Positions 1-64,000 of a DNA stretch of 64,000 bases are shown in pieces; positions within the stretch are counted from its first letter, which is position 1; the number at the start of each line of letters is the position of its first letter. Made by a program: the position numbers and the translations under genes. This DNA is from Sphingobium sp. YR768 (GTDB lineage Bacteria > Pseudomonadota > Alphaproteobacteria > Sphingomonadales > Sphingomonadaceae). Below the pieces are notes generated by a model. The model saw only the letters and a program-made list of their open reading frames with translations. It did not search any database and was not told the origin of the DNA. The DNA lies in assembly GCF_900111125.1 (NCBI RefSeq), contig NZ_FOGE01000004.1, positions 62,001-126,000 on the forward strand, in the 5' to 3' direction.

Positions 1-1
1 A

Positions 2-235
2 CTGCTTCGCATCTGCAAGGAAATTGGTAAGACGCATGCCATTATCCATGATCTAGTCGCCCTGCCGCCCGAGGCCTATGACGGAAGCGCTTTGGATTCG
101 GAGGCGAAAAAGATAGTGAGTGCTGAACTCGACCGAGTGTGGGAGTTTGCGCGCCTGAGCAGGAACGCCGCGCAAAACGGAGGTCCTTTTGCACAGGTTG
201 AGGAATTGCGGGCGATGCTGAAGGGGCGGGATTGA
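2..235 (+). CDS. Unknown protein, C-terminal fragment (5' end outside window)
   Basis: The plus-strand frame is open from the first bases of the window to a TGA at 233-235. It encodes about 77 residues that end in ELRAMLKGRD. No ATG initiation context is seen and the frame runs off the left edge, so this is the C-terminus of a longer protein. The segment is charged, predicted helical and not membrane-like. The next gene starts at the very next base, so the two are probably translationally coupled in one operon with the SMC-like ATPase. I do not recognise the family. The missing upstream part may be the effector or helicase of the operon. Confidence 0.6.
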   Translation: MLRICKEIGKTHAIIHDLVALPPEAYDGSALDSEAKKIVSAELDRVWEFARLSRNAAQNGGPFAQVEELRAMLKGRD

Positions 236-463
236 GTGCCGTACAAGGATGAAAAGGTCATCGGCATTCTGCTTGAGCAGGCAGCTGTCGCGGAGGCGCG
301 CTGCGATGGCTATCATGAGGAGCTAGCCGAAGCCGTCGCGGACATCATGACGGAAGAGCGGCAGAACAGGTTCGCACGTACAAATATTGCCGTTCGCGTG
401 GCAGATATCGTGAGCCGGGTCGGGACTTACCTTTATACCCATTCCAGCGGTGGGAAGGGTTGA
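236..463 (+). CDS. Small conserved-looking protein (75 aa) in SMC-ATPase operon
   Basis: A 75-residue ORF with a GTG start directly abutting the upstream stop codon. It ends 4 bases before the ATG of the SMC-like ATPase. The protein is predicted helical and rich in Ala and Glu, with no Cys and no membrane segment. Its size and position just before a Rad50-like ATPase recall the small middle component of three-component ABC/Lamassu-type systems. No motif proves that relation, so it is an inference from synteny. The spacing suggests obligate co-translation with both neighbours. Function unknown. Confidence 0.6.
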   Translation: MPYKDEKVIGILLEQAAVAEARCDGYHEELAEAVADIMTEERQNRFARTNIAVRVADIVSRVGTYLYTHSSGGKG

Positions 464-467
464 ACCG

Positions 468-2555
468 ATGCGGCTGGTAAAGGCGCGCTTCGATGGGTTT
501 CGCCTCCTCGACGGTCTCGAATTCGACTTCTCGGTCGACCCGCAGAAGAACATCACCGTCGTTCGCGCAGCGAATGAGAGCGGGAAGACAACCCTGCTGA
601 CCGCGTTGCAATGGGCGCTCTTCGGCGACGAGGCGCTTCCTTCAGGCTACACCACGTTCAACATGGACGTACCGAGTGGAACAGTTGCGGAAACGATCGG
701 CGAGGTGATCTATGAGGTACAGGGCAAGAAGGGATATCAGCGGTTCCGCCTGATCCGCTCACTCGTCGATCGGGCAGGCGCCCCGGTCCGTGCCAAGTCG
801 ACGGCGCAGCTTTATGAAGTGACGTCGCGCGGGTCGGTCGAAATACCGAATGTCGCGGCGCATCTCTCCAACCACATGCCCTCAGAGTTGCGGGAAGTGT
901 TTTTCACCGATGGCGATAGTGCGCTCAGCTTCATCCAGGGCAGGACTGCCGAGCAGCAAAAGCGGGTCCGGAAGGCGATCGAGCAGATGATGGGCTTGCC
1001 TCTCCTGGAGGTGGCTGTCGAGCATGTCCGCAAGGCAGAGAAGGATATCCGGTCCAAAGCCGATGCGGCAGCCGGCAGCCAGGAATTGCACGAAACCCGC
1101 GTCGCGCTCGAGGCAATCGACGCCTCCATGCCCGACCTTGAAGCCAAGCTCGCGACGACCACCGATGAGATCGCGAACCTGTCGGACCTGTTCGCTCGCG
1201 CTGATCGGGAACTGCAGGAAGCGCTGAAACGCGGCAATCGCGAGGAAATCGCCAAGGAGCTGAAGGACGTCCAGGAGCAGCAGAATGCGTGCGAAGCGCG
1301 CATGAAGGCAGCCGATCTCGCGCAGGCTGATCTTATCGCCAACAAAGAGTTCGCCAGCGAAATGATGAAGGGGAAGCTCCAAAAGGCCGGAGCGATCCTC
1401 GACGATCTGCGGACCAAGGGCGAAATCCCGAGCGCTACGATTCCTGTGCTCGAAGATCGGCTGACCCATAGCGACTGCATCTGCGGCGAATCGCTTGATG
1501 TGCATCATCCGGATGGTGCCCGGCGTCGGGCGGCGATCGAGGATTTGATTGAGCGCAGTAGAGAGACCGACGCGCTTAAATCGAAGATATCAGACCTGTA
1601 TTTTGAAGGCCGGGGGCTCTTCGAAGCACGCGAGCCGACGTGGGCCGACAAATATGCGGCCGCCTTTGTCGCCCGGTCGCGGGAACAGAGCCTGTTTGAG
1701 AAGCTTGGCCAGACGGTTGCTGACCTCGATGCGCGGCTCGACAAGGTCAAGAACGACGACGTCCAACGTGCGCGCGAAATGCGCGACACCTACCTCAAGC
1801 AGCTTGGCGAAAAGCGAGACAGCGCCACGCGCCTCGATGTCTCCTTGCGCAATCGCCGGGACCAGCGTGCCGAACTTGAGAAGAAAGTGTCCACGCTCCT
1901 CGCGCGAGAAAACAAGGGCAAGCGTTTCGGAGCAGAGTTGCTGGCTGCCCAGGACATCCGCAAAATCGTCGAGCAAACTTTGGAGATCATGAAGACGCGG
2001 GAGGTTGAGGCCGTCTCTCGCCGGATGAACGAGTATTTTGTCGAGATGATCGGCGCCGACCCGTCCACCGCCCTCATCAAATACGCGACCATTACGCCCG
2101 ATTTCAAAATTGCGGTGTTCGGTCGCAACGATCACGCGCTCGATCCGTCGCAGGACCTGAATGGCGCATCACGGCGGGCGCTGACCATCGCGTTCATTCT
2201 GGCATTGACGGAGATCAGCGGTGTCGAAGCGCCAAACGTCATCGATACACCGCTCGGCATGATGAGCGGCTTCGTGAAAACCGAAGTCGTGCGGGTGGCC
2301 TCTCGTGCCAGTTCGCAGCTCATTCTCTTGCTCACACATGACGAGATCCAGGGCTGCGAAGCAATCCTTGACGCTAAGGCCGGCGTGATCGTGACGATGA
2401 CCAACCCGGCCCATTACCCCCGCATCTTGAAGAACGACCCGGGGACGACTGAGGCCAAGGTAATGCTGTGCGATTGCGACCATCGCAGCTCTTGTGAAAT
2501 CTGCGAGCGCAAGGTGTCCTCCGACCCGTCGACCGATCTGAGCGAGGCAGCCTGA
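468..2555 (+). CDS. DndD/Rad50-like SMC-family ATPase
   Basis: A 695-residue SMC-like protein; an in-frame GTG at 450 would add six residues, but the ATG at 468 is preferred because it just follows the upstream stop. The N-terminus carries a Walker A motif (ANESGKTTLLTALQ, near residue 40). A VFFTDGD segment near residue 150 resembles the FFFDGE element of DndD-like ATPases. Long coiled-coil arms flank a CICG motif near residue 343 that could act as a variant zinc hook. The C-terminal lobe has a signature-like NGASRRALT and a D-loop-like NVIDTPLG, then a tail with five Cys (CDCDHRSSCEIC). The length fits DndD (about 650-700 aa), but no DndB, DndC or DndE lies beside it. Likely a DNA-end or structure-sensing ATPase of a defence or repair operon. 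Confidence 0.8.
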   Translation: MRLVKARFDGFRLLDGLEFDFSVDPQKNITVVRAANESGKTTLLTALQWALFGDEALPSGYTTFNMDVPSGTVAETIGEVIYEVQGKKGYQRFRLIRSLVDRAGAPVRAKSTAQLYEVTSRGSVEIPNVAAHLSNHMPSELREVFFTDGDSALSFIQGRTAEQQKRVRKAIEQMMGLPLLEVAVEHVRKAEKDIRSKADAAAGSQELHETRVALEAIDASMPDLEAKLATTTDEIANLSDLFARADRELQEALKRGNREEIAKELKDVQEQQNACEARMKAADLAQADLIANKEFASEMMKGKLQKAGAILDDLRTKGEIPSATIPVLEDRLTHSDCICGESLDVHHPDGARRRAAIEDLIERSRETDALKSKISDLYFEGRGLFEAREPTWADKYAAAFVARSREQSLFEKLGQTVADLDARLDKVKNDDVQRAREMRDTYLKQLGEKRDSATRLDVSLRNRRDQRAELEKKVSTLLARENKGKRFGAELLAAQDIRKIVEQTLEIMKTREVEAVSRRMNEYFVEMIGADPSTALIKYATITPDFKIAVFGRNDHALDPSQDLNGASRRALTIAFILALTEISGVEAPNVIDTPLGMMSGFVKTEVVRVASRASSQLILLLTHDEIQGCEAILDAKAGVIVTMTNPAHYPRILKNDPGTTEAKVMLCDCDHRSSCEICERKVSSDPSTDLSEAA

Positions 2556-3001
2556 TGGCGACGAACCCTTTCGCCGGGCTCGATATCATGGTGCCCGAGG
2601 ATTATCGCACGCACTTCGACACTTATGTCCAGCGCCGGGAAGGCAAGAGTGCTCGCCCCGTCCATCAGCCGTTCGCACGCAATATCGATATGTGGTTCGC
2701 CGCAATCTGTCTCGCTGTGCGCAAGGATTTGAAGCCCAGCGGGCCGACTGGCAAGTCCTACAAGGCAGCCGAAGGTGTCGTGCTGAGTTCCGATCCCTGG
2801 CGGCCAACGGCCCTGATGCTCTTGGCGATCGCCGACACGGACGATGCAAGCATCGTCAACCGTCCCGGCGAGATGCTGCGGATTGCTACCGGCTACGCGG
2901 TTGCCGGCCTGCCCGAGTTGCTCGCCATTCTTGAAGCGCGCGAAGGCGACACCGCGCTCGATTATTTAAGCGAGCGGCTGGAGAGCTTGCTGAAAGCCTG
3001 A
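2555..3001 (+). CDS. Unknown 148-aa protein coupled to SMC-like ATPase
   Basis: The ATG overlaps the TGA of the ATPase by one base (TGATG), a strong sign of translational coupling. The protein has 148 residues, is mixed alpha/beta in character, and has no signal peptide or obvious catalytic motif. A central segment around residues 35-55 (RNIDMWFAAICLAV) is hydrophobic enough for a buried helix but not for a membrane span. I do not recognise the family. It may be an accessory subunit binding the ATPase or its substrate; DndE-like and middle-component roles were considered but are not supported by motifs. Confidence 0.65.
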   Translation: MATNPFAGLDIMVPEDYRTHFDTYVQRREGKSARPVHQPFARNIDMWFAAICLAVRKDLKPSGPTGKSYKAAEGVVLSSDPWRPTALMLLAIADTDDASIVNRPGEMLRIATGYAVAGLPELLAILEAREGDTALDYLSERLESLLKA

Positions 3002-3039
3002 CGGCGGGCGGTGACAGGCTTGAGGGGGAGTGCAGGATA

Positions 3040-4224
3040 TTGGATGAAGTTCGTAATCCATTCGCGCCCGGCGCCGGAACGCCGCCGCCGGAACTCGCGG
3101 GCAGAACCGATGTCCTCGACCTCACTTATACTGCCCTACTGCGTATCCAGGCCGGCCGCTCGATCCAGCAACCCGTGCTCGTCGGTCTGCGCGGCGTTGG
3201 GAAAACCGTATTGCTCGTCGAAATGCAAAAAATGGCCAGCGACCAGGGGTTCATCGTTGTGGACATGGAGGCATGCGAAGAACAGTCGCTGCCCGAACTT
3301 CTCGCGCCAAAACTACGCGAAGCATTTTTGCAACTCAGCTTGGTCGAAGCGGCCAAGGAGAAGGTCAAGCGCGGGATCGGAGTGCTCAAGGCCTTCGTCG
3401 GTGGATTCGGCATCACCATGGGCGAAGTTTCGATAACCTATGACCCAACCGTCGGCATCGCGGATTCGGGACAGATCGAAGCGGACCTGCCGGCGCTGTT
3501 CATCGAGCTTGGCGAAGCCGCCGCTGCTGCTAGCCGCCCGGTGGCCATCTTCGTCGATGAGCTACAGGTCCTAAAGTCAGATGAATTCAGCGCGCTCATC
3601 ATGGCCGTGCACAAGATCAACCAGCGCCGCCTGCCGATCGTGTTCATCGGCGCCGGGCTACCGCAGGTCCTCGCTTTAGCGGGCAACTCCAAATCCTACT
3701 CCGAGCGACTTTTCCTGTTCTCCGAGATCGGCGCTCTGAAAGAGGAAGATGCGGCGGCCGCCGTCGTCAATCCGGCGAAAGCCGAGGGTGTAGAATTCGA
3801 ACCCGACGCGATCGCGGAGTTGCTCCGGATCACGCAACGCTATCCCTATTATCTGCAGCAATGGGCGCATGACGCCTGGAACGTCGCGAGTGGTGAAACC
3901 ATTACATGGAGCGATGTTATCGAGGCGCACGACATTTCCACGGCCGCGCTCGATGCCAGCTTCTTCCGCGTACGCTATGATCGGTGCCGTCCGGCAGAGA
4001 AGAAATATATGCGCGCTCTAGCGGAGTTGGGACCTGGCCATCGTCGCAGCGCAGATATCGCCGACGTTCTCGGCACCAAGGCTGACAAGATTGCCCCGAT
4101 GCGCGCCAATCTGATCAAGAAAGCGATGATCTATGCGCCGTCTCTCGGCGACGTCTGCTTCACGGTGCCGCTGTTCGACCAATTCATGAAGCGGATCATT
4201 CCGGACATTAAAAGTCTCCTATAA
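3040..4224 (+). CDS. Orc1/Cdc6-like AAA ATPase (AAA_16)
   Basis: A 394-residue ATP-binding protein. It begins with NPFAPGAGTPPPELAGR, the usual opening of this AAA family, followed by Walker A (GLRGVGKTVLL, near residue 48) and Walker B (VAIFVDELQ, near 170). The C-terminus looks like a winged-helix domain. The start is uncertain: the TTG at 3040 fits the family N-terminus but is unusual. The gene follows the 148-aa protein by 38 bases on the same strand and closes the operon. It ends 54 bases before the oppositely oriented relaxase. Family members are often stand-alone, so it may be a passenger; within an SMC-containing operon it could also be a regulatory or sensor ATPase. Confidence 0.75.
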   Translation: MDEVRNPFAPGAGTPPPELAGRTDVLDLTYTALLRIQAGRSIQQPVLVGLRGVGKTVLLVEMQKMASDQGFIVVDMEACEEQSLPELLAPKLREAFLQLSLVEAAKEKVKRGIGVLKAFVGGFGITMGEVSITYDPTVGIADSGQIEADLPALFIELGEAAAAASRPVAIFVDELQVLKSDEFSALIMAVHKINQRRLPIVFIGAGLPQVLALAGNSKSYSERLFLFSEIGALKEEDAAAAVVNPAKAEGVEFEPDAIAELLRITQRYPYYLQQWAHDAWNVASGETITWSDVIEAHDISTAALDASFFRVRYDRCRPAEKKYMRALAELGPGHRRSADIADVLGTKADKIAPMRANLIKKAMIYAPSLGDVCFTVPLFDQFMKRIIPDIKSLL

Positions 4225-4277
4225 AGGTAAACATGAGCCGGCGGCTGCCTTGGCAGGAGGCGGTGTCGTCCCTTCGA

Positions 4278-6023
4278 CTAAAGTCCTAGCCCTCTTCCCC
4301 GCCCGAACGACCAGTCCACGCCGCCATTGCTTCGCATCACGCCGGAGATGTGCTGGCCGATCTGGCGGTCGAGCGAAGGAGACCAGGGCACGAGCTGGAA
4401 GCTCAGACCCCCATCCGGGCCAAAGCCTTCGATCATGGCGAAGCGGCCCGACGCGAGCGTGAGGCGCTGGCGCACGGTGCCGGCGACATATTCGCCGGCC
4501 TTCGACGGCGCGTGCGGCAAGCCGATCTCGGCGGAGAGTTCCCTGGCCGTCGCATCCAGCTCGCGCCGCCTGAGCGTATCGAGCAGATTGCGCGCGAAGA
4601 TGATGCGCTGGCCCTGACGCCGTGCCAGGCCCTCGTCGGCGAGATGGTCGGCGCGCGCCTCCATCGCGCCGCGCACCTCGGTCCCGAAACCGCCGCCAAG
4701 GTCGTGGCCATCGCTCGCGAGGTTGCGGCGGTCGAGCCATGTCGCGCCCGGCGCGCGGACCTGCGCGGACAAGTCCATGTCGGAGCGCACCGCGAGCGCG
4801 ACCCGCTGCCGGCCCTTGCGATCCTCGAAGCGGCGCAGCTCGACGATCGTGCCCGGCTTGCAGTCGCCGGTCGCCTCGATGTCGGGAAAGCGGACGTGAT
4901 GGGTGCGGCCGTCGATGCCGTCGACGATCGCATAGGCGCCGCCGGTCAGTTCGTCATGCAGGCCGCGATCGACCAGCCGGCCGATCACCGGCTGAGCCAG
5001 ATCGGCGTCGAGGACATAGCTCGCGGCCCCCCGGTCGATGCCGCGGTCGGTCATCGCCTGGTGCATCCGCTTGATGATGTCGCCGCCTTCGCCCATCTCG
5101 CGCAGCGCCGCCTGTGCGTCGCCGGCCAGCGTCCACTGTCCGGGCGCGATCTCGCTGGCGAGGCCGAGCCCCTCCAGCTTGCGCAGCCGCCCCATCCGCA
5201 GCACATGGTCGCCGTCCGGCCGGACGCCGGGCTCGGGCGCCATGTCGATCAGGCCGTCGCGCTGCATGGTGCGCGACAGATCGCGGTCGATCTCGGTCCA
5301 GCGTTCGGCTTCGACCTGCCGCTCCAGCGATTGGCGGATTTCGAGGTCGCTGCGCAGTCCCAGCTCGCGGGTGACGATCTCGCGCGCCACGGCCCGCATC
5401 CCCTCGCCGATATAGTCGCGCGAGATGACGAGGTTCTGCCCGTCCTCGCCGACGCCGCGCACGATGATGTGGACGTGGGGATTGTCGGTGTTCCAATGCT
5501 CGACGGCCCGCCAGTCGAGGCGGGTGCCGAGATCCGTTTCCATTCGCGCCATCAGCTCGCGGGTGAAGGTCTTGAGGTCGCCCATCTCGGGCGCGTCCTC
5601 GGGCGAGACGATGAAGCGGAAATGGTGCCGGTCGTCCTCGCACGTCGCGGCGAAGGCGTTGCGGTCCAGGCCCTCGGCGTCGGCGCCGAACAGGACGCCC
5701 CTTTCGCCGTCGCGGGTGACGCCATCGCGTTGCAGATAATTGAGGTGGGCCGCGAGCGAGGCGCGGCCGCCGTGGCGGACCACGCGCGCCTTGACGATCA
5801 CCTGGCGCGATCGGTGGCCGAGCCGATGAGTCGCGCGCAGGCTGGCGACCCGGCCCCGCCCGAAGGTCGAACGGCCCGGCGCGATGATCCGGCCCCGGCG
5901 CGAGACATGGCCGCCGGCGCGCTGCGCGGCGGCGAGCGCCTGGACGATGATCGGCAGCGCCCGCTGGCGGCCCTTCGAACGGATGCGGCCAGGCCGGATG
6001 CGGAAATCCTCGTCGCCGCTCAT
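4278..6023 (-). CDS. Relaxase/mobilization nuclease, VirD2-like (DUF3363 type)
   Basis: A 581-residue relaxase for conjugative transfer. It should nick the origin of transfer, stay bound to the 5' end and pilot the strand through a type IV secretion system. Conserved signs are a HLNYLQRDGV segment near residue 94 that may carry the catalytic Tyr, and the metal-binding HWNTDNPHVH motif at residues 176-185 (H-x3-D-x2-H-x-H). A long DUF3363-like C-terminal part follows. The ATG at 6023 (MSGDEDF) was chosen because the upstream frame extension has no family-like sequence. It is the last gene of the leftward transfer block. TraG, which normally follows in this element type, is absent; the opposing SMC operon starts there instead. 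Confidence 0.9.
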   Translation of the reverse strand: MSGDEDFRIRPGRIRSKGRQRALPIIVQALAAAQRAGGHVSRRGRIIAPGRSTFGRGRVASLRATHRLGHRSRQVIVKARVVRHGGRASLAAHLNYLQRDGVTRDGERGVLFGADAEGLDRNAFAATCEDDRHHFRFIVSPEDAPEMGDLKTFTRELMARMETDLGTRLDWRAVEHWNTDNPHVHIIVRGVGEDGQNLVISRDYIGEGMRAVAREIVTRELGLRSDLEIRQSLERQVEAERWTEIDRDLSRTMQRDGLIDMAPEPGVRPDGDHVLRMGRLRKLEGLGLASEIAPGQWTLAGDAQAALREMGEGGDIIKRMHQAMTDRGIDRGAASYVLDADLAQPVIGRLVDRGLHDELTGGAYAIVDGIDGRTHHVRFPDIEATGDCKPGTIVELRRFEDRKGRQRVALAVRSDMDLSAQVRAPGATWLDRRNLASDGHDLGGGFGTEVRGAMEARADHLADEGLARRQGQRIIFARNLLDTLRRRELDATARELSAEIGLPHAPSKAGEYVAGTVRQRLTLASGRFAMIEGFGPDGGLSFQLVPWSPSLDRQIGQHISGVMRSNGGVDWSFGRGRGLGL

Positions 6024-6282
6024 GGCGCGGCGCTCCGCAATGTGGGGAAATCCTTGGAGGCGGCTGGCGTTCGGCCAGCGTCCCACAGTGCGGGGTTCCC
6101 GCACACATTGCGCAGCAATGACCAAAAGCCTTGGGAAACAAGGCTACGACCGGGGCAAAATGGCTGCGCACATTGCCGCCCTTTATCTTGCCCTCGACCT
6201 TCCCCCTGCAAAATCCCAAGCCTGCCCCCTTCCGATACTGCGAAAGGCTGCGAGGGAGAACGCCAGGGCGCGCGAGGCCCGC

Positions 6283-7038
6283 TCATGGTGGAGACCGGCC
6301 GGAAACCGCGACGAACAAGCCGGGCAGCGGAGGCTTGGTCGCGGGCGCCGCGCCATCCGGGCGATCGGTTGACGGGCGTTCGGATTGCGGGCTGGAAGCC
6401 TCGTCGTCGGCCGTTGGCTGCGCGCTCGAAGCCGTGCCCGAGCGCACCGTAAACAGCGCGGCACGGCGCCAGGCGAAGTGGTCGACGGGCGGCGCGACGG
6501 CAAGCTGGGTGTCGCCGGAATCGCCGGTGATCGCCGCGAGTTTGGCGAGATAGGCGCGCGTCTCGGCGGGCAGCGGGCGGCCGCGAGAGAGATGCTCGTC
6601 GTAGCGACCCGGCCCCGCATTATAGGCGGCCAGCATGGCGCTCGCATTGCCGTAGCGGTCGAACATCTCGCGCAGATAGGCCGCGCCCGCCATGATGTTG
6701 TCGCACGGATCGAACGGATCGGAACCGAGCCGATAGCGTGCGCGCAAAGTGGCCCAGGTCGCGGGCATGATCTGCATCAGGCCCATCGCGCCGGCCGTCG
6801 AGACCGCGCGGACATCGCCGTTGCTCTCGACCCGCATCACGGCCCATATCCACGCTTCCGGGATGCCGAACCGCTGGGCGGCGTCGGCGACATGCCGACC
6901 GGCGGCGGTGGCGGTGGCGGGTGCGGCGGATTGCGCGCGGACGGACGCGGACGCCAGCAACGCGGGCGCGCTCGCGATGATCGCGAGCAGCGCCAGCGTG
7001 GCAGCCCGGCGGCGCGAAGATCGGGGACGCCGGGACAC
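6283..7038 (-). CDS. Lytic transglycosylase (SLT domain), conjugation-associated
   Basis: A 251-residue secreted muramidase that would open peptidoglycan for the transfer apparatus. A GTG start at 7038 gives a proper signal peptide: Arg-rich n-region, hydrophobic ATLALLAIIASAPALLA and an Ala-rich cleavage area. The SLT domain follows, with the catalytic Glu in VMRVESNGDV and the family motifs GLMQIMP and AAYNAGPG. The C-terminus is a Pro/Ser-rich low-complexity tail. It begins 4 bases after the DUF736 stop and belongs to the transfer operon. Such enzymes are standard between relaxase and TraF in these elements. Confidence 0.88.
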   Translation of the reverse strand: MSRRPRSSRRRAATLALLAIIASAPALLASASVRAQSAAPATATAAGRHVADAAQRFGIPEAWIWAVMRVESNGDVRAVSTAGAMGLMQIMPATWATLRARYRLGSDPFDPCDNIMAGAAYLREMFDRYGNASAMLAAYNAGPGRYDEHLSRGRPLPAETRAYLAKLAAITGDSGDTQLAVAPPVDHFAWRRAALFTVRSGTASSAQPTADDEASSPQSERPSTDRPDGAAPATKPPLPGLFVAVSGRSPP

Positions 7039-7042
7039 CCGA

Positions 7043-7378
7043 TCAGCTCCGGTCTTCGCGCGGTCGCTGCCGCTTCCACGATAGCCGGAAAGCCCGGCCT
7101 TCGGGATCGGCGCGGAACAGCACCGGACGGAACGGCGCCGCCGAAAAGAGCGGACTGTCGATCTCCAGCGCGATGTAATCGCCCGCCCGGTCGCCGACAC
7201 GCTTCCAGGCGCCCCCGACTTCGGGACCGTCCTCGTCATCGAGGTGGATGCGGTAGTCGGGCGCATTCTCGGCGTCGCTCGGTTCGAGCGCGACGAGCAC
7301 GATCGCCTCGTCGATGCCGAACAGCCGGATGCGGCCCGCATAGCCGTCGCCGGTGGATTCAAAGTGTGTGGTGGTCAT
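7043..7378 (-). CDS. DUF736-like small ICE protein
   Basis: A 111-residue soluble acidic protein starting at the ATG at 7378, 20 bases inside the 3' end of traF in another frame. Sequence features such as the mixed beta strands and a DYRIHLDDEDGPEVGGAWKRVG core fit the DUF736 family found in alphaproteobacterial conjugative elements. Its biochemical role is not known. The overlap with traF and the 4-base gap to the transglycosylase imply co-translation in the transfer operon. Confidence 0.8.
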   Translation of the reverse strand: MTTTHFESTGDGYAGRIRLFGIDEAIVLVALEPSDAENAPDYRIHLDDEDGPEVGGAWKRVGDRAGDYIALEIDSPLFSAAPFRPVLFRADPEGRAFRLSWKRQRPREDRS

Positions 7379-7937
7379 GGCCAGTCTCCTTGGGGTTGGC
7401 GGGTGGAAGCGGTGCGGACGGCGCGCGCAGATGCAGCGGCGTTGCGCGTCCGATGACGGCGGACGACGGAAGGGGGCCGAAGTAGCGGCCGTCCAAACTG
7501 TCGGGATGGGCGGGGTTGAGCAGCAGCAGTTCGCCGGCGCCGAGTGTGCGGCAGCCTTGCCAGACGGGCAGCGGACGGCCCCGGCGATCCTGCGCGAGGG
7601 CGACGACGGCAGGCCGCCCATCGACGCTCACGACGGCGCCGATCCGGCAAACGCGCTGTCCGGTCTTCGCCGCCACATGCTTCAGGAGCGGCACGCCCTC
7701 GGGCAAATAGCCGCGCCCGGCCATCCACCGCGCCAGCGGCGCAGGCGGCGTGACGGCGACCAGCGCACCGGCGCGCGGATCGGCGTCGGGATGGATGCGA
7801 TAAAGCCCGATCGGCGCGCTCGCGCTGGCGTTCCAGATGAGGCGCGGGAGCGGCTCAGCGACCGCGACGGCGATGAACGCCGCGCCGAAAGCGGATGCGG
7901 CGATGGCGGTCGCCATGCCATAGCGGCGGCGCGTCAC
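7359..7937 (-). CDS. traF: TraF, S26-family conjugative signal peptidase
   Basis: A 192-residue membrane-anchored serine peptidase, in other systems needed for maturation of the TrbC pilin. The GTG start overlaps the DUF2840 stop (GTGA at 7934-7937). A hydrophobic N-terminal segment (residues 8-30) is followed by the S26 box with the nucleophile Ser in SASAPIGLYRI (about residue 40). The general-base Lys is expected in the LLKHVAAKTGQRV stretch (about 86). A C-terminal catalytic-fold motif is NPAHPDSLDGRYFGPL. It matches TraF proteins of RP4-like and alphaproteobacterial ICE systems in length and order. Its expected substrate gene trbC is not in the window. Confidence 0.88.
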   Translation of the reverse strand: MTRRRYGMATAIAASAFGAAFIAVAVAEPLPRLIWNASASAPIGLYRIHPDADPRAGALVAVTPPAPLARWMAGRGYLPEGVPLLKHVAAKTGQRVCRIGAVVSVDGRPAVVALAQDRRGRPLPVWQGCRTLGAGELLLLNPAHPDSLDGRYFGPLPSSAVIGRATPLHLRAPSAPLPPANPKETGHDHHTL

Positions 7938-8455
7938 CCTTCGATCTCCCGGCGCTTGAGCCAGGCGCTGTGGCGCTCGGGCGTATAGAGGCGCGGCGGA
8001 TGACCGGCGGCGATGCGGTTGTGGACATGCCGCCAGTGATCGGCGGCCGCGTCGCAGGGATCGACGCCGGCCGCCTCCACGGCGTCGATCGCGGCGAGCA
8101 CCTGGGCGACTTTCGGCCAGCCTTCGATCCTGAGCAGGATGTCGCCGCCGGGACGCACGAAGGGCAGCGTCGTGTAGGGTTCGTTGGCCGCGACCGCGCG
8201 CACCACGTCGATGCGCGAGACGATCGTGCCGTAGTCGTTGGAAGCCCAGCGGACGAATGCGAAGACGGCGCCCGGACGGAAGCCGACAACGCGCGTTCGC
8301 CGCGTCAGGATGCGGTCGTCCGCGATGCGGCCGAAGCGTATCCAATGCTCCAGCTTCTTCTCGATCCAGGTCAGTTCGACATGGGTGAGGCCGTCGCGGG
8401 CGAGCGCGCTGAACGCGCCGCTGGTGCGCACGGCCGGGGGCCGTTCGTCGATCAT
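7934..8455 (-). CDS. DUF2840 domain protein
   Basis: A 173-residue soluble protein starting at the ATG at 8455 and overlapping traF by four bases. The order DUF2840-TraF-DUF736-transglycosylase-relaxase is characteristic of this ICE backbone, and the sequence (LTWIEKKLEHWIRFGR at the N-terminus) fits the family. Function is unknown. In related elements a parA gene usually lies upstream, between this gene and repA; here only 271 bases separate the two, with no ORF in them. Confidence 0.82.
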   Translation of the reverse strand: MIDERPPAVRTSGAFSALARDGLTHVELTWIEKKLEHWIRFGRIADDRILTRRTRVVGFRPGAVFAFVRWASNDYGTIVSRIDVVRAVAANEPYTTLPFVRPGGDILLRIEGWPKVAQVLAAIDAVEAAGVDPCDAAADHWRHVHNRIAAGHPPRLYTPERHSAWLKRREIEG

Positions 8456-8575
8456 CGGGAAGCTCCTGGGATTGGGGTCGCACCGGGCATGGCGGGACGC
8501 CGGTGGATCGTGCGCCGGCCGGTCGCCGTCGCTGCGAACAGCGCTGCGCTGTCCACAGTCGCGCCGCGCGTTAGC

Positions 8576-8636
8576 AAGAATCCGAAGGATTCTTTTCTAT
8601 TAGCATTGTTAGAAGGGGGTCGAATCCGCGAGGATT
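8576..8636. repeat. Two short hairpins between repA and DUF2840
   Basis: The perfect palindrome AAGAATCC-GAA-GGATTCTT (8576-8594) is followed by T-rich sequence on the plus strand. A second small hairpin AATCC-GCGA-GGATT lies at 8623-8636. They sit in the space usually occupied by parA. The first could act as a weak intrinsic terminator or as a structured element of the neighbouring origin. No transcript in the plus direction is evident here, so an origin-related structure is as likely. Confidence 0.5.
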
Positions 8637-8658
8637 TCTGCGGCTTTGCGGGAGCTAG

Positions 8659-8745
8659 GCGTTCCCGATAGTCCGTGTCTCGCGTTCCCGGAAGTCCGAC
8701 TCCGGGCGTTCCCGATCGTCCGAGTCTCATGGCCGGTTATCCACA
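8659..8745. other. Putative replication origin: three iterons plus DnaA box
   Basis: Three direct copies of GCGTTCCCG-N3-GTCCG begin at 8659, 8682 and 8706, a spacing of 23-24 bases, a little over two helical turns. The last copy runs into the repA stop codon. A perfect DnaA box TTATCCACA lies at 8737-8745 within the repA C-terminal codons. Iterons plus a DnaA box next to a plasmid-type initiator gene is the classic layout of an iteron-controlled oriV. The repeats could also be partition or incompatibility sites. Confidence 0.72.
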
Positions 8746-9620
8746 GGCTTGAGACCGACGCGGCGCATGGCGGCGTCGAACGGATCGAGCGGCACGGGCA
8801 CGAACGTCAGCCGGTCGCGGCCGAGCGTGTGATCGAGCGACAGGACGTAGCCGGGCAGCGGCTGGCGTGCGACGATGCCGCGCAGCTCGAACGCGAAGCG
8901 ACGGAGCGGCGACAGCACGCCGGACTTCAAATGAAGATGCGGGACGTCGAAGCTCCAGCCGCCGCGCTGCCGGCCGCCATGCTTGCGGACGATCCGGTAG
9001 AGCCAGCGTTCGAGCCCGCCGGTGAGGTCGAAATAGGCGGGGTCGATGGTCAGCACCAATGCGCGGTCAAGCACGCCGGCATAGAACCAGTCGGGCAGGA
9101 TCAGCTCGATGCCGAGCGCGCGGCCGTTGCCGTCGGCCAGTTCGCGCCATTCGTTGATCCAGGAGAAGCGATGGCGCCGCCGCTGGTGCTCCTGCCGGAT
9201 CGACGTCGCCACCGTGGTCGATTGCAGGCGATCGAGCGCGGCCTTCAGCCGGTCGTAGCTCGCCTTGCCGGTGCCGCGCCGGGTGAAGGTCAATATCTCG
9301 TGCGGCGTCGTCACCATGAGGCGCGAGGTCGGCCGCCCGGCGTCGCGCGCTTCAATGAGCTGGCTCGCGGCCCAGATCAGCACGTCGGCGTCCCAAATGG
9401 TCGCCATGCCGTGCTCCGGCACGGCTTCGACCGAAATCCACGCCGCGCCCATGTGAAACGCGATCGGCGTGGTGCGCCGGGCCTTGGCGAGACTAAAGAA
9501 CGGCCACGCCATCAGATCCTGCGCATCGCGGGGCGCGAGATTGCCGGGGATCGAGCGGAACAGCTCAAGCTGCGTGCGCTCGGCGCTGGACCGGCCGGAA
9601 AGGGAGCGAACGGCGCGCAT
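8727..9620 (-). CDS. repA: Plasmid-type replication initiator RepA (RPA family)
   Basis: A 297-residue protein resembling the replication-initiator protein A family (PF10134 type). It has an N-terminal QLELFRSIPGNLAPRDAQDLMAWPFFSLAK, a central DNA-binding part and the C-terminal DHTLGRDRLTFVPVPLDPFDAA. The ATG at 9620 is preferred over an upstream TTG at 9641. It should bind the downstream iterons to open the origin, allowing transient plasmid-like replication of the excised element. It is 5 bases from the upstream HTH gene and part of the leftward operon. Confidence 0.85.
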   Translation of the reverse strand: MRAVRSLSGRSSAERTQLELFRSIPGNLAPRDAQDLMAWPFFSLAKARRTTPIAFHMGAAWISVEAVPEHGMATIWDADVLIWAASQLIEARDAGRPTSRLMVTTPHEILTFTRRGTGKASYDRLKAALDRLQSTTVATSIRQEHQRRRHRFSWINEWRELADGNGRALGIELILPDWFYAGVLDRALVLTIDPAYFDLTGGLERWLYRIVRKHGGRQRGGWSFDVPHLHLKSGVLSPLRRFAFELRGIVARQPLPGYVLSLDHTLGRDRLTFVPVPLDPFDAAMRRVGLKPVDNRP

Positions 9621-9625
9621 CGCGG

Positions 9626-9892
9626 TCAGCGGCGCACGCAATCGGTCGGCAGGCGCTTGGCGGGATGGACCACGCCGCTGCCGGGATCGGAGGTCGAGCG
9701 GCGGCTGCCGAGCGCAGCCCAGGCGTCGAGGTCGGCGATCGCATAGACGATGCAGCCGCCCAGCCTGCGGAACACCGGGCCGGTGCCGTAGCAGCGGTGC
9801 TTCTCCAGCGTCCGCGCCGACAGGCCGAGATGGATCGCCGCATCGGGCGTCTTGAGGTAGCGTGGCGTTGTGGCGATGACGGGATCGGCCAT
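9626..9892 (-). CDS. AlpA/MerR-like helix-turn-helix protein
   Basis: An 88-residue protein. Its N-terminal half YLKTPDAAIHLGLSARTLEKHRCYGTGPVFRRLGG is a typical HTH_17 excisionase/AlpA-type DNA-binding domain. The ATG at 9892 was chosen because the longer frame adds Pro-rich sequence unlike the family. It sits immediately before repA. In this ICE type such proteins probably act as transcriptional activators or excision factors; which applies here is unknown. Confidence 0.82.
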   Translation of the reverse strand: MADPVIATTPRYLKTPDAAIHLGLSARTLEKHRCYGTGPVFRRLGGCIVYAIADLDAWAALGSRRSTSDPGSGVVHPAKRLPTDCVRR

Positions 9893-10010
9893 GATGTTCC
9901 TCCTGACGGTGGCCGGCCCCGGAAAAGGGGCGCGGCGGACAGGAGGCGATGGTGGCGAAACCGCCCCCATGCGGAGAAGGGACAAAGCTGCGGGGGAGAA
10001 AATGTCCTCG

Positions 10011-10790
10011 TCAGCCGCCGCGCAGCAGCCGGATATAGCCGCCGTCGCGCAGCTCGATCGCTTCGGTGAGCCATCGGTTTATGCGCTTGCGTTCGCGGCA
10101 GTCGGACCACTCGCCGGCGCTATATTGGCGCACATCGCGGTCGATCAGCACGGCGGCCACTTCCCTCGGACTGGCCCCGGCACGGTGCCCATCGAGCGCG
10201 CGCAGGAGCGTGAGAAGATGCTGGCGGCGGCCGGGCGTGGGGCGCAGTGCGGGCGGGCCGGACGCCATGCCGAGCGCGCGCCGGCAGACGCGCTCGGCTG
10301 ACGCGAGCCCGGCGAAGGGATAGCTCCCGTCCGGCAGCATCATGACCAGTGGACGGTCGAGGGGGCCGGCCACCCAGAGGTGCTCGTCGCCCTCCTTGTC
10401 GGCGAGAATGAGATGGAGAAGTCGCCCGATCCTGATCCGTGCGCGGATCGCGCCCAGCATCTTGATGTCGAGACGCAACATGTTGCTGATGCCGGAGGGC
10501 GGCGGCCCCAGCATGACGCAGGCGGGCGAAAGGTCGAGCCGCGCCACCGCGAGCTTCGGATCGAACGCGGATGCCGGGTCCGCGTGGAAGCTGATTCCCC
10601 AGCGCCGCACCAGGCCGGCGGTCGCGTCGTCGGCCGTGATCTTGCCGCGCTTCACGCGGTCGAGCGCGCGGCGGTAGGCGGCGCGATAGCCCTCGTTACG
10701 GCCGAGATAGCCGATGGCGATATCCGAATAGGCGAGCGCGTCGTCCCCGGCTTCGTCCGGGGGCGCGCGCCAGTCCTCCCCAGGCGGCAT
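10011..10790 (-). CDS. DUF2285 domain protein (putative DNA-binding regulator)
   Basis: A 259-residue protein starting at the ATG at 10790 with a strong upstream AGGAGG-type site. The N-terminus resembles the short DUF6499-type domain (YLGRNEGYRAAYRRALDRVK), and the rest matches DUF2285 proteins of conjugative elements, including the terminal QYSAGEWSDCRERKRINRWLTEAIELRDGGYIRLL. It is a regulator candidate in the replication/transfer operon. It is separated from the HTH gene by 118 bases, enough for an internal promoter. Confidence 0.78.
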   Translation of the reverse strand: MPPGEDWRAPPDEAGDDALAYSDIAIGYLGRNEGYRAAYRRALDRVKRGKITADDATAGLVRRWGISFHADPASAFDPKLAVARLDLSPACVMLGPPPSGISNMLRLDIKMLGAIRARIRIGRLLHLILADKEGDEHLWVAGPLDRPLVMMLPDGSYPFAGLASAERVCRRALGMASGPPALRPTPGRRQHLLTLLRALDGHRAGASPREVAAVLIDRDVRQYSAGEWSDCRERKRINRWLTEAIELRDGGYIRLLRGG

Positions 10791-10946
10791 CCTATCCTCC
10801 TAAGCATGGCTCTCTGCGGAGCGCCGGAAGATGTTCGCGATGCCCGGACGACGCGGAAGCCCTGCCGAGCGTGCCGGCGCATAGCGGATTCAAGTCAGCG
10901 TTTTGACGGGATTTTCTGCGCGGTAGCCGGGTTAGCCGGCTAACCG

Positions 10947-11210
10947 TCAGGAGCCGGACGGACGCAGATAGTGACGGTATCCGGTCTCGGACATCCAGCG
11001 TGCGCGGGCGAGATGCGAGTCATAGACCAGGCGCGCGCGATCGGGCTCGATGGCCGGGTCGATACCGAAAATGATCCGCACGGCCTCGCACCAGTCGGCT
11101 TTCTCGGCGGCGGCGTCGAGCAGGCGCCAGTAGGTGCGATGGTGCCGTTCGTCATAGGCAGTGACGTGGGAGGCATCGGGCGCGCGGTCCTCGAAAGCGG
11201 CTATCGCCAT
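10947..11210 (-). CDS. Small ICE protein (87 aa), hypothetical
   Basis: An 87-residue protein starting at the ATG at 11210 (MAIAAFEDRAPDASH) and rich in aromatic, His and Arg residues (DERHHRTYWRLLDAAAEKADW). Its sequence style and position between the XRE regulator and the DUF2285 gene match a recurrent short ICE protein of unknown function. The longer frame to 11330 lacks family-like sequence. No catalytic motif is seen. Confidence 0.7.
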   Translation of the reverse strand: MAIAAFEDRAPDASHVTAYDERHHRTYWRLLDAAAEKADWCEAVRIIFGIDPAIEPDRARLVYDSHLARARWMSETGYRHYLRPSGS

Positions 11211-11347
11211 CGCCTGAGCCCGTTCGCAGCCATCACCCCACACCCCCGGATTCACGAAACATATACCATAATGGATCGAAGTAATCGCACCGTCTTTGCT
11301 ATGGCGATGCGATGAGTCGCGCACGATCAACGATGCGATGAAGCCGT

Positions 11348-11599
11348 TTATCTTCGCTTTTCGCCGCCCGAATTGCTCACCAGCAGCACGCCCTGGCCGC
11401 GATCCGAATCGAGAAAGACGATCCCGGCCGCCTCCAGCGCCCTGACCACCTGATGCCGGGTATTGTCGTTCACGGGCTTATATTGCGTCGATTCCAGGCG
11501 CTTGAGCGCCGTCAACGCAACAATGGCCTTCTCTGCAAGCAACTCCTGTGTCCAACCGAGAAGCGCACGAGCGGCCCGCACCTGGCGGGATGTGATCAT
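11348..11599 (-). CDS. XRE-family helix-turn-helix regulator
   Basis: An 83-residue protein with an N-terminal Cro/XRE HTH (ITSRQVRAARALLGWTQELLAEKAIVALTALKRLE) and a short tail around GIVFLDSDRGQGV, typical of small ICE regulators. It is the first gene of the leftward replication/transfer block. Two palindromes and a TATAAT box lie directly upstream, which suggests it autoregulates and thereby controls element mobility. Confidence 0.85.
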   Translation of the reverse strand: MITSRQVRAARALLGWTQELLAEKAIVALTALKRLESTQYKPVNDNTRHQVVRALEAAGIVFLDSDRGQGVLLVSNSGGEKRR

Positions 11600-11667
11600 G
11601 CACGATCACGTCCACGAGCCGAGCGCTATACGCTATTAAAACGACTATTATAGTCGTCTTGGCATAG
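11592..11667 (-). promoter_or_regulatory. Promoter with embedded operator for the XRE regulator
   Basis: On the minus strand a perfect -10 box TATAAT lies inside the palindrome ACGACTA-TTA-TAGTCGT at 11641-11657. A second perfect palindrome, GTGATC-N6-GATCAC at 11592-11609, overlaps the start codon. A candidate -35 (TTGCGT) lies 15 bases upstream of the -10. A repressor bound to either palindrome would block RNA polymerase or early elongation. The XRE protein encoded just downstream is the obvious ligand, by inference. Confidence 0.65.
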
Positions 11668-11690
11668 ACGCAACTTAAGTGGACACTCCA

Positions 11691-11727
11691 ACGAAAGAAG
11701 GCCCGGCGGCTTGCGCCGCCGGGCCTT
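11691..11727 (-). terminator. Intrinsic terminator after ssb
   Basis: A perfect 13-bp GC-rich stem (arms 11698-11710 and 11715-11727, loop TTGC) is followed on the minus strand by a short pyrimidine/T stretch. It lies 12 bases past the ssb stop and separates ssb from the XRE promoter region. Confidence 0.8.
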
Positions 11728-11739
11728 CGGCGCCTCGGT

Positions 11740-12141
11740 TCAGAACGGAATGTCGTCGTCGAGGTCGTTGGTGTAGCCGCCCGTCTGCGCGGACTTGCCC
11801 CGGCTGAGGAAGTCCACCGTCTCGGCGATGATCTCGCAGCCGTAGCGGTCGACGCCCTGCTGGTCGGTCCACTTGGTGTAGTGGATGCGGCCGCGCACCA
11901 GCACCTTCATGCCCTTCTCGCAATGCTCCTGAATGGTCTTGCCGAGGCCGTTGAATGCGGTGACGCGGTGCCATTCGGTGTCCTGGACACGATAGCCGTT
12001 GTCGTCCCGAACGACCTTGCCCTCCGAATAGCGGGGGCGCGAGGTGGCGAGGGTGAAGTGGGTGATATGGGTGCCGCCCTGGGTGCTGCGGCTTTCCGGG
12101 TCCTGGCCGATGTTGCCGGCGAGAATGACGATGTTCTGCAT
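11740..12141 (-). CDS. ssb: Single-stranded DNA-binding protein
   Basis: A 133-residue SSB starting at the ATG at 12141 (MQNIVILAGNIGQDPESRS). The OB-fold hallmarks are present: THFTLATSRP, DTEWHRVTAFNGLGKTIQEHCEKGMKVLVRGRI. The acidic C-terminal tip DLDDDIPF is the conserved partner-binding motif. It should coat single-stranded element DNA during transfer and replication. It is shorter than chromosomal SSBs because the Gly-rich linker is nearly absent, as is usual for plasmid and ICE copies. It has its own strong terminator. Confidence 0.95.
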   Translation of the reverse strand: MQNIVILAGNIGQDPESRSTQGGTHITHFTLATSRPRYSEGKVVRDDNGYRVQDTEWHRVTAFNGLGKTIQEHCEKGMKVLVRGRIHYTKWTDQQGVDRYGCEIIAETVDFLSRGKSAQTGGYTNDLDDDIPF

Positions 12142-12806
12142 TTCAAGTCTCCGTTGCTTCACGTCCGAGGGACCGTCCCTCCGACGAGACCCGGCCAAGA
12201 CCGTCGGGAGGCGCTGGCATCGACGCGCAGCGGAGACCTGACCCCCAAGGCCCGAAGTGGTGCGGGCAGGCGCTTCAGCGCCAACACGGATCGGAAGCCG
12301 CGGGGGTTGTTGGCGCAAACCGAACGGGCTTAGGGGATCGTCAGTCGGAGGGGCTGTCACTCGGCGAAGCGGAACGGAGCGATGCGGGACACGGCCTTGC
12401 TTGCTGGTGGAAGGCCGGACTGCCCGATAGCTGTGCCTGGGCGGCTCTGTCCGAGCTTCATCCTCCACTCGTCCCCCCATGCGCCGTGGCGGCGTTCGAC
12501 GGGTGGAGACGGCCGCGTCCGGGAACACCGCTTCCGCATCGCCACCGAAGGCCAGGCACGCCGGTCAGTCGCCGGGAAGGGGAAGATTGGCCGCCCGCAC
12601 CCACACCGGGACGGCGGGACAGCGGCGGCCGCTACGGCTGCGGGATCGTCGATAGGTGGAGGTGGACGGCGCGTTCGAACGGGCATAGGCGACGGCGATC
12701 GGGACCGCTTCCGTTCTGAACCGAGGCGCGCGAGGTCAGCGAAGCCCTGCCGGCCTACTCGCCTTGTGTGACAGATGAGACTATCTTCCACGCAGAGGAG
12801 TCGATC
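12142..12806. other. Intergenic region upstream of ssb, no supported gene
   Basis: This stretch separates leftward ssb from a rightward small gene. Open frames cross it, but their composition is low-complexity (Arg/Pro/Gly-rich shadows) and none has a credible ribosome site. It probably holds divergent promoters. I see no clear -10/-35 pair. Confidence 0.5.
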
Positions 12807-12989
12807 ATGGTCGCCCGTGCAGCAACGTCGAAAGGTGAAAAGAGCGCGGAAAAGCGCGAAAGCGGCGCGACCAGGCCGACCGAGCTTGGCCTGCTGGCGC
12901 TGGCGATGCTGGCCCAGCCCGATCCGGTGGCGACCTACTTCAGAAAGACGCGCGGCAAGCTCGGAGCGGATCACCAGCTCGACTATTGA
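12807..12989 (+). CDS. Small protein (60 aa), hypothetical
   Basis: The ATG at 12807 is preceded by GAGGAG at a suitable distance. The 60-residue product starts with a Lys/Glu/Arg-rich segment and continues with RPTELGLLALAMLAQPDPVATYFRKTRGKLG, a defined amphipathic core. It is one of few rightward genes in the element. The longer frame from 12768 is less likely because the ribosome site favours 12807. Function unknown. Confidence 0.55.
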   Translation: MVARAATSKGEKSAEKRESGATRPTELGLLALAMLAQPDPVATYFRKTRGKLGADHQLDY

Positions 12990-13122
12990 CCTGCGCGCGC
13001 ATCTGCGGCGCATCAAACCGGACACGCATGTTGCTCGCCCCGCACGGCAGATTCATCCCTTTCCAAGGATGCGGCGAGCGGCCAGGCCGACCGCTCGGCT
13101 CAGGACGGGATCGCCTCACCGA

Positions 13123-13290
13123 TCACGCCCCGAAGGGATCGTATTCGTGAACGATGCTGGCGGTGTCACCGTCGAACTCACGCGCTTCGAGCACGCCGAA
13201 CAGGCGGTCGCCGATCTTCACGACGACGATGCACGTCATCAGCGTCCGGGCGAGGTTCCAAGCGTGGGACTGGGCGATTTCCAAGGACAT
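13123..13290 (-). CDS. Small protein (55 aa), hypothetical
   Basis: A 55-residue product from the ATG at 13290 (MSLEIAQSHAWNLARTLM) with beta-like IVVVKIGDRLFGVLEAREFDGD and an acidic DPFGA end. The protein-like pattern and defined N-terminus favour a real gene over chance. The frame continues upstream to 13398 but with unconvincing sequence. No recognised domain. Confidence 0.5.
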   Translation of the reverse strand: MSLEIAQSHAWNLARTLMTCIVVVKIGDRLFGVLEAREFDGDTASIVHEYDPFGA

Positions 13291-13756
13291 TGATCCGGCT
13301 CCTGTCTTTAGGAGCGAGGACCATCCCCGCTCGACAGGCGCCCGAAGCGTCGGGCGGATGGCCGCAATCACCGCACAGGCGCAGCCTGAAGGCCGCACGC
13401 TCGCGTAGCGGACCCTTTACGGGTTGATGGCGACAGGCCATCCGTCAGACCAAGGATAGCGTCTCAAAGAGCGGGGTGGTGCTCGCGCAGACGGGAACTG
13501 GCTGTTCCTGAAATCGCGCAGTCCTCTATAGGCCGAGTGACGGCAGGTCGTGCTGAAGACAAAGAGCGCTGGTTCGGATCAGACGAAGGTCATGCAAGCG
13601 CATCGCGTAGTGCGTTGACCATCGCCATCGTGACGACGGCCTGGGGATCGCGGCGCGGAAGTAGAGGCACGCCGTTGCGCTGTGCTGTTTCCTGCGGAGC
13701 GCACATCGCTTGGCAGGCAAGCGATTGCCGCCGCGCGCCGCGCGGGTTCACTGGTC
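13291..13756. other. Intergenic region, no supported gene
   Basis: Several overlapping open frames cross this stretch, but none has a good start or protein-like composition. A small hairpin (CGCTTG-N5-CAAGCG) lies near 13715. It sits downstream of vapC and may be a remnant of lost cargo. Confidence 0.4.
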
Positions 13757-14164
13757 TCAACCCTCGCGGAGAAATGGATTGAGGATGCGCAGCGCCCCAT
13801 CAACGAGGAGGCCGTGCTGCATATCTTCCGACCAAAGCGTAGCACAACCGGCCGCGCGCGCGGCGGCGACGATCATTCCGTCATAGACAGAGAGCTGATA
13901 GCGTTCGGCGATGGCGATGCCCGCTTCATGGATGTCGATCGTGACGGGAACGACATCGACCAATCCGCGCACGGCGCTCAGCAGCGCGTGCGTTTCGGGC
14001 CAGTCCAGCCCCATCTTCCGCCGGGCGACACTGGTAATCTCGTTCAGAACCTGAACGCTGATCAGGCCGCCGTCGGCGAGAAGAGCCTCGGCGCGCTCGG
14101 CCTTCGCCCGATCGGCGCCGGCCATATAGAGGATCACGTTGGAGTCGAGGAAACTACCGGGCAT
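13757..14164 (-). CDS. vapC: VapC-type PIN-domain ribonuclease toxin
   Basis: A 135-residue PIN-domain RNase. Acidic metal-binding residues are visible: Asp in SFLDSNVILY near the N-terminus, Glu in VQVLNEITSVA near residue 42, Asp in YQLSVYDGMIVAAA near residue 95, and the C-terminal WSEDM. The toxin should cleave RNA when the labile antitoxin is lost, stabilising the element. It overlaps the vapB 3' end by 11 bases, which couples translation. Confidence 0.9.
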   Translation of the reverse strand: MPGSFLDSNVILYMAGADRAKAERAEALLADGGLISVQVLNEITSVARRKMGLDWPETHALLSAVRGLVDVVPVTIDIHEAGIAIAERYQLSVYDGMIVAAARAAGCATLWSEDMQHGLLVDGALRILNPFLREG

Positions 14165-14384
14165 TGGCCTCGTCCCTGTCGAACTTCCAGTCCGCAGGGA
14201 GTCGACCGCGAAACGCCTGCAACCGCTTCAGGAACTCGGCGCGGCCAGGTTTGCGTGAAACCGCCAGTTCGCGGCTGTCGTCGAGCCGGATTTCGATCTC
14301 GTCGCCTTCCTTCAGCTTGAGGGCGTCAACCACGATCGCGGGCAGTCGGATGGCAAGGCTATTGCCCCATTTGGCGACCTGCAT
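14154..14384 (-). CDS. vapB: VapB/MazE-type AbrB-fold antitoxin
   Basis: A 76-residue antitoxin with the AbrB/SpoVT swapped-hairpin N-terminus MQVAKWGNSLAIRLP, then LKLKEGDEIEIRLDD. The ATG at 14384 was chosen over one at 14390 because GGAG lies six bases upstream of it. The C-terminal part should wrap the PIN toxin. The protein probably binds the palindrome upstream and represses its own operon. Confidence 0.9.
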   Translation of the reverse strand: MQVAKWGNSLAIRLPAIVVDALKLKEGDEIEIRLDDSRELAVSRKPGRAEFLKRLQAFRGRLPADWKFDRDEANAR

Positions 14385-14395
14385 GAACATCTCCA

Positions 14396-14425
14396 ATGAT
14401 ATACAGATGGCGAAATGTATATCAT
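14396..14425. promoter_or_regulatory. vapBC operator palindrome
   Basis: Perfect 10-bp inverted repeat ATGATATACA / TGTATATCAT with a 10-base spacer, 12 bases upstream of the vapB start. The symmetry and AT-rich arms in GC-rich DNA are what an AbrB-type antitoxin dimer binds. The arms also contain TATA-like -10 elements. Confidence 0.8.
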
Positions 14426-14463
14426 CAGGGCCTCGAAGGCAAGGATCGCCACGAAGGCGGCGC

Positions 14464-15405
14464 TTACGCGCCGCCTCGCTGCCGGAAGTCCCAGACCTTG
14501 ATGCCCATCACCTTGGCCTTGTCCCGGATGTTGTCCTGGATGCCGGTGCCGGGGAAGACGACGAGTCCCTTCGGCATCGTTTCGAGAACCTCGTCATTGC
14601 GCTTGAACGGCGCGGCCCGCTTGTGCTTGTCCCAGTCGGGCTCGAAGGGGACGCTCGGGACGCCGCGATTGTCGGCCCACAGAACGGAGATATGCTCGCC
14701 GCCAGTGCCGGTCGCGCCGTGCAGCAGCACCATGTCGGGGAACTTCGCCTTGATCCGGTCCAGCGTCGCATAGATGAAATTGACGTCGTTGAACGCCGGA
14801 CCCGAGGAGACCGCGATGCGGGTGCCGGGGGGCACGAGCACCTGCTTGTCGGCCCATTTGCGCGCATTAATGAAGTCGCGGCTGGAGATCACCGCCGAGG
14901 TAAGCGCCTTGCGGTTGACCTTCGAGCCGGAGCGCGGCGTCCAGGCTTTGCGGACATGGATGCGGTAGTGATCGGCACAGGCGTCGCGGAAGAACTCCAT
15001 CGCGTCACGGCGTTCGATCATGGTCGCACCTTCGCGCAGCAGCCGCTCCAGCTCGACCGACTTCACCTCGGAGCCGTCCTGTTCGCGCTGGCTGCGCTTC
15101 TGGGCGAACTCGTTGTCGTCCAGCTCGCGCTCGATCCGTTCGCCGGTGCGCTGGAAGACGTTGGTGATGTTCCAGAGCAGGTCTTCAAGGTCGGGTTCGA
15201 GCCGCGTGTCGATCAGACACGAGACCATCGCGTCGAAGATGTCGGCGACGGCGCCCTCGGCCGAGCGGGAGTCGGGGAGCGGGCGCTGGTCGGGCTCGTC
15301 CTCGAAGGGCCGGTATCCGTATAGAGCCATCTCCTGAAGCAGGTAGGCGGTGGGGGATTCCTCGTGCTCGGGTTCATGTTCGGGAAGCGGATTGTCGGTT
15401 GTCAT
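14464..15405 (-). CDS. DUF2493 (SLOG-superfamily) protein
   Basis: A 313-residue protein from the ATG at 15405. The N-terminal half is helical and acidic. The C-terminal half is a Rossmann-like DUF2493/SLOG domain: RIAVSSGPAFNDVNFIYATLD, MVLLHGATGTGGEHISVLWAD, and GLVVFPGTGIQDNIRDKAK. SLOG domains bind nucleotides or nucleotide-derived ligands. Copies are frequent in these ICEs with no assigned role. The SLOG link suggests nucleotide sensing or processing. Confidence 0.82.
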   Translation of the reverse strand: MTTDNPLPEHEPEHEESPTAYLLQEMALYGYRPFEDEPDQRPLPDSRSAEGAVADIFDAMVSCLIDTRLEPDLEDLLWNITNVFQRTGERIERELDDNEFAQKRSQREQDGSEVKSVELERLLREGATMIERRDAMEFFRDACADHYRIHVRKAWTPRSGSKVNRKALTSAVISSRDFINARKWADKQVLVPPGTRIAVSSGPAFNDVNFIYATLDRIKAKFPDMVLLHGATGTGGEHISVLWADNRGVPSVPFEPDWDKHKRAAPFKRNDEVLETMPKGLVVFPGTGIQDNIRDKAKVMGIKVWDFRQRGGA

Positions 15406-15760
15406 GGCGACGCCTCTCATCGGTTGACCGCGCCCTTCGCGGCCTTCGCAGGCGTCGAAAGACGGCGGGCGAACCGGGCTTGCACCGCCAACCCCGCCCC
15501 TCGCGGGGGGCGGCCGAGCGCAGCGCTGGACGGCAGGGCGGCGGCTAATTTGTTTCGCGATGCAAAGCGGCCGCTCGCGGCCGCGGCGGAAATTAGCCGC
15601 CGAACGCCGTTGCCGGGCCGGGGCGGCTGTCGTCCAGAACGCCTCTCAAGAAGGCCGCGAAGGGCACGGGCCTCTCCGATGATCGCAAGCGTCGCCGCAA
15701 CCGGCAGGCCGGACCTTCCCGAACCCCGAGCCGAAGTCCCCGCCGCCTTTCCGGCGTCAC
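15406..15760. other. Intergenic region with nested inverted repeats
   Basis: A gene-free stretch between the DUF2493 and Toprim genes. Besides the large nested repeat (separate entry) it holds a GC-rich hairpin near 15493-15514 (CCGCCCC-TCGC-GGGGGGCGG). It probably combines the DUF2493 promoter, a terminator for the Toprim gene and possibly a transfer-related site. Confidence 0.45.
15540..15601. repeat. Nested perfect inverted repeats
   Basis: Outer arms GGCGGCTAATTT (15540-15551) and AAATTAGCCGCC (15590-15601) are a perfect 12-bp inverted repeat. Inside is a second perfect palindrome GCGGCCG-CTCG-CGGCCGC (15567-15584). The nested cruciform could be an oriT/nic region, a single-strand origin or a bidirectional terminator. 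No nic consensus could be identified by eye. Confidence 0.7.
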
Positions 15761-16822
15761 TCAGGCAATGGCCAGGAACCGGCTCACGTCTTCGGGGACG
15801 AGCTGCAAGGCCAACGCAGCCTGCATCCGCTCAGGCCCCAGCAGGCGCAGATCCTCGTTGAAATCGCCGAGCATGGGCGAGAGCGGCACGACCTCGATCC
15901 CGGCCCCGGAAGCCCGCTCGGTCAACCTCGCCAACGCCGCGTCGCCGGCCGGATCGTCGTCGCGGCCGACATAGAGGCGCCGGAGCGCGGGCGGGAACAG
16001 CACGGCTCCGAGGTGGGGCGAGGACAGAGCGGCGATCATGGGCATGGCGGGCATGACCTGACGCAAAGACAGGATCGTCTCGATGCCTTCGCCCGCCGCC
16101 ATCACCGCATCCGATCTGCCGAAGCGGACGCCGTGCCCGAGAAGGAAACCCATCGCGCGCCGAGGCGTGACGACAGGCGCCTTGGTCGATGTGGCGGGGT
16201 CCAGCCAGGTGCGGTGAACGCCGGTGATCGCGCCATCGAGATCGGTGACGGCGGCGATCATGGCAGGGCATGCGCGACGGGTGCCGGCCAAGTCCTTCCG
16301 CGACGGGGTGTAGTAGCAGCGCGGGTGGCAGCGGAGCGGGTCGTCCGCCAGCAAGGCCGTGATCGCGCGTCCCCGCAGATAGGCTTGAGCGACCGATCCC
16401 CGGACAGGCCCGGACGCGGCGAACAGACGTCTGGCGGCTTGCGGCGAGCCGGTGGGCGCTTTCGGCTCACGCGCATGGCGTGGACCATCGGTGCAAGGCT
16501 CGGGATGCGGCAGGCTGAGGAAGCTCCGGGCTTCGTCCAGCGTGTCGCGGAGCTGCGAATGGCCGCAGACGAGTGCGATGATATCGAGCAGGTCGCCATG
16601 CTCGCCGGTCGCGGCATCGGTCCATTTTCCGGCCGCGCCCCGGCCGTCCTCCGAGCCCGAAAGCCGCACATAGAGGCTGCGGCCCGGCGTGTTGTGGGCA
16701 TCGCCGACCAGCCAATAGCGGCCTTCGCGATGCCCCTTCGACAGGTAATGACGGCAAACCGCCTCGGCCCGATCGCCGAGACGGTTCGCCAGTTCGCCTG
16801 CCTGATCCGACAGCCGGCCCAT
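15761..16822 (-). CDS. Toprim-domain protein (DnaG-like, ICE primase type)
   Basis: A 353-residue protein from the ATG at 16822, overlapping the stop of the helicase gene by one base (TGATG). The N-terminal part (LSKGHREGRYWLVGDAHNTPGRSLYVRL, then GKWTDAATGEHGDLLDIIAL) resembles the zinc-finger-like/DUF7146 region of ICE primases. The C-terminal half has Toprim motifs: the Glu in VMAAGEGIETILSLRQ and DxD-like residues in LYVGRDDDPAGD. It may prime the transferred strand or process DNA ends together with the helicase. Confidence 0.82.
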   Translation of the reverse strand: MGRLSDQAGELANRLGDRAEAVCRHYLSKGHREGRYWLVGDAHNTPGRSLYVRLSGSEDGRGAAGKWTDAATGEHGDLLDIIALVCGHSQLRDTLDEARSFLSLPHPEPCTDGPRHAREPKAPTGSPQAARRLFAASGPVRGSVAQAYLRGRAITALLADDPLRCHPRCYYTPSRKDLAGTRRACPAMIAAVTDLDGAITGVHRTWLDPATSTKAPVVTPRRAMGFLLGHGVRFGRSDAVMAAGEGIETILSLRQVMPAMPMIAALSSPHLGAVLFPPALRRLYVGRDDDPAGDAALARLTERASGAGIEVVPLSPMLGDFNEDLRLLGPERMQAALALQLVPEDVSRFLAIA

Positions 16823-19800
16823 CACGCGGCCGCCCGGTCGGCGATGCGCTGGAGCGGCCATCGCTTCATGATCCGTTCCAACACGGCGACGCCACTGGCA
16901 TCGACGGGGACGAACATGCGCAGCGTCCACGAGATGATCTCGTGGAACAGGCCGTAAGCGGTCAGCCGCTCGCGCATGGCGTCGGTGAAGCCGGTCAGCT
17001 CGATCCGATAGGCGTTCATGACGCGCACGCGGCGGAGCTGGAGACCTTCAGCCAGGTCGAGCACGGTGCGCCCGTCCATCAGCGCAGCGAAGGCTGCCTG
17101 CGGATCGAGGCTCGGGCCATTTTCGTTGGCAGTTGCCGTGGCGACCCATGCCGGCGAGACCCGGCGACCGATGATCCGCTCGCCGTCGTCGGTCTGGAGC
17201 CGATAGACGCGGGTGGACTCGTTCGGCAACCGCTTCCAGATCGGCAGCAGCAAGCCGGTGACGATGTGCATGGTGCTGGTGGCGAACTCCGGCACCTCGG
17301 CCAGCTCCACCTCCCACGCGCGGGCGAAGTCCGCCCGGCTCGCTTCGCGCCATTGCGTCTGCGCCATCGCCTCCAGCGGCATGGGCGTCGATTCCATCGG
17401 TCGGACGAGCCGCACGCGGCGTTCGACGCTGCCGTCGTCGAGCAACATGCCCTTCGTCGGTATCTGCACCGCTGCGCGGCCGGATTGGGCGTTGACCAGC
17501 AGGACCGCGCGCGGGTCCGAAAGCCGGTCGAGCGCGTCGTCCAGCGTGATCGGCCGATTGCGGTCCTTGCGTTCGATCGTCAGCAACCTCGTCTCCGCCG
17601 TGGTGCCGGGATGTGTATAGATGGTGCTTCGCTCGGCGATCGTGAAGCTTTCGGCCTGGAGCGTCTCCAGCCCCAGCTCGTAGGTTCCTGAAGCGACGGC
17701 CCCCTCGATGCGGGCGGTCAGCAAGTCCTCGAACGCCGTGAACAGAATGTTCTGCAAGTCGATCGTGAGCGCCAGCATCCGGTTGAGGAAGGTGGTGATC
17801 GGCGGCAGCTCGTCCTTGAGGCCGGTGTCGTCGCGCAGGCTGAGACCCGTCGCCTCCTCGAAGGCGAGCAGCGAGCATCCCTCGACCTTGCCCGCAAAGA
17901 GCAGCCGATAGAGCTGGCGCAGCGCGTCGCGCGCATATTGCGATTCCAGATTGTCCTCCGGCCGGAACAGTCCCTGGCCGCCGGTCTGGCGCTGGCCGCG
18001 CGTGATCGCCCCCAGCGTGTCGAGGCGGCGGGCGATGGTCGAGATGAATCGCTTCTGCGCCTTCACGTCGGTCGTCACCGGCCGGAACAGCGGCGGCTGC
18101 TTCTGATTGGTCCGGTTGGTGCGGCCGAAGCCCTGGATGGCGTTGTCCGCCTTCCAGCCCGCCTCCAGCAGGTAGTGGACGCGCAGCCGCTGGTTCCGCG
18201 CGCCGAGGTCGGCGTGGTAGCTGCGGCCGGTGCCGCCCGCGTCGCTGAAGATGAGGATGCGCTTGGCGTCGCTCTGGAAGGCGTCGGTCTCGCCGACATT
18301 GGCCGAGCCCGGCCGGCTCTCGACGACATAGCGGTCGATGCCGTCCGATCCGCGCCGCTTGACGATCCGGCGCGAGCGCCCCGTCACCTCGGCGACCACA
18401 TCGGTCCCGAAATGATGGATGATCTGGTCGAGCGCGGCCGGGACGGGCGCGAGCGAGGCCAGGCGCTCGATCAGGCGGTCGCGGCGCTCGGCGGCTTCGC
18501 GGGATTCGACGGGATTGCCGTCCGCGTCGGTGACGGGCCGCGAGGACAGATGGCCCTCGCTATCCGTGAACGGCTCGTAGAGTTGCACCGGGAAGCTGTG
18601 TTCGAGATACGAGAGAACATATTCACGGGGCGTCACGTCCACGCGAACGTCGTCCCATTCCTCGGTCGGGATGTCGGCCAGCCGGCGTTCCTGCAACGCC
18701 TCGCCGGTCGAGACGATCTGGACGACGGCGCTGTGGCCGGCTTCAAGATCGCGCTCGATGCTGGCGATCATCGAGGGTGTCTGCATCGCCGTGATGAGGT
18801 GATTGAAGAAGCGCTGCTTGGCCGACTCGAAGGCGCTGCGCGCCGCCGACTTGGCCTGGGCGTTGAGCGTGCCGGTCGCGCCGGTGATGTTCGCGGCCTT
18901 CATCGCCGCATCCAGATTGTTGTGAATGATCTGGAAAGCGCCCGCGTAGGCGTCGTAGATGTCGATCTGCGCGCGCGTCAGCGCATGTTCGAGCATCTCA
19001 TATTCCACGCCGTCGAAGGACAGCGAGCGGGCGGAATAGAGGCCGAGGGCCTTGAGGTCGCGCGCCAGCACCTCCATCGCCGCAACCCCGCCATCCTCGA
19101 TCGCCGCGATGAACTCGCTGCGCGTGGCGAACGGGAAATCCTCGCCGCCCCACAGGCCGAGCCGCTGGGCGTAGGCGAGGTTTTGCACGGTGGTCGCGCC
19201 GGTCGCGGAGACATAGACGACGCGGGCATCGGGCAGCGCGTGCTGGAGCCGAAGCCCCGCGCGGCCCTGCTGCGAGGGCGCCTGCTCGCCCCGCTCGCTG
19301 GTGCCGCCGGCCGCATTCGCCATCGCGTGCGCCTCGTCGAACACGATCACGCCGTCGAAGTCAGCGCCGAGCCAATCGACGATCTGCTGCACGCGGCTTG
19401 CCTTCTCGCCGCGCTCCTGCGAACGCAGCGTGGCGTAGGTGGTGAACAGCACGCCCTCGTCCAGCGTGATCGCGGTGCCCTGCCGGAAGCGGGAGAGCGG
19501 CGAGACCAGCAGGCGCTCCTGGCCGAGCGCCTCCCAATCGCGCATCGCGTCCTGATGCAGGGTTTCGGAACGGCTGACCCACACGGCGCGGCGGCGGCCC
19601 TTCAGCCAGTTGTCGAGGATGATGCCCGCGACCTGGCGGCCCTTGCCCGCGCCGGTGCCGTCGCCGAGGAACCAGCCGCGGCGGAAGCGCACGGCCTGTT
19701 CGGCGTTGTCCGGCGCGGCGGTGACGACATCCCAGGTATTATCGACGGTCCACGCACCGGCGAGATGGCCGCCATGCGCCTCGCCGGCGAGGATGACGGA

Positions 19801-21189
19801 TTCGAGCTGGGCGTCCGACAGGATGCTGTCGGCGACGAGGCTGGCCGGCAGCATCGGCCGATAGCTCGGCCTGGGCGGCGAGACCGAGGCCATCGCCGCC
19901 GACTGGACCAGCGGCGTCGGGTGCGGCTTCGCGCCATCGATGCGTAGCGACTGGAGCGCATAGGGCTCGTAGATCGCATCGGTCAGGCGGCCCGCTTCGG
20001 CGGGCGTCCAGTCGATCGGCTCATAGGCCAGCTCCGCCGCCTCGGGCAGCTCGACGGGCGCACGCGCCGGTGCGGGAGCGGCGCGACGACGAGGCGCGGG
20101 CGTGGCGGTCATCGCCCGCATGGCGACGGGCACCGCAACGGACACGGCGGGCGGCGGCGCGTCGGGGCCGGACCCGCGCGGCGGCACATGGCCCTGCACC
20201 CAGCCGAGCAGGGTGGCAGTGTCGGCCGCGACGCCGGGACAAGCCGGGAAGCTGCGAGGATCGTCGGCGGGCACTCGCTCGATGACGGTCAGGCGCGTAT
20301 CGATGGTCGTGCCATGCTTGGCATAGACCCGGCCGTCGATCGCTGCCGAGAACAAGACGCGGCCCCGTTCCTGAAGCTGGGCGAAGGCGTCGGCCCAGGC
20401 GGGATTGTCGGGCGCGCAGCTCGCCCCGGTGATCGCGACCAGGCGGCCGCCCTCGGCGAGCCGGGCCAGCGCCGAGCCGATATGGCGCAGCGCGGCGTCC
20501 TTCATCGCCCGGTCGACATGGGCGACGGCCGAGAACGGCGGGTTCATCACCACCACGCTCGGCACGATGTCCGCGCGCAGATAGTCATGGATATGCGCGG
20601 CGTCGTGGCGCGTGACCGGGCAATCGCTGAACAGGCCGGCGAGCATCTCGGCGCGGATCTCGGCCAGCTCGTTGAGAATGAGGCGGGCGCCGCGTGTCTC
20701 GGACTGGACCGCGAGCAGCCCGGTGCCGGCAGAGGGTTCCAGCACCAGGTCGCCGGGCTGGATCGCGGCCGCGACGGTCGCGACGAAGCCAAGCCCGGCC
20801 GGGGTCGAGAATTGCTGGAACGCCTGGCTGGTCTCCGACCGGCGCGTATGGGTGGGCAGCAGCGCCGCCACCTTCTGGATCATCGCCAGCGCGGCCGCCG
20901 GCGACGCCGATTTGCGGAGGATGACGCTGCCATATTTGCGCAGGAACAGAACCTGCGCCGCTTCGCAGGCGTCATAGGCGGTCTTCCAGTCCCACGCGCC
21001 ATCGGCGTCGGAACCGCCGAACGCGGTCTCCATAGCGATGCGCAGGCCACGCGCGTCGATGGCGCGGCCCCGTTCGAGGTCGGGCAGGATGAGCGCGGCG
21101 GCGGCGAGGATGGACCGTGCGGTCGCGGCGCAACCGGGCGCGACGGGAAACGGCGCCGCCGAACGAGTAGCGGGTGCAGCAAGAGTCAT
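16822..21189 (-). CDS. Methylase/Strawberry-notch (SNO) helicase fusion protein
   Basis: A 1455-residue cytoplasmic protein, by far the largest in the window. The N-terminal region has an adenine-methyltransferase-like fold: SAM-loop LEPSAGTGLLA near residue 146 and a catalytic-type NPPF near residue 216. After a Pro/Ala linker a superfamily-2 helicase follows, with Walker A GDGTGAGKGRQ near 510, DEAH box VFDEAHAMANA near 615 and the Strawberry-notch C-terminal part. Such fusions are hallmark genes of this ICE family and of large phages. The role could be DNA remodelling, modification or anti-restriction. The ATG at 21189 follows a shared leader. It is coupled to the Toprim gene. Confidence 0.87.
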   Translation of the reverse strand: MTLAAPATRSAAPFPVAPGCAATARSILAAAALILPDLERGRAIDARGLRIAMETAFGGSDADGAWDWKTAYDACEAAQVLFLRKYGSVILRKSASPAAALAMIQKVAALLPTHTRRSETSQAFQQFSTPAGLGFVATVAAAIQPGDLVLEPSAGTGLLAVQSETRGARLILNELAEIRAEMLAGLFSDCPVTRHDAAHIHDYLRADIVPSVVVMNPPFSAVAHVDRAMKDAALRHIGSALARLAEGGRLVAITGASCAPDNPAWADAFAQLQERGRVLFSAAIDGRVYAKHGTTIDTRLTVIERVPADDPRSFPACPGVAADTATLLGWVQGHVPPRGSGPDAPPPAVSVAVPVAMRAMTATPAPRRRAAPAPARAPVELPEAAELAYEPIDWTPAEAGRLTDAIYEPYALQSLRIDGAKPHPTPLVQSAAMASVSPPRPSYRPMLPASLVADSILSDAQLESVILAGEAHGGHLAGAWTVDNTWDVVTAAPDNAEQAVRFRRGWFLGDGTGAGKGRQVAGIILDNWLKGRRRAVWVSRSETLHQDAMRDWEALGQERLLVSPLSRFRQGTAITLDEGVLFTTYATLRSQERGEKASRVQQIVDWLGADFDGVIVFDEAHAMANAAGGTSERGEQAPSQQGRAGLRLQHALPDARVVYVSATGATTVQNLAYAQRLGLWGGEDFPFATRSEFIAAIEDGGVAAMEVLARDLKALGLYSARSLSFDGVEYEMLEHALTRAQIDIYDAYAGAFQIIHNNLDAAMKAANITGATGTLNAQAKSAARSAFESAKQRFFNHLITAMQTPSMIASIERDLEAGHSAVVQIVSTGEALQERRLADIPTEEWDDVRVDVTPREYVLSYLEHSFPVQLYEPFTDSEGHLSSRPVTDADGNPVESREAAERRDRLIERLASLAPVPAALDQIIHHFGTDVVAEVTGRSRRIVKRRGSDGIDRYVVESRPGSANVGETDAFQSDAKRILIFSDAGGTGRSYHADLGARNQRLRVHYLLEAGWKADNAIQGFGRTNRTNQKQPPLFRPVTTDVKAQKRFISTIARRLDTLGAITRGQRQTGGQGLFRPEDNLESQYARDALRQLYRLLFAGKVEGCSLLAFEEATGLSLRDDTGLKDELPPITTFLNRMLALTIDLQNILFTAFEDLLTARIEGAVASGTYELGLETLQAESFTIAERSTIYTHPGTTAETRLLTIERKDRNRPITLDDALDRLSDPRAVLLVNAQSGRAAVQIPTKGMLLDDGSVERRVRLVRPMESTPMPLEAMAQTQWREASRADFARAWEVELAEVPEFATSTMHIVTGLLLPIWKRLPNESTRVYRLQTDDGERIIGRRVSPAWVATATANENGPSLDPQAAFAALMDGRTVLDLAEGLQLRRVRVMNAYRIELTGFTDAMRERLTAYGLFHEIISWTLRMFVPVDASGVAVLERIMKRWPLQRIADRAAA

Positions 21190-21290
21190 GGCGAATGTCC
21201 TTGAGGAGAGCCGGGAGGGAACGGGCCGCCGGACGCTCTCTCTCGATCCGGCCGACCCGCCCGCTTCCGGCCCGCCTCTCACTCTCTTGA
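21190..21290 (-). promoter_or_regulatory. Shared leader upstream of the SNO helicase gene
   Basis: The 5' leader holds two motifs seen before other genes of the module. A CCTCTCACTCTC box (plus-strand reading, 21275-21286) recurs before the ParB-like gene. A GCTCTCTCTCGATCCG box (21235-21250) recurs before the 172-aa gene at 22240-22758. The repetition suggests common control. Confidence 0.5.
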
Positions 21291-21363
21291 GGGCGCGCGG
21301 CCCGAACGCATCTGGACGTGCCGATCGCCGCGCGGCGGAGAATCTCGTCTCCAGCAGCCGGGC

Positions 21364-21401
21364 AAAAAAAGAGCCCGTCCCCGGCCGAAGCGGGGACGGG
21401 C
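21364..21401 (-). terminator. Intrinsic terminator after the DUF7007-type gene
   Basis: A perfect 11-bp stem GCCCGTCCCCG/CGGGGACGGGC (arms 21373-21383 and 21391-21401) is followed on the minus strand by CTC and seven T residues. It lies 12 bases after the stop at 21413 and isolates this unit from the SNO leader. Confidence 0.88.
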
Positions 21402-21412
21402 CATGTGCGAGG

Positions 21413-22243
21413 TCAGGCGTCGGGAGCGGTCGGCAGCTCCCAGGTTTCGTGCCGGTCTTCGTCGATGACGAAACCGTGCGGACCGGGGCGATATTCCTCG
21501 TCGGGGACAAGGAAACAACGCAACGGCTGCCGGTCACGCTTGCCGCCGAGCGCCGCGACGCATTGCACGAAACCCGGCGAGCTTAGCGATCGGCTTGCGG
21601 AGACGACGATCCAGTCCTGGGCGTGGGCCAGCTCGAACAGGCGGCGATCGTTCGAGAAGGATTCGCCCGGCGCGAGGGGCCGCCCGTGGACGGCTTCCCA
21701 GCGTTCGGGATAGGTGTCGCGCAGGGTCTTCTCGGCGATGCGCCGCTCGTAGGCGGTGAACAGTTCGGGAAAGCCGAACGCGACCATCGCCCAATCGCAG
21801 TCCTCTTCATACCAGCCGCCCTCGACGCGCAGCGCGGCGGGCATGGCCGCGTTGCAGGCGTCATCGAGCTTGAAGCCGCCGTGGCTGGCGGTGGTATGGA
21901 AGACCACCCCTTCGGCATAGACCGAGCCGCCTTGCGACGCGCCCCACGGGCTCCAGCGGTCGGACGCTCGGTGCTGCCGATCGAGCGCGATCGTTTCGCG
22001 CCGATGCTCGACCTGCTCCGCGACGAGAGCGCGGAACTCCGCCTCGTCGGCGATGGCGTCGCCAAAGCCCGAGAAGTCGGCCCGCCGCCACGCGGAGATC
22101 GGGCGGTCGAGCCGCCAAGTGCTCGCGAGGCGGAGACCGTCCCCGACCGGACGGGCGAGATAGGCATTGTCCCCGACCAGCGCCGCCAGATCGTCATCGG
22201 CGGTGCGGCCGAAGACGGCCTCGATGGGAGCGGCGGCGGTCAT
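21413..22243 (-). CDS. DUF7007-type ICE protein
   Basis: A 276-residue soluble protein from the ATG at 22243, overlapping the upstream gene by four bases (ATGA). Signature stretches are WSPWGASQGGSVYAEGVVFHTTASHGGFKLDDACN and GGWYEEDCDWAMVAFGFPELFTAYERRIAEKTLRDTYPERWE. These fit the DUF7007 family common on alphaproteobacterial conjugative elements. No catalytic function is assigned. The conserved His and Cys residues in the middle suggest an enzyme rather than a structural part. Confidence 0.75.
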   Translation of the reverse strand: MTAAAPIEAVFGRTADDDLAALVGDNAYLARPVGDGLRLASTWRLDRPISAWRRADFSGFGDAIADEAEFRALVAEQVEHRRETIALDRQHRASDRWSPWGASQGGSVYAEGVVFHTTASHGGFKLDDACNAAMPAALRVEGGWYEEDCDWAMVAFGFPELFTAYERRIAEKTLRDTYPERWEAVHGRPLAPGESFSNDRRLFELAHAQDWIVVSASRSLSSPGFVQCVAALGGKRDRQPLRCFLVPDEEYRPGPHGFVIDEDRHETWELPTAPDA

Positions 22244-22758
22244 GCCGCCCTCCCGACCGGAGCGACGCCGTTGCCCTCGTCGCCGACAATCTCGGCGATC
22301 ATATTGGAATAACGGTTGCGCGACATCCATTGCTCCGCCGCCGCCATATCCGGCGCGAGATGGCGCAGCTCCTCACGATCGCCGTGGCGGGTGAGAACGC
22401 GCACCATGCCGGGCGCGGGCAGTTCCAGAACCTCGAACCGAAGGTCGGTCGAGACCTGAAATCCCCTGTTCACGATCATGACGATGACGCCGTTCGCGCC
22501 AAAATCGCCGAGATGGAGCGTGAAGTTCGCCGGAAACGGAGCGCCGCCCAGCGTGCACGCAGCCGTCTTCTGAACCAGGCGGCCGGTATCGTTGCGATTT
22601 TTCCAGGATGATAATTTGCGGCGGAACCGTTCGGGCGGCCGCGGCGAGCCGTCGAAAAAGCGCAGCGAGGCGCCGAGCGGAACCGAAGCCGCGACGGCAT
22701 AGCCATCGAGGACGGCCGAAACGGCGGCAAGGGGTGCATTGGGGGACGTATTGGACAT
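22240..22758 (-). CDS. ICE protein of unknown function (172 aa)
   Basis: A 172-residue protein from the ATG at 22758, translationally coupled to the DUF7007 gene. It has a central FTLHLGDFGANGVIVMIVNRGFQVSTDLRFEVLELP region with strong beta pattern and a C-terminal helical tail. No recognised motif. Its leader shares a 17-base box with the SNO helicase leader, placing it in the same regulon. Confidence 0.7.
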   Translation of the reverse strand: MSNTSPNAPLAAVSAVLDGYAVAASVPLGASLRFFDGSPRPPERFRRKLSSWKNRNDTGRLVQKTAACTLGGAPFPANFTLHLGDFGANGVIVMIVNRGFQVSTDLRFEVLELPAPGMVRVLTRHGDREELRHLAPDMAAAEQWMSRNRYSNMIAEIVGDEGNGVAPVGRAA

Positions 22759-22816
22759 GATATACCTCCGGGAGAGCGGGAAAGGCGCGAGCCGTCCGGC
22801 GCTCTCTCTCGATCCG
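22759..22816 (-). promoter_or_regulatory. Shared leader upstream of the 172-aa gene
   Basis: Contains the 17-base box CGCTCTCTCTCGATCCG (22800-22816, plus-strand reading), identical to 21234-21250 before the SNO gene, followed by a good GGAGG ribosome site close to the ATG. Confidence 0.5.
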
Positions 22817-22889
22817 ACCGGCTCACCCGGTCTCCGGCCCTCCTCGGCCTCTGGCCGCCGGCCCCGTCATGGGACCAGCGGCGCGCGGC

Positions 22890-23084
22890 TCAGTCGGTAA
22901 GCGTCCCGGCCGCTATGTCGGCGATCCATTCGGCGGCCTCGTCGAAATCGGCGTCGCCGTCTTCGACCTGCCGCGCCAGCGCGACGGCGCCCGAGCGGCC
23001 GAGCTGTCCGAGACGCAGGATGGCGGCGAGCAGGACGGGCGCAAGGGCGTCGGCGTCCGCCAGCGCGATGTCGTCGATCTTCAT
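22890..23084 (-). CDS. Small acidic ICE protein (64 aa)
   Basis: The ATG at 23084 is preceded on the minus strand by AGGAGA at a six-base spacing. The 64-residue product is acidic (MKIDDIALADADALAPVLLAAILRLGQLGRSGAVALARQVEDGD) and predicted all-helical. It lies downstream of the ParB-like gene beyond a terminator. Function unknown; acidic DNA-mimic-like behaviour is conceivable but untested. Confidence 0.65.
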   Translation of the reverse strand: MKIDDIALADADALAPVLLAAILRLGQLGRSGAVALARQVEDGDADFDEAAEWIADIAAGTLTD

Positions 23085-23145
23085 GGGGATTCTCCTATGT
23101 CGAGGGTGAAAGCCGCGCGGCCGGAAGTGGCCCGGCGGCCATGCG

Positions 23146-23170
23146 AAAAGGCCCGGCGCTCGGCCGGGCC
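23146..23170 (-). terminator. Intrinsic terminator after the ParB-like gene
   Basis: A perfect 8-bp GC stem GGCCCGGC/GCCGGGCC (arms 23150-23157 and 23163-23170) with a five-base loop, followed by TTTT on the minus strand. It lies about 60 bases beyond the ParB-like stop. Confidence 0.7.
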
Positions 23171-23233
23171 GTTGGTCGGCATCGTGAAAAAGAAGGGACG
23201 GAGCGGCCGTAACCGCTCCACCCCAGAGTGCGA

Positions 23234-25399
23234 CTATTCCGCCGCGATGGCGTATGCCGAATCCTCGGCGTCGTCTTCGCCATCGTCCCCGAGGTACGCC
23301 GGGAGCGCTTTGCCATCCTCGCCGTCCGCCGGCGCATCGGCGATCGACAGGATGGGTTCGGCCTCCGGCATCCGCAGCGGTTCGGGGAGCCAGCCGGCAT
23401 CGGCCAGCAGCCGCTCGGCTTCGCGCGCCATGTCGCCCTTCTTGAGGTGGTCGATCAGGCCGGCCTTCTGCGGCTCCGTGCCTTCGGCGACGGCTTCGAG
23501 GATGCGGGGCTTGGTGACGCGGCCGAGATAATTGTCGACCGTCGGCCGCCAGCCCGTCGCCGCCATGTCGAACCCGATCGCGCGGGCCAGGACATTGGCG
23601 TGCTCGATCCGGCGCGCGACGCCATGCGCCGAGACGCGGCCGCCGCCATGCTTGGCCACCGGCTCCCACAGCGCGTTCACCGTATAGGCCGCGCAATGGG
23701 CGAACAACGCCGCCTGATCGGCGCCGTCGAGCTGCTGGATCGCGTCCCAGGCATCCTTGTCGGACCTGGGCAGACGCGCCTTCCAACCGGCATGGCGCTC
23801 CTCCATCGCCTTCGCCGCCGCGCTTTCCCGCAGGCCCGGCGCCTGGAACGGGAAATAGACACGGGCGACCGACAGCTCCAGGCAGGTCTCCGTCCGCACC
23901 TGATAGAAGGTGGTCAGCACCATCGCGTGCAGCACGGCGGCGAAGGCCACCGAGGGGTTCTGCGCGAAGGCGTCCTGCAGGGCGGCCGTCCGGGAAGCGG
24001 TCAGCTCGGCGACGAGCCGATCCGGCAGCGGCTTGATGACCTCATCGTCGTCATCATCGCTGTCGGCGGCGACCGGCGCGGAAACGGCCGCGCCATCAGG
24101 GTTCCGCAGGTCCGTCTGCACGGCGATGCCCGCCGATTCATCGTTGGACCCCTCGGACAGCGCGTCGGCCTCGTCGTCGGAAGCTTCGGCGATTTCGTCC
24201 TCGGGCTCATCCTCCGGCCGCACATAGCCGCGGTCGATATAGAGCGTGCCGTCCTCTTCGAGACCGACGAACACGCCGGCGCGAGCCTGCTCCCCGGCAT
24301 CGTAGGTGAAGCGACCCTGGGACAGCGTGGCCAGTTCGACGTCGATGGCGGTGACGCGCGCCTCGACCTCGGGCGGCACAACGCCCTTGCCCGCCCACTC
24401 ATCCTCCAGCGCGTCGGCCTCGGTGCGAAGCTCGGCGATCCGGGCTTCGTCCGCTTCGGTCGGCGGCTCGCGGGTAGCGTCGATCTCGCGGCAGTCCTCG
24501 TCATAGCCATAGGGCAGGTCGATCAGCGCCTCGACCCACTTCCAGCCTTCGGCCCTGATCGTCTCCGCCTCGGCGTCGAGCTTGTCGGCGACCAGGCGGT
24601 CGAGCAAGGCGGGATCGGACAGCCAGCCGCCGTCATCGGGCTCGAACAGGTCGCGCGTCGGGACCGTGCCGCCGGCCGTGAGATAGGCGGGCAAGCCGAT
24701 GAACAGCACGCGCCTGTCGGAAACCGGCACCATGTCCTCCGTGAGCTTGTCGCGGATGAAGGTGGGCGACCTGTTGCTGCTGTGATCGAGCTGCTTCCAG
24801 AGTTGCTCCTGGCGACCATGATCGTCGCTGACCGTGAAGGCCATGAGCTGATCGAGCGTCATGTCGCCGGCCGCATAGACCTCATGCAGCTTGGGCGAGA
24901 CCGAAGCGAGCTTGAGGCGCTGGCTCACGACGGCTGGCGTCACGCGGAAATGCGCGGCGATGGCCTGCTCGCGCTCGCCTTTGTCGTGAAGCGCCTTCAT
25001 GCCCCGGAACTCGTCGAGCGGGTGGAGCGGCTCGCGATGGGTGTTCTCGGCAAGCGAGTCTTCTTCGGCCAGGACCGGATCGGTGGCCGACTTGACGACA
25101 CAGGGCACCGGACTGGTCTTGTCCATGCGCTTGCGCTTCACGAGGATCGCCAGCGCGCTATAGCGGCGACCGCCGGCAGGAATCTCGAACCGGCCGGTCT
25201 CGTTGCCATCCACGTCAATCTCGGGCCGGACGTTAAGGCCGTGCAGCAGGCCGCGCCGCTCGATGTCGTCGGCGAGGTCTTCGATCGTCACGCCGTTCTT
25301 CACGCGGCGGACATTGGACTGGGACAGGAACAGCTTGTCGAAGGGAATGTCCCGCGACGGGCTGAGGGTGATCTTGGGGGTGGGGGCAGCTTTTGCCAT
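23234..25399 (-). CDS. ParB/Srx-fold protein (ParB/RepB/Spo0J family), large
   Basis: A 721-residue protein whose first ~200 residues are ParB-like. It has VRRVKNGVTIEDLADDIERRGLLHGLNV, the EIPAGGRRYSAL box, the ENTHREPLHPLDEFRGM nucleotide-binding motif, and then a KorB-type HTH (IAAHFRVTPAVVSQRLKLASV). The remaining 500 residues, acidic in the middle, are much longer than in chromosomal ParB (about 300 aa). No ParA partner is nearby. It sits next to a PAPS-reductase-like gene. It may be a regulator or CTP-dependent DNA-binding protein rather than a classical partition protein. Confidence 0.83.
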   Translation of the reverse strand: MAKAAPTPKITLSPSRDIPFDKLFLSQSNVRRVKNGVTIEDLADDIERRGLLHGLNVRPEIDVDGNETGRFEIPAGGRRYSALAILVKRKRMDKTSPVPCVVKSATDPVLAEEDSLAENTHREPLHPLDEFRGMKALHDKGEREQAIAAHFRVTPAVVSQRLKLASVSPKLHEVYAAGDMTLDQLMAFTVSDDHGRQEQLWKQLDHSSNRSPTFIRDKLTEDMVPVSDRRVLFIGLPAYLTAGGTVPTRDLFEPDDGGWLSDPALLDRLVADKLDAEAETIRAEGWKWVEALIDLPYGYDEDCREIDATREPPTEADEARIAELRTEADALEDEWAGKGVVPPEVEARVTAIDVELATLSQGRFTYDAGEQARAGVFVGLEEDGTLYIDRGYVRPEDEPEDEIAEASDDEADALSEGSNDESAGIAVQTDLRNPDGAAVSAPVAADSDDDDDEVIKPLPDRLVAELTASRTAALQDAFAQNPSVAFAAVLHAMVLTTFYQVRTETCLELSVARVYFPFQAPGLRESAAAKAMEERHAGWKARLPRSDKDAWDAIQQLDGADQAALFAHCAAYTVNALWEPVAKHGGGRVSAHGVARRIEHANVLARAIGFDMAATGWRPTVDNYLGRVTKPRILEAVAEGTEPQKAGLIDHLKKGDMAREAERLLADAGWLPEPLRMPEAEPILSIADAPADGEDGKALPAYLGDDGEDDAEDSAYAIAAE

Positions 25400-25484
25400 G
25401 TCGGTTACTCCATGACGGGCCGCCGCGAGACACTCTCTCGGCTGTCAAGCCCGTCACGAAACCGAAGGCCCCCCTCTCACTCTC
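25400..25484 (-). promoter_or_regulatory. Shared leader upstream of the ParB-like gene
   Basis: The box CCTCTCACTCTC (25473-25484, plus-strand reading) is identical to 21275-21286 before the SNO gene. GCCCGTCACGA occurs between box and start, also seen in similar form before the PAPS-reductase-like gene. Confidence 0.5.
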
Positions 25485-25503
25485 TCCATGTGCATGGCGG
25501 CCG

Positions 25504-26406
25504 TTACACACCGCACATGCCCTCACATTCGTTGCCCCAGAGATCGAGCTGGCCACGATCGGCCGGCGTGCTGAGGTCCGCCCGGTCGAGCGGCACGGCC
25601 GAACGGTGCAGATAGACTTCAACCCGGATGCCGCGCAGCCCGGTGCGGATCGCATGGTCGACCTCCACCGCCTCGGCCCAGGCTTCGGGATCACGGTCGC
25701 GGATTTCGCGCCAGCGCAGGTCGGAATGGAAGGGACAGCCGACGCAGGCGCTCTTGGGCGGGATCGGATAGTCGTGCCGTTCGAGCCAGCGCAGGCAGTC
25801 GTGCCGCGACATGCGCTGCTCGATCAGCGGCCAGCGATTGACCTGCCACGCTTCGAACGAGGGCTTCATCCGCATCAGCTCGTCGAGCGAGATGCCGATC
25901 CATTGCTCGACGACAGGATGGTCGGGCGAGCGGCGGCGAGTCAGGCCGACCAGCTCGCGCACCTTCCGGCGAATGGGGACGATCTTGTAATCCTTGGTGC
26001 ATTGGCGCCGGATCATGCCGATCTCGATGCGGTGACGCTTCACGGTGCGAGTGAAGGCCGGGATCGAGGCCCAGCGTTCGCCGCCGCCGGCCCGCAGCAG
26101 GTCGGCCCGTATGTCGCCGGCCGAGACGATATGCACCGGAAAGGGCAGCACGTTCGGCGACATGAGCCAGGCGAGATGCTCGCGCACGGCGCGCGGCTCC
26201 CAGCCGGTGTCGGCGAATATGGCGCAGTCGGGCATCGGCCCGACCTCGCCGTGGGCGGCCATCAGCGCCAGCGTGGTCGATTGAACGCCCGCGCCGAGGC
26301 TGAGCACGCGCAATCGAAGCCGATCGCGGGATGGGTTCTGGCCGAGGGTGATAAGGCCCGCCGGATCGTAGCCGGCGGCCGGGGCGGCGGTGGTGGTGTG
26401 CGCCAT
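25504..26406 (-). CDS. PAPS-reductase/PP-loop family protein
   Basis: A 300-residue adenine-nucleotide alpha-hydrolase-like protein. It has the PP-loop LSLGAGVQSTTLALMA near residue 37, then IFADTGWEPRAV, a C-terminal CVGCPFHSDLRWREIRDRDPEAWAEAVEVD that may bind a metal or Fe-S centre, and a final ECEGMCGV. These features match the phosphoadenosine phosphosulfate reductase family in mobile elements. The partners are not cysteine-biosynthesis genes, so sulfate assimilation is unlikely; a base- or nucleotide-modifying role is an inference. It starts at the ATG at 26406 and shares leader elements with the ParB-like gene. Confidence 0.82.
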   Translation of the reverse strand: MAHTTTAAPAAGYDPAGLITLGQNPSRDRLRLRVLSLGAGVQSTTLALMAAHGEVGPMPDCAIFADTGWEPRAVREHLAWLMSPNVLPFPVHIVSAGDIRADLLRAGGGERWASIPAFTRTVKRHRIEIGMIRRQCTKDYKIVPIRRKVRELVGLTRRRSPDHPVVEQWIGISLDELMRMKPSFEAWQVNRWPLIEQRMSRHDCLRWLERHDYPIPPKSACVGCPFHSDLRWREIRDRDPEAWAEAVEVDHAIRTGLRGIRVEVYLHRSAVPLDRADLSTPADRGQLDLWGNECEGMCGV

Positions 26407-26924
26407 CGCGTTTCTCCGCGACGGGCCGGCAGGGGCCACTTCCTCTGCCTCGTGAGCCCGTCACGGCGGGCCGGGCGAAACTCTCGCTCTCAGCGGGGGC
26501 GCTGCGGGGGCGGCAGCCGCCCGCACGAAGGGGTAGCGGGAGACCGCAAGGGCTCCCGGTCAGGGGAAGGCTTTCCCCACAAACACCTGACAAAGAACCA
26601 GCAGAACAGCCAAGCGCACTCGCCGCTGCTGAGGCTCGACCCGCTGACACGACAGCGCCGCGCCTTGCAGCAAGTCGCCATTGCCGGCAGGCTTCGAGAG
26701 GAAGATCGCCCCGGCAGGAAGCGCATGGTCTTCCGGCATCGCCGTCCCGGCCACGCCAAACCGATGTCAGCGAGCGGCAGCTTGTCGATGAAGCCGCTTT
26801 CGATAGCGATCATGGCGGGCGCTGGCTAAACGTGAGTCGACCGCGACCCGTCCCGGCCTCTTGAGGCCGCGAGACGCAGCGGCTCATGCGCAAGGATCGA
26901 GGATCAAGATGAAGGAGATGCCGT
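26407..26924. other. Leader of the PAPS-reductase-like gene and gene-free region
   Basis: The proximal part (to about 26491) is a leader with CTCTCGCTCTC (26481-26491) and TCACGGCGGG, similar to the ParB leader. Beyond it, minus-strand frames at 26490-26813 and 26560-26754 are open and partly protein-like, but they disagree in frame and lack ribosome sites. A decayed small gene is possible. Confidence 0.45.
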
Positions 26925-27935
26925 GTGGCAGGCAATAGCTGGGAAAGAGTTCCGATCGATGCGCAGAGCATCGAAGCGCCGCTGTCCCACGCTGCCATAT
27001 TCCTTGTGCTTTGCGTTGCGGACGGCGCCGACGCGCTCAACAAGGCCCGCTCAGTGCTCGGCGGGCTCGACGATCTGGTGAAGACGGTGGGCTTCCGCGA
27101 CCTGTCCGCGCGGCTCTCCTGCATCGCCGGAATCGGCAGCGACCTGTGGGATCGGCTCGCGCCCGGCGCCAGGCCGCATGAACTGAAGCCCTTCACGCCG
27201 ATCGCCGGCAATCCGCACCACGCCCCTGCGACGCCGGGCGATCTGCTGTTCCACATCCGCGCCGAGCGGCCCGACATCTGTTTCGAGTTCGAGCGCATCC
27301 TGCTCCAGTCGTTCGGATCATCGGTGACGACGGCCGACGAGGTGACGGGCTTTCGCTATTTCGATGCGCGCGATCTGCTGGGGTTCGTCGACGGCACCGC
27401 AAACCCGGACGGCAAGGATATCGCGGACTCGGCGCTGGTTGGCGAGGAAGACGCACCCTTCGCGGGCGGAAGCTATGTCGTGGTGCAGAAATATCTGCAC
27501 AATCTCGATGGCTGGGGGAGCGTGCCCACGCCCGAGCAGGAGGCGATCATCGGCCGCACCAAGATCGATAATATCGAGCTGGACGACGACGACGCGCCGC
27601 GCAAGTCGCACAAGTCGCTCGCGACGATCGTCGATACCGATGGCACCGAGCGCGACATCCTGCGCGACAACATGCCGTTCGGCCGTGCCGGCCACGGCGA
27701 GTATGGCACCTATTTCATCGGCTATTCGCGGCGGCTGTGGGTGATCGAGAAGATGCTGGAGCGGATGTATGTCGGCGATCCGGTCGGCTCCTATGACCGG
27801 CTGCTCGACTTTTCGACGCCGCATACCGGCACGACTTTCTTCGCGCCGTCGCGCCGCACGCTTCAGGCGCTGGCGGACGGAAGCCCGCTCGCTGCTTCCT
27901 CGGCGGACGGTTCCGGTTCAACGGACAATGACTGA
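26925..27935 (+). CDS. DyP-type peroxidase
   Basis: A 336-residue heme peroxidase of the dye-decolorising (YfeX-like) type. It has the distal GFVDGTANP motif (catalytic Asp 156), the proximal heme His 229 in RKSHKSLATI, Arg 247 in ILRDNMPF, and the EYGTYFIGYSRRLWVIEKML helix. There is no signal peptide, so it is cytoplasmic. The GTG start is supported by AAGGAG seven bases upstream; nearby ATGs are out of frame. It is the first gene after the ICE core and reads rightward. No encapsulin gene is near. Its 3' end overlaps the opposing DUF7662 gene by 73 bases. Confidence 0.92.
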   Translation: MAGNSWERVPIDAQSIEAPLSHAAIFLVLCVADGADALNKARSVLGGLDDLVKTVGFRDLSARLSCIAGIGSDLWDRLAPGARPHELKPFTPIAGNPHHAPATPGDLLFHIRAERPDICFEFERILLQSFGSSVTTADEVTGFRYFDARDLLGFVDGTANPDGKDIADSALVGEEDAPFAGGSYVVVQKYLHNLDGWGSVPTPEQEAIIGRTKIDNIELDDDDAPRKSHKSLATIVDTDGTERDILRDNMPFGRAGHGEYGTYFIGYSRRLWVIEKMLERMYVGDPVGSYDRLLDFSTPHTGTTFFAPSRRTLQALADGSPLAASSADGSGSTDND

Positions 27936-28219
27936 CTGGCGCTGAGCGCCGGGCGACAAGGCGTTCGCCTGCGAAAATATACCCGCTCGGTCCTGGGCTC
28001 GGCGATGGCGTCGAAGCCAGCGTCCAGCCAGGCGCGGCGGTGCGGTGCGCGGCTATCGGCCTCGCCGTTCGCGCACCACCATTCGGCACCCCTCGAAGCG
28101 CGCGGGAGCAGCCCGCCGATGATGTCCTCGATATGCGCGAAGCCCAGCTCGACGCCTTCCGCATCGTTGCGAACTCGCCATCGTCTCAGGAACGCTGCCA
28201 AGGGGTCATACTTGCCCAT
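27863..28219 (-). CDS. DUF7662-like protein
   Basis: A 118-residue protein beginning MGKYDPLAAFLRRWRV and continuing LGFAHIEDIIGGLLPRASRGAEWWCANGEADSRAPHRRAWLDAGFDA. This is the pattern of a small family (DUF7662-like) thought to bind nucleic acid or substrate through its conserved Trp residues. The C-terminal 30 residues are low-complexity and overlap the DyP gene tail-to-tail; the natural stop may have been displaced. No function assigned. Confidence 0.72.
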   Translation of the reverse strand: MGKYDPLAAFLRRWRVRNDAEGVELGFAHIEDIIGGLLPRASRGAEWWCANGEADSRAPHRRAWLDAGFDAIAEPRTERVYFRRRTPCRPALSASQSLSVEPEPSAEEAASGLPSASA

Positions 28220-28418
28220 CGCGATGTTTCAGGCGCTCGGCTCGGGCGCGTCAAGCGGGACCGCGCCGATCCGTTTCAGGATAGGGCCGTAACGGCGGTC
28301 GATGGGAGCGCGCCGAATGGAGTTTGTCCGCACGGCAATGCCGCCGGATTCGGCACCATCTGTTCGTGCATTGTCAGCGACCAAAGAGTAGATTCCGGCG
28401 CAATACGGAGTCGGCGTC

Positions 28419-28721
28419 ATGAGTAAAACAGACCCCGAATTAGTGAAGGCGTTTCTGGGTTTGGAGACGGCGTTGGTCGCACTTGAGCATATGGAGCCAC
28501 AACGGGAGCCAGACAATGTGCTGATGCTGGCGATCTTCACGGTCGCCGACGATGCCGTGTACGAGCTGATCGATGCGGTGAGCAGCCATCGGCTGACCAG
28601 CAGACAACAGGCGGCGCTTCGCGACCGCGTGGCGCGCTTCGAGGCGCTTGGCACGGCGGAGATTCGATCATCGCTGCGCCGCTATGGCTGCGCACCCGCC
28701 CCGCGGCGTGTTGCTAACTGA
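28419..28721 (+). CDS. Hypothetical helical protein (100 aa)
   Basis: A 100-residue product from an ATG, soluble and helical (LVKAFLGLETALVALEHMEP, LMLAIFTVADDAVYELIDAVSS), ending in a basic tail. Codon use and composition look coding. No known motif. It stands alone between the DUF7662 gene and the MqsRA pair as probable cargo. Confidence 0.6.
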   Translation: MSKTDPELVKAFLGLETALVALEHMEPQREPDNVLMLAIFTVADDAVYELIDAVSSHRLTSRQQAALRDRVARFEALGTAEIRSSLRRYGCAPAPRRVAN

Positions 28722-28810
28722 CAGGTCAAGACGCCCCGCCGGATGGCAGGGCTTGTGCGCGCCGCAAGCCGACACGACCCAATCGGCTTGGGCCTCACAA
28801 TGGCGGCGCA

Positions 28811-29212
28811 CTACGCTGCCGATCGGATCGACTTTAGGAACTCGACCTCTTCGGGATGACGATGCAGCATTTCGATCAGGCCAACGGCCGCGTCGCTGGG
28901 CGGCATGGCCCCGCTCTCATATTTTTGGAACGCGCGCCGGCCCCCGCCGATCAGCCGCCCGGCTTCCTCCTGCGTCAGCTTCAAGCGCTTGCGGACCTTG
29001 CGGACATGGGCGGCATAGGCGGCCTTCAGCTCCCGGAACATGCGATCGGAATCGGCGAGATCGGCCCCGGAATGGATCGCGTCGCTGTCGTCGTCGGGAT
29101 ACCAGCCCGGCACTTCGACCGTGCGCGTCATCGAGCCGAACTTCACCGTCTGCGGGCGCACGCCCCGTCGCAGGGTCTTGCCGGTCTCGGGGTGGATGCG
29201 CGTCTCAGTCAT
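28811..29212 (-). CDS. mqsA: MqsA-family antitoxin (cysteine-free variant)
   Basis: A 133-residue antitoxin. The C-terminal half is the MqsA XRE-type HTH: VRKVRKRLKLTQEEAGRLIGGGRRAFQKYESGAMPPSDAAVGLIEMLHRHPE. The N-terminal half starts RIHPETGKTLRRGVRPQTVKF and has no Cys at all, unlike E. coli MqsA whose N-domain binds zinc with four Cys. It overlaps mqsR by eight bases and follows it, as in E. coli. It should neutralise MqsR and repress the operon. Confidence 0.87.
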   Translation of the reverse strand: MTETRIHPETGKTLRRGVRPQTVKFGSMTRTVEVPGWYPDDDSDAIHSGADLADSDRMFRELKAAYAAHVRKVRKRLKLTQEEAGRLIGGGRRAFQKYESGAMPPSDAAVGLIEMLHRHPEEVEFLKSIRSAA

Positions 29213-29528
29213 TGCCGACCTCTTTGAATGATGTGAGCGTGACGTCGATCAACGTCTCGCCCGCGAATTTCAGATACAGCCACCGCCGGTCCCACGGCAT
29301 GTTGTAGGTGTCGTGCCATACCTTCGAGTTGGGCGGGTTGTGCGCTGTCTCCGACTTGATGAAGTCGCCGGGTTCGAGCGCCTGCACCGCCTCAACGATG
29401 TCCTCCAGCGAATAGCCTAGAGCACGGGCGCCTTCGACGGCGCTGCGCGTGATCTCCAGGGCCTCCACCTGTGCGAACCTTGCCTGGACCGCAGCCAGAT
29501 CGTGATGCGGCTTACGCTTGATCGCCAT
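29205..29528 (-). CDS. mqsR: MqsR-type mRNA interferase toxin
   Basis: A 107-residue toxin from the ATG at 29528 (MAIKRKPHHDLAAVQARFA). Family hallmarks are YSLEDIVEAVQALEPGDFIKSETAHNPPNSKVWHDTYN and WLYLKFAGETLIDVTLTSFKE at the C-terminus. MqsR cleaves mRNA at GCU-like sites when free of MqsA. Toxin-first order is typical of the family. The longer start four codons upstream would overlap the operator palindrome. Confidence 0.88.
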   Translation of the reverse strand: MAIKRKPHHDLAAVQARFAQVEALEITRSAVEGARALGYSLEDIVEAVQALEPGDFIKSETAHNPPNSKVWHDTYNMPWDRRWLYLKFAGETLIDVTLTSFKEVGND

Positions 29529-29538
29529 CCCTATATAC

Positions 29539-29549
29539 ACCTTGAAGGT
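29539..29549. promoter_or_regulatory. mqsRA operator palindrome
   Basis: The perfect palindrome ACCTT-G-AAGGT lies 10 bases upstream of the mqsR start. Extended on the minus strand it reads AACCTTCAAGGTG, close to the AACCT-N-AGGTT operators bound by E. coli MqsA. A TATATAG stretch next to it could be the -10. Confidence 0.7.
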
Positions 29550-29785
29550 TAATTCATCAAGGCCGACCGGCCGGTGCGCGCAGCAGGGAGTCGGCGATCG
29601 TCAGTAACCCGAGGCGAGCGTTCGCACCACCCGGACGGCCTGGCGTCTGTCGGCGAGAAAAGGGCTTGGTGAGTTTTGGGCTTCGAGAAGCGGCGCACAA
29701 TCGACAGACTCGCGCGGGTCAGGGAGGCGGCGATAAGCGCCACAAGGCTTCCTGGGTCGGAACGCAGGATCGTCCGTGAGCGCGT

Positions 29786-29989
29786 TGTCTCCAGGTTCGG
29801 CCCGATTGTCTCCAGTCGGTGGAGCCATTGTCTCCAGCCGTCCAGCCGCCTGGACAGGGTGAAAAGGCCACGCTGCGGCACAACGGACAGGCGCAATCTT
29901 CGCCAGCCAACGCCAGAAGCGGCCCATTCTTGGCGATTTTCTGGAGACATTATGGAGACAACGGGGTTTGCCGAGAGCATTGTCTCCAA
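29786..29989. repeat. Cluster of six TGTCTCCA motifs
   Basis: TTGTCTCCA or TGTCTCCAG occurs in direct orientation at 29786, 29807, 29829 and 29981, and inverted at 29941-29949 and 29953-29961. The first three are 21-22 bases apart, so on one face of the helix. The region (29550-29990) has no credible gene. Regularly spaced terminal motifs are typical of transposase or recombinase binding ends. The cluster lies between the mobile cargo and the tRNA terminator, so it may mark the element boundary. Confidence 0.7.
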
Positions 29990-29990
29990 C

Positions 29991-30013
29991 AAAAAAGCGG
30001 CCCGAAGGCCGCT
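29991..30013 (-). terminator. Intrinsic terminator of the tRNA-Gly operon
   Basis: The minus-strand stem AGCGGCC/GGCCGCT (arms 29996-30002 and 30007-30013) carries a TTCG loop and is followed by T6. It lies 26 bases after the encoded CCA end of the promoter-distal tRNA-Gly. Confidence 0.88.
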
Positions 30014-30039
30014 AATCTGCTGATTTTATTATAGAAAAC

Positions 30040-30114
30040 TGGAGCGGGCGAAGGGATTCGAACCCTCGACCCCAACCTTGGCAAGGTTGTGCTCTACCAC
30101 TGAGCTACGCCCGC
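30040..30114 (-). tRNA. tRNA-Gly(GCC), distal copy
   Basis: A 75-base cloverleaf read on the minus strand, GCGGGCGTAGCTCAGTGG at the 5' end, anticodon loop CTTGCCAAG (GCC), T-loop GGTTCGAATCC, and an encoded CCA at 30040-30042. It is identical in the mature region to the second copy. A terminator follows. Confidence 0.97.
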
Positions 30115-30166
30115 TCGGGCGGCCGAAAGATACATTCTCGGCGAATGTGGCCAATCGGCAAAAAAC

Positions 30167-30241
30167 TGGAGCGGGCGAAGGGATTCGAACCCTCGACCCC
30201 AACCTTGGCAAGGTTGTGCTCTACCACTGAGCTACGCCCGC
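30167..30241 (-). tRNA. tRNA-Gly(GCC), proximal copy
   Basis: A 75-base tRNA-Gly(GCC) identical to the copy at 30040-30114, with encoded CCA at 30167-30169. The flanks (AAAACTGGAG and CGCTCGGGCGGCC) are repeated as well, so a 127-base unit was tandemly duplicated. The two are transcribed together leftward. Confidence 0.97.
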
Positions 30242-30597
30242 TCGGGCGGCCGGAAGAGTATGCCTCTCTCGGCGGGTGGCGGCCAACTAGCAAGGCTTTC
30301 CCAAATCGGCAAGGGGCAGAATGGCAGAAAAATGAAATCCTCTTTCCGGATCGCCAAAATCCTGACTTTTCTGCGGTTTAGCAGAGCACGGAAAATGGGC
30401 TTCAGGTGGGCGCTGTCCCGCCGCCCGGCGAATCGCAAGCCCCCCCTCGCGAAAAAGTGCCGCTTGGCGCGCGCCGTCCATCTGCTAATCTGCGTCCTTA
30501 ACCGTCGCGGCGGGATCATTTGGCGCCGCCCTTCGTAATGAACAGCAGCCAGCGGGCCAAGAATAAGCAGGCCGCTCAATCGCAGGGAAGACCAGAC
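30242..30597. other. Intergenic region between tRNA-Gly and paoA
   Basis: This should contain divergent promoters for the tRNA pair (leftward) and paoABC (rightward). A loose inverted repeat GCAGAAAA/TTTTCTGC (30324-30331, 30367-30374) is visible. No ORF here is convincing, and no canonical -35/-10 pair could be picked out with confidence. Confidence 0.45.
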
Positions 30598-31245
30598 ATG
30601 TCGTCCGATTCACTGACGCGCCGCAGCCTGTTGCAGGGCAGCGCCGTCATCGCCACCGCCGCGCCGACCCTGTCGGCCGCCTCCGCCACAGCGCCCTCCC
30701 CAAATAGCGGAGCCAAAGCCATGATGCCGGTGGAACTGACCGTCAACGGCCGCGAGGTTCATCTCCAACTCGATCCCCGCACCAGCCTGCTCGACGCGCT
30801 GCGCGAACATCTGCACCTGACCGGCACCAAGAAGGGTTGCGACCATGGCCAGTGCGGCGCCTGCACCGTCATTGTGGAAGGACGTCGGATCAATAGCTGC
30901 CTGACGCTGGCGGTGATGCATGATGGCGAGACGGTGACGACGATCGAGGGGCTGGGCACGCCCGAGGCGCTGCATCCGATGCAGAAGGCCTTCATCGTCC
31001 ATGACGGCTATCAGTGCGGCTATTGCACGCCAGGGCAAATCTGTTCGGCGGTTTCGGTGCTGGAGGAGATCGCGGCCGGCATCCCCAGCCATGTCACGCA
31101 GGATCTGGACGACGTAGCGCTCAGCGACGCGGAACTGCGCGAGCGGATGAGCGGCAATATCTGTCGCTGCGCCGCCTATCCCAACATCATTGCCGCCATG
31201 CGCGACGTTTATGGTCAATCTGGGGCGAAGGGAGAAAAGGCATGA
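30598..31245 (+). CDS. paoA: Aldehyde oxidoreductase 2Fe-2S subunit PaoA
   Basis: A 215-residue Fe-S subunit of a periplasmic molybdenum aldehyde oxidoreductase. The ATG at 30598 follows AGGGAAG and gives a Tat signal ([18 protein letters not shown]). The plant-type ferredoxin motif [12 protein letters not shown] and the second cluster motif QCGYCTPGQ ... [11 protein letters not shown] carry the eight cluster cysteines. It passes electrons between the molybdenum centre and FAD. Its stop overlaps the paoB start (ATGA). Confidence 0.93.
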
Positions 31246-32198
31246 AGTCCTTTACTTATGAACGCGCCACCAGCGTACAGGCGGCGGCGAAGGCGGCGGC
31301 TTCCGTACAGGGCGCGCGCTTCATCGCGGGCGGCACCAACTTGCTCGACCTGATGAAATTGCAGATCGAAACGCCGACCCATCTGATCGACGTCAACCAT
31401 CTTGGCCTCGACCGGATCGAGGAGACGCCGGAGGGCGGGTTGCGGATCGGCGCGCTGGTGCGCAATACGGACCTTGCCGCCGACAAGCGGGTGCGCCGCG
31501 ACTATGCGGTGCTCAGTCGCGCACTGGTGGCCGGCGCATCCGGGCAGTTGCGCAACAAGGCGACGACCGGCGGCAATCTGCTGCAACGGACCCGCTGCCC
31601 CTATTTCTACGACACGCGCATGCCCTGCAACAAGCGCCAGCCCGGCAGCGGCTGCGGCGCGATGCAGGGCATGAGCCGCAGCCTTGCCATATTGGGCGTC
31701 AGCGACGCCTGCATCGCCCAGCATCCCAGCGACATGGCGGTAGCGATGCGCCTGCTGGACAGCGCAGTCGACACGATCGATGCGAATGGCGCGACACGGT
31801 CCATCCCGATCGCCGACTTCCATCTTCTGCCCGGCGATACGCCGCAGCGGGAAACGCTGCTGAAACCGGGCGAGATGATCACCGCCGTCACCTTGCCCAA
31901 GCCGATCGGCGGCGCCCATGTCTATCGCAAGGTACGCGACCGCGCCTCCTATGCCTTTGCGCTGGTGTCGGTAGCGGCGGTGTTCGGGAAGGATGGCACG
32001 GCGCGCTTCGCCTTTGGCGGCATTGGGGCCAAGCCCTGGCGCGTGGCGGCGGCGGATGCGGCGGCAAAACAGGGTCCGAAAGCCGTGGCGGAGGCGGCGC
32101 TGACCGGCGCCCGCACGACCCATCATAATGATTTCAAGAAGCTGCTGGTCGAACGGACGCTCGCGTCCCTCTATCGGCAGCAGGAGGCACGGGCATGA
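31242..32198 (+). CDS. paoB: Aldehyde oxidoreductase FAD subunit PaoB
   Basis: A 318-residue FAD-binding subunit starting at the ATG overlapping paoA. The FAD motifs are [10 protein letters not shown] and [15 protein letters not shown]. The region [23 protein letters not shown] holds the Cys set that binds the extra 4Fe-4S cluster specific to PaoB-type proteins. It lacks a signal peptide, in keeping with export as a complex through the PaoA Tat signal. Coupled to paoC by ATGA. Confidence 0.93.
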
Positions 32199-34399
32199 AG
32201 TTCGACCAGCCAGCAGGCATCAACCCGATCGACCGGGGCCGGGTGATCGGCATCCCCCATGACCGGATCGATGGCGCCGCCAAGGTGACGGGCACCGCCC
32301 CCTATGCCTATGAGCGCCACGATGCCGCGCCCAATGCGGCCTATGGCTGGATCGTCGGATCGGCGATCGCCAAGGGACGGATCGCGGCGATGGACCTGCG
32401 CGCGGCGGAAGGCGCGCCGGGCGTGCTGGGCGTCGTCACCCATGCCAATGCCGGCAAGCTGGGCAAGGGCAGCATGAACACCGCGCCCCTGCTGGGCGGG
32501 CCGCAGATCGACCATTATGAGCAGGCGGTGGCGCTCGTCATCGCCGACACATTCGAAAATGCGCGCGATGCGGCCAAGCTGGTGCGGATCGATTATGTCG
32601 CGGATGCCGGCAAATATGATCTGGCGGCCGAAAGCATCCGGGGCGTGATGCCGCCCGACAGTTTCGGATCGCCGGCCGATTCGAAGGTGGGCGATTTCGA
32701 CAGTGGCTTTGCGGCGGCGGCCGTGACAGTCGACCAGCGCTACACCACGCCCGACCATAGCCATGCGATGATGGAGCCGCACGCCACCACCGCCGCCTGG
32801 AACGGCGACCGGCTTACCCTGTGGACATCGAACCAGATGATCGACTGGGGCGTCGGCGAAGTGGCGAAGACGCTGGGCATCCCCAGGGCGAATGTCCGGC
32901 TGGTGTCGCCCTATATCGGCGGCGGTTTCGGGTCGAAGCTGTTCGTGCGCGCGGACGCGGTCCTCGCTGCGCTGGGGGCAAAGCGGGTCGGCCGCCCGGT
33001 CAAGGTCGCGATCGCCCGGCATCAGATTCCCAACAACACCACCCATCGTCCCGCCACCATCCAGCGCATCCGCATCGGCGCGGACAAACATGGCCTGATC
33101 GACGCGATCGGCCATGAAGTCTGGTCGGGCGACCTGCCCGGCGGCGGACCGGAAACGGCGGCGATGCAGACGCGGCTGCTCTATCGCGGGCCGAACCGGA
33201 TGACGGCGCACCGGCTGGTGACGCTCAACCTGCCCGAAGGTAACGCCATGCGCGCGCCGGGCGAAGCGGTCGGCCTGCTGGCGCTGGAGGTCGCGATGGA
33301 CGAACTGGCCGAGGCCTGCGGCGTCGATCCGGTCGAACTGCGCATCCGCAACGATGTGCAATATGATCCCGAAGCCGGCCCGCAGCGTCCCTTTTCCAGC
33401 CGCAAGCTGGTGGAATGCCTGCGCGCCGGGGCGGACCGTTTCGGCTGGGCCAAGCGTAACCCCAAGCCGGGGCAGGTGCGCGATGGGCGCTGGCTGGTCG
33501 GCATGGGCGTGGCTGCGGCCTTCCGCAACAATGTGGCGATGAAGTCGGGCGCGCGGATCGGCGTGGACGGCGCGGGCCGGGTGATCGTCGAAACCGACAT
33601 GACCGACATCGGCACCGGCAGCTATACGATCATCGGCCAGACGGCGGCGGAAATGCTGGGCGTCACGCTCGATCAGGTGACGGTGCGTCTGGGCGACAGC
33701 CGCTTCCCGGCATCGGCCGGGTCGGGTGGGCAATGGGGGGCGAACAGCTCGACCGCCGGCGTCTATGCCGCCGCCATGGCGCTGCGCGCGATGCTGGCGG
33801 AAAAGGCCGGCTATCCCGCCGATCAGGCGCAGTTCGACGATGGCCTCGTCAAGCTGGGCAACCAGTCGCAGACGCTGGCTTCGCTGGCCGGGCGGGAAGG
33901 GCTGTGGGCGGAAGACAGCATCGATTTCGGCGATCTCGACAAACGCTATGCGCAGGCGACCTTCGGCGCGCATTTCTGTGAAGTGGGTGTCGATATCGAC
34001 ACGGCCGAAATCCGCATCCGCCGCATGGGCGGGGCCTTTGCCGCCGGGCGCATCCTCAATCCCAAGTCCGCGCGCAGCCAGGTGATCGGCGCGATGACCA
34101 TGGGCGTGGGCGCGGCGCTGATGGAGGCATTGGACGTCGACACGCGCTTCGGCTTTTTCGTCAATCACGACATGGCCGAATATCTGGTGCCCGTGCATGC
34201 CGACATTCCGCCGCAGGACGTGCTGTTCATCGAGGAACTGGACGACAAAAGCTCGCCGATGAAGGCCAAGGGCGTCGGGGAACTGGGCATTTGCGGCGCA
34301 GGCGCGGCGGTGGCCAACGCCATCTACAACGCCACCGGCATCCGTCTGCGCGACTATCCGCTGACCATCGACAAGCTGCTGAAAGCGCAGGCGGCGTAA
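32195..34399 (+). CDS. paoC: Aldehyde oxidoreductase molybdopterin subunit PaoC
   Basis: A 734-residue molybdenum-cofactor subunit of the xanthine-dehydrogenase family, the catalytic part of PaoABC oxidising aromatic and other aldehydes to acids. Typical segments are [13 protein letters not shown], the [13 protein letters not shown] box and the C-terminal [24 protein letters not shown] that supplies the catalytic Glu. Length matches E. coli PaoC (about 732). The dedicated chaperone gene paoD is not downstream; an xdhC homologue lies at 60068. Aldehydes from neighbouring alcohol oxidation could be its substrates. Confidence 0.93.
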
Positions 34400-34480
34400 G
34401 GAGAAGCCGACCCAAGGTATAATGGAGCGCCGCGCCCCCTGTCCCTAGCCTTCCCGCTAAAGAAGACAGGGAGAGGCTGT

Positions 34481-36793
34481 GTGAGGATTTTGGCGGCGTT
34501 GCTGGCGGGGAGCGCGATCGCGCTGGTCGGCGGAACGGTCCGGGCGCAGACCCCGGAGGAGGCGGAGACGGCGCGCCAGCCGATCATCGTCACCGCGCCG
34601 GGCGGCGCTGTCGACATCGACGATGCGCTCACCCTGACCGCCGCCGACATCAGCCGCACCGGCAGCCCCGATTTTCTCGGTGCGCTGACCCGCAATTTCG
34701 CCGGCGTCACGCTTCAGGATGCGCAGAACAACCCCTGGCAACCCAATCTCGTCTATCGCGGCTTCACCGCCTCGCCGCTTCAGGGGCAGGCGCAGGGCAT
34801 CGCCGTCTATCTGGATGGCGCGCGCTTCAACCAGCCCTTTGGCGACACGGTGCAATTCGACCTGCTGCCCGAAGCGGCGATCCGCAGTGTCAACCTGCTC
34901 GACAAGAGCGCCGTCTACGGTCTCAACGCCCTGGGCGGCGCGCTGACGCTGGAAACGAAGACCGGCGCAAGCGATCCGGGGCTGGAGGCCAGCCTGTCGC
35001 ATGGCCGCTTCGGCATGACGGAGGCCAGCATCGCCGGCGGCACATCATGGGGCGACTGGAGCGCCTTCGGCGCGTTCCAATATACGCGCGACGATGGGTG
35101 GCGTGCGCATTCGCCCTCCACCCTCTATAATGGCTATGCCGATGTCGGCTTCGATACCGCGACCGGCGGCCTGCATCTGAAGGTCGTGGGCGCGAACACC
35201 GACCTCACCGGCAACGGCGTGTCGCCGGTGGAATTGCTGGTGGCGGATCGGCGCGCCGTCTTCACCTGGCCGGATAACAGCCGCAGCCGCTATGGCCGGG
35301 TCAGCCTGCACCCCTGGGTCGCCCTGTCGGGCACCACCCGGCTGGAAGGCACGCTTTATGCCCAGAAACTGACCCTGCGCACCGTCAATGGCGACGCTGC
35401 CGATATCGAGGGCTGCGAGGAGGAAGAGGAGGGAGGCTATGTCTGCCTCGAAACCGTCGGCAGCGATGCCGAGGAACAGGCCGTCCTGACCGACGCCAAT
35501 GGCAACCCCATTGCCGACACGCTGGGCGGGGAGGGCTATGGCGTCCTCAATCGCGGGCGCACGGCCACGCGGGCGATGGGCGCGCTGGTGCAGCTGATCG
35601 ACAAGCGCACGCTGGGCGCGGGCGAGAATGTCTTCGCGCTTGGCTTCAGCTACGATACCAGCCGCACCCGCTTCGGCACCTCGACCGAACTGGGTGCGCT
35701 GACCGACGACCGCAGCGTCGACGGTCTGGGATCGATCATCGTGCAGGACGATAACGCTATCGCGCCGGTAGGCCTGATCGCCCATACCGATTATTGGGGC
35801 GTCTTCGCGCAGGACCGCCTGCCCATCACCTCGCGCCTGTCTGCCGAAATCGCGCTGCGCTACAACAATGCCCGCATCGTCATGCAGGACCAGATCGGCA
35901 CGGCGCTCAACGGACGCCACCGGTTCGAGCGGCTGAACCCCGGCATCGAATTCGACTATGCCCTGTCGGACGGCCTCAGCCTGCGCGCGGGCTATGCGGA
36001 AAGCAACCGCGTGCCGACCCCGGCCGAATTGTCCTGCGCGGACGAAAATGCGCCATGCAGCCTCACCAACTTCTTCGTCGCCGATCCGCCCTTGAAGCAG
36101 GTGGTGGCCAAAAGCTGGGAAGCAGGGGCGAAGGGCCATGCACAGGCCGGCGGTTTCGCCATCGACTGGCTGCTGTCCGCCTATCGCACCGACAATCGCA
36201 ACGACATCCAATATGTCGCGTCGGAGATTCGCGGTCGCGCCTATTTCCGCAATATCGGGATGACCCGGCGGCAGGGCGTGGAAGCAACGCTGCGCGCCAG
36301 CCGGGGCGGTTTGAGTGCGGGCCTCAGCTATGCCTTCACCGATGCGACCTATCGCGCGCCGCTGACCCTCTCCAGCCCCGCCAATCCGGCGGCGGATGAA
36401 GACGGACTGATCGCGGTGGAACGGGGCGACCATCTGCCCGGCATCCCCCGGCACAGCGCCACCCTTAGCCTCGATTATGCCGGAAAGGGCTGGTCGGTGG
36501 GCGGCGACGTCATTGGCCGGTCTGGCCAATATCTGGTCGGCGACGAAGGCAATGACCAAGCCAGGCTGGGCGGCTATGCTGTCGTCAACCTGCGCGCCAG
36601 CGTCGACCTGATCAAAGGCGTCAGCCTGTTCGGCACGCTCAGCAACGCCTTCAATCGCCGCTACGCGACCTTCGGCACCTTCAGCGAAGTGGACGAGATC
36701 GAGCTGGAAGAAGCCCCCGGCGCCTCCAATCCGCGCGCCTATGGGCCGGGTGCGCCGCGCCGCTGGCAAGTGGGCGTGAAGGCGCTATTCTGA
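34481..36793 (+). CDS. TonB-dependent receptor
   Basis: A 770-residue outer-membrane receptor. The GTG start at 34481 is preceded by GGGAGAGG; the signal peptide runs to about residue 22. The plug holds LQDAQNNPWQPNLVYRGFTASPLQGQAQGIAVYLDGARFNQPFGD and VYGLNALGGALTLETK. The barrel ends in an aromatic residue (KALF). A predicted loop has five Glu between two Cys (residues 312-322), an unusual acidic patch. It lies between paoABC and the quinoprotein-support genes, so a cargo such as PQQ, a metal or a metallophore is plausible, but the substrate is not shown by sequence. Confidence 0.88.
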   Translation: MRILAALLAGSAIALVGGTVRAQTPEEAETARQPIIVTAPGGAVDIDDALTLTAADISRTGSPDFLGALTRNFAGVTLQDAQNNPWQPNLVYRGFTASPLQGQAQGIAVYLDGARFNQPFGDTVQFDLLPEAAIRSVNLLDKSAVYGLNALGGALTLETKTGASDPGLEASLSHGRFGMTEASIAGGTSWGDWSAFGAFQYTRDDGWRAHSPSTLYNGYADVGFDTATGGLHLKVVGANTDLTGNGVSPVELLVADRRAVFTWPDNSRSRYGRVSLHPWVALSGTTRLEGTLYAQKLTLRTVNGDAADIEGCEEEEEGGYVCLETVGSDAEEQAVLTDANGNPIADTLGGEGYGVLNRGRTATRAMGALVQLIDKRTLGAGENVFALGFSYDTSRTRFGTSTELGALTDDRSVDGLGSIIVQDDNAIAPVGLIAHTDYWGVFAQDRLPITSRLSAEIALRYNNARIVMQDQIGTALNGRHRFERLNPGIEFDYALSDGLSLRAGYAESNRVPTPAELSCADENAPCSLTNFFVADPPLKQVVAKSWEAGAKGHAQAGGFAIDWLLSAYRTDNRNDIQYVASEIRGRAYFRNIGMTRRQGVEATLRASRGGLSAGLSYAFTDATYRAPLTLSSPANPAADEDGLIAVERGDHLPGIPRHSATLSLDYAGKGWSVGGDVIGRSGQYLVGDEGNDQARLGGYAVVNLRASVDLIKGVSLFGTLSNAFNRRYATFGTFSEVDEIELEEAPGASNPRAYGPGAPRRWQVGVKALF

Positions 36794-36817
36794 CGGGCAG
36801 ACCAGAGGAGAGAGACT

Positions 36818-37108
36818 ATGACCGCCTATTTCGTCGCCGTCCGCAACAGCATTTCCGACCCGGAGACGTTCGCGACCTATGGCGAGCTTGCCGGGAAATC
36901 CATGGCCGGCCACGCGATCACCCCGCTGGCCTTTTATGGCAAGACGCGGGCGACCGACGGCCCGGCGACGGAAAGCGCGGTCATCGTCGCCTTCCCGACC
37001 TTCGAGGAAGCCGAAGCCTGGTATGACAGTCCCGCCTATCAGGAAGCGCTGGGCTATCGGCTGAAGAGCGGCGACTATCAGACCTTCATCATTCAGGGCG
37101 TAGACTGA
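36818..37108 (+). CDS. DUF1330 family protein
   Basis: A 96-residue protein with the dimeric alpha+beta-barrel DUF1330 pattern: TAYFVAVRNSISDPETFATYGELAGKSM at the N-terminus and AVIVAFPTFEEAEAWYDSPAYQEAL towards the end. It starts 25 bases after the TonB receptor with an AGGAGAGAG site, so it is probably co-transcribed. Members are often found in catabolic clusters with unclear enzymatic roles. Confidence 0.88.
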   Translation: MTAYFVAVRNSISDPETFATYGELAGKSMAGHAITPLAFYGKTRATDGPATESAVIVAFPTFEEAEAWYDSPAYQEALGYRLKSGDYQTFIIQGVD

Positions 37109-37112
37109 AGCC

Positions 37113-38057
37113 TTAGTCCGGTATGTCCACGCGCGGCAGCAGCGCGGCTTCCAGCGCCGGATAGAGATGGGAAACGCTGCGCTGCACTTCATAGCGGGCG
37201 GCGGCCATGGTCGCGAAACGGTCGGGGATGGCGACCTCGCCCGCCTCGACCATGTCCAGCCCGTCGCGCACCGCCTGCGTCAGCGTGGCTTCCAGCCAGT
37301 CGATCCAGTCCCGCGTCTGGGCGATCGCCGCCGTGCCGCCCGGATCGAAGGGGCCATGACCCGGCACCACGCCCTTGTGCGGCAGCGCCTTGAGCCGGTC
37401 CAGGCTGGCGCGCCACTGCGCCAGATCGGCGGTCGGCGTACTGGGCGCCCGATCGTGAAAGACCAGATCGCCCCCCAGCAGCAGGCCGGTCTGCGGATCG
37501 AGCAGGGCAAGGTCCGCGCTGCTATGGCCAGACAGGGCCAGCAATGTCAGCCTGCGCCCGCCAAAATCCTCTTCCGCCTGCGATATGCTCCGTCCCGGCA
37601 GCATCAGGTCGGTGCCGCGCATCCAGTCGCCCAGCAGCCGGTACATGCCATCGGCATAGCCCTGTCCCTCCGCCCGCAGCGCCTCGATCGTGCCGGGCAG
37701 CGCGGCGACGATGGCCGGATCGAACGCCGCCAGCCCCATGCCATGGTCGGGATGCAGATGGCTGACATAGACCCGCACCACCGGCTTGCCGGTCAGTTGC
37801 TCGGCCTGTTGCCGCAGCGCGCGGGCATAACGGACCGACGGACCGCAATCCCACAACACGGTCCCGGCCGGCGTGGCGATGATCGCGATATTGGCGATGG
37901 CGCCGCCATTGCCTGCCTCGATCGGCTCGTCGGCCCCGCGCACCAGCCACAGGCCATCGCCGATCGCTTGCGGTGTGATGGCATAGTCGGCCGCGCGCAC
38001 TGGCGCAGCGATCAGCGTCGCCATCCCGCCGATCAGGGTTCGCCGCGACAGGATCAT
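37113..38057 (-). CDS. Quinoprotein relay system metallohydrolase (MBL fold)
   Basis: A 314-residue secreted metallo-beta-lactamase-fold protein. A Tat-like signal SRRTLIGGMATLIAAPVRAA is followed by the HxHxDH motif in VYVSHLHPDHGMG, LLALSGHSSADLALLD, GGDLVFHDRA and VPGHGPFDPGG, giving a full zinc site. The pairing with a SoxYZ-like carrier and a CXXCW protein identifies the quinoprotein relay (QRS) type seen beside PQQ-dependent dehydrogenases. It probably acts in the periplasm on a carrier-bound intermediate. It overlaps the upstream carrier gene by four bases. Confidence 0.87.
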   Translation of the reverse strand: MILSRRTLIGGMATLIAAPVRAADYAITPQAIGDGLWLVRGADEPIEAGNGGAIANIAIIATPAGTVLWDCGPSVRYARALRQQAEQLTGKPVVRVYVSHLHPDHGMGLAAFDPAIVAALPGTIEALRAEGQGYADGMYRLLGDWMRGTDLMLPGRSISQAEEDFGGRRLTLLALSGHSSADLALLDPQTGLLLGGDLVFHDRAPSTPTADLAQWRASLDRLKALPHKGVVPGHGPFDPGGTAAIAQTRDWIDWLEATLTQAVRDGLDMVEAGEVAIPDRFATMAAARYEVQRSVSHLYPALEAALLPRVDIPD

Positions 38058-38863
38058 CGGCCGCCCGGCATGGGCGACTGGCGCGCGACGGAGAGCGCCG
38101 CCTTATAGTCGCGGCCATTGGTGTCGCGGGCCGCAATCGTCAGCGCGTCGCCCGGCTTGCCGTCGACCATCAGCGTAATGGCCGGGTCTTCGGCGACCGC
38201 TGCCCATATCCCCATCTCGCCCAGCGTCCGGCCGCCCGCATCCTTCACCGCCAGGGCCTCCAGATGATAGGTGGCGATATTGTCGACGAAGCCGGTGTCC
38301 ATCGGATGCCGGAAATTCAGGCGCAGCCGGCTGACCCCGTCCGCCATCGGCCAGGCCTCGCCCCGTATCTCGCCCAGATGGTCGGCCCAGTCGCCCTTGA
38401 CCCGGCTGACCGGCGGCGCGGAACAGCCGCCGCCCGCCGCATCCACCCAGCCGCCCGACACCAGCCACGCGCCGTTCGCCAGTTGCACCGCGCCGCGCAC
38501 CGGCGTCCGCTGGTCCAGCTTGATCCGGGTCGCGACATAGGCGGCGGCATGGGTCGGGCGATAGTCGATCGCGATCGGTATGGGGTTGAGGTCTGCCAGC
38601 AGCATGATGCGGGTGACGCCGGGGATGGCGCGGGCATCGATCGCGACCGGGAAGGATCGCTGATTCTCCGCGATCATGGGAAAGTCCACCTTCACGCGCG
38701 GATCGAAACGGACCGGATCGTCGCCGAACAGCGTGCGCGCATGCACCTGCCACATGGGCGATTCCAACGGGTCTGCCACTACCCGATCAGGCGCTGTCGC
38801 CCTGGCACCGGTCGCGACCCATGCCAGGGCGATCGCGACCCAAAGGCTTGTCTGCCTTTGCAC
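38054..38863 (-). CDS. Quinoprotein-associated SoxYZ-like carrier
   Basis: A 269-residue exported protein with an N-terminal signal (SLWVAIALAWVATGARA). The first part is SoxY-like, with the conserved GGGCSAPP near residue 155 supplying the carrier Cys. The second part is a SoxZ-like domain (LRLNFRHPMDTGFVDN ... YHLEALAVKDAGG). Such fused carriers accompany PQQ alcohol dehydrogenases and QRS metallohydrolases; the true cargo is not established. Divergent from the CXXCW gene with an 80-base shared promoter region. Confidence 0.87.
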   Translation of the reverse strand: MQRQTSLWVAIALAWVATGARATAPDRVVADPLESPMWQVHARTLFGDDPVRFDPRVKVDFPMIAENQRSFPVAIDARAIPGVTRIMLLADLNPIPIAIDYRPTHAAAYVATRIKLDQRTPVRGAVQLANGAWLVSGGWVDAAGGGCSAPPVSRVKGDWADHLGEIRGEAWPMADGVSRLRLNFRHPMDTGFVDNIATYHLEALAVKDAGGRTLGEMGIWAAVAEDPAITLMVDGKPGDALTIAARDTNGRDYKAALSVARQSPMPGGR

Positions 38864-38942
38864 TGTCCTTCTCCCTTGAGCCGGGGTCTATTCTCCTTGG
38901 CCGTCGCTTACCATTGGTCCTTGGTCGTATCGGGAGAGAGAC

Positions 38943-39485
38943 ATGCGTGCCGCCTTGATTATAGCCTTGCTAGCCACCTCACCCGCGCTGGCGCAGGATG
39001 CCCTGTTCGATGCGGACGGCTATCGCATCGCCCATTATCGCGCGCCGGTGCATCAGCCGCCGCCGGGTGTCGGGCGGATCGCGCCACAGGCGGCGGCCCA
39101 GTTGCGGCCGGGGCATGACGCCCTGTTCATCGACGTGCTCCCGGCCGAGGGTGGACATAGGGAAGCGGACGGTCGCTGGCGGCTCGCCACCCCGCATGAC
39201 TCGATCCCCGGCGCCCACTGGTTCCCGGAGGCCGGACGGGGCGATCTGGCGCCGGGCATCGGCGACGGGTTCGCCCGGGGCATCGCCAAGTTGATGCGGG
39301 TACGGCGCGACCGCATGCTGATTCTCTTCTGCAAGGCGGATTGCTGGATGGGCTGGAATGCGGCCCGTCGGCTGCGCGCGGCGGGCTATCGCAATGTCTG
39401 GTGGCTGGCCGAGGGTGTGGACGGCTGGACCGACCTGAAACGGCCGCTTTCCCGCGCGCAGCCCGATGGCGGGGTCGCCCCATAG
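38943..39485 (+). CDS. PQQ-dependent catabolism-associated CXXCW-type protein
   Basis: A 180-residue exported rhodanese-like protein. The signal peptide is RAALIIALLATSPALA. The active region is LILFCKADCWMGWNAARRLRAAGYRNVWWLAEGVDGW, with Cys-x3-Cys-Trp, a variation on the CXXCW loop. These proteins cluster with quinoprotein dehydrogenases and their carriers, as here. It may handle sulfane sulfur or redox transfer in the periplasm. An ATG follows GGGAGAGAG. Confidence 0.87.
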   Translation: MRAALIIALLATSPALAQDALFDADGYRIAHYRAPVHQPPPGVGRIAPQAAAQLRPGHDALFIDVLPAEGGHREADGRWRLATPHDSIPGAHWFPEAGRGDLAPGIGDGFARGIAKLMRVRRDRMLILFCKADCWMGWNAARRLRAAGYRNVWWLAEGVDGWTDLKRPLSRAQPDGGVAP

Positions 39486-39562
39486 GACCAAAGGTCAATT
39501 GTGCGCGCAGCCCCTGTGGCCGCACTCTCCCCTTAATCCGGCCGAGAAAGCCGTTCGATTCC

Positions 39563-40021
39563 ATGGAGAGTGATTTGACTGACCTGCGCATTCCGGCCTG
39601 CTTGCTGACCGCTGCGGCCCTCGCCGTTTCGCTGCCCGCTTGCGCCAAGGACATCATCGTCCACATGAAGAATCAGGGTGCAGATGGCGCCATGGTGTTC
39701 GAGCCCGGCTATGTGAAGGCCGCACCGGGCGACACGATCCGTTTCCAGCCGTCGGACGCCAGCCACAATGCCGAAACCATGGCCAATATGCTGCCCGCCG
39801 GCGCCACGCCGATGAAGGGCGCGATGAACAAGGAAGCGGTGCTGACCGTCAGCAAGCCCGGCCTCTACGGCATCAAGTGCATGCCCCATTATTCGATGGG
39901 CATGGTCGCGCTGGTGCAGGTGGGCAAGGTGACGCCGGCCGACATCGCCGCCGCCAGGGCGGTGAAGCTGCCGCCCTTCGCCGCCAAGCGCATGACCGCC
40001 GCCCTCGCCAAGGTGAAGTGA
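39563..40021 (+). CDS. Pseudoazurin (type 1 copper protein)
   Basis: A 152-residue precursor with a signal peptide ([17 protein letters not shown]) and a cupredoxin domain. Copper ligands are visible: the His in [13 protein letters not shown], and Cys, His and Met in [16 protein letters not shown]. It would carry electrons in the periplasm, plausibly from a quinoprotein dehydrogenase to the terminal oxidase. The ATG at 39563 is used; a TTG at 39575 with GGAGAG upstream is an alternative start. The gene follows the CXXCW gene. Confidence 0.9.
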
Positions 40022-40086
40022 GCGCCCAGCCCCTTTCATTCACAAGGCCCAAATCATTCAGACGCATATCATTCGGGAGTAGAAGC

Positions 40087-41607
40087 ATGTTGCAGCAGGT
40101 GATGGAGCGTTTCGCGGGGAAGACGCTGATCCGCGACCAATATGACAATTATATCGGCGGCCAATGGGTCGCGCCGGTGCAGGGCGATTATTTCGACAAT
40201 ATCTCGCCCGTCACCGGTCAGGTGGTCGGCCGGATCGCACGCGGCACCGCCGCCGATATCGAACTGGCGCTGGACGCCGCACACAAGGCGAAGGATAGCT
40301 GGGGCAAGACCTCCTCGACCGAGCGGTCGAACATCCTGCTGAAGATCGCCGACCGGATGGAGGCCAATCTGGACCTCATCGCGATGGCCGAGACGATCGA
40401 CAATGGCAAGCCGATCCGCGAGACGACCCATGCCGACGTCCCCCTCGCCATCGACCATTTCCGCTATTTCGCGGGTTGCGTCCGCGCGCAGGAAGGATCG
40501 ATCAGCGAGATCGATCATGACACGATCGCCTATCATTTCCACGAACCGCTGGGCGTGGTCGGTCAGATCATCCCGTGGAACTTCCCGATCCTGATGGCGG
40601 TGTGGAAGCTGGCGCCGGCGCTGGCGGCGGGCAACTGCATCGTGCTGAAGCCCGCCGAGCAGACGCCGATGTCGATCCTGGTGCTGCTCGAAGTCATCGG
40701 CGACCTGCTGCCGCCCGGCGTGCTGAACGTCGTCAACGGCTTCGGCGTGGAGGCGGGCAAGCCGCTCGCGTCCAACAAGCGGATCAGCAAGATCGCCTTC
40801 ACCGGTGAAACCACCACCGGCCGCCTTATCATGCAGTACGCTTCGGAAAATCTGATCCCGGTCACGCTGGAGCTGGGCGGCAAGTCGCCGAACATCTTCT
40901 TCGAAGATGTGATGGATGCGGACGATGAGTATTTCGACAAATGCCTGGAAGGCTTTGCGATGTTCGCGCTCAATCAGGGCGAAGTCTGCACCTGCCCCAG
41001 CCGCGCGCTGATCCAGGAATCCATCTACGAAAAGTTCATCGAACGCGCCATCGCGCGGGTGAAGGCGATCAAGCAGGGCAGCCCGCTCGACCCGTCAACC
41101 ATGATCGGTGCGCAGGCCTCGAACGACCAGCTGGAAAAGATCCTCTCCTACATCGAGATCGGCCTTAACGAGGGCGCCGAATTGCTGACCGGCGGCGAAC
41201 GCGCGTCGCTCGATGGCGAACTGGCCGACGGCTATTATGTGACCCCCACCGTACTGAAGGGCCACAACAAGATGCGCATCTTCCAGGAAGAGATTTTCGG
41301 CCCCGTATTGGCCGTCACCACCTTCAAGGACGAAGCCGAAGCGCTCGCCATCGCCAATGACACGCTCTATGGCCTCGGCGCCGGCGTATGGACCCGCGAC
41401 GGAACCCGCGCCTATCGCATGGGCCGTGGCATTCAGGCCGGGCGCGTATGGACCAACTGCTATCACGCTTATCCCGCCCATGCGGCGTTCGGCGGCTACA
41501 AGCAGTCGGGTATCGGCCGCGAAAATCACAAGATGATGCTGGACCATTATCAGCAGACCAAGAATCTGCTGGTCAGCTACAGCCCGAAGGCGTTGGGCTT
41601 CTTCTGA
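40087..41607 (+). CDS. exaC: NAD-dependent aldehyde dehydrogenase, ExaC type
   Basis: A 506-residue cytoplasmic aldehyde dehydrogenase, the same length as Pseudomonas ExaC. It has the cofactor motif [22 protein letters not shown], catalytic Glu in [12 protein letters not shown] (about 263) and catalytic Cys in [13 protein letters not shown] (about 301). It should oxidise acetaldehyde or related aldehydes from alcohol oxidation. It is followed by DUF779, its usual neighbour, and then by FIST/kinase genes, in keeping with an ethanol-oxidation regulon. Confidence 0.9.
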
Positions 41608-41724
41608 CGGCAAGGGCATTTCTCGTCGAAGGCGCTTCCCTCTCCAACTGCCTTCGACGGCGGCGGGCATCATTTTCCCCGATGCCCGCCGCATCGTTTT
41701 TTGGGGAAAGGGAAGAGGATGCAC

Positions 41725-42129
41725 ATGGCTGAACTTCCACCACGGATATTGGCGACGCCCGCTGCGCAAGCGCTGATGCATCGGCTGGCGCAAAGCCATG
41801 GGCCGCTGATGTTCCACCAGTCGGGCGGCTGTTGCGACGGCTCAGCGCCCATGTGCTTTCCGCGCGGCGAATTCAGGGTCGGCGCACAGGACGTGCTGCT
41901 GGGCCATGTCGCGGGCGATATCCCGGTATGGATCGGCGCGGCGCAGTTCGAATATTGGCGTCATACCCAGGTGACGATCGACGTCGTGCCGGGGCGCGGT
42001 GCGGGCATGTCGCTGGAAAGCCCGGAAGGCGTGCGCTTCATCGCCCGCTCGCGCATCTTCACCGATGACGAAAATGCCCTGCTGGAGGCGGCCGGCGAGC
42101 CAGTGCGTGGGGATGCCGCAACGGGATAG
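41725..42129 (+). CDS. DUF779 domain protein
   Basis: A 134-residue cytosolic protein with the conserved HQSGGCCDGSAPMC cysteine cluster, probably a metal or redox site, and GRGAGMSLESPEGVRF further on. DUF779 genes are linked to acetaldehyde dehydrogenase genes in many bacteria. Of two close ATGs, 41725 has AGAGG at a better spacing than 41719. Function unproven; perhaps a redox or metal accessory to the dehydrogenase. Confidence 0.85.
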   Translation: MAELPPRILATPAAQALMHRLAQSHGPLMFHQSGGCCDGSAPMCFPRGEFRVGAQDVLLGHVAGDIPVWIGAAQFEYWRHTQVTIDVVPGRGAGMSLESPEGVRFIARSRIFTDDENALLEAAGEPVRGDAATG

Positions 42130-42210
42130 CGGCACCATTTCCAAGGATGACAACCAGCCGCAAGGCGGTGCATAATCCTGAAAAATCGGGGAAGGCTGCG
42201 GGAGAGGGAC

Positions 42211-43353
42211 ATGACCATGCTAGCGTCGGAGATCGGCTTTGCGTCGAGCCACTCGCCGGACCCGGCGGTGGCGATGGCCGATGTCGCGCGCCAATTGGGG
42301 GATGCCCCGCTGGCCGGCATGCTGCTCTTCTGCTCGCACCGGTTCGATCGTGATGCGCTGGCCCGCGCGGTCAATCGTCATAGCGAAAATATCGTCGCCA
42401 TCGGCTGCACCAGCTCGGGGGAACTGACCGAGGCGGGCTATGACGAAGACAGCCTGAGCGTCATCGGCTTTCCGGCGGATGGCTTCCACCTCGTCTCCCA
42501 TATTTTCGACGATATCGACGCTTTCGATCCCGTCGCCGCGCGGGAGGATATTCGCGCGCTGGCGGCGATCGCCGATCGGGACAGCCGGCATCTGGGCGCC
42601 CAGGTCAATCATGTCGCCCTGTTCCTGGTCGATGGCCTGTCGCACCGGGAAGAATTGCTGACCATGACGATGCAGGATGCGCTGGGCGACATATCGCTGA
42701 TCGGCGGATCGTCGGGCGATGGCCTGGCCTTCCGCGAAACCGCGATCTTTCAGGGCGGGCGCTTTCACCGCCGCGCGGCCGTCATCGCGATCCTGTCGAC
42801 CGCGCGCCCGATCCATGTGTTCAAGGCGCAGCATTATCGCCCCGGCGCGGCCAAGATGGTCGTGACCGGCGCCATTCCGCAGGACCGGATCGTGACGGAG
42901 ATCAATGCCGAACCGGCGGCGCAGGAATATCTGCGGCTGGCGGGCCATGCCGGGGAGGAACTGGGCCTCGCCTTCTACGCCGCGCATCCGCCGATGGTCC
43001 GCGCAGGCGGCGACTATCATGTGCGTTCGATCCAGAGCGCCAATGCGGACGGCAGCCTGACCTTCTATTGCGCGATCGACGAAGGCATCGTGCTGACCGT
43101 GGGCGAACCGATCGACCGCATCGCGGGCATGGAGGCGATGTTCACCGATATCGCAAGCCATGTGGGGCAGGTCGACCGGATCATCGCCTTCGATTGCGTG
43201 CTCAACCGCATCGACGCCGAACAGCGCCAGATCGGCCGTGCCGTGTCCGAACTCTATGGCCGCCACCGGGTGATCGGCTTCAACACCTATGGCGAGCAAT
43301 ATCATGCCCTGCACGTCAACCAGACCTTCAGCGGGCTGGCGATCGGGCGATGA
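42211..43353 (+). CDS. FIST-domain sensory protein
   Basis: A 380-residue protein with N- and C-terminal FIST domains (SENIVAIGCTSSGELTEAGYDEDSLSVIGF; LIGGSSGDGLAFRETAIFQGGR; IIAFDCVLNRIDAEQ; VIGFNTYGEQYHALHVNQTFSGLAIG). FIST domains are predicted to bind small ligands such as amino acids and to feed signalling proteins. The stop overlaps the start of the histidine kinase gene (ATGA), a pair also found in the Pseudomonas ercS'-type cluster controlling ethanol oxidation. Confidence 0.9.
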   Translation: MTMLASEIGFASSHSPDPAVAMADVARQLGDAPLAGMLLFCSHRFDRDALARAVNRHSENIVAIGCTSSGELTEAGYDEDSLSVIGFPADGFHLVSHIFDDIDAFDPVAAREDIRALAAIADRDSRHLGAQVNHVALFLVDGLSHREELLTMTMQDALGDISLIGGSSGDGLAFRETAIFQGGRFHRRAAVIAILSTARPIHVFKAQHYRPGAAKMVVTGAIPQDRIVTEINAEPAAQEYLRLAGHAGEELGLAFYAAHPPMVRAGGDYHVRSIQSANADGSLTFYCAIDEGIVLTVGEPIDRIAGMEAMFTDIASHVGQVDRIIAFDCVLNRIDAEQRQIGRAVSELYGRHRVIGFNTYGEQYHALHVNQTFSGLAIGR

Positions 43354-45581
43354 CGGACCTCGCGCTCTCTCCGGTCGAAAGCGACTACGAACTGGACAGC
43401 CTGCGCGAGGAGGTGCGCAAGCTGCGCAAGATCAACGCCGCCCTGATCGACCGGGTCGAACGGTCGAGCGACATGGCCGGCAATGCTTTCTCGATGTTCG
43501 AAACCGCGATCACGCTGGAAGCGATGGTGCGCGACCGGACCATCGAACTGGAGGACGCGCTGGGCCGCCTCGCCAAGGCCAATGCCGATCTGGCGGAGGC
43601 GCATGGCAAGGCGGAGGCGGCGCAGGGGCGGCTGCGCGATGCGATCGATTCGATCAACGAAGGCTTCGTGCTGTTCGATGCGGAGGATCGGCTGGTCCTG
43701 TTCAACGACGCCTATCTCGGTTTCTGGCCGGAAATCGCCGATCAGGTCTGCGAAGGCCTGTCGTTCGAAGCGGTCGCCCGGCTGGCGGCCGCTCATCGCC
43801 AGCCATTGGAATCGGTGGTGGCGCCCGATCGCTGGGTGTCCGATCGGCTCGCGCGCCACAGCGTGGCTGATGGCGGCCATGTGCAGGCGCTGGCCGACGG
43901 ACGCTGGATTCAGATCAACGAACTGCGCACCAGCGAAGGCGGCATCGTCGGCATCTATACCGACATTACCGAGGTGAAGGCGGAGGATGCCCGCGACCGC
44001 GCGCTGGAACTGGGCGAGCGCAATCTGGTGCTCCAGGCGACGCTCGACAATCTGTCCGAAGGCGTCTGCCTGTTCGACGCCCATGGCCGCGTCGCCGCCT
44101 GGAACGAGGCTTTGCAGCATCTGCTTGGCCTGCCCGATGACTGGGCGCAGGAAAGCGGCACCCATGCTGCGCTGGTGACGCTGTGCCGCGATCGGCTGGG
44201 GATGGCGGATCAGGGTTGCCTCGACTGGCGTGGCCATGGGCAGCGTAGCGATTCCGTCCATGCGCTGGTCCATGCCGACGACCGCAGCTATGAATTGCGC
44301 AGCACCGCGCTGGAACGGGGCGGGCAGGTGATCGGCTTTACCGACGTCACCGACATGCTGCGCGCGCAGGAATCCTTGCAGGAAACGGCCGAAAATCTTG
44401 AGCGCCGCGTTGCCGACCGCACCGCCGAACTGCGCGCGGAAGTGGCGGAACGGCGCGAAATCGAAGGGCAGTTGCGCGACGCCAAGACGGCGGCGGAAAA
44501 GGCGAACCTGTCCAAGACCAGCTTTCTGGCGGCGGCCAGCCATGACCTGTTGCAACCTCTCAACGCCGCGCGCCTGTTCGTCGCGGCGCTGGGGGATCGC
44601 CGTCTGGCGCTGCCGACCCGCGCGCTGGTGAACCAGACTTCCACCGCGCTCGATTCGGTCGAGGATCTGCTGGAAGCGCTGCTGGAGATCAGCCGCCTGG
44701 ATGCCGGGGCGATCCAGCCGGAACTGGGCGACTTCCGGCTCGACAGCCTGCTCGCGACGTTGCGGGTCGAATTTGCGCCCGTGGCCCGCGCGGGCGGGCT
44801 GGCGCTGCATATCGCCAGCGAACCGCTCTGGGTGCGGTCCGATATCCGGCTGGTCCGCCGTATCCTGCAAAATTTCCTGTCCAACGCGCTGCGCTATACG
44901 CAGCAGGGGGCCGTGTCGGTCGAATGCCGGGCCGGGGCGGATGGCATCAAGGTCAGCGTGATCGACAGCGGCCCCGGCATCGCGCCCGACAAGCAGGCGC
45001 TCGTCTTCGAGGAGTTTCGGCGGCTCGACACCCGGACCAGCGGCAAGGGGCTGGGCCTTGCGATCGTCAAGCGGGCGAGCGACATGCTGGGCCACCGGGT
45101 CACGCTGGAATCGGCGCCGGGCAAGGGATCGACCTTTTCGATCGCACTGCCGACGGGTGAGCCGGTCGCCGAAGCCGGCAGCGGACCGGACATGCCCGGT
45201 CGCGACCGGAGCATGCGCGGCCTCAATGTGCTGGTGATCGACAATGAGCGCGCAATCCAGACCGGCATGCGCACCCTGCTGGGCGGATGGGGCTGCACCA
45301 TGCTGACGGCAGGCGGCTTTGCCGAGGCGACCGGCCTCTTCGCTCAGGGCGCTGCGCCCGACATCATCCTGATCGACTATCATTTGAACGACGGCGAGAC
45401 AGGCGAGGCGACACTGGCGCAGTTGCGCGCGCATTTCGACGCGACGGTGCCGGCGGTGATGATTTCGGCCGATCGCGGCAAGGAGTTGAAGGCGCGGCTG
45501 GATGCGCAGGGCACGCCGCTGCTCAACAAGCCGGTCAAGCCCGCGCAGCTCCGCGCCCTGTTGCGGACCATGCTGAAATAA
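43350..45581 (+). CDS. Hybrid PAS histidine kinase (ErcS'/NahK-like)
   Basis: A 743-residue soluble hybrid kinase. An N-terminal coiled coil (LREEVRKLRKINAALIDRVE) leads to two PAS-like domains (AIDSINEGFVLFDAEDRLV; TLDNLSEGVCLFDAHGRVA). The HisKA box SFLAAASHDLLQPLNAARLF (His near 397), HATPase N-box NFLSNALRY and G-boxes SGPGIAP and GKGLGLAI follow. A C-terminal receiver has its Asp in IILIDYHL (about 676). No membrane segment, so it senses a cytoplasmic signal, likely through FIST. NahK and ErcS' proteins share this order. The target response regulator is not in the window. Confidence 0.9.
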   Translation: MTDLALSPVESDYELDSLREEVRKLRKINAALIDRVERSSDMAGNAFSMFETAITLEAMVRDRTIELEDALGRLAKANADLAEAHGKAEAAQGRLRDAIDSINEGFVLFDAEDRLVLFNDAYLGFWPEIADQVCEGLSFEAVARLAAAHRQPLESVVAPDRWVSDRLARHSVADGGHVQALADGRWIQINELRTSEGGIVGIYTDITEVKAEDARDRALELGERNLVLQATLDNLSEGVCLFDAHGRVAAWNEALQHLLGLPDDWAQESGTHAALVTLCRDRLGMADQGCLDWRGHGQRSDSVHALVHADDRSYELRSTALERGGQVIGFTDVTDMLRAQESLQETAENLERRVADRTAELRAEVAERREIEGQLRDAKTAAEKANLSKTSFLAAASHDLLQPLNAARLFVAALGDRRLALPTRALVNQTSTALDSVEDLLEALLEISRLDAGAIQPELGDFRLDSLLATLRVEFAPVARAGGLALHIASEPLWVRSDIRLVRRILQNFLSNALRYTQQGAVSVECRAGADGIKVSVIDSGPGIAPDKQALVFEEFRRLDTRTSGKGLGLAIVKRASDMLGHRVTLESAPGKGSTFSIALPTGEPVAEAGSGPDMPGRDRSMRGLNVLVIDNERAIQTGMRTLLGGWGCTMLTAGGFAEATGLFAQGAAPDIILIDYHLNDGETGEATLAQLRAHFDATVPAVMISADRGKELKARLDAQGTPLLNKPVKPAQLRALLRTMLK

Positions 45582-45644
45582 CATCGCCTTGGCCATGCCC
45601 CGTAGCAGCGCTAGGGTCACACGGCAAAAGGGGGCGGCACAGAC

Positions 45645-47228
45645 ATGGAATCGATGCAATTGTTCGAACTGGTGATCGCCATGTTGCTGGCGATCATCCT
45701 GCTGCATTTTGCTGCGCACAAACTGGGCCTGCCGCCCGCCGTCGCGCTGCTGGCCGGGGGTGGTCTGTTCGCCTTCCTGCCCGGCCTGCCGGTGATCTCG
45801 CTCGATCCAGAACTGGTGCTGGTCATCTTCCTGCCGCCGCTGCTGATGGATGGCGCTTGGTTCATCGCGCTGCGCCATCTGCATCGGCATATGCTGGGCA
45901 TCATCGCGCTGGCCGTCGGCGCGGTGGTCTTCACGACGGCGGTGATCGCGGTGGTGGCGCATATGCTGGTGCCCTCGCTCCCCTGGGCGGCCTGCGCCGC
46001 GCTGGGCGCGATCGTCGCGCCGCCAGATGCCGTGTCGGCCCGCGCCGTGCTCCAGAATGTGCGCCTGCCCCGGCGGCTGTCGATCCTGCTGGAGGGCGAA
46101 AGCCTGTTCAACGACGCCAGCGGCCTTGTCCTCTTCCGTTTCGCCGTGGCGGCGGGCGTGACCGGCGCGTTCAGCATGGTCGATGCGCTGGAAAGCTTCG
46201 CCCTGCTGGCGATCGGCGGCGCGCTGGTCGGCGCGGCGGTGGGTGCTGCCTGGGTGCTGCTGGCGCCCCGGCTGAACGACAAATATCTGATGATCGCCTC
46301 GTCCCTGCTGGCGCCCTGGGCTTCCTATCTGCTGGCGGAAAGCGGGCATCTGTCGGGCGTGATCGCGACCGTCACCACCGGCCTTATCTGCGGCTGGTAT
46401 CAGCATGTCGTCTTTTCGGCCGAGGTCCGGATGAACGGCACGGCCTTCTGGGCGGTGATGATCTTCCTGATGGAGGCGTTCGTCTTCCTGCTGATCGGAT
46501 CGTCGCTGCGCGGCGTGATCGACCGGGTCGGCGGTTTCGATGTGGTGCTGGCGGAAATGACCGGGCCGGTGCTGGCGATCCTGATCGCGCTGACGGCGGC
46601 GCGCTTCCTGTGGGTGTTCGGGTCGGACGGCGTCATCCGCCTGATCCGCGCCATGGGCGTGCGCCGCTATACGCCGATCGGTGCCCGCGCGGCCACGGTG
46701 CTGGGCTGGGCCGGGATGCGCGGCGTGGTGACGCTGGCGGTGGCGCTCAGCGTGCCCGAGGGCTTTCCCGGCCGCGACTTCATTCTGGTGACGGCCTTTG
46801 CCGTGATCATCGGCACGGTGCTGATTCAGGGGACGACGCTGGGCGCGGTGATCCGGCTGGTGCGGCTGGAGGAACCGGAATCCGACCGGCCCCGCATGAC
46901 GATGAGCGAGGCGGAGGCCGCCATGGCGCAGGCCCAACTCCGCGTGGTGGAGGTGCATGCCTATGATGGGGAAGGCGCCCTCCAGCATCCGCGCCTGCTG
47001 GATCGCTATACCCGCCATGCCAGCATATCGAGCGCCTATGCCGGGCAGGAGGAGGAACATGCCGAAACGCTCCATGCCCATTTCGACCTGATTCTCAAGG
47101 CCGTGGCGGCGGGCCGGGTCGAACTGCTGCGCCTCCACCGTAATGGCGACATTGACGAGGAGACGTTGCAGGAACTGGAGCGCGACCTCGACCTGGAGGA
47201 ACTCAGCGCCCTGTCGGCCAAGGCCTGA
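45645..47228 (+). CDS. Na+/H+ antiporter, NhaP/CPA1 type
   Basis: A 527-residue inner-membrane antiporter with about 12 membrane segments and a roughly 110-residue cytoplasmic tail. Family motifs are FLPPLLMDGAWFI, LGAIVAPPDAVSARAVL, LEGESLFNDASGLVLFRFA (the conserved Asp-bearing transport site) and GWAGMRGVVTLAVALSVP. It exchanges Na+ or K+ for protons for pH and salt control. A palindromic repeat and a strong shared terminator follow. Confidence 0.9.
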   Translation: MESMQLFELVIAMLLAIILLHFAAHKLGLPPAVALLAGGGLFAFLPGLPVISLDPELVLVIFLPPLLMDGAWFIALRHLHRHMLGIIALAVGAVVFTTAVIAVVAHMLVPSLPWAACAALGAIVAPPDAVSARAVLQNVRLPRRLSILLEGESLFNDASGLVLFRFAVAAGVTGAFSMVDALESFALLAIGGALVGAAVGAAWVLLAPRLNDKYLMIASSLLAPWASYLLAESGHLSGVIATVTTGLICGWYQHVVFSAEVRMNGTAFWAVMIFLMEAFVFLLIGSSLRGVIDRVGGFDVVLAEMTGPVLAILIALTAARFLWVFGSDGVIRLIRAMGVRRYTPIGARAATVLGWAGMRGVVTLAVALSVPEGFPGRDFILVTAFAVIIGTVLIQGTTLGAVIRLVRLEEPESDRPRMTMSEAEAAMAQAQLRVVEVHAYDGEGALQHPRLLDRYTRHASISSAYAGQEEEHAETLHAHFDLILKAVAAGRVELLRLHRNGDIDEETLQELERDLDLEELSALSAKA

Positions 47229-47290
47229 GAGTCTGTTTGGAAATGCGCGGAAGAGCGCATTTCAAGAACTGCGCCAGAGGCGCGTACCCA
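47229..47290. repeat. Palindromic extragenic repeat, copy 1
   Basis: TCTGTTTGGAAATGCGCGGAAGAGCGCATTTC-type unit: AAATGCGC-N6-GCGCATTT hairpin, then a CTGCGCCAGAGGCGCG half and CCCAAA. The same arrangement recurs at 58536-58680. It sits directly after the antiporter stop and before a terminator. Confidence 0.7.
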
Positions 47291-47297
47291 AAGCGCA

Positions 47298-47331
47298 AAG
47301 GCCGCATGCTCCGGCAGGAGCATGCGGCCTT
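47298..47331. terminator. Bidirectional intrinsic terminator
   Basis: A perfect 15-bp stem (arms 47298-47312 and 47317-47331, loop GGCA) with AAGG/CCTT bases at its ends, lying between convergent antiporter and porin genes. Confidence 0.82.
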
Positions 47332-47357
47332 CTCCACCCCCAGAAGGGTTATTCAAA

Positions 47358-48110
47358 TCAGAAAGCGGCGGTGATCGAACCCACGACGCCGGCCTTGCTG
47401 ACATTGTGACCGGCGCTCGTGTAGAGCGACTTGTCGGTGTCGACATAGGATATGCCGAAGGTCAGATGACCCCAGGTGTAGGTCGCGCCGAGATTCCAGT
47501 CGGTATATTCCTTGCCGATCGTCAGATAGCTGGGGCCGAAGCTGTGGCCCAGATGCGCCGACACGCCCAGCGGGGTGTTGGGGATCGAGGCCGACAGGTC
47601 GCCCGCGACGTACAGATTGTCTTCCTTGCCATTGCCCACGGTCAGCGCCTTCGCCTTGGGGGCATAGTTGACGGTCAGCTTGGCGGTGGCGGGGCCGAAC
47701 GTGCCCTTGACCGATGCATAGGGCTCGACGAAGTCGGTGTTCGCGCCCGCATTGCCCGGATAGTAATAATAGAGGACGCCGACGTCGATCGTGGCTGCGC
47801 CGACGGTGGTGGTGTAGCCGCCGATCAGGTCGAGTTCCTGATCCGATCCATTGGCGACATATTCGTCGATCGAGCTGCCCCAGGTCGAGACGTAGAAGCC
47901 CGAGCTGTGGCTGACGGTGATGCCGCCCTGCAACGCGATCTTCTTGTTCGTCTGCGAGATGCCACGGAAGCGATAATCGGAGACGACCGCGGCATTGCCG
48001 GTAACGGTCAGCTCGGGCGCCGGTTCGTCCTGCGCCATGGCGGGCGCGGTGAAGGCTGCAAGAGCGCCGAAGAGGATTGGGGCCGAGAGGCCGATGATGG
48101 ACTTACGCAT
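47358..48110 (-). CDS. TorF-family putative outer-membrane porin
   Basis: A 250-residue outer-membrane beta-barrel protein with a clear signal peptide (GLSAPILFGALAAFTAPAMA). The TorF/TIGR02001 pattern is present: ELTVTGNAAVVSDYRFRGISQTNKKIALQGGITVSHSSGFYVSTWGSS, and a terminal AF aromatic end. Such proteins are abundant in sphingomonads. Substrate unknown. The leader of about 250 bases upstream is free of genes. Confidence 0.88.
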   Translation of the reverse strand: MRKSIIGLSAPILFGALAAFTAPAMAQDEPAPELTVTGNAAVVSDYRFRGISQTNKKIALQGGITVSHSSGFYVSTWGSSIDEYVANGSDQELDLIGGYTTTVGAATIDVGVLYYYYPGNAGANTDFVEPYASVKGTFGPATAKLTVNYAPKAKALTVGNGKEDNLYVAGDLSASIPNTPLGVSAHLGHSFGPSYLTIGKEYTDWNLGATYTWGHLTFGISYVDTDKSLYTSAGHNVSKAGVVGSITAAF

Positions 48111-48368
48111 GGGGATTCCCCTTGATGATGGTTCTGCGATCGTCCCGCCTGCGTTCAGGCGCCTTCCTCTATGCTCCCCCGCTCGGGATGGGTCGGCTGC
48201 CTCAACGCGTTTGGAAATGCCCTTCTGCATTGCGCTGCACAAGATTTTATTGCCATTTGGTATCTTTTGCTGCCGTAATGTTGCTGGACTGCAACAAAAT
48301 CAGGCGCGCCGCATCAGTCGTCCTCGACTAAAGTCGACCGGACGTTAGGGATTTACGGGGAATCCTGA

Positions 48369-49622
48369 TTATGGCTGGTCTGTTTCCGGCGCGCGGTGGA
48401 TGACGCGCTGCGGATAGGGAATGGTGACGCCATGGTCGCGGAACAATTGCCACACGCGGCCCAGCACGTCCGACTTCACATTGCCCACGCCGCCTTCGGG
48501 ATCGCTGATCCACACCAATATATCATGTTCGACGCGGCTTTCGCCAAAGGCGGTCAGCCAGACATTGGGTTTGGGATTGGCCAGCACGCGCGGGCTTTCC
48601 TGCGCGGCCTGCAACATCAGCTTCTGCGCAAGCGGCAGGTCGCTGTCGAAGGCGATGCCGACGGGGATGCGGACGCGGACGTTGCGGTCGGAATAGGACC
48701 AGTTCTCCACCTCCTGCGTCATCAGATTCTCGTTGGGAATCAGATGTTCCTTGCCGTCGCGGGTCAGCACGCTGACGGCGCGCACGCCGATCTTGTTCAC
48801 CCAGCCGAAACTGTCGCCCACCACGATCACGTCGCCCGGCTTGATCGACCGGTCCATCAGCAGGATGATGCCGGCGATCAGATTGCCGAAGGTCTTTTGC
48901 AGGCCGAAACCGATGGCCAGACCCAGTGCGCCGGAAAAGACGGCAAAGGCGGTCAGGTCGATCGACAGCAGGTCGACGCCGATGAAGAAGGCGGCGACGA
49001 CCACGGTGATCGCAGCCAGCTTCTGCGCCAGCAATTTCTGCGTCGGGTCGAATCCGCTGGCCTTCTGGATCGACCGGCCGATCACCTGATTGGCAAGGCG
49101 GACGGCGGCGAACAGGGCGACGCAGGTGGCGGCGATCGACAACAGGCCCAGCAGGGTGATGCGCCGCTTGCCCAGCGTCACGCCGACCCGGTCCAGCATC
49201 TCGCCCACCGGCGCGATGCCGCCGCCGCTGCCCGACACGATCAGGATGAACAGGATCAGCGCCAGCGGCACCACCGCCCAGCGCGGTATGGCCAGCCCGC
49301 GCAGCAGGTGGATCGCGAACAGGGCAACGGCGCTGCCCAGCACGATGCCCATCACCAGATGCCCCAGCGACCCTTCCGGAAAGAAGATGAGGCCCAACAG
49401 CAGCAATCCGGCGGCCAGCCCATGGCGGGTGCTGGCCCGGACATGGCCCGCCAGCGCATCGCCCAGCGGCGGCAGGCGACGGCGCAGGCGCGGTGCGACC
49501 AGCCGGGCAAGGCCCCAGGCCGTGGCATAGAGGAAGATGGCCAGCACCAGCGCCACCAGCGGCTGGATCAGGTCCGGGTCGCCGGGCAGCCGGGCGATCA
49601 GATCGGTCAGGCCCGGCGTCAC
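48369..49622 (-). CDS. MscS-family mechanosensitive channel (first)
   Basis: A 417-residue inner-membrane channel with several N-terminal helices and the MscS core: LTAFAVFSGALGLAIGFGLQKTFGNLIAGIILLMDRSIKPGDVIVVGDSFGWVNKIGVRAVSVLTRDGKEHLIPNE. It opens under membrane tension. The start is uncertain: GTG at 49622 lies four bases after the metC stop; a TTG at 49661 is inside metC. Co-transcribed with metC-sseA. Confidence 0.87.
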   Translation of the reverse strand: MTPGLTDLIARLPGDPDLIQPLVALVLAIFLYATAWGLARLVAPRLRRRLPPLGDALAGHVRASTRHGLAAGLLLLGLIFFPEGSLGHLVMGIVLGSAVALFAIHLLRGLAIPRWAVVPLALILFILIVSGSGGGIAPVGEMLDRVGVTLGKRRITLLGLLSIAATCVALFAAVRLANQVIGRSIQKASGFDPTQKLLAQKLAAITVVVAAFFIGVDLLSIDLTAFAVFSGALGLAIGFGLQKTFGNLIAGIILLMDRSIKPGDVIVVGDSFGWVNKIGVRAVSVLTRDGKEHLIPNENLMTQEVENWSYSDRNVRVRIPVGIAFDSDLPLAQKLMLQAAQESPRVLANPKPNVWLTAFGESRVEHDILVWISDPEGGVGNVKSDVLGRVWQLFRDHGVTIPYPQRVIHRAPETDQP

Positions 49623-49626
49623 CGCC

Positions 49627-50847
49627 TCAGCCCGCGTCGCGGATCGCGCGGAAGCGAGCAAGCCCCGCGTCGAGGTCCGCGATCAGATCGGCCGGGTCTT
49701 CCAGCCCGATATGCAGGCGCACCGCCGGCCTTTCCGCCGCCCAGCTCGTGGCGCTGCGATAGCGGGCCGGATCGACCGGCAGGGCCAGGCTTTCAAAGCC
49801 GCCCCAGCTATAGCCGATGCCGAAATGGGCGAGGCCATCGATCAGGGCGGCCCGCGCTTTCTCATCGCCTCCCTTCAGGATGAAGCTGAACAGGCCGGTG
49901 GAGCCGCTGAAATCCCGCTGCCACAGCGCATGGCCGGGGCAGTCCGGCAGCGCGGGGTGCAGCACGCGGGCGACGTCCGGCTGTGCCTTCAGCCAGTGCG
50001 CTATGGCAACCGCGCTGTCCTGATGCTGTTTCAGCCGCACGCCCAGCGTGCGCAGGCCCCGCGCCGCCAGCCACGCATCGTCGGGGCTGACCATCTGCCC
50101 GAACAGATAGGCGGTCTGCCGCAGCTTGCCGAACCATTCCGCATTGGCTGTCGCGCTGCCCATCATCACGTCCGAATGGCCGACGATATATTTGGTGCAG
50201 GCCAGCAGAGATATATCCACGCCATGCGCCATCGCCGGGAAATAGAGCGGCGTCGCCCATGTATTGTCGAGCAGGGTGACGATCCCGTTCGCCTTGGCCC
50301 AGCGGGTGATCGCGGGGATATCCTGCACCTCGAAGGTCAGGCTGCCGGGGCTTTCGAGGAAGATCGCGCGGATCGGCCCGCTTGCCAGATGCGCGTCGAG
50401 CGCGACGACATCGGTCGGATCATAATAGATCGTCTCGATGCCTTGCGGCCGCAGCATCTGCTCGCAGAAATTGCGGGTCGGGTCATAGGCGCTGTCGACC
50501 ATCAGCAGCCGGTCGCCGGGTTTCAGCACAGCCATCAGCGCGCAGGCGATCGCCGCGACACCCGACGGATAGAGCATCGTCCCTTCCGCGCCCGGCTCCA
50601 TTTCGGTGAGCGCATCCGCAAGGGACCAGGCGGTCGGCGTGCCCTTGCGGCCATAGAAGAGGCGCTCATGCGTGCTGCTGCCCGCCGCCTTCCGCAGATG
50701 GGCGACATCATCATAGAGGATGGTCGATGCGCGCCACACCGGCGGGCTGACGATAGCGCCGGGTTGGCCGGGCATGCCCGTCCATTCCGGCCTGCGCCCG
50801 GCCTGCGCCAGCTTGGTCAGCGGCTTGCGATCATTGGGAATGCTCAT
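49627..50847 (-). CDS. metC: Cystathionine beta-lyase
   Basis: A 406-residue PLP enzyme of the Cys/Met metabolism family converting cystathionine to homocysteine. Motifs: FYGRKGTPTAWSLADALTEMEPGAEGTMLYPSGVAAI, the Asp-bearing VTLLDNTWATPLYFPAM and PLP Lys in LLACTKYIVGHSDVMMGS. The ATG at 50847 overlaps the stop of sseA by four bases, linking transsulfuration with sulfurtransferase activity. The cystathionine gamma-lyase alternative is less likely because of the YIVGHSD-type signature. Confidence 0.88.
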   Translation of the reverse strand: MSIPNDRKPLTKLAQAGRRPEWTGMPGQPGAIVSPPVWRASTILYDDVAHLRKAAGSSTHERLFYGRKGTPTAWSLADALTEMEPGAEGTMLYPSGVAAIACALMAVLKPGDRLLMVDSAYDPTRNFCEQMLRPQGIETIYYDPTDVVALDAHLASGPIRAIFLESPGSLTFEVQDIPAITRWAKANGIVTLLDNTWATPLYFPAMAHGVDISLLACTKYIVGHSDVMMGSATANAEWFGKLRQTAYLFGQMVSPDDAWLAARGLRTLGVRLKQHQDSAVAIAHWLKAQPDVARVLHPALPDCPGHALWQRDFSGSTGLFSFILKGGDEKARAALIDGLAHFGIGYSWGGFESLALPVDPARYRSATSWAAERPAVRLHIGLEDPADLIADLDAGLARFRAIRDAG

Positions 50848-51689
50848 GCTGCGCCCGTCGCCTTGGGTGTCGCCGGGTCGAAACCCCATTCGGCCCAGCT
50901 TCCGTCATAAATGCTGACGTCGTTTGCGCCGAGTGTCTCAAGGCCCGCCAGCAGGATCGCGGCGGTCACGCCGCTGCCGCAGGTGGTGATGACCGGCCGG
51001 CTGAGGTCGATGCCCGCGCTTTCATACAAAGCGCGCAGTTCCTCCGGCGACTTCATGCTGTTGTCGGCGGCGAACAGAGCCGAATAGGGCAGGTTGCGCG
51101 ATCCGGGGATATGGCCCGAAGCCATGCCGGGGCGCGGCTCCGCTTCGGTGCCGGTGAAGCGGCCTGCGCCGCGCGCGTCCAGCATCTGGCTCTCGCCACT
51201 GGCCAGATTGGCCAGCATGTCCGCCTTGCTGCGCACCTGCGCGCGGTCGATCCGGGCGGTCGCAGTGCCGGGGGCGGGCGTCGCCGCGCCGCTTGCCGTC
51301 GCGCGGCCTTCCGCCAGCCATTTGGGCAGTCCCCCGTCCAGAATCGCGGCGGACGCGCCCACGCCATAGAGGCGCATCATCCACCATGCGCGCGCGGCGC
51401 TGCGGATCGGGCTGTTGTCATACAGGATGATGCGGCTGTCGGCATCGATGCCCAGCGCCTGCACCCGCTGGGTCATGGCATCGTCGGTTGGCAGGCTGTG
51501 CGGCGCGGGATCGTTCGGATCGGCCAAGGTGTCGAGATCGAGGAAGGCCGCACCGGGAATAAGGCCAGCCTCGAATTCCGCGCGCGCGTCCCGCGGCGTG
51601 CCGGGCAGGAACAAGGTTGCGTCCACTATGCGCAGACGGGTATCGCCCAGTGCGCTGGCGAGGGCATCGGTGGAAATGAAAATGCTCAT
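50844..51689 (-). CDS. sseA: 3-mercaptopyruvate sulfurtransferase
   Basis: A 281-residue two-domain rhodanese-type enzyme. The N-terminal inactive domain holds RIILYDNSPIRSAARAWWMMRLYG, and the C-terminal domain has the active Cys in VITTCGSGVTAAI, the CGSGVT loop of mercaptopyruvate sulfurtransferases (rhodaneses have CRKGVT-type loops). It moves sulfur from 3-mercaptopyruvate to acceptors. Start ATG with AAGAGG upstream; coupled to metC. Confidence 0.9.
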   Translation of the reverse strand: MSIFISTDALASALGDTRLRIVDATLFLPGTPRDARAEFEAGLIPGAAFLDLDTLADPNDPAPHSLPTDDAMTQRVQALGIDADSRIILYDNSPIRSAARAWWMMRLYGVGASAAILDGGLPKWLAEGRATASGAATPAPGTATARIDRAQVRSKADMLANLASGESQMLDARGAGRFTGTEAEPRPGMASGHIPGSRNLPYSALFAADNSMKSPEELRALYESAGIDLSRPVITTCGSGVTAAILLAGLETLGANDVSIYDGSWAEWGFDPATPKATGAA

Positions 51690-51775
51690 GCAGACCTCTT
51701 AGGGCCTGCCCGCCCTCGATTAAAGCGCGACTTGGCCCCGCGACCTATTCGCGGCACCAAATCGAAAGGCGGGAT

Positions 51776-52936
51776 TTACCGCGGCTCCACCACTGGCGCA
51801 GGATCACCGGCATAGGGCATGACCAGCCGCCCGTCCGGCGCTGCGGTGAAGGTCGTCTGCGAAGGATAGGCGAATTCGATCCCCTCGGCATTGAACGCCT
51901 TCCAGATGGCCAGACCCATGCGGTGGCGCGACTGGAAATAGTCGTGCGTGTCCGGGTCCGGCACGTCGAAGCTCAGCTCATAATCCAGCGAACTGGCGCC
52001 AAAGCGCACCATCCCGGCATGCACGAACAGGAAGCCTTCCGCCTCGACGATCTTCTGGAGGATAGCGGGAATCGCCTCCGCCTTGTCCTCCGGCGTATGA
52101 TAGACGATGCCGATGGCGAAGGTGACGCGCCGCTGGATCAGCGTCTGAAGGCTGGTGATTTCCTTCTGGAGCAGATTGGCGTTGGACATCACCTTCTTCT
52201 CGCCGCTCATAGCGCGCAGCCGCGTGCTCTTGAGGCCGATCCGCTCCACCCGCGCGGTGGTCTGGTCATAGGTGATGATCTCGCCCCGGCGGAACGGCTT
52301 GTCGAAGATGATCGACAGCGCCGCAAACAGGTCGGAAAATATGCCCTGCGCCGCCAGACCGATGGCGATGCCGCCAATGCCAAGGCCCGCGACCAGACCG
52401 GTGACATTGACGCCCAGATTATCCAGCACCACGATCGCCGCGATGGCGAACAGCGCGAAGCTGACCAGCACGCGAATGAGGCCCATGGCGTTGGCCAGCG
52501 TCTCGCCCCCGCCATCCTCGGCCAGCGTCTTGCGCTCGATCAGGCCCAGGATGATTTCCCGTGCCCAGATGGCGGCCTGCAACACGGTTGCGATGGTGAA
52601 CAGGAAGCCGACGGTCTTGGCCAGCGAAACCGGCGCATCGGCATAGCCCACGACCAGCCGGGCGGCGATCATCACCATGAAGAATTGCGTGGTCCGCGCG
52701 GCGGCGCGGCCCAGCACATTGGTATAGCCCAGCGGATCGCCGCGATCGCCCTTATGCCGCTTGCCAAATTCCCGCAGGGTGGCAAGCGCAAGGTAGATCA
52801 GCGTGCCCGCACCCACCGCGATCAGGATCTGCAAATAGTGAAGCTGGAACCAGTGCACGGTGCTATGCCACATTTCGGCAAGGTTGGGCGGGGTCACGTC
52901 GATGTCGGGAAGGGCGGGGTCTTTCTTGCTGGCCAT
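51776..52936 (-). CDS. MscS-family mechanosensitive channel (second)
   Basis: A 386-residue channel with four or five N-terminal membrane segments and the MscS core VTGLVAGLGIGGIAIGLAAQGIFSDLFAALSIIFDKPFRRGEIITYDQTTARVERIGLKSTRLRAMSGEKKVMSN. The soluble vestibule follows. It has its own start ATG at 52936 and faces the same way as sseA. It is distinct in sequence from the channel at 48369, so not a recent duplicate. Confidence 0.9.
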   Translation of the reverse strand: MASKKDPALPDIDVTPPNLAEMWHSTVHWFQLHYLQILIAVGAGTLIYLALATLREFGKRHKGDRGDPLGYTNVLGRAAARTTQFFMVMIAARLVVGYADAPVSLAKTVGFLFTIATVLQAAIWAREIILGLIERKTLAEDGGGETLANAMGLIRVLVSFALFAIAAIVVLDNLGVNVTGLVAGLGIGGIAIGLAAQGIFSDLFAALSIIFDKPFRRGEIITYDQTTARVERIGLKSTRLRAMSGEKKVMSNANLLQKEITSLQTLIQRRVTFAIGIVYHTPEDKAEAIPAILQKIVEAEGFLFVHAGMVRFGASSLDYELSFDVPDPDTHDYFQSRHRMGLAIWKAFNAEGIEFAYPSQTTFTAAPDGRLVMPYAGDPAPVVEPR

Positions 52937-52966
52937 GCCTGTCCTGTCTGGAATTTAGGGTGCGCT

Positions 52967-53974
52967 TCAGGCCGCCGCTGCAAGCGGGGCGCAATCGGCT
53001 ATGGAATCGAGGAAGGCGATCAGGCCGCGTTCCGTGCGGGATAGATAGCGGGTTCGGCGCGGCAGGCGAAGCCCCGCGCGCCATTCATCCTGTCCCTCGC
53101 GGCAAAGCGCGATCAGGGCGGGGTGGATGTAGCTTTTGCGGCTGATCGCGGGCGTGTTGCCCAGCGCCTGCGCCACCGGATCGATCATCTGTTTCAGGCT
53201 GACATGTTGAGCCGCCAGCGTTTCGAAGGCGATGGCCGAAGCCCCCCATGTGCGGAAATGCTTGGCGGTGAAGGGCGCGCCCATGGCCTGCGCGATATAG
53301 GCGTTGATGTCGCTGGAACAGACGGGCCGCGCCTCGCCATCCTCATCCAGATATTGGAACAGATGCTGGCCCGGCAGATCCTGCACCTGCCGCACGAAGC
53401 GCAACAGGCGGCTGTCGGTCACGGTCAGTTGCTGCTGCTTGCCCGATTTGGCGCGGTAGCGCAGCGTCAGCGACTTGCCGTTCAGGTCATAATGGCGGCG
53501 GCGCAGCGTGGTCGCGCCGAAACTCTTGTTGGTGGTGGCATAATGTTCGTTGCCCACCCGCAGCTTGGCCAGATCGAGCAGGCGGATGACCGCCGCGATG
53601 GTGCGGTCCTTGCGCAGGCCGCGCCGGGACAGGTCGATTTCCAGTTGCTCGCGCAATTTCGGCAGGGCGCGGCCGAAATCGGGGCAGCCGGCATATTTCT
53701 CCGCCTCCCGCGCGGCGCGGAAATCGGGATGATAGCGATATTGTTTGCGGCCCCGGTCGTCATAGCCGATCGCCTGAATATGGCCGTAGGGCGACGGGCA
53801 GAACCAGCAGTCGCGATAGGCGGGCGGCAGGGCGATGGCATTCAGCCGGGCAATCTCGTCGCGATCGGTGATTCGCCTGCCATCGGCATCGCGATAGGCC
53901 CAGCCGCGTTTCAGCGCGCGCCGCGTGATTCCGGGGATCGTATCGTCCGCATGGACGATGGAGTTTTGCGCCAT
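52967..53974 (-). CDS. DNA topoisomerase IB
   Basis: A 335-residue poxvirus-like type IB topoisomerase. N-terminal beta domain: PGITRRALKRGWAYRDADGRRI and YRDCWFCPSPYGHIQAIGYDDRGRKQYRYHPDFR. Catalytic domain: RVGNEHYATTNKSFGATTLRRRH, KHFRTWGASAIAFETLAA and the nucleophilic Tyr in ISRKSYIHPAL. It relaxes supercoils without ATP. The ATG at 53974 is the only good start. It is a frequent sphingomonad chromosomal gene. Confidence 0.93.
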   Translation of the reverse strand: MAQNSIVHADDTIPGITRRALKRGWAYRDADGRRITDRDEIARLNAIALPPAYRDCWFCPSPYGHIQAIGYDDRGRKQYRYHPDFRAAREAEKYAGCPDFGRALPKLREQLEIDLSRRGLRKDRTIAAVIRLLDLAKLRVGNEHYATTNKSFGATTLRRRHYDLNGKSLTLRYRAKSGKQQQLTVTDSRLLRFVRQVQDLPGQHLFQYLDEDGEARPVCSSDINAYIAQAMGAPFTAKHFRTWGASAIAFETLAAQHVSLKQMIDPVAQALGNTPAISRKSYIHPALIALCREGQDEWRAGLRLPRRTRYLSRTERGLIAFLDSIADCAPLAAAA

Positions 53975-54019
53975 ATTGTCCTTCTCATGGCGCAAAACCC
54001 CTGATGTATCGCTTCGTTC

Positions 54020-54697
54020 CTATCGAACCCGGATCGGCGGCGTGCCCAGCCGCCAGGGCAGGGGGCGGCGGCGCAGCACCGACAGATGCGCCAGCACCCA
54101 TGTCGCGCAGACGGTGATGATCGGCGCGGCAAAGGGCAGGGCGCCGGGCAATAGCAAGGTCAGCGTCGCCGCCGCCCCGCCGCCCAGGGCCAATGCCAGC
54201 GCGCGCGGCTCCCCATCGGGACCACGCAGCCACACCATGCAGGCGGTGACGCCGATCAGGAAGCAGATGATCGGATGCGCCGGATTGCGCGCCATCATGC
54301 CGATCGCGACCAGCAACAGGATCAGCGCGCCCGTGCTCCAGCGCAGGCCGCGCTGGCCCAGCAGCAAGGTGCAGAGCGGATAGGCGACCAGTTCGCAGAC
54401 GATCGCCGCCAGTGCTATGGTCTGCGCCAGCGCCATGTCCCCCGCGATCAGGGCGACCACGGCGGCCGCGCCCCAGCGCAGCAAACGCGTGGGCGCCATC
54501 AGGATATGGCTGATCCAGTCCTTCGCCTCGCCGCGCAGGGCAAAGCGCCGGTCGGCTAGCCGCAACTGAAATCCGCCCACCAGCAACAGCGCGTCCACGC
54601 CCCATGGCAACAGGCCGGGCGCAACCAGCGGAGAGGCGAGCAGCAGGCCCAGTATCAGCCCATGCGCCAGCCCCAGCGCACGCAGTTCGCCGTTCAT
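54020..54697 (-). CDS. Multi-spanning membrane protein (225 aa), hypothetical
   Basis: A 225-residue inner-membrane protein with about seven hydrophobic helices (LAHGLILGLLLASPLVAPGLL, LILLLVAIGMMA, IICFLIGVTACMVWL and others) ending in a basic tail. The ATG at 54697 overlaps the stop of the O-ligase gene by four bases, so it belongs to the exosortase-A/polysaccharide operon. No family recognised; a polysaccharide-assembly role is inferred from synteny. Confidence 0.7.
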   Translation of the reverse strand: MNGELRALGLAHGLILGLLLASPLVAPGLLPWGVDALLLVGGFQLRLADRRFALRGEAKDWISHILMAPTRLLRWGAAAVVALIAGDMALAQTIALAAIVCELVAYPLCTLLLGQRGLRWSTGALILLLVAIGMMARNPAHPIICFLIGVTACMVWLRGPDGEPRALALALGGGAAATLTLLLPGALPFAAPIITVCATWVLAHLSVLRRRPLPWRLGTPPIRVR

Positions 54698-56058
54698 GCC
54701 GGCAAGCCGCGCTGTGCGGCGAGCGCCGCGCCCAGTTGCGCGCGCGCCGCATCCTTGCGCTTGCGCGTCAGATAGGTGTCCAGCCCGATTTGCAGGGCCA
54801 GCATCATGAAGATGAAGGGTTGATAAGCGATACCCACGAACAGCGACCCGATCATGTATATTATATGTCCTTGTTGCAGCGCTATCGCGAGCGGTGCGAT
54901 CCACGCCTCATCCGGCCCGTCGCGCTTGCGATAGGTGCGACGGATCGATTCGGTGCGGATGAAGCAGATAAGGTGGATCAGCGCCCAGATAGCGAAACCG
55001 AAATAGCCCTGTTCGCCCAGCAGCTCGAAATAGGCGCTGTGATAGGCGCGCCCCTTGTCGGTGACGAGCCGGCGCTCGACCCGGCTGCCATCGGCGTCGC
55101 TGATCGTGCTCTGGGCGAAATAGGTGAAACTGTTCTGGAGATAATTGTCGAAGCCGCCGCCACCCGGATGCGTCTTCACATAGTCGAGCGTCCACATCCA
55201 CACCGCGACCCGGGTGGAGGCGCTTTCGTCGCCCTGATGATTTTCGATCGTCCCCATGCGCTGGGTGAAGCTGGCCGGCAGGAAGGGGATGGCGGCCAGC
55301 GCGGCCAGCGCCATCAGCGGGCCATAGACGAACTTCTTCTTCGACCGCAGCAGCATCATGCCCGCCAGGATGACCAGGCAGACCAGACCGGTGCGCGCTT
55401 CCGTGCCGACCGGCATCAACATACAGGCCAGGCACAGGCAGTAACAGAAGAGCTTCACCTTCCAGTCGCGCGGGAAGATGGTGCCATGGGTACAGACCCA
55501 CAGGATCAGCGGGATCAGCGCGATGGCGACGCAACTGATGATGCTGCCTTCATACAGGCCGCTATTATTCTCCACCATCAGGTTCAGCACGCCATAGCCG
55601 CCGCCCGACAGCGCGGTCTTCAGCCCGCCATTGATGATGATGGTGCTGGCGCACAGGATCATGAACACGATCAGCGCCTCGATTCGCAACCGGGTGCGCA
55701 GCACCAGCGGCAGGAAGACGCCCGCGATGATCGCCTTCCAAACCCAGTTCCACTTGGTCATCGCCTCGACCGGGAAATCGGCGGTCAGCGTGGTGTATCC
55801 GCACCAGGCGACCAGCAGCAGCATCAGCCCCTGTCGGGCGGAGAATCGGCAATCCTTCTTGTCGTCGACCAGCAGCCAGGCGCCCACCATCGCGGCAAAG
55901 GCGATGAAGGAAATGGGGATGCTGTTCAGCAGCACATAGGACAGGCGCTGGGGCGATACGATGTCGATATAGGCATAGACCGCGACCAGCAGGAACGGCC
56001 GGCGGAACCCCATCAGGAAGAAGAGGCCGAGGAAGGCGACGAAGAAAAGGTCACGCAT
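54694..56058 (-). CDS. O-antigen-ligase-like protein, exosortase-A-associated
   Basis: A 454-residue polytopic membrane protein with the Wzy/WaaL-like ligase pattern. It starts MRDLFFVAFLGLFFLMGFRRPFLLVAVYAYIDIVSPQRLSY, which fits the putative O-glycosylation ligase family tied to exosortase A systems. The long periplasmic loop contains TRVAVWMWTLDYVKTHPGGGGFDNYLQNSF and a His-bearing GRAYHSAYFELLGEQGYFG. It would transfer lipid-linked glycans. The start overlaps the stop of a 48-aa ORF by eight bases. Confidence 0.85.
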   Translation of the reverse strand: MRDLFFVAFLGLFFLMGFRRPFLLVAVYAYIDIVSPQRLSYVLLNSIPISFIAFAAMVGAWLLVDDKKDCRFSARQGLMLLLVAWCGYTTLTADFPVEAMTKWNWVWKAIIAGVFLPLVLRTRLRIEALIVFMILCASTIIINGGLKTALSGGGYGVLNLMVENNSGLYEGSIISCVAIALIPLILWVCTHGTIFPRDWKVKLFCYCLCLACMLMPVGTEARTGLVCLVILAGMMLLRSKKKFVYGPLMALAALAAIPFLPASFTQRMGTIENHQGDESASTRVAVWMWTLDYVKTHPGGGGFDNYLQNSFTYFAQSTISDADGSRVERRLVTDKGRAYHSAYFELLGEQGYFGFAIWALIHLICFIRTESIRRTYRKRDGPDEAWIAPLAIALQQGHIIYMIGSLFVGIAYQPFIFMMLALQIGLDTYLTRKRKDAARAQLGAALAAQRGLPA

Positions 56059-56197
56059 CGGCGCGCGACTCCGGCGAATCGGGGGCGCCCGGCCCCTGCG
56101 GATCGGGATCGCGGTCCAGGTCGGCGCGCGGCAGCAACCGCCACGCAGCCAGCAGGATTGCGCCATGGCTGACCAGCAGGGATAAGGCATCGATCAT
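56051..56197 (-). CDS. Small membrane-associated protein (48 aa) before the O-ligase gene
   Basis: An ATG at 56197 opens a 48-residue frame: MIDALSLLVSHGAILLAAWRLLPR then a Pro/Asp-rich tail ending SPESRADA. Its TGA (56053-56051) overlaps the ATG region of the ligase gene by eight bases, so translation would be coupled. The single hydrophobic helix suggests a membrane micro-protein or leader peptide. No homologue recognised. Confidence 0.5.
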   Translation of the reverse strand: MIDALSLLVSHGAILLAAWRLLPRADLDRDPDPQGPGAPDSPESRADA

Positions 56198-56303
56198 TGG
56201 GCGTCGATCATCGCAAAGGGCAGGGTCAGGGTGCGCACGGCCTTTCTCCTAGCGAGACAGAGTTGACGGGCCGTTAAACCTTTTGAGTCACACAAGGCAG
56301 GCT

Positions 56304-57530
56304 ATGACTCATATTCTCCATGTGCTGGACCACAGTCTCCCGATGCACAGCGGCTATACGTTCCGCACCCGGGCGATCCTGCGTGCGCAGATCGCCAACG
56401 GGTGGCAGGTCCGCGGCATCACCGGCCGCCGCCACAGCGCGGCGGGTCCGTTGCAGGAGGAGGTCGACGGCCTCACTTTCCATCGCACGCCCGGCGAACC
56501 GGCCACCGGCAATGCGGTGCTGCGCGAATGGCGCGACATTGCGGCCCATGCCGATGCGATCGATGCGCTGGTGCGGCAATGGCGGCCGGACGTGATCCAC
56601 GCCCATTCGCCGGTGCTCAACGCCATCGCCGCGCAGCGCGTGGCCAAGCGGCACGGCATCCCGATGATCTACGAAATCCGCGCTTTCTGGGAGGATGCGG
56701 CGGTCGGCAACGGCACCGGGACCGAAGGCAGCCCGCGCTACTGGCTGACCCGGCAGCTCGAAACCCATGCCGTGCGCAATGCTGACGCCGTGGCAGTCAT
56801 CTGCGAAGGGCTGCGCGGCGATCTGGTCGCGCGCGGCATCGACGCGAACAAGATCATCGTGTCGCCCAATGGCGTCGACATGGACCAGTTCGGAACGCCG
56901 GTGCCGCGCGATCCGGCCCTGACCGCGAAGCTGGGGCTGGAGGGCGCCGATGTCGTCGGCTTCATCGGCAGCTTCTATGATTATGAGGGGCTGGACGATC
57001 TGATCACCGCCATGCCGCGACTCGTGCGCGCGCGTCCCAAGGCCAAGCTGCTGCTGGTCGGCGGCGGGCCGATGGAACAGGCGCTGCGGGATCAGGCGCT
57101 CGCCTCCCCCTTCACCGACCATATCGTCTTCGTCGGCCGCGTGCCGCACGATCAGGTCGAACATTATTATGCGCAGGTCGATATACTGGCCTATCCGCGC
57201 AAGGCGATGCGCCTCACCGATCTCGTCACCCCGCTCAAGCCGCTGGAGGCGATGGCGCAGGGCAGGCTGGTCGCCGCGTCCAGCGTGGGCGGCCATCGCG
57301 AACTGATCGAGGATGGCGTGACCGGCACCCTGTTCGCGCCGGATGACCCCGCCGCCATCGCCGAATCGATCGCGGGCCTGTTCGCCGATCGGGCCGGATG
57401 GGATGCGCGCCGCGCCGTGGCGCGCGCCTTCGTCGAGCGCGATCGTAACTGGTCGTCAAACATTTTGCGTTACGAACCCGTTTACCAGCAGTTGCTGGCG
57501 CGCTCGATCCGAACGCGGGCAGCCGCCTGA
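56304..57530 (+). CDS. Glycosyltransferase, exosortase-A-associated (GT4 type)
   Basis: A 408-residue GT-B glycosyltransferase. N-terminal VLDHSLPMHSGYTFRTRAILRAQIANGWQVRGITG is the hallmark of exosortase-A-linked transferases. The C-terminal GT4 domain has VGFIGSFYDYEGLDDLITAMPRL and PLKPLEAMAQGRLVAASSVGGHRELI with the nucleotide-sugar Glu. It acts in the cytoplasm on a lipid-linked glycan. The ATG at 56304 follows AAGGCAG. It is divergent from the ligase gene; the exosortase gene itself is not in the window. Confidence 0.87.
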   Translation: MTHILHVLDHSLPMHSGYTFRTRAILRAQIANGWQVRGITGRRHSAAGPLQEEVDGLTFHRTPGEPATGNAVLREWRDIAAHADAIDALVRQWRPDVIHAHSPVLNAIAAQRVAKRHGIPMIYEIRAFWEDAAVGNGTGTEGSPRYWLTRQLETHAVRNADAVAVICEGLRGDLVARGIDANKIIVSPNGVDMDQFGTPVPRDPALTAKLGLEGADVVGFIGSFYDYEGLDDLITAMPRLVRARPKAKLLLVGGGPMEQALRDQALASPFTDHIVFVGRVPHDQVEHYYAQVDILAYPRKAMRLTDLVTPLKPLEAMAQGRLVAASSVGGHRELIEDGVTGTLFAPDDPAAIAESIAGLFADRAGWDARRAVARAFVERDRNWSSNILRYEPVYQQLLARSIRTRAAA

Positions 57531-57585
57531 ACAGGATGTGGAAACACAGGTGGCGACAGGCGTTCGGAACGGGAGAGGTAAGGCC

Positions 57586-58533
57586 ATGGTGGCGCTGGGC
57601 GGAATCGCCGTCGCGCTGCTGACGTTGCTGATGCCGGTGGGCCTGATCGAAACGATCGTGGCATCCAGCGGCTTTAGTGAGGCTTTTCCGGCCGCCGCCC
57701 CGCCTTTGGGGACGAATGCGCGGCTGGTGGTGGCAGGTTTTGCCGGCCTGATGGCGGCGGGCCTGATCGGAATGACCCGCCGGACGCCGGAAGACGCGGC
57801 GGATGAAGAAGTTGGGAAGGGACGCGCCCCTCGCGTCCAGGGAGCAAAGACTATGGGTTTCGCCTTCTCAAAGCTGACAGCATTGGCGCGGGGCCGCGCT
57901 ATGCCAGATGCCGGTGTCGACATGCCGTCGTTGCGCCGGGCCGATGCCCATCCCGATGCCCCGCCCCGCCCGCCCATCTTCGCCAGCCGCGATTTTGACG
58001 GCGTCGAAATTTTTGCCCGCCCCGAATCGGCGCGCCGCCCTCTGGTGGTGAACCGCGAACCGGAAGCCGAATCGCCGCTCCCGTCCGCGACCTTCGCACG
58101 GCCGGAGGCGCCGCTTCCCGAGGTTGAGGCCCCGGCGCCGCAGCCCGCCTTCCTGCGTCCGGTTCAGACCTATGTCGAACCCGAACGGGCCGTCGAACCC
58201 AAACAGGTCTTCGCGGCCCCGGTCGAGGATAGTTTTGAGCCTGATTTCGAGGATGTCATCGCACCGGCTCCGCAACCGGTCGAGCCCAAGCTGGCGCCGC
58301 TGCCGCTGCGCCAGCCGACGCAGGGCCTGTCCGTCGCGCAACTGACCGACCGGCTGGAGCGCGGCCTCGCCCTGCGCACCCGCGCCACCGTGCCGTCGGT
58401 CGAATCGACTGGCGTCCTTGCGGATATGGCCGTGCCGTCGGCCGTGCCCGTGCGCGGTGCCGTGGAACAGGATACGGACGAAGCCTTGCGCGCAGCGCTC
58501 GGCGCGCTGCGCAACCTGGCCGGTCGTCGCTGA
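57586..58533 (+). CDS. Membrane-anchored Pro-rich protein, hypothetical
   Basis: A 315-residue protein from an ATG with GGGAGAGG upstream. Two hydrophobic segments at residues 2-25 and about 45-63 are followed by a long Pro/Glu/Ala-rich disordered region (EAPLPEVEAPAPQPAF and similar), and a short helical C-terminus (GLSVAQLTDRLERGLALRTRA). The design suggests a membrane-tethered scaffold. It follows the glycosyltransferase by 55 bases and may be in its operon. No family recognised. Confidence 0.68.
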   Translation: MVALGGIAVALLTLLMPVGLIETIVASSGFSEAFPAAAPPLGTNARLVVAGFAGLMAAGLIGMTRRTPEDAADEEVGKGRAPRVQGAKTMGFAFSKLTALARGRAMPDAGVDMPSLRRADAHPDAPPRPPIFASRDFDGVEIFARPESARRPLVVNREPEAESPLPSATFARPEAPLPEVEAPAPQPAFLRPVQTYVEPERAVEPKQVFAAPVEDSFEPDFEDVIAPAPQPVEPKLAPLPLRQPTQGLSVAQLTDRLERGLALRTRATVPSVESTGVLADMAVPSAVPVRGAVEQDTDEALRAALGALRNLAGRR

Positions 58534-58535
58534 TC

Positions 58536-58680
58536 AATCTGTTTGGAAAATGCGCGGAAGAGCGCATTTTCGATACCGCACCGGCCCACACCTCCACCCG
58601 ACCGCCCAACAGGATACCATGGCTGGACAGTCGGGTGGGGATGTGGGCCGGTGCAGATGCGCCAGAGGTGCACGTCCAAA
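58536..58680. repeat. Palindromic extragenic repeat, copy 2, interrupted by a long hairpin
   Basis: The left half repeats copy 1 (TCTGTTTGGAAAATGCGC with its GCGCATTTT arm). The right half (GATGCGCCAGAGGTGCACG, then CCAAAC) resumes after about 80 bases. The insert is a long imperfect hairpin: a 25-base arm starting GCACCGGCCCACA (58577 on) pairs with one ending TGTGGGCCGGTGC (to about 58653) with two mismatches. Confidence 0.7.
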
Positions 58681-58687
58681 CAAACGC

Positions 58688-59059
58688 TTACCAATCCTCG
58701 ATCGTCAGCGCGGACAGTTCCAGCCAGACGCTGTCCGTCTCGACCAGCCCGTCGTCGACGCTGATATCGGCGACGAAATGGCCCGATAGCGTCCATTCCG
58801 CCGACTCGATGCCCGTGACGAAATCATCGACCCTGGCCGCATAGTCGATCCCCGCAAATCGCAGCCGGATGACATGGCGGCGTCCTTCGAACAGGGCGCT
58901 GGCCCATGGTCGGCTGTTCGCCCGTTCGATTGTCGCCGGCATGCCTGCCCGCGCCAGCAACTGGTCCAGAAACTGGGGCAGGGGATCGCCCCTGCGGTCG
59001 GCGATCGCTTTATGTCGGACCAGATTGCTCGACCCGAATCCATGATGCGCCCTTGTCAT
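58688..59059 (-). CDS. Hypothetical protein (123 aa) paired with S24 locus
   Basis: A 123-residue soluble protein with an N-terminal basic region and a beta-rich body (HVIRLRFAGIDYAARVDDFVTGIESAEWTLSGHFVADISV). The ATG at 59059 overlaps the stop of the 61-aa gene by four bases. Function unknown. The sphingomonad-type context is a small protein pair divergent from an S24 repressor. Confidence 0.7.
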   Translation of the reverse strand: MTRAHHGFGSSNLVRHKAIADRRGDPLPQFLDQLLARAGMPATIERANSRPWASALFEGRRHVIRLRFAGIDYAARVDDFVTGIESAEWTLSGHFVADISVDDGLVETDSVWLELSALTIEDW

Positions 59060-59241
59060 CGGCCGATGCTCCTGCGATAGTTGTTCATGAAATGTTCCAC
59101 ACGCCTTTTCACGCGATCGCCCGGTTCGCGGCCCATCCGCAGGTCGAAGACCAGCCGTGGATCGCGCACGCATTCGCGGCCGAATCGCGTGGGCGGCATC
59201 TGAAATTCGTGCAGGAATCGTTCGATAGTGCGCAACAGCAT
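59056..59241 (-). CDS. Small DNA-binding-like protein (61 aa)
   Basis: A 61-residue basic protein. The region MPPTRFGRECVRDPRLVFDLRMGREPGDRVKRRVEHFM resembles the short HTH-like proteins found divergently beside S24 repressors in sphingomonads. The conserved pattern TRFGR..RDPR..F.LR.GR suggests nucleic-acid binding. Start ATG at 59241; an internal Met (residue 15) is an alternative. Its promoter shares the operator cluster with the S24 gene. Confidence 0.72.
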   Translation of the reverse strand: MLLRTIERFLHEFQMPPTRFGRECVRDPRLVFDLRMGREPGDRVKRRVEHFMNNYRRSIGR

Positions 59242-59287
59242 CTGCCTTCGTCTCCCTCGACTGAGCGACTCGCCCGGCGCGAGTCAG

Positions 59288-59349
59288 TAGGTAAATTCCT
59301 ATCTCTCCGCCAATTTCCTACTTGTCTAGGAAAAATCCTATCAATAGGA
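59288..59349. promoter_or_regulatory. Three operator-like palindromes between divergent genes
   Basis: TAGG-N6-CCTA (59288-59301), TTTCCTA-N6-TAGGAAA (59314-59333) and TCCTAT-CA-ATAGGA (59336-59349) share the TCCTA/TAGGA half-site. They occupy the space between the 61-aa gene and the S24 gene, as expected for a phage-repressor-like control region. Confidence 0.78.
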
Positions 59350-59356
59350 ATGCTGT

Positions 59357-60025
59357 ATGGATGAATCGCAAAACGCCCGCATCGCGCTGGACCGGCTGAT
59401 TGCCGATCGCGGGGAAAATTATGCCGATCTGTCGCGGCTGATCGGACGCAACCCGGCCTATATTCAGCAGTTCATCAAGCGCGGCACACCGCGTAAGCTG
59501 GATGAGGAGGATCGCCGTATCCTGGCCCGCTATTTCGGTGTCGCGGAACAGATGCTGGGCGGCGGCGCGACGGACAGGGTGGCGCCTGCGCCGGTCCGCG
59601 GGCTCCCTGCCGTGGTCGCGGTGCCCCGGCTGGCGCTGGGCGCGTCGGCGGGCGGCGGCACGCTGGACGATGATGAACGGGCGTCGGGCGCGATGGCCTT
59701 CGATGCGCGCTGGCTGCGGCATCTGGGCGTCCGGCCCCAGCGCGTCTCGATCATCCGGGTCGATGGCGAATCGATGGCGCCGACGCTCAATGATGGCGAC
59801 GACATCATGGTCGATCATGATGATGATGCAGATCGGCTGCGCGACGGCGTTTATGTGCTGCGTCTGGACGCGGTCCTGATGGTCAAGCGGATCGCCATGG
59901 GGCCGTTGCGTGGCCGGTTCAGCGTGGTGAGCGACAATCCACATTATCCCGACTGGGCCGATATCGATCCCGCGCTGGTGGATATTGTCGGCCGGGTCGT
60001 CTGGACCGGACGACGCTTGCACTGA
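59357..60025 (+). CDS. S24-family repressor/peptidase (LexA/CI-like)
   Basis: A 222-residue protein with an N-terminal HTH (NYADLSRLIGRNPAYIQQFIKRGTPRKLDEEDRRILARYFGV) and a C-terminal S24 domain with catalytic Ser in VDGESMAPTLNDGD and Lys in AVLMVKRIAMG. No Ala-Gly self-cleavage site is obvious, so cleavage is uncertain. It starts eight bases after the last palindrome and probably represses both divergent genes. Confidence 0.87.
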   Translation: MDESQNARIALDRLIADRGENYADLSRLIGRNPAYIQQFIKRGTPRKLDEEDRRILARYFGVAEQMLGGGATDRVAPAPVRGLPAVVAVPRLALGASAGGGTLDDDERASGAMAFDARWLRHLGVRPQRVSIIRVDGESMAPTLNDGDDIMVDHDDDADRLRDGVYVLRLDAVLMVKRIAMGPLRGRFSVVSDNPHYPDWADIDPALVDIVGRVVWTGRRLH

Positions 60026-60067
60026 AATGCCGGATGGCATGCTATGGTCCTGCACAAGGAGTTGGCT

Positions 60068-60985
60068 TTGAACGATAATGGCGCCGTGATCCGCAAGGCG
60101 ATGGAATGGCGGGGCGCGCCCATGGCGCTGGCGACGGTGATTTCCACCTGGGGATCGGCCCCGCGTCCGCGCGGCAGCCATATGCTGGTGCATCGCGATG
60201 GCCGGCTGGAAGGCAGTATTTCAGGCGGCTGCGTCGAAACCGATGTGCTGCAACGCGCCGCAGAGGTGATCGCCGGGCGGACCGCCCATGTCCAGACCTA
60301 TGGCGTGGCCGATGGCGATGCATGGGAAGTCGGCCTGCCCTGCGGCGGCGAGATCGCCGTGCTGGTGCAACCGGTCGCGGAACATGGCTTCGCGCCGCAT
60401 CTCTTCGACCGTATCGCGGAGGAAAGCGGGCGGGGCCGGGCGCTGACGCTGATGACCGATCTGGCCAGTGGGCAGACCCGCGAGGGGGAAGGGCAGGATG
60501 GCTTCGCCAACCGCTATGATCCGCCCCGCCGCCTGCTGATCGTCGGCGCGGTGCAGATCGCGCAGAGTCTGGTGCCCCTGGCGCAGGCCATCGGTGTGAC
60601 CCCGGTCGTGATCGACCCGCGCGGACGCTTCCTGACGCAGGAACGTTTTCCCGGCGTCCTGTTGGACGATCGCTGGCCCGACGAAGCGGTCGCGGCCCAT
60701 CATCCGGGCGAATCGACCGCAGTGGTGACGCTCAGTCACGACATCAAGATAGACGATCCTGCGCTGGTCGCCGCCCTGCGCGCGCCTACCGGCTATATCG
60801 CCGCGCTGGGATCGCGCAAAAGCCATGCGGCGCGATTGACGCGACTGGCGGAACTGGGATTTTCATCCGACGACTTGGCGCGGATCGACGGACCGGCAGG
60901 ACTGGATATCGGCGCGATCGGCCCGGCGGAAATCGCCTTGTCGATCACCGCAGGCATGGTCGCGGGCTTCAACGCCAAAATTTGA
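60068..60985 (+). CDS. xdhC: XdhC-family molybdenum cofactor chaperone
   Basis: A 305-residue XdhC/CoxI-type protein. N-terminal TVISTWGSAPRPRGSHMLVHRDGRLEGSISGGCVETDVL and C-terminal Rossmann domain RLLIVGAVQIAQSLVPLAQAIGVTPVVIDPRGRF, then GYIAALGSRKSHAARL. It should sulfurate and insert molybdenum cofactor into xanthine-dehydrogenase-type enzymes such as PaoC. The TTG at 60068 has AAGGAG six bases upstream; an ATG at 60044 lies before that site and is less likely. Confidence 0.88.
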   Translation: MNDNGAVIRKAMEWRGAPMALATVISTWGSAPRPRGSHMLVHRDGRLEGSISGGCVETDVLQRAAEVIAGRTAHVQTYGVADGDAWEVGLPCGGEIAVLVQPVAEHGFAPHLFDRIAEESGRGRALTLMTDLASGQTREGEGQDGFANRYDPPRRLLIVGAVQIAQSLVPLAQAIGVTPVVIDPRGRFLTQERFPGVLLDDRWPDEAVAAHHPGESTAVVTLSHDIKIDDPALVAALRAPTGYIAALGSRKSHAARLTRLAELGFSSDDLARIDGPAGLDIGAIGPAEIALSITAGMVAGFNAKI

Positions 60986-61370
60986 AGAATCAGGGTCGAT
61001 CGACAGTCAGATGATGACGGAGCGAAAATGGTGGATTTTCGCGACCCTTGAAACGAGTCACGTGCCTCGTTTCGAAAAAGTAGGTGAGCACCGGAAGCGC
61101 GGAAATTCGCCATTTGCAGCCCGTCAGGGCTGAATGTCGAATGCCCCCTGCCGCAAGGGACGGGCAGGGGGCATATCCCTTACGCTGTCGGGCACAAAGG
61201 ACCGGGGCGCCGTAGCAAAGCGACGCGACGGATCAATACCCCAAATGACGTATGTGTGAAATTTCCTGTCGCAGGATGGGATTTTACATGTGTAATATTA
61301 CGAAACATCACGTCAGATGTCGGCGGCGTTACTTGGATGAATCTACCAACATCTTGTTATCTGGTCTTTT
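60986..61370. other. Intergenic region with three inverted repeats
   Basis: No gene. Perfect hairpins: GCGAAAAT-N5-ATTTTCGC (61022-61042), GAAACGAG-N8-CTCGTTTC (61050-61073), and ATGCCCCCTGCC-N10-GGCAGGGGGCAT (61141-61174). They lie between xdhC and convergent ybdD, so terminators are likely. The rest, to 61370, is AT-richer than its surroundings. Confidence 0.6.
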
Positions 61371-61556
61371 TCAACAACAGCGCCCGCCATTTTTGCCGCC
61401 ATAGCGGGCTTCCTGCCGGTTCCGGAAAAATTGCGTCCGGTCCATCACCGGCCGATCGGGATGATGCGCCGCCATGTGGCGCAGATAGGCGTCATAGTCG
61501 GGCAGCCCGACCATCAGCCGCGCGGTGCGGGCGAATGTCGCCAGCATCGCCCTCAT
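61371..61556 (-). CDS. ybdD: YbdD/YjiX-family protein
   Basis: A 61-residue protein whose ATG at 61556 overlaps the cstA stop (ATGA). The sequence MVGLPDYDAYLRHMAAHHPDRPVMDRTQFFRNRQEARYGG is the conserved YbdD/YjiX core. It normally partners CstA-type pyruvate/peptide transporters. The tail ends RCC, with two Cys that are unusual for the family. Confidence 0.9.
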   Translation of the reverse strand: MRAMLATFARTARLMVGLPDYDAYLRHMAAHHPDRPVMDRTQFFRNRQEARYGGKNGGRCC

Positions 61557-63601
61557 TCCGCCGGCACCAGTTGGGCGGGGATTTCCCGCGCGGTGGGCGC
61601 GGCGATCCGGCGCGCGGCCAGACAGGTCTTCACCGTGAAGAACAGGATCGACAGCACCACCGCCAGGAACAGCGCGACCAGCGCGGCGTCCACCCGGTCG
61701 TTGAAGATGATGCGCTCCATCTCCGCCATCGACTTGGCGGGGGTCAGTATCTCGCCCGCGCTGGCCGCCGTGCCGAACTTGTCGGCATGGGCCAGGAAGC
61801 CGACCTTGGGATCGGCGGAGAACAGCTTCAGCCATCCGGCCGACAGGGTGCAGATCAGCAGCCAGGCGGCCGGCGCCATCGTCACCCAGGCGAACCGGTC
61901 CCGCTTCATCCGGAACAGGACGGCGGTGCCCAGCATCAGCGCGATCGCCGCCAGCATCTGGTTGGAAATGCCGAACACCGGCCACAGCGTATTCACCCCG
62001 CCCAGCGGATCGGTCACCCCCTGATAGAGGAAAAAGCCCCAGACGGCGACACACAGGCCCGTCGCCAATATGCCGGGCACATGGCTCTTCGTCTCCTTGA
62101 AGGACGGCACGGCCAGCGCGATCAGATCCTGCAACATGAACCGCCCGGCGCGGGTGCCCGCGTCCACGGCCGTCAGGATGAACAAAGCCTCGAACAGGAT
62201 CGCGAAATGATACCAGAAGGCCTTCATCGCCGGCCCGCCGACGACATGGCTGAAGATTTCCGCCATCGCGACCGCCAGCGTCGGTGCGCCGCCCGCCCGG
62301 CTGATGATCGTATGTTCGCCCACATCCTTGGCCGTCTGGGCGATCAGGTCGGGCGAGATCGGGAAGCCCATGGCGGTGACGGCGGCCGACGCGCTGGCCG
62401 GATCGGTGCCGATCAGCGCGGCCGGGCTGTTCATGGTGAAATAGATGCCAGGGTCCAGGATCGACGCGCCGACCAGCGCCATGATCGCCACGAACGCCTC
62501 CATCAGCATCGCGCCATAGCCGATCATCGGCGCATGCGCTTCGCTGGCGATCAGCTTGGGCGTGGTGCCGCTGGAAATCAGCGCATGGAATCCCGACACC
62601 GCGCCGCAGGCGATGGTGATGAACAGGAACGGAAACAGGCCGCCCGACCAGACCGGGCCATTGCCACCGACAAACTGGGTAACGGCGTGCATCTTGAGCG
62701 GCGGCGCCATGATGACGATGCCGATCGCCAGCGCCGCGATCGCCCCGATTTTCAGGAAGGTCGACAGATAATCGCGCGGCGCCAGCAGCAGCCACACCGG
62801 CAGAACGGAGGCGACCGCGCCATAGCCGATCAATATCCAGCAAAGCTGTACCGGCGTGAAGGTGAAGGCAGGCCCCCAGACCGGCGATTCCGCGATCGCC
62901 TGCCCATAGACGATCGCCGCGAGCAGGCCGATGAGGCCCAATATCGAGACTTCCCCGATCCGCCCCGGCCGTATCCAGCGCGTATAGGCGCCCATCGCCA
63001 TGGCCAGCGGCACGGTCGCGGCAACGGTGAACATGCCCCACGGGCTTTCCGCCAGCGCTTTCACGACGATCAGCGCCAGCACGGCCAGGATGATGACCAT
63101 GATCATGAAAGCGCCGAACAGCGCGATCGTGCCCGCGACCTGCCCCATTTCCATGCGGATGAGTTCGCCCAGCGACTTGCCGTCGCGCCGCATCGAAATG
63201 AACAGGACCATGAAGTCCTGCACCGCGCCGGCCAGCACCACGCCGAAGATGATCCACAATGTGCCGGGCAGATAGCCCATCTGCGCCGCCAGCACCGGCC
63301 CAACGAGCGGCCCCGCGCCCGCAATCGCCGCGAAATGATGGCCGAACAGCACGCTGCGGTCGGTCGCGACATAATCGAGGCCGTCGGCGCGCCGGATCGC
63401 CGGGGTCGGCCGCGCGGGATCGAGCCGCATCACATGGCGCGCGATATAGAGCGCATAATAGCGATAGGCGACCAGGAAGCTGCTGACCGCCGCGACCACG
63501 ATCCACAGCGCATTGACCGTTTCGCCGCGCGATACCGCCGCCACGCCCAATGCCGCCGCGCCCAGCAGGCCGATTATGATCCATGGAATATGCCGGGTCA
63601 C
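61553..63601 (-). CDS. cstA: Carbon starvation protein CstA
   Basis: A 682-residue polytopic transporter (GTG start) of the CstA family, with the family signature DRSVLFGHHFAAIAGAGPLVGPVLAAQMGYLPGTLWIIFGVVLAGAVQDFMVLF and about 16 membrane helices, ending with a cytoplasmic tail. CstA/YbdD systems import pyruvate or peptides when carbon is scarce. Coupled to ybdD. The length is close to E. coli CstA (701). Confidence 0.93.
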   Translation of the reverse strand: MTRHIPWIIIGLLGAAALGVAAVSRGETVNALWIVVAAVSSFLVAYRYYALYIARHVMRLDPARPTPAIRRADGLDYVATDRSVLFGHHFAAIAGAGPLVGPVLAAQMGYLPGTLWIIFGVVLAGAVQDFMVLFISMRRDGKSLGELIRMEMGQVAGTIALFGAFMIMVIILAVLALIVVKALAESPWGMFTVAATVPLAMAMGAYTRWIRPGRIGEVSILGLIGLLAAIVYGQAIAESPVWGPAFTFTPVQLCWILIGYGAVASVLPVWLLLAPRDYLSTFLKIGAIAALAIGIVIMAPPLKMHAVTQFVGGNGPVWSGGLFPFLFITIACGAVSGFHALISSGTTPKLIASEAHAPMIGYGAMLMEAFVAIMALVGASILDPGIYFTMNSPAALIGTDPASASAAVTAMGFPISPDLIAQTAKDVGEHTIISRAGGAPTLAVAMAEIFSHVVGGPAMKAFWYHFAILFEALFILTAVDAGTRAGRFMLQDLIALAVPSFKETKSHVPGILATGLCVAVWGFFLYQGVTDPLGGVNTLWPVFGISNQMLAAIALMLGTAVLFRMKRDRFAWVTMAPAAWLLICTLSAGWLKLFSADPKVGFLAHADKFGTAASAGEILTPAKSMAEMERIIFNDRVDAALVALFLAVVLSILFFTVKTCLAARRIAAPTAREIPAQLVPAE

Positions 63602-63683
63602 GCGCGCTCCGTAAGGTCGTTCAGGGTCAATAGCCTGTCAGGGAAGCGGCTACCCTAAGCCCCCAAGCCCGAAACACAACCGG

Positions 63684-64000
63684 CTAGCGGCGGCGAAACG
63701 GCCAATCCGTAATCCCGCTGGCCCATAGCGCCCACCAGATGATCACCGGCTGCAACGCCAGCCGGGGGCCGTGATACCACCAGTTCAGATGCACGCCGCC
63801 CAGCGGAATGTCATTCAGCGCATGATGGATATTGGCCGGCCAGACGCACAGCGCATAGAGCGCCAGTCCCCATCCCGCCGCCTGGCGCAGGCGCGGGATC
63901 ATCAGCCCCGCCGCGCCCGCCAGTTCGGCGATGCCGGTCAGCGCGACCACCATCTGCGGCTCCGGCACCCAGCCGGGCGTAATCGCCACGAAGCCCGCTG
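63684..64000 (-). CDS. DoxX-family membrane protein, partial
   Basis: The minus-strand frame runs off the right edge; the visible part is about 105 residues. It has FVAITPGWVPEPQMVVALTGIAELAGAAGLMIPRLRQAAGWGLALYALCVWPANIHHALND and HLNWWYHGPRLALQPVIIWWALWASGI, typical of the DoxX family C-terminal half. Such proteins have four membrane helices. Role unknown; it may take part in redox or detoxification. Confidence 0.85.
   Translation of the reverse strand, partial: AGFVAITPGWVPEPQMVVALTGIAELAGAAGLMIPRLRQAAGWGLALYALCVWPANIHHALNDIPLGGVHLNWWYHGPRLALQPVIIWWALWASGITDWPFRRR

Follow-up and report, generated by a model that had tools for sequence, protein, structure and literature searches.

A nine-gene Sphingobium locus that probably joins SspABCD DNA phosphorothioation to PbeABCD restriction

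Three of the described systems closest to the locus reported here each contain one of its two halves. SspABCD works with SspE or SspFGH (PMC8092258). About four fifths of 2,678 sspBCD loci lacked SspE and SspFGH in that study, which asks about other restriction partners. PbeABCD was described in the DndCDEA-PbeABCD system (PMC6459918), which belongs to the CxC ABC ATPase-DndE systems of PMC10853773, and elsewhere PbeABCD pairs with Dnd or methylases (PMC6459918). In the archaeal system pbeB, pbeC, and pbeD are each required for defence, and PbeABCD is reported to inhibit viral DNA replication without cleaving viral DNA (PMC6459918; Xiong 2019). PMC10853773, in contrast, makes the case that the HKD domain cleaves DNA. 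It describes PbeD as the DndE cognate and the PbeC clade as the sister of DndD, and it proposes a target-site scanning role for ABC ATPase-DndE pairs. Strains with DNA phosphorothioation (PT) genes and pbeA-D are counted in PMC7464106, where the text searched does not specify ssp or dnd. We found no description of SspABCD with PbeABCD in the published text that was searched; a gene table in the supplements could still contain one.

The window is the whole 64,000-nucleotide stretch of Sphingobium sp. YR768 that was analysed (G000:C38:62001-126000). The DNA to its left was examined in an overlapping stretch, L002 (C38:50001-68000); other loci are named by our L handles where they have to be told apart. 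Together the two stretches reveal nine genes in one orientation in the order sspA-B-C-D-pbeA-B-C-D-AAA (Table 1). The window itself begins with five plus-strand frames, which are the 3' end of pbeA and the genes for a 75-aa protein, an ATPase, a 148-aa protein, and an AAA protein. The 75-aa gene follows pbeA with no gap, the best start of the ATPase gene (an ATG) lies 4 bases further on, the ATPase and 148-aa genes overlap by 1 base, and the AAA gene starts after a gap of 38 bases. The initial annotation had read five same-strand genes, the first four coupled and the AAA gene 38 bases on, and its frames and couplings were confirmed. It had also stated that no Dnd partners are adjacent, a statement overturned by sspA, sspB, sspC, and sspD, which lie directly upstream and outside the window. 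The sspB/sspC and sspC/sspD pairs overlap by 4 bases each. With the GTG at C38:60064 as the start of pbeA, the sspD/pbeA pair has a 4-base overlap too; a later ATG is possible. Given the GTG start, all junctions from sspB through pbeD are overlaps or gaps of no more than 4 bases.

Table 1. Features of the nine-gene locus and its right-hand neighbour. Plain numbers are window positions; the prefix C38 marks contig positions.
Feature	Coordinates	Strand	Evidence or remark
sspA, cysteine desulfurase	C38:53790-54974	+	PADLOC SspA 5e-115; DndA nearly equal, 2e-110
sspB, DUF4007 protein	C38:55006-55938 (coding score)	+	PADLOC SspB 1.5e-101
sspC, 1098-aa ATPase	C38:55935-59231	+	PADLOC SspC E 0
sspD, 279-aa PAPS-reductase-type protein, PP-loop	C38:59228-60067	+	PADLOC SspD 9e-129
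pbeA 3' end	2..235 (whole gene C38:60064-62235, 723 aa)	+	HKD/PLD nuclease domain + SF2 helicase
pbeB-like, 75 aa	236..463	+	PbeB's position and size
pbeC, predicted CxC zinc-hook ABC ATPase, 695 aa	468..2555	+	PADLOC PbeC 1.5e-44
Zn-hook CIC, PbeC residues 337-339	1476..1484	+	conserved motif
C-terminal Cys cluster CxC-x5-CxxC, PbeC residues 668-681	2469..2510	+	conserved motif
pbeD, divergent relative of 'DNA phosphorothioation-associated protein 4', 148 aa	2555..3001	+	profile comparison
accessory AAA_16 (Orc1/Cdc6-like) ATPase, 394 aa, TTG start	3040..4224	+	Pfam AAA_16 8e-13
relaxase, DUF3363 + MobA/VirD2-like, intact	4278..6125	-	Pfam; ATG start at 6023 alternative

The cysteine desulfurase SspA, the DUF4007 protein SspB, the ATPase SspC, and the PP-loop protein SspD were identified with PADLOC and Pfam and adjoin each other. 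Across 21 aligned SspD sequences the SGGxDS motif is kept and 67 columns are fully conserved. By this gene content the upstream half is a predicted SspABCD phosphorothioation module. The mark that defines such modules is single-strand PT at 5'-C(PS)CA-3', and here it is predicted from the genes. The module is the same as in SspABCD-SspFGH (PMC8092258) and in SspABCD-SspE (PMC8092258, PMC9646914), but the restriction half of the first is replaced here by PbeABCD, and an SspE-type gene is absent from the nine. DndABCDE-DndFGH has the PT logic and a DndD-like ATPase in common with this locus, whereas DndC was not found in the host genome at E 1e-60; the match of the DndC model beside the locus is SspD (E 1.4e-4).

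The partial gene at the left edge of the window is the end of pbeA. The whole protein matches PADLOC PbeA at E 8e-185, and it scores 359.5 bits with NCBIfam TIGR04095, 'DNA phosphorothioation system restriction enzyme', under the 600-bit cut-off. Pfam detects ResIII, DEAD, and Helicase_C domains, with PLDc_2 beneath its cut-off, and a sequence search of solved structures returned mostly RAD25/XPB-type helicases. PbeA of a Dnd-linked locus is 33% identical over 721 columns. The HKD-motif residues H151, K153, G168-S169, and N171 are kept in 21 of 22 PbeA sequences, the other (L025) being truncated. The HKD aspartate is present in the window PbeA and absent from 7 of the 21 untruncated sequences, a set that includes the window's own (L015, L019-L023, and L047 lack it). 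With its own motif residues kept and the aspartate lost in relatives, DNA cleavage by the window PbeA is rated as possible.

The ATPase is, by homology, PbeC, a CxC zinc-hook ABC ATPase with predicted zinc binding. PADLOC scores it at 1.5e-44 as PbeC compared to 9e-29 as DndD. A plasmid locus that encodes both proteins gives the same answer: its PbeC aligns at 114 bits near full length with the CIC hooks matched, while its DndD aligns at 50 bits over a C-terminal piece only. Of 22 distinct PbeC sequences, 21 have both the CIC hook and the C-terminal Cys cluster; the exception, L012, consists of two tblastn pieces. This count omits two duplicates (L059, L060) and two fragment loci (L017, L024). 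The VFFTDGD and NVIDTPLG segments pointed out earlier are present, with all columns of the former and 6 of 8 columns of the latter at least 95% conserved. The sequence search of solved structures returned two Rad50 sequences only. All of the best 25 of 77 PADLOC rows for the ATPase are PbeC or DndD, so its best family match is not a component of Lamassu or other SMC-type defence. The initial idea of a defence-type operon with small partners around a DndD-like ATPase holds.

The 148-aa protein searched alone gave a chance-level match (E 0.16). Its profile aligned with four proteins in the PbeD place at Dnd- or methyltransferase-linked loci, one of them annotated as PT-associated protein 4, at an hhalign probability of 96.6 (E 6e-10, 130 columns). 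TIGR04062 matches 11 of 31 members of the PbeD family at E 0.01, and the window's protein is not one of them. None of the 28 sequences in the PbeD alignment had a Pfam match, though some carry a precomputed PF27807 label, and the sequence search of solved structures found nothing at E 1. The profile match identifies the protein as a divergent PbeD. Its predicted model is confident (pLDDT 90), and the fold evidence for a putative DndE-type tandem ribbon-helix-helix protein is weak. Foldseek with this model was uninformative (best E 2.3), and the absence of DndE chains from both listings is compatible with that fold. One DndE (L067) showed no detectable similarity to PbeD (hhalign probability 0.2). 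A scan of viral contigs returned 54 pattern matches and no PbeD relatives.

The 75-aa protein occupies the PbeB place and is syntenic in 20 of 22 loci. Compared with the small proteins in that place elsewhere it gave an hhalign probability of 47 (E 1.9e-4, 52 columns), and compared with PbeD a probability of 0.1. These comparisons are suggestive of homology to PbeB, and the predicted model, three helices with pLDDT 74 and pTM 0.55, is weak. Profile comparison of the small proteins identified PbeD and left PbeB at the level of a suggestion. At E 1 the PADLOC models for PbeB and PbeD (65 and 152 positions) matched nothing in any of five genomes, the host's and four more, and a pipeline of this kind is therefore likely to report an incomplete system. 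The PbeA-B-C-D order, the HKD and SF2 domains of PbeA, and the CxC hook of PbeC are shared with DndCDEA-PbeABCD (PMC6459918, PMC10853773), in which PbeB has 66 aa and PbeD 152 aa compared to 75 and 148 aa here. The window's locus differs in that SspABCD replaces Dnd, in the divergence of PbeB and PbeD from the PADLOC models, and in the added AAA gene.

The nine genes are cargo of a conjugative element. VirD4 lies to the left of the cargo and the relaxase to the right, both on the minus strand, and beyond VirD4 on the far side the module continues with CopG-like and trb-like frames, named from their translations by eye. In a near-empty site (G301:C5, L048) the VirD4 and relaxase genes are 91% and 90% identical to the window's and 183 bases apart. 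Blastn homology to this site stops at base 3395 of L002 and resumes at base 16278 (window 4278), leaving 12,882 bases of cargo against 177 unalignable bases; these positions mark where the alignment breaks off, which need not be where the insertion ends. The GC content of the cargo is 60.9%, compared to 67.7% and 71.1% in the flanks. These data place the cargo in an integrated conjugative element whose transfer module, which had been called truncated, is interrupted: the relaxase is intact and VirD4 lies across the cargo. The Ssp-Pbe set of L004 sits in the same relaxase/VirD4 gap (L059). L015 was considered as another occupant and rejected, its Ssp-Pbe operon lying beyond VirD4-CopG and its slot holding other cargo. 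A second element in the host genome (C48) has a gap filled with SspD, Ssp-like genes, and SspF, SspG, and SspH (PADLOC 1e-159, 2e-141, and 0).

The association of the two halves was surveyed by scanning an 84,980-species genome collection with the PbeD alignment. The scan returned 22 loci from Proteobacteria, Acidobacteria, Binatia, Nitrospinae, Rhodothermaceae, and Bacteroidetes records. Complete PbeA-B-C-D sets in that order occur in 20 of them, and L017 and L024 consist of PbeD or PbeC-PbeD pieces. The grouping of the four genes is therefore not chance, and the operon has conserved synteny. SspC and SspD flank PbeABCD in 19 of the 20; the contig of the 20th (L008) starts 37 bases before pbeA. 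The Ssp genes are upstream and co-oriented in 14 loci, convergent in 4 (L018, L019, L020, L023), and placed after Pbe in 1 (L021). Plasmid CP099618 of a Sphingomonadaceae bacterium matches this locus in all nine genes and in their order. The sample was drawn with the PbeD of this clade, so it ties this clade, not all Pbe, to Ssp. The annotation of four reference loci (L065-L068) shows the PbeA-B-C-D order, interrupted in L068 by a transposase after PbeB and before PbeC, and methyltransferases are near Pbe in L065, L066, and L068. A less biased sample was provided by 398 genomes of the phylum, host included. PbeA reached at least 390 bits in 7 of the 398; the 35 that match at E 1e-40 are inflated by partial, mostly helicase-only matches. 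In these 7 genomes PbeA is beside SspD in 2, within 10 kb of DndC in 2, 28 kb from DndC in 1, and with neither found in 2. SspD occurs in 11 of the 398 genomes at 12 loci, and PbeA adjoins 2 of these, the host's and presumably that of the L005 genome. The pairing is thus a minority of SspBCD.

The two halves differ in kinship, judged from identities rather than trees. The window SspC and SspD are 65% and 82% identical to those of an SspABCD in Sphingobium yanoikuyae (L063), whose neighbours SspH, SspG, and SspF were confirmed by a further scan. The window SspC is merely 39-41% identical to its counterparts in L047, L005, and L004, whereas the window PbeA is 66-70% identical to PbeA of the same three. 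The next closest SspABCD, that of L020 (SspC 63%), is Pbe-linked with a distant PbeA (51%) and a different orientation. Because SspABCD is nearest to an SspFGH-linked set and PbeABCD is nearest to sets beside other SspABCDs, the halves have probably been re-paired, yet kept together.

The gene content, homology, synteny, discordant kinship, AAA clade, and insertion site fit a nine-gene PT modification-restriction system, SspABCD-PbeABCD with an accessory AAA gene as conjugative-element cargo, and we consider this reading very probable; the activities, the mark, its target motif, and the role in defence are what we infer. SspA would take sulfur from cysteine, and SspD (PP-loop) and SspC (ATPase), led by the DNA-binding and nicking SspB, would place single-strand PT marks in host DNA. 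PbeC, a putative zinc-hook ABC ATPase, and PbeD, a predicted DNA-binding protein of DndE type, may scan DNA and read the mark. PbeA, a putative HKD nuclease with an SF2 translocase, would then act on unmarked phage DNA and block replication, and PbeB may be a small obligate regulator or coupler. The likely scheme, in which SspABCD marks one strand and PbeABCD restricts unmarked DNA, is drawn from published work on each half. Counterpoints are the PADLOC misses for PbeB and PbeD, the suggestive standing of PbeB, the HKD aspartate losses, the reported non-cleavage, the 2 of 12 SspD loci with PbeA alongside in the phylum sample, and the Pbe-linked L020.

The idea that an orphan SspABCD merely shares a defence island with a PbeABCD that uses another mark, such as methylation, or none would fit the Dnd and methylase pairings (PMC6459918; L065, L066, L068) and the 10 of 12 SspD loci in the phylum sample without an adjacent PbeA match. 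It is improbable, since SspC and SspD accompany Pbe in 19 of 19 testable loci in three arrangements despite differing closest relatives of the two halves, and the 4-base sspD/pbeA overlap, given the GTG start, also argues against it. PbeC-PbeD could instead belong to modification and select targets for SspABCD in the manner of DndD-DndE, with no mark-reading, as the DndE-cognate and DndD-sister relations and the target-scanning proposal might lead one to expect (PMC10853773). This assignment is very unlikely in view of an SspABCD that works without these proteins when paired with SspE or SspFGH (PMC8092258), of the close SspABCD relative in L063 that carries SspFGH and not Pbe, and of the need for pbeB, pbeC, and pbeD in archaeal defence (PMC6459918). 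The initial annotation proposed an undescribed SMC/AAA defence type. That proposal drew on small proteins without a significant family match in the window and an AAA protein with generic matches only, and it is rejected, the upstream SspABCD genes and the PbeA, PbeC, and PbeD homology having identified both halves as known components. The gene at the left edge is PbeA, and the annotation itself had named a known component there as grounds for refutation.

The AAA protein is probably an auxiliary NTPase, a sensor or backup component being more likely than a core role, since this position is occupied by other genes in relatives. The slot after pbeD holds GmrSD_N then SIR2_2 in L004, GmrSD_N in L020, a GmrSD_N+GmrSD_C protein of SspE-type architecture in L014, and HATPase in L018. 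By eye, L012 has SIR2_2 second after pbeD, behind a protein that resembles the GmrSD_N of L004. In L021, SIR2_2 lies upstream of pbeA on the opposite strand. The AAA family is large (at least 7972 matches among 8000 candidates scored). Of the 21 nearest database relatives, all match Walker A and 20 match Walker B, and the sequence search of solved structures found nothing at E 0.01. An unrelated passenger that chances to follow pbeD is a less likely account that deserves some weight. Such a passenger would suit the size of the family, the 38-base gap without overlap, and the distribution of relatives: a copy at E 1e-60 occurs in 12 of 296 genomes of the order, host included, and the 11 others (42-51% identity) lack Ssp and Pbe genes in the flanking stretch of about 1.5 kb on each side, or less at contig ends. 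Wider stretches around nine of these 11 copies have varied neighbours by eye. Among the 22 PbeD loci, moreover, 20 showed no AAA gene; in some of these 20 the contig stops shortly past pbeD, and L004, with a 72% identical PbeD and room after pbeD, lacks the gene. On the other side, the AAA gene lies directly 3' of pbeD in four loci (the window, L005, L015, and L047 on plasmid CP099618), and a tree places all 19 rows labelled as Pbe-linked in one 28-row clade with 100/100 support, the linkage having been seen directly for 4 of the 19 and deduced for 15 from AAA and PbeD or PbeB matches on contigs of equal length. The other nine rows of the clade are unlabelled. The tree has 89 rows. The top 79 of 120 listed matches, less one of 331 aa, supplied 78 of them, and the other 11 are locus sequences, 7 of them solitary. 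The AAA gene that had been counted in the operon thus accompanies Pbe in one sublineage and was not seen in most PbeD loci found.

What appears new is the SspABCD and PbeABCD combination with its accessory AAA slot; each half is itself of a known kind. The chances are about even that this Pbe clade switched from double-strand (Dnd) to single-strand (Ssp) PT and is now dedicated to it, with an exchangeable position after pbeD that takes up a backup or regulatory protein, and with halves that re-pair across lineages yet stay together in every testable locus. Through this slot AAA, SIR2, and GmrSD proteins become candidate PT-linked auxiliaries. PbeABCD becomes a candidate restriction partner for the sspBCD loci without SspE or SspFGH. 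Related SspABCD modules (SspD 82%, SspC 65%) are joined to SspFGH in L063 and to PbeABCD here, a natural exchange that makes single-strand mark reading by PbeABCD testable in E. coli, together with its DNA cutting, the point disputed between PMC6459918 and PMC10853773.

In two related loci in which the Ssp (single-strand phosphorothioate modification) and Pbe (restriction) halves are convergent, L018 and L019, a 790-aa protein and a protein of roughly 635 aa are encoded 3' of pbeD. A Pfam scan of L018 alone identified the 790-aa protein as a HATPase and gave no match for its roughly 635-aa neighbor. These two proteins are possibly a further accessory pair.

SspD and a PbeA-like gene are also convergent in Rhizobium indigoferae, 84 bases apart. 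This SspD is 81% identical to that of the window and the adjoining PbeA-like gene only 32%, and the two genes may perhaps represent an independent Ssp-Pbe pairing. By the annotation of Mesorhizobium onobrychidis plasmid pOM4 (L064), SspABCD-type genes adjoin three genes on the opposite strand, whose products are described as PLD-like, as ATP-binding, and as a DEAD helicase. The three are perhaps another uncharacterized partner of SspBCD.

Two elements of the host genome contain a small gene pair whose sequence, judged by eye, resembles that of a MazE/AbrB-type antitoxin and a PIN-type toxin. The relaxase-VirD4 gap in this element family is 24-183 bases in five copies, and other copies hold different cargo. 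The gap looks like a cargo hot spot.

Coordinates of the features (G, genome, G000 being the host; C, contig; L, locus)
Feature	Location
Two-protein space after pbeD, convergent Ssp-Pbe loci	L018:10537-14807; L019:10536-14812
Relaxase-VirD4 gap copies	G000:C38:53395-66278; G301:C5; G302:C4; G302:C20; G302:C51; G297:C2; G299:C3; G296:C11; G000:C57
SspD and PbeA-like gene, R. indigoferae	NZ_CP140639.1:262458-265439
Small gene pair	window 13757-14390; G000:C57 (L055 18364-19003)
Second conjugative element of host	G000:C48:33000-61000 (L057, L058)

In a second conjugative element of the host, an Ssp-like set and SspFGH lie together between VirD4 and the relaxase. One host would thus hold two different single-strand phosphorothioate systems, on contigs C38 and C48, in equivalent slots of two elements.
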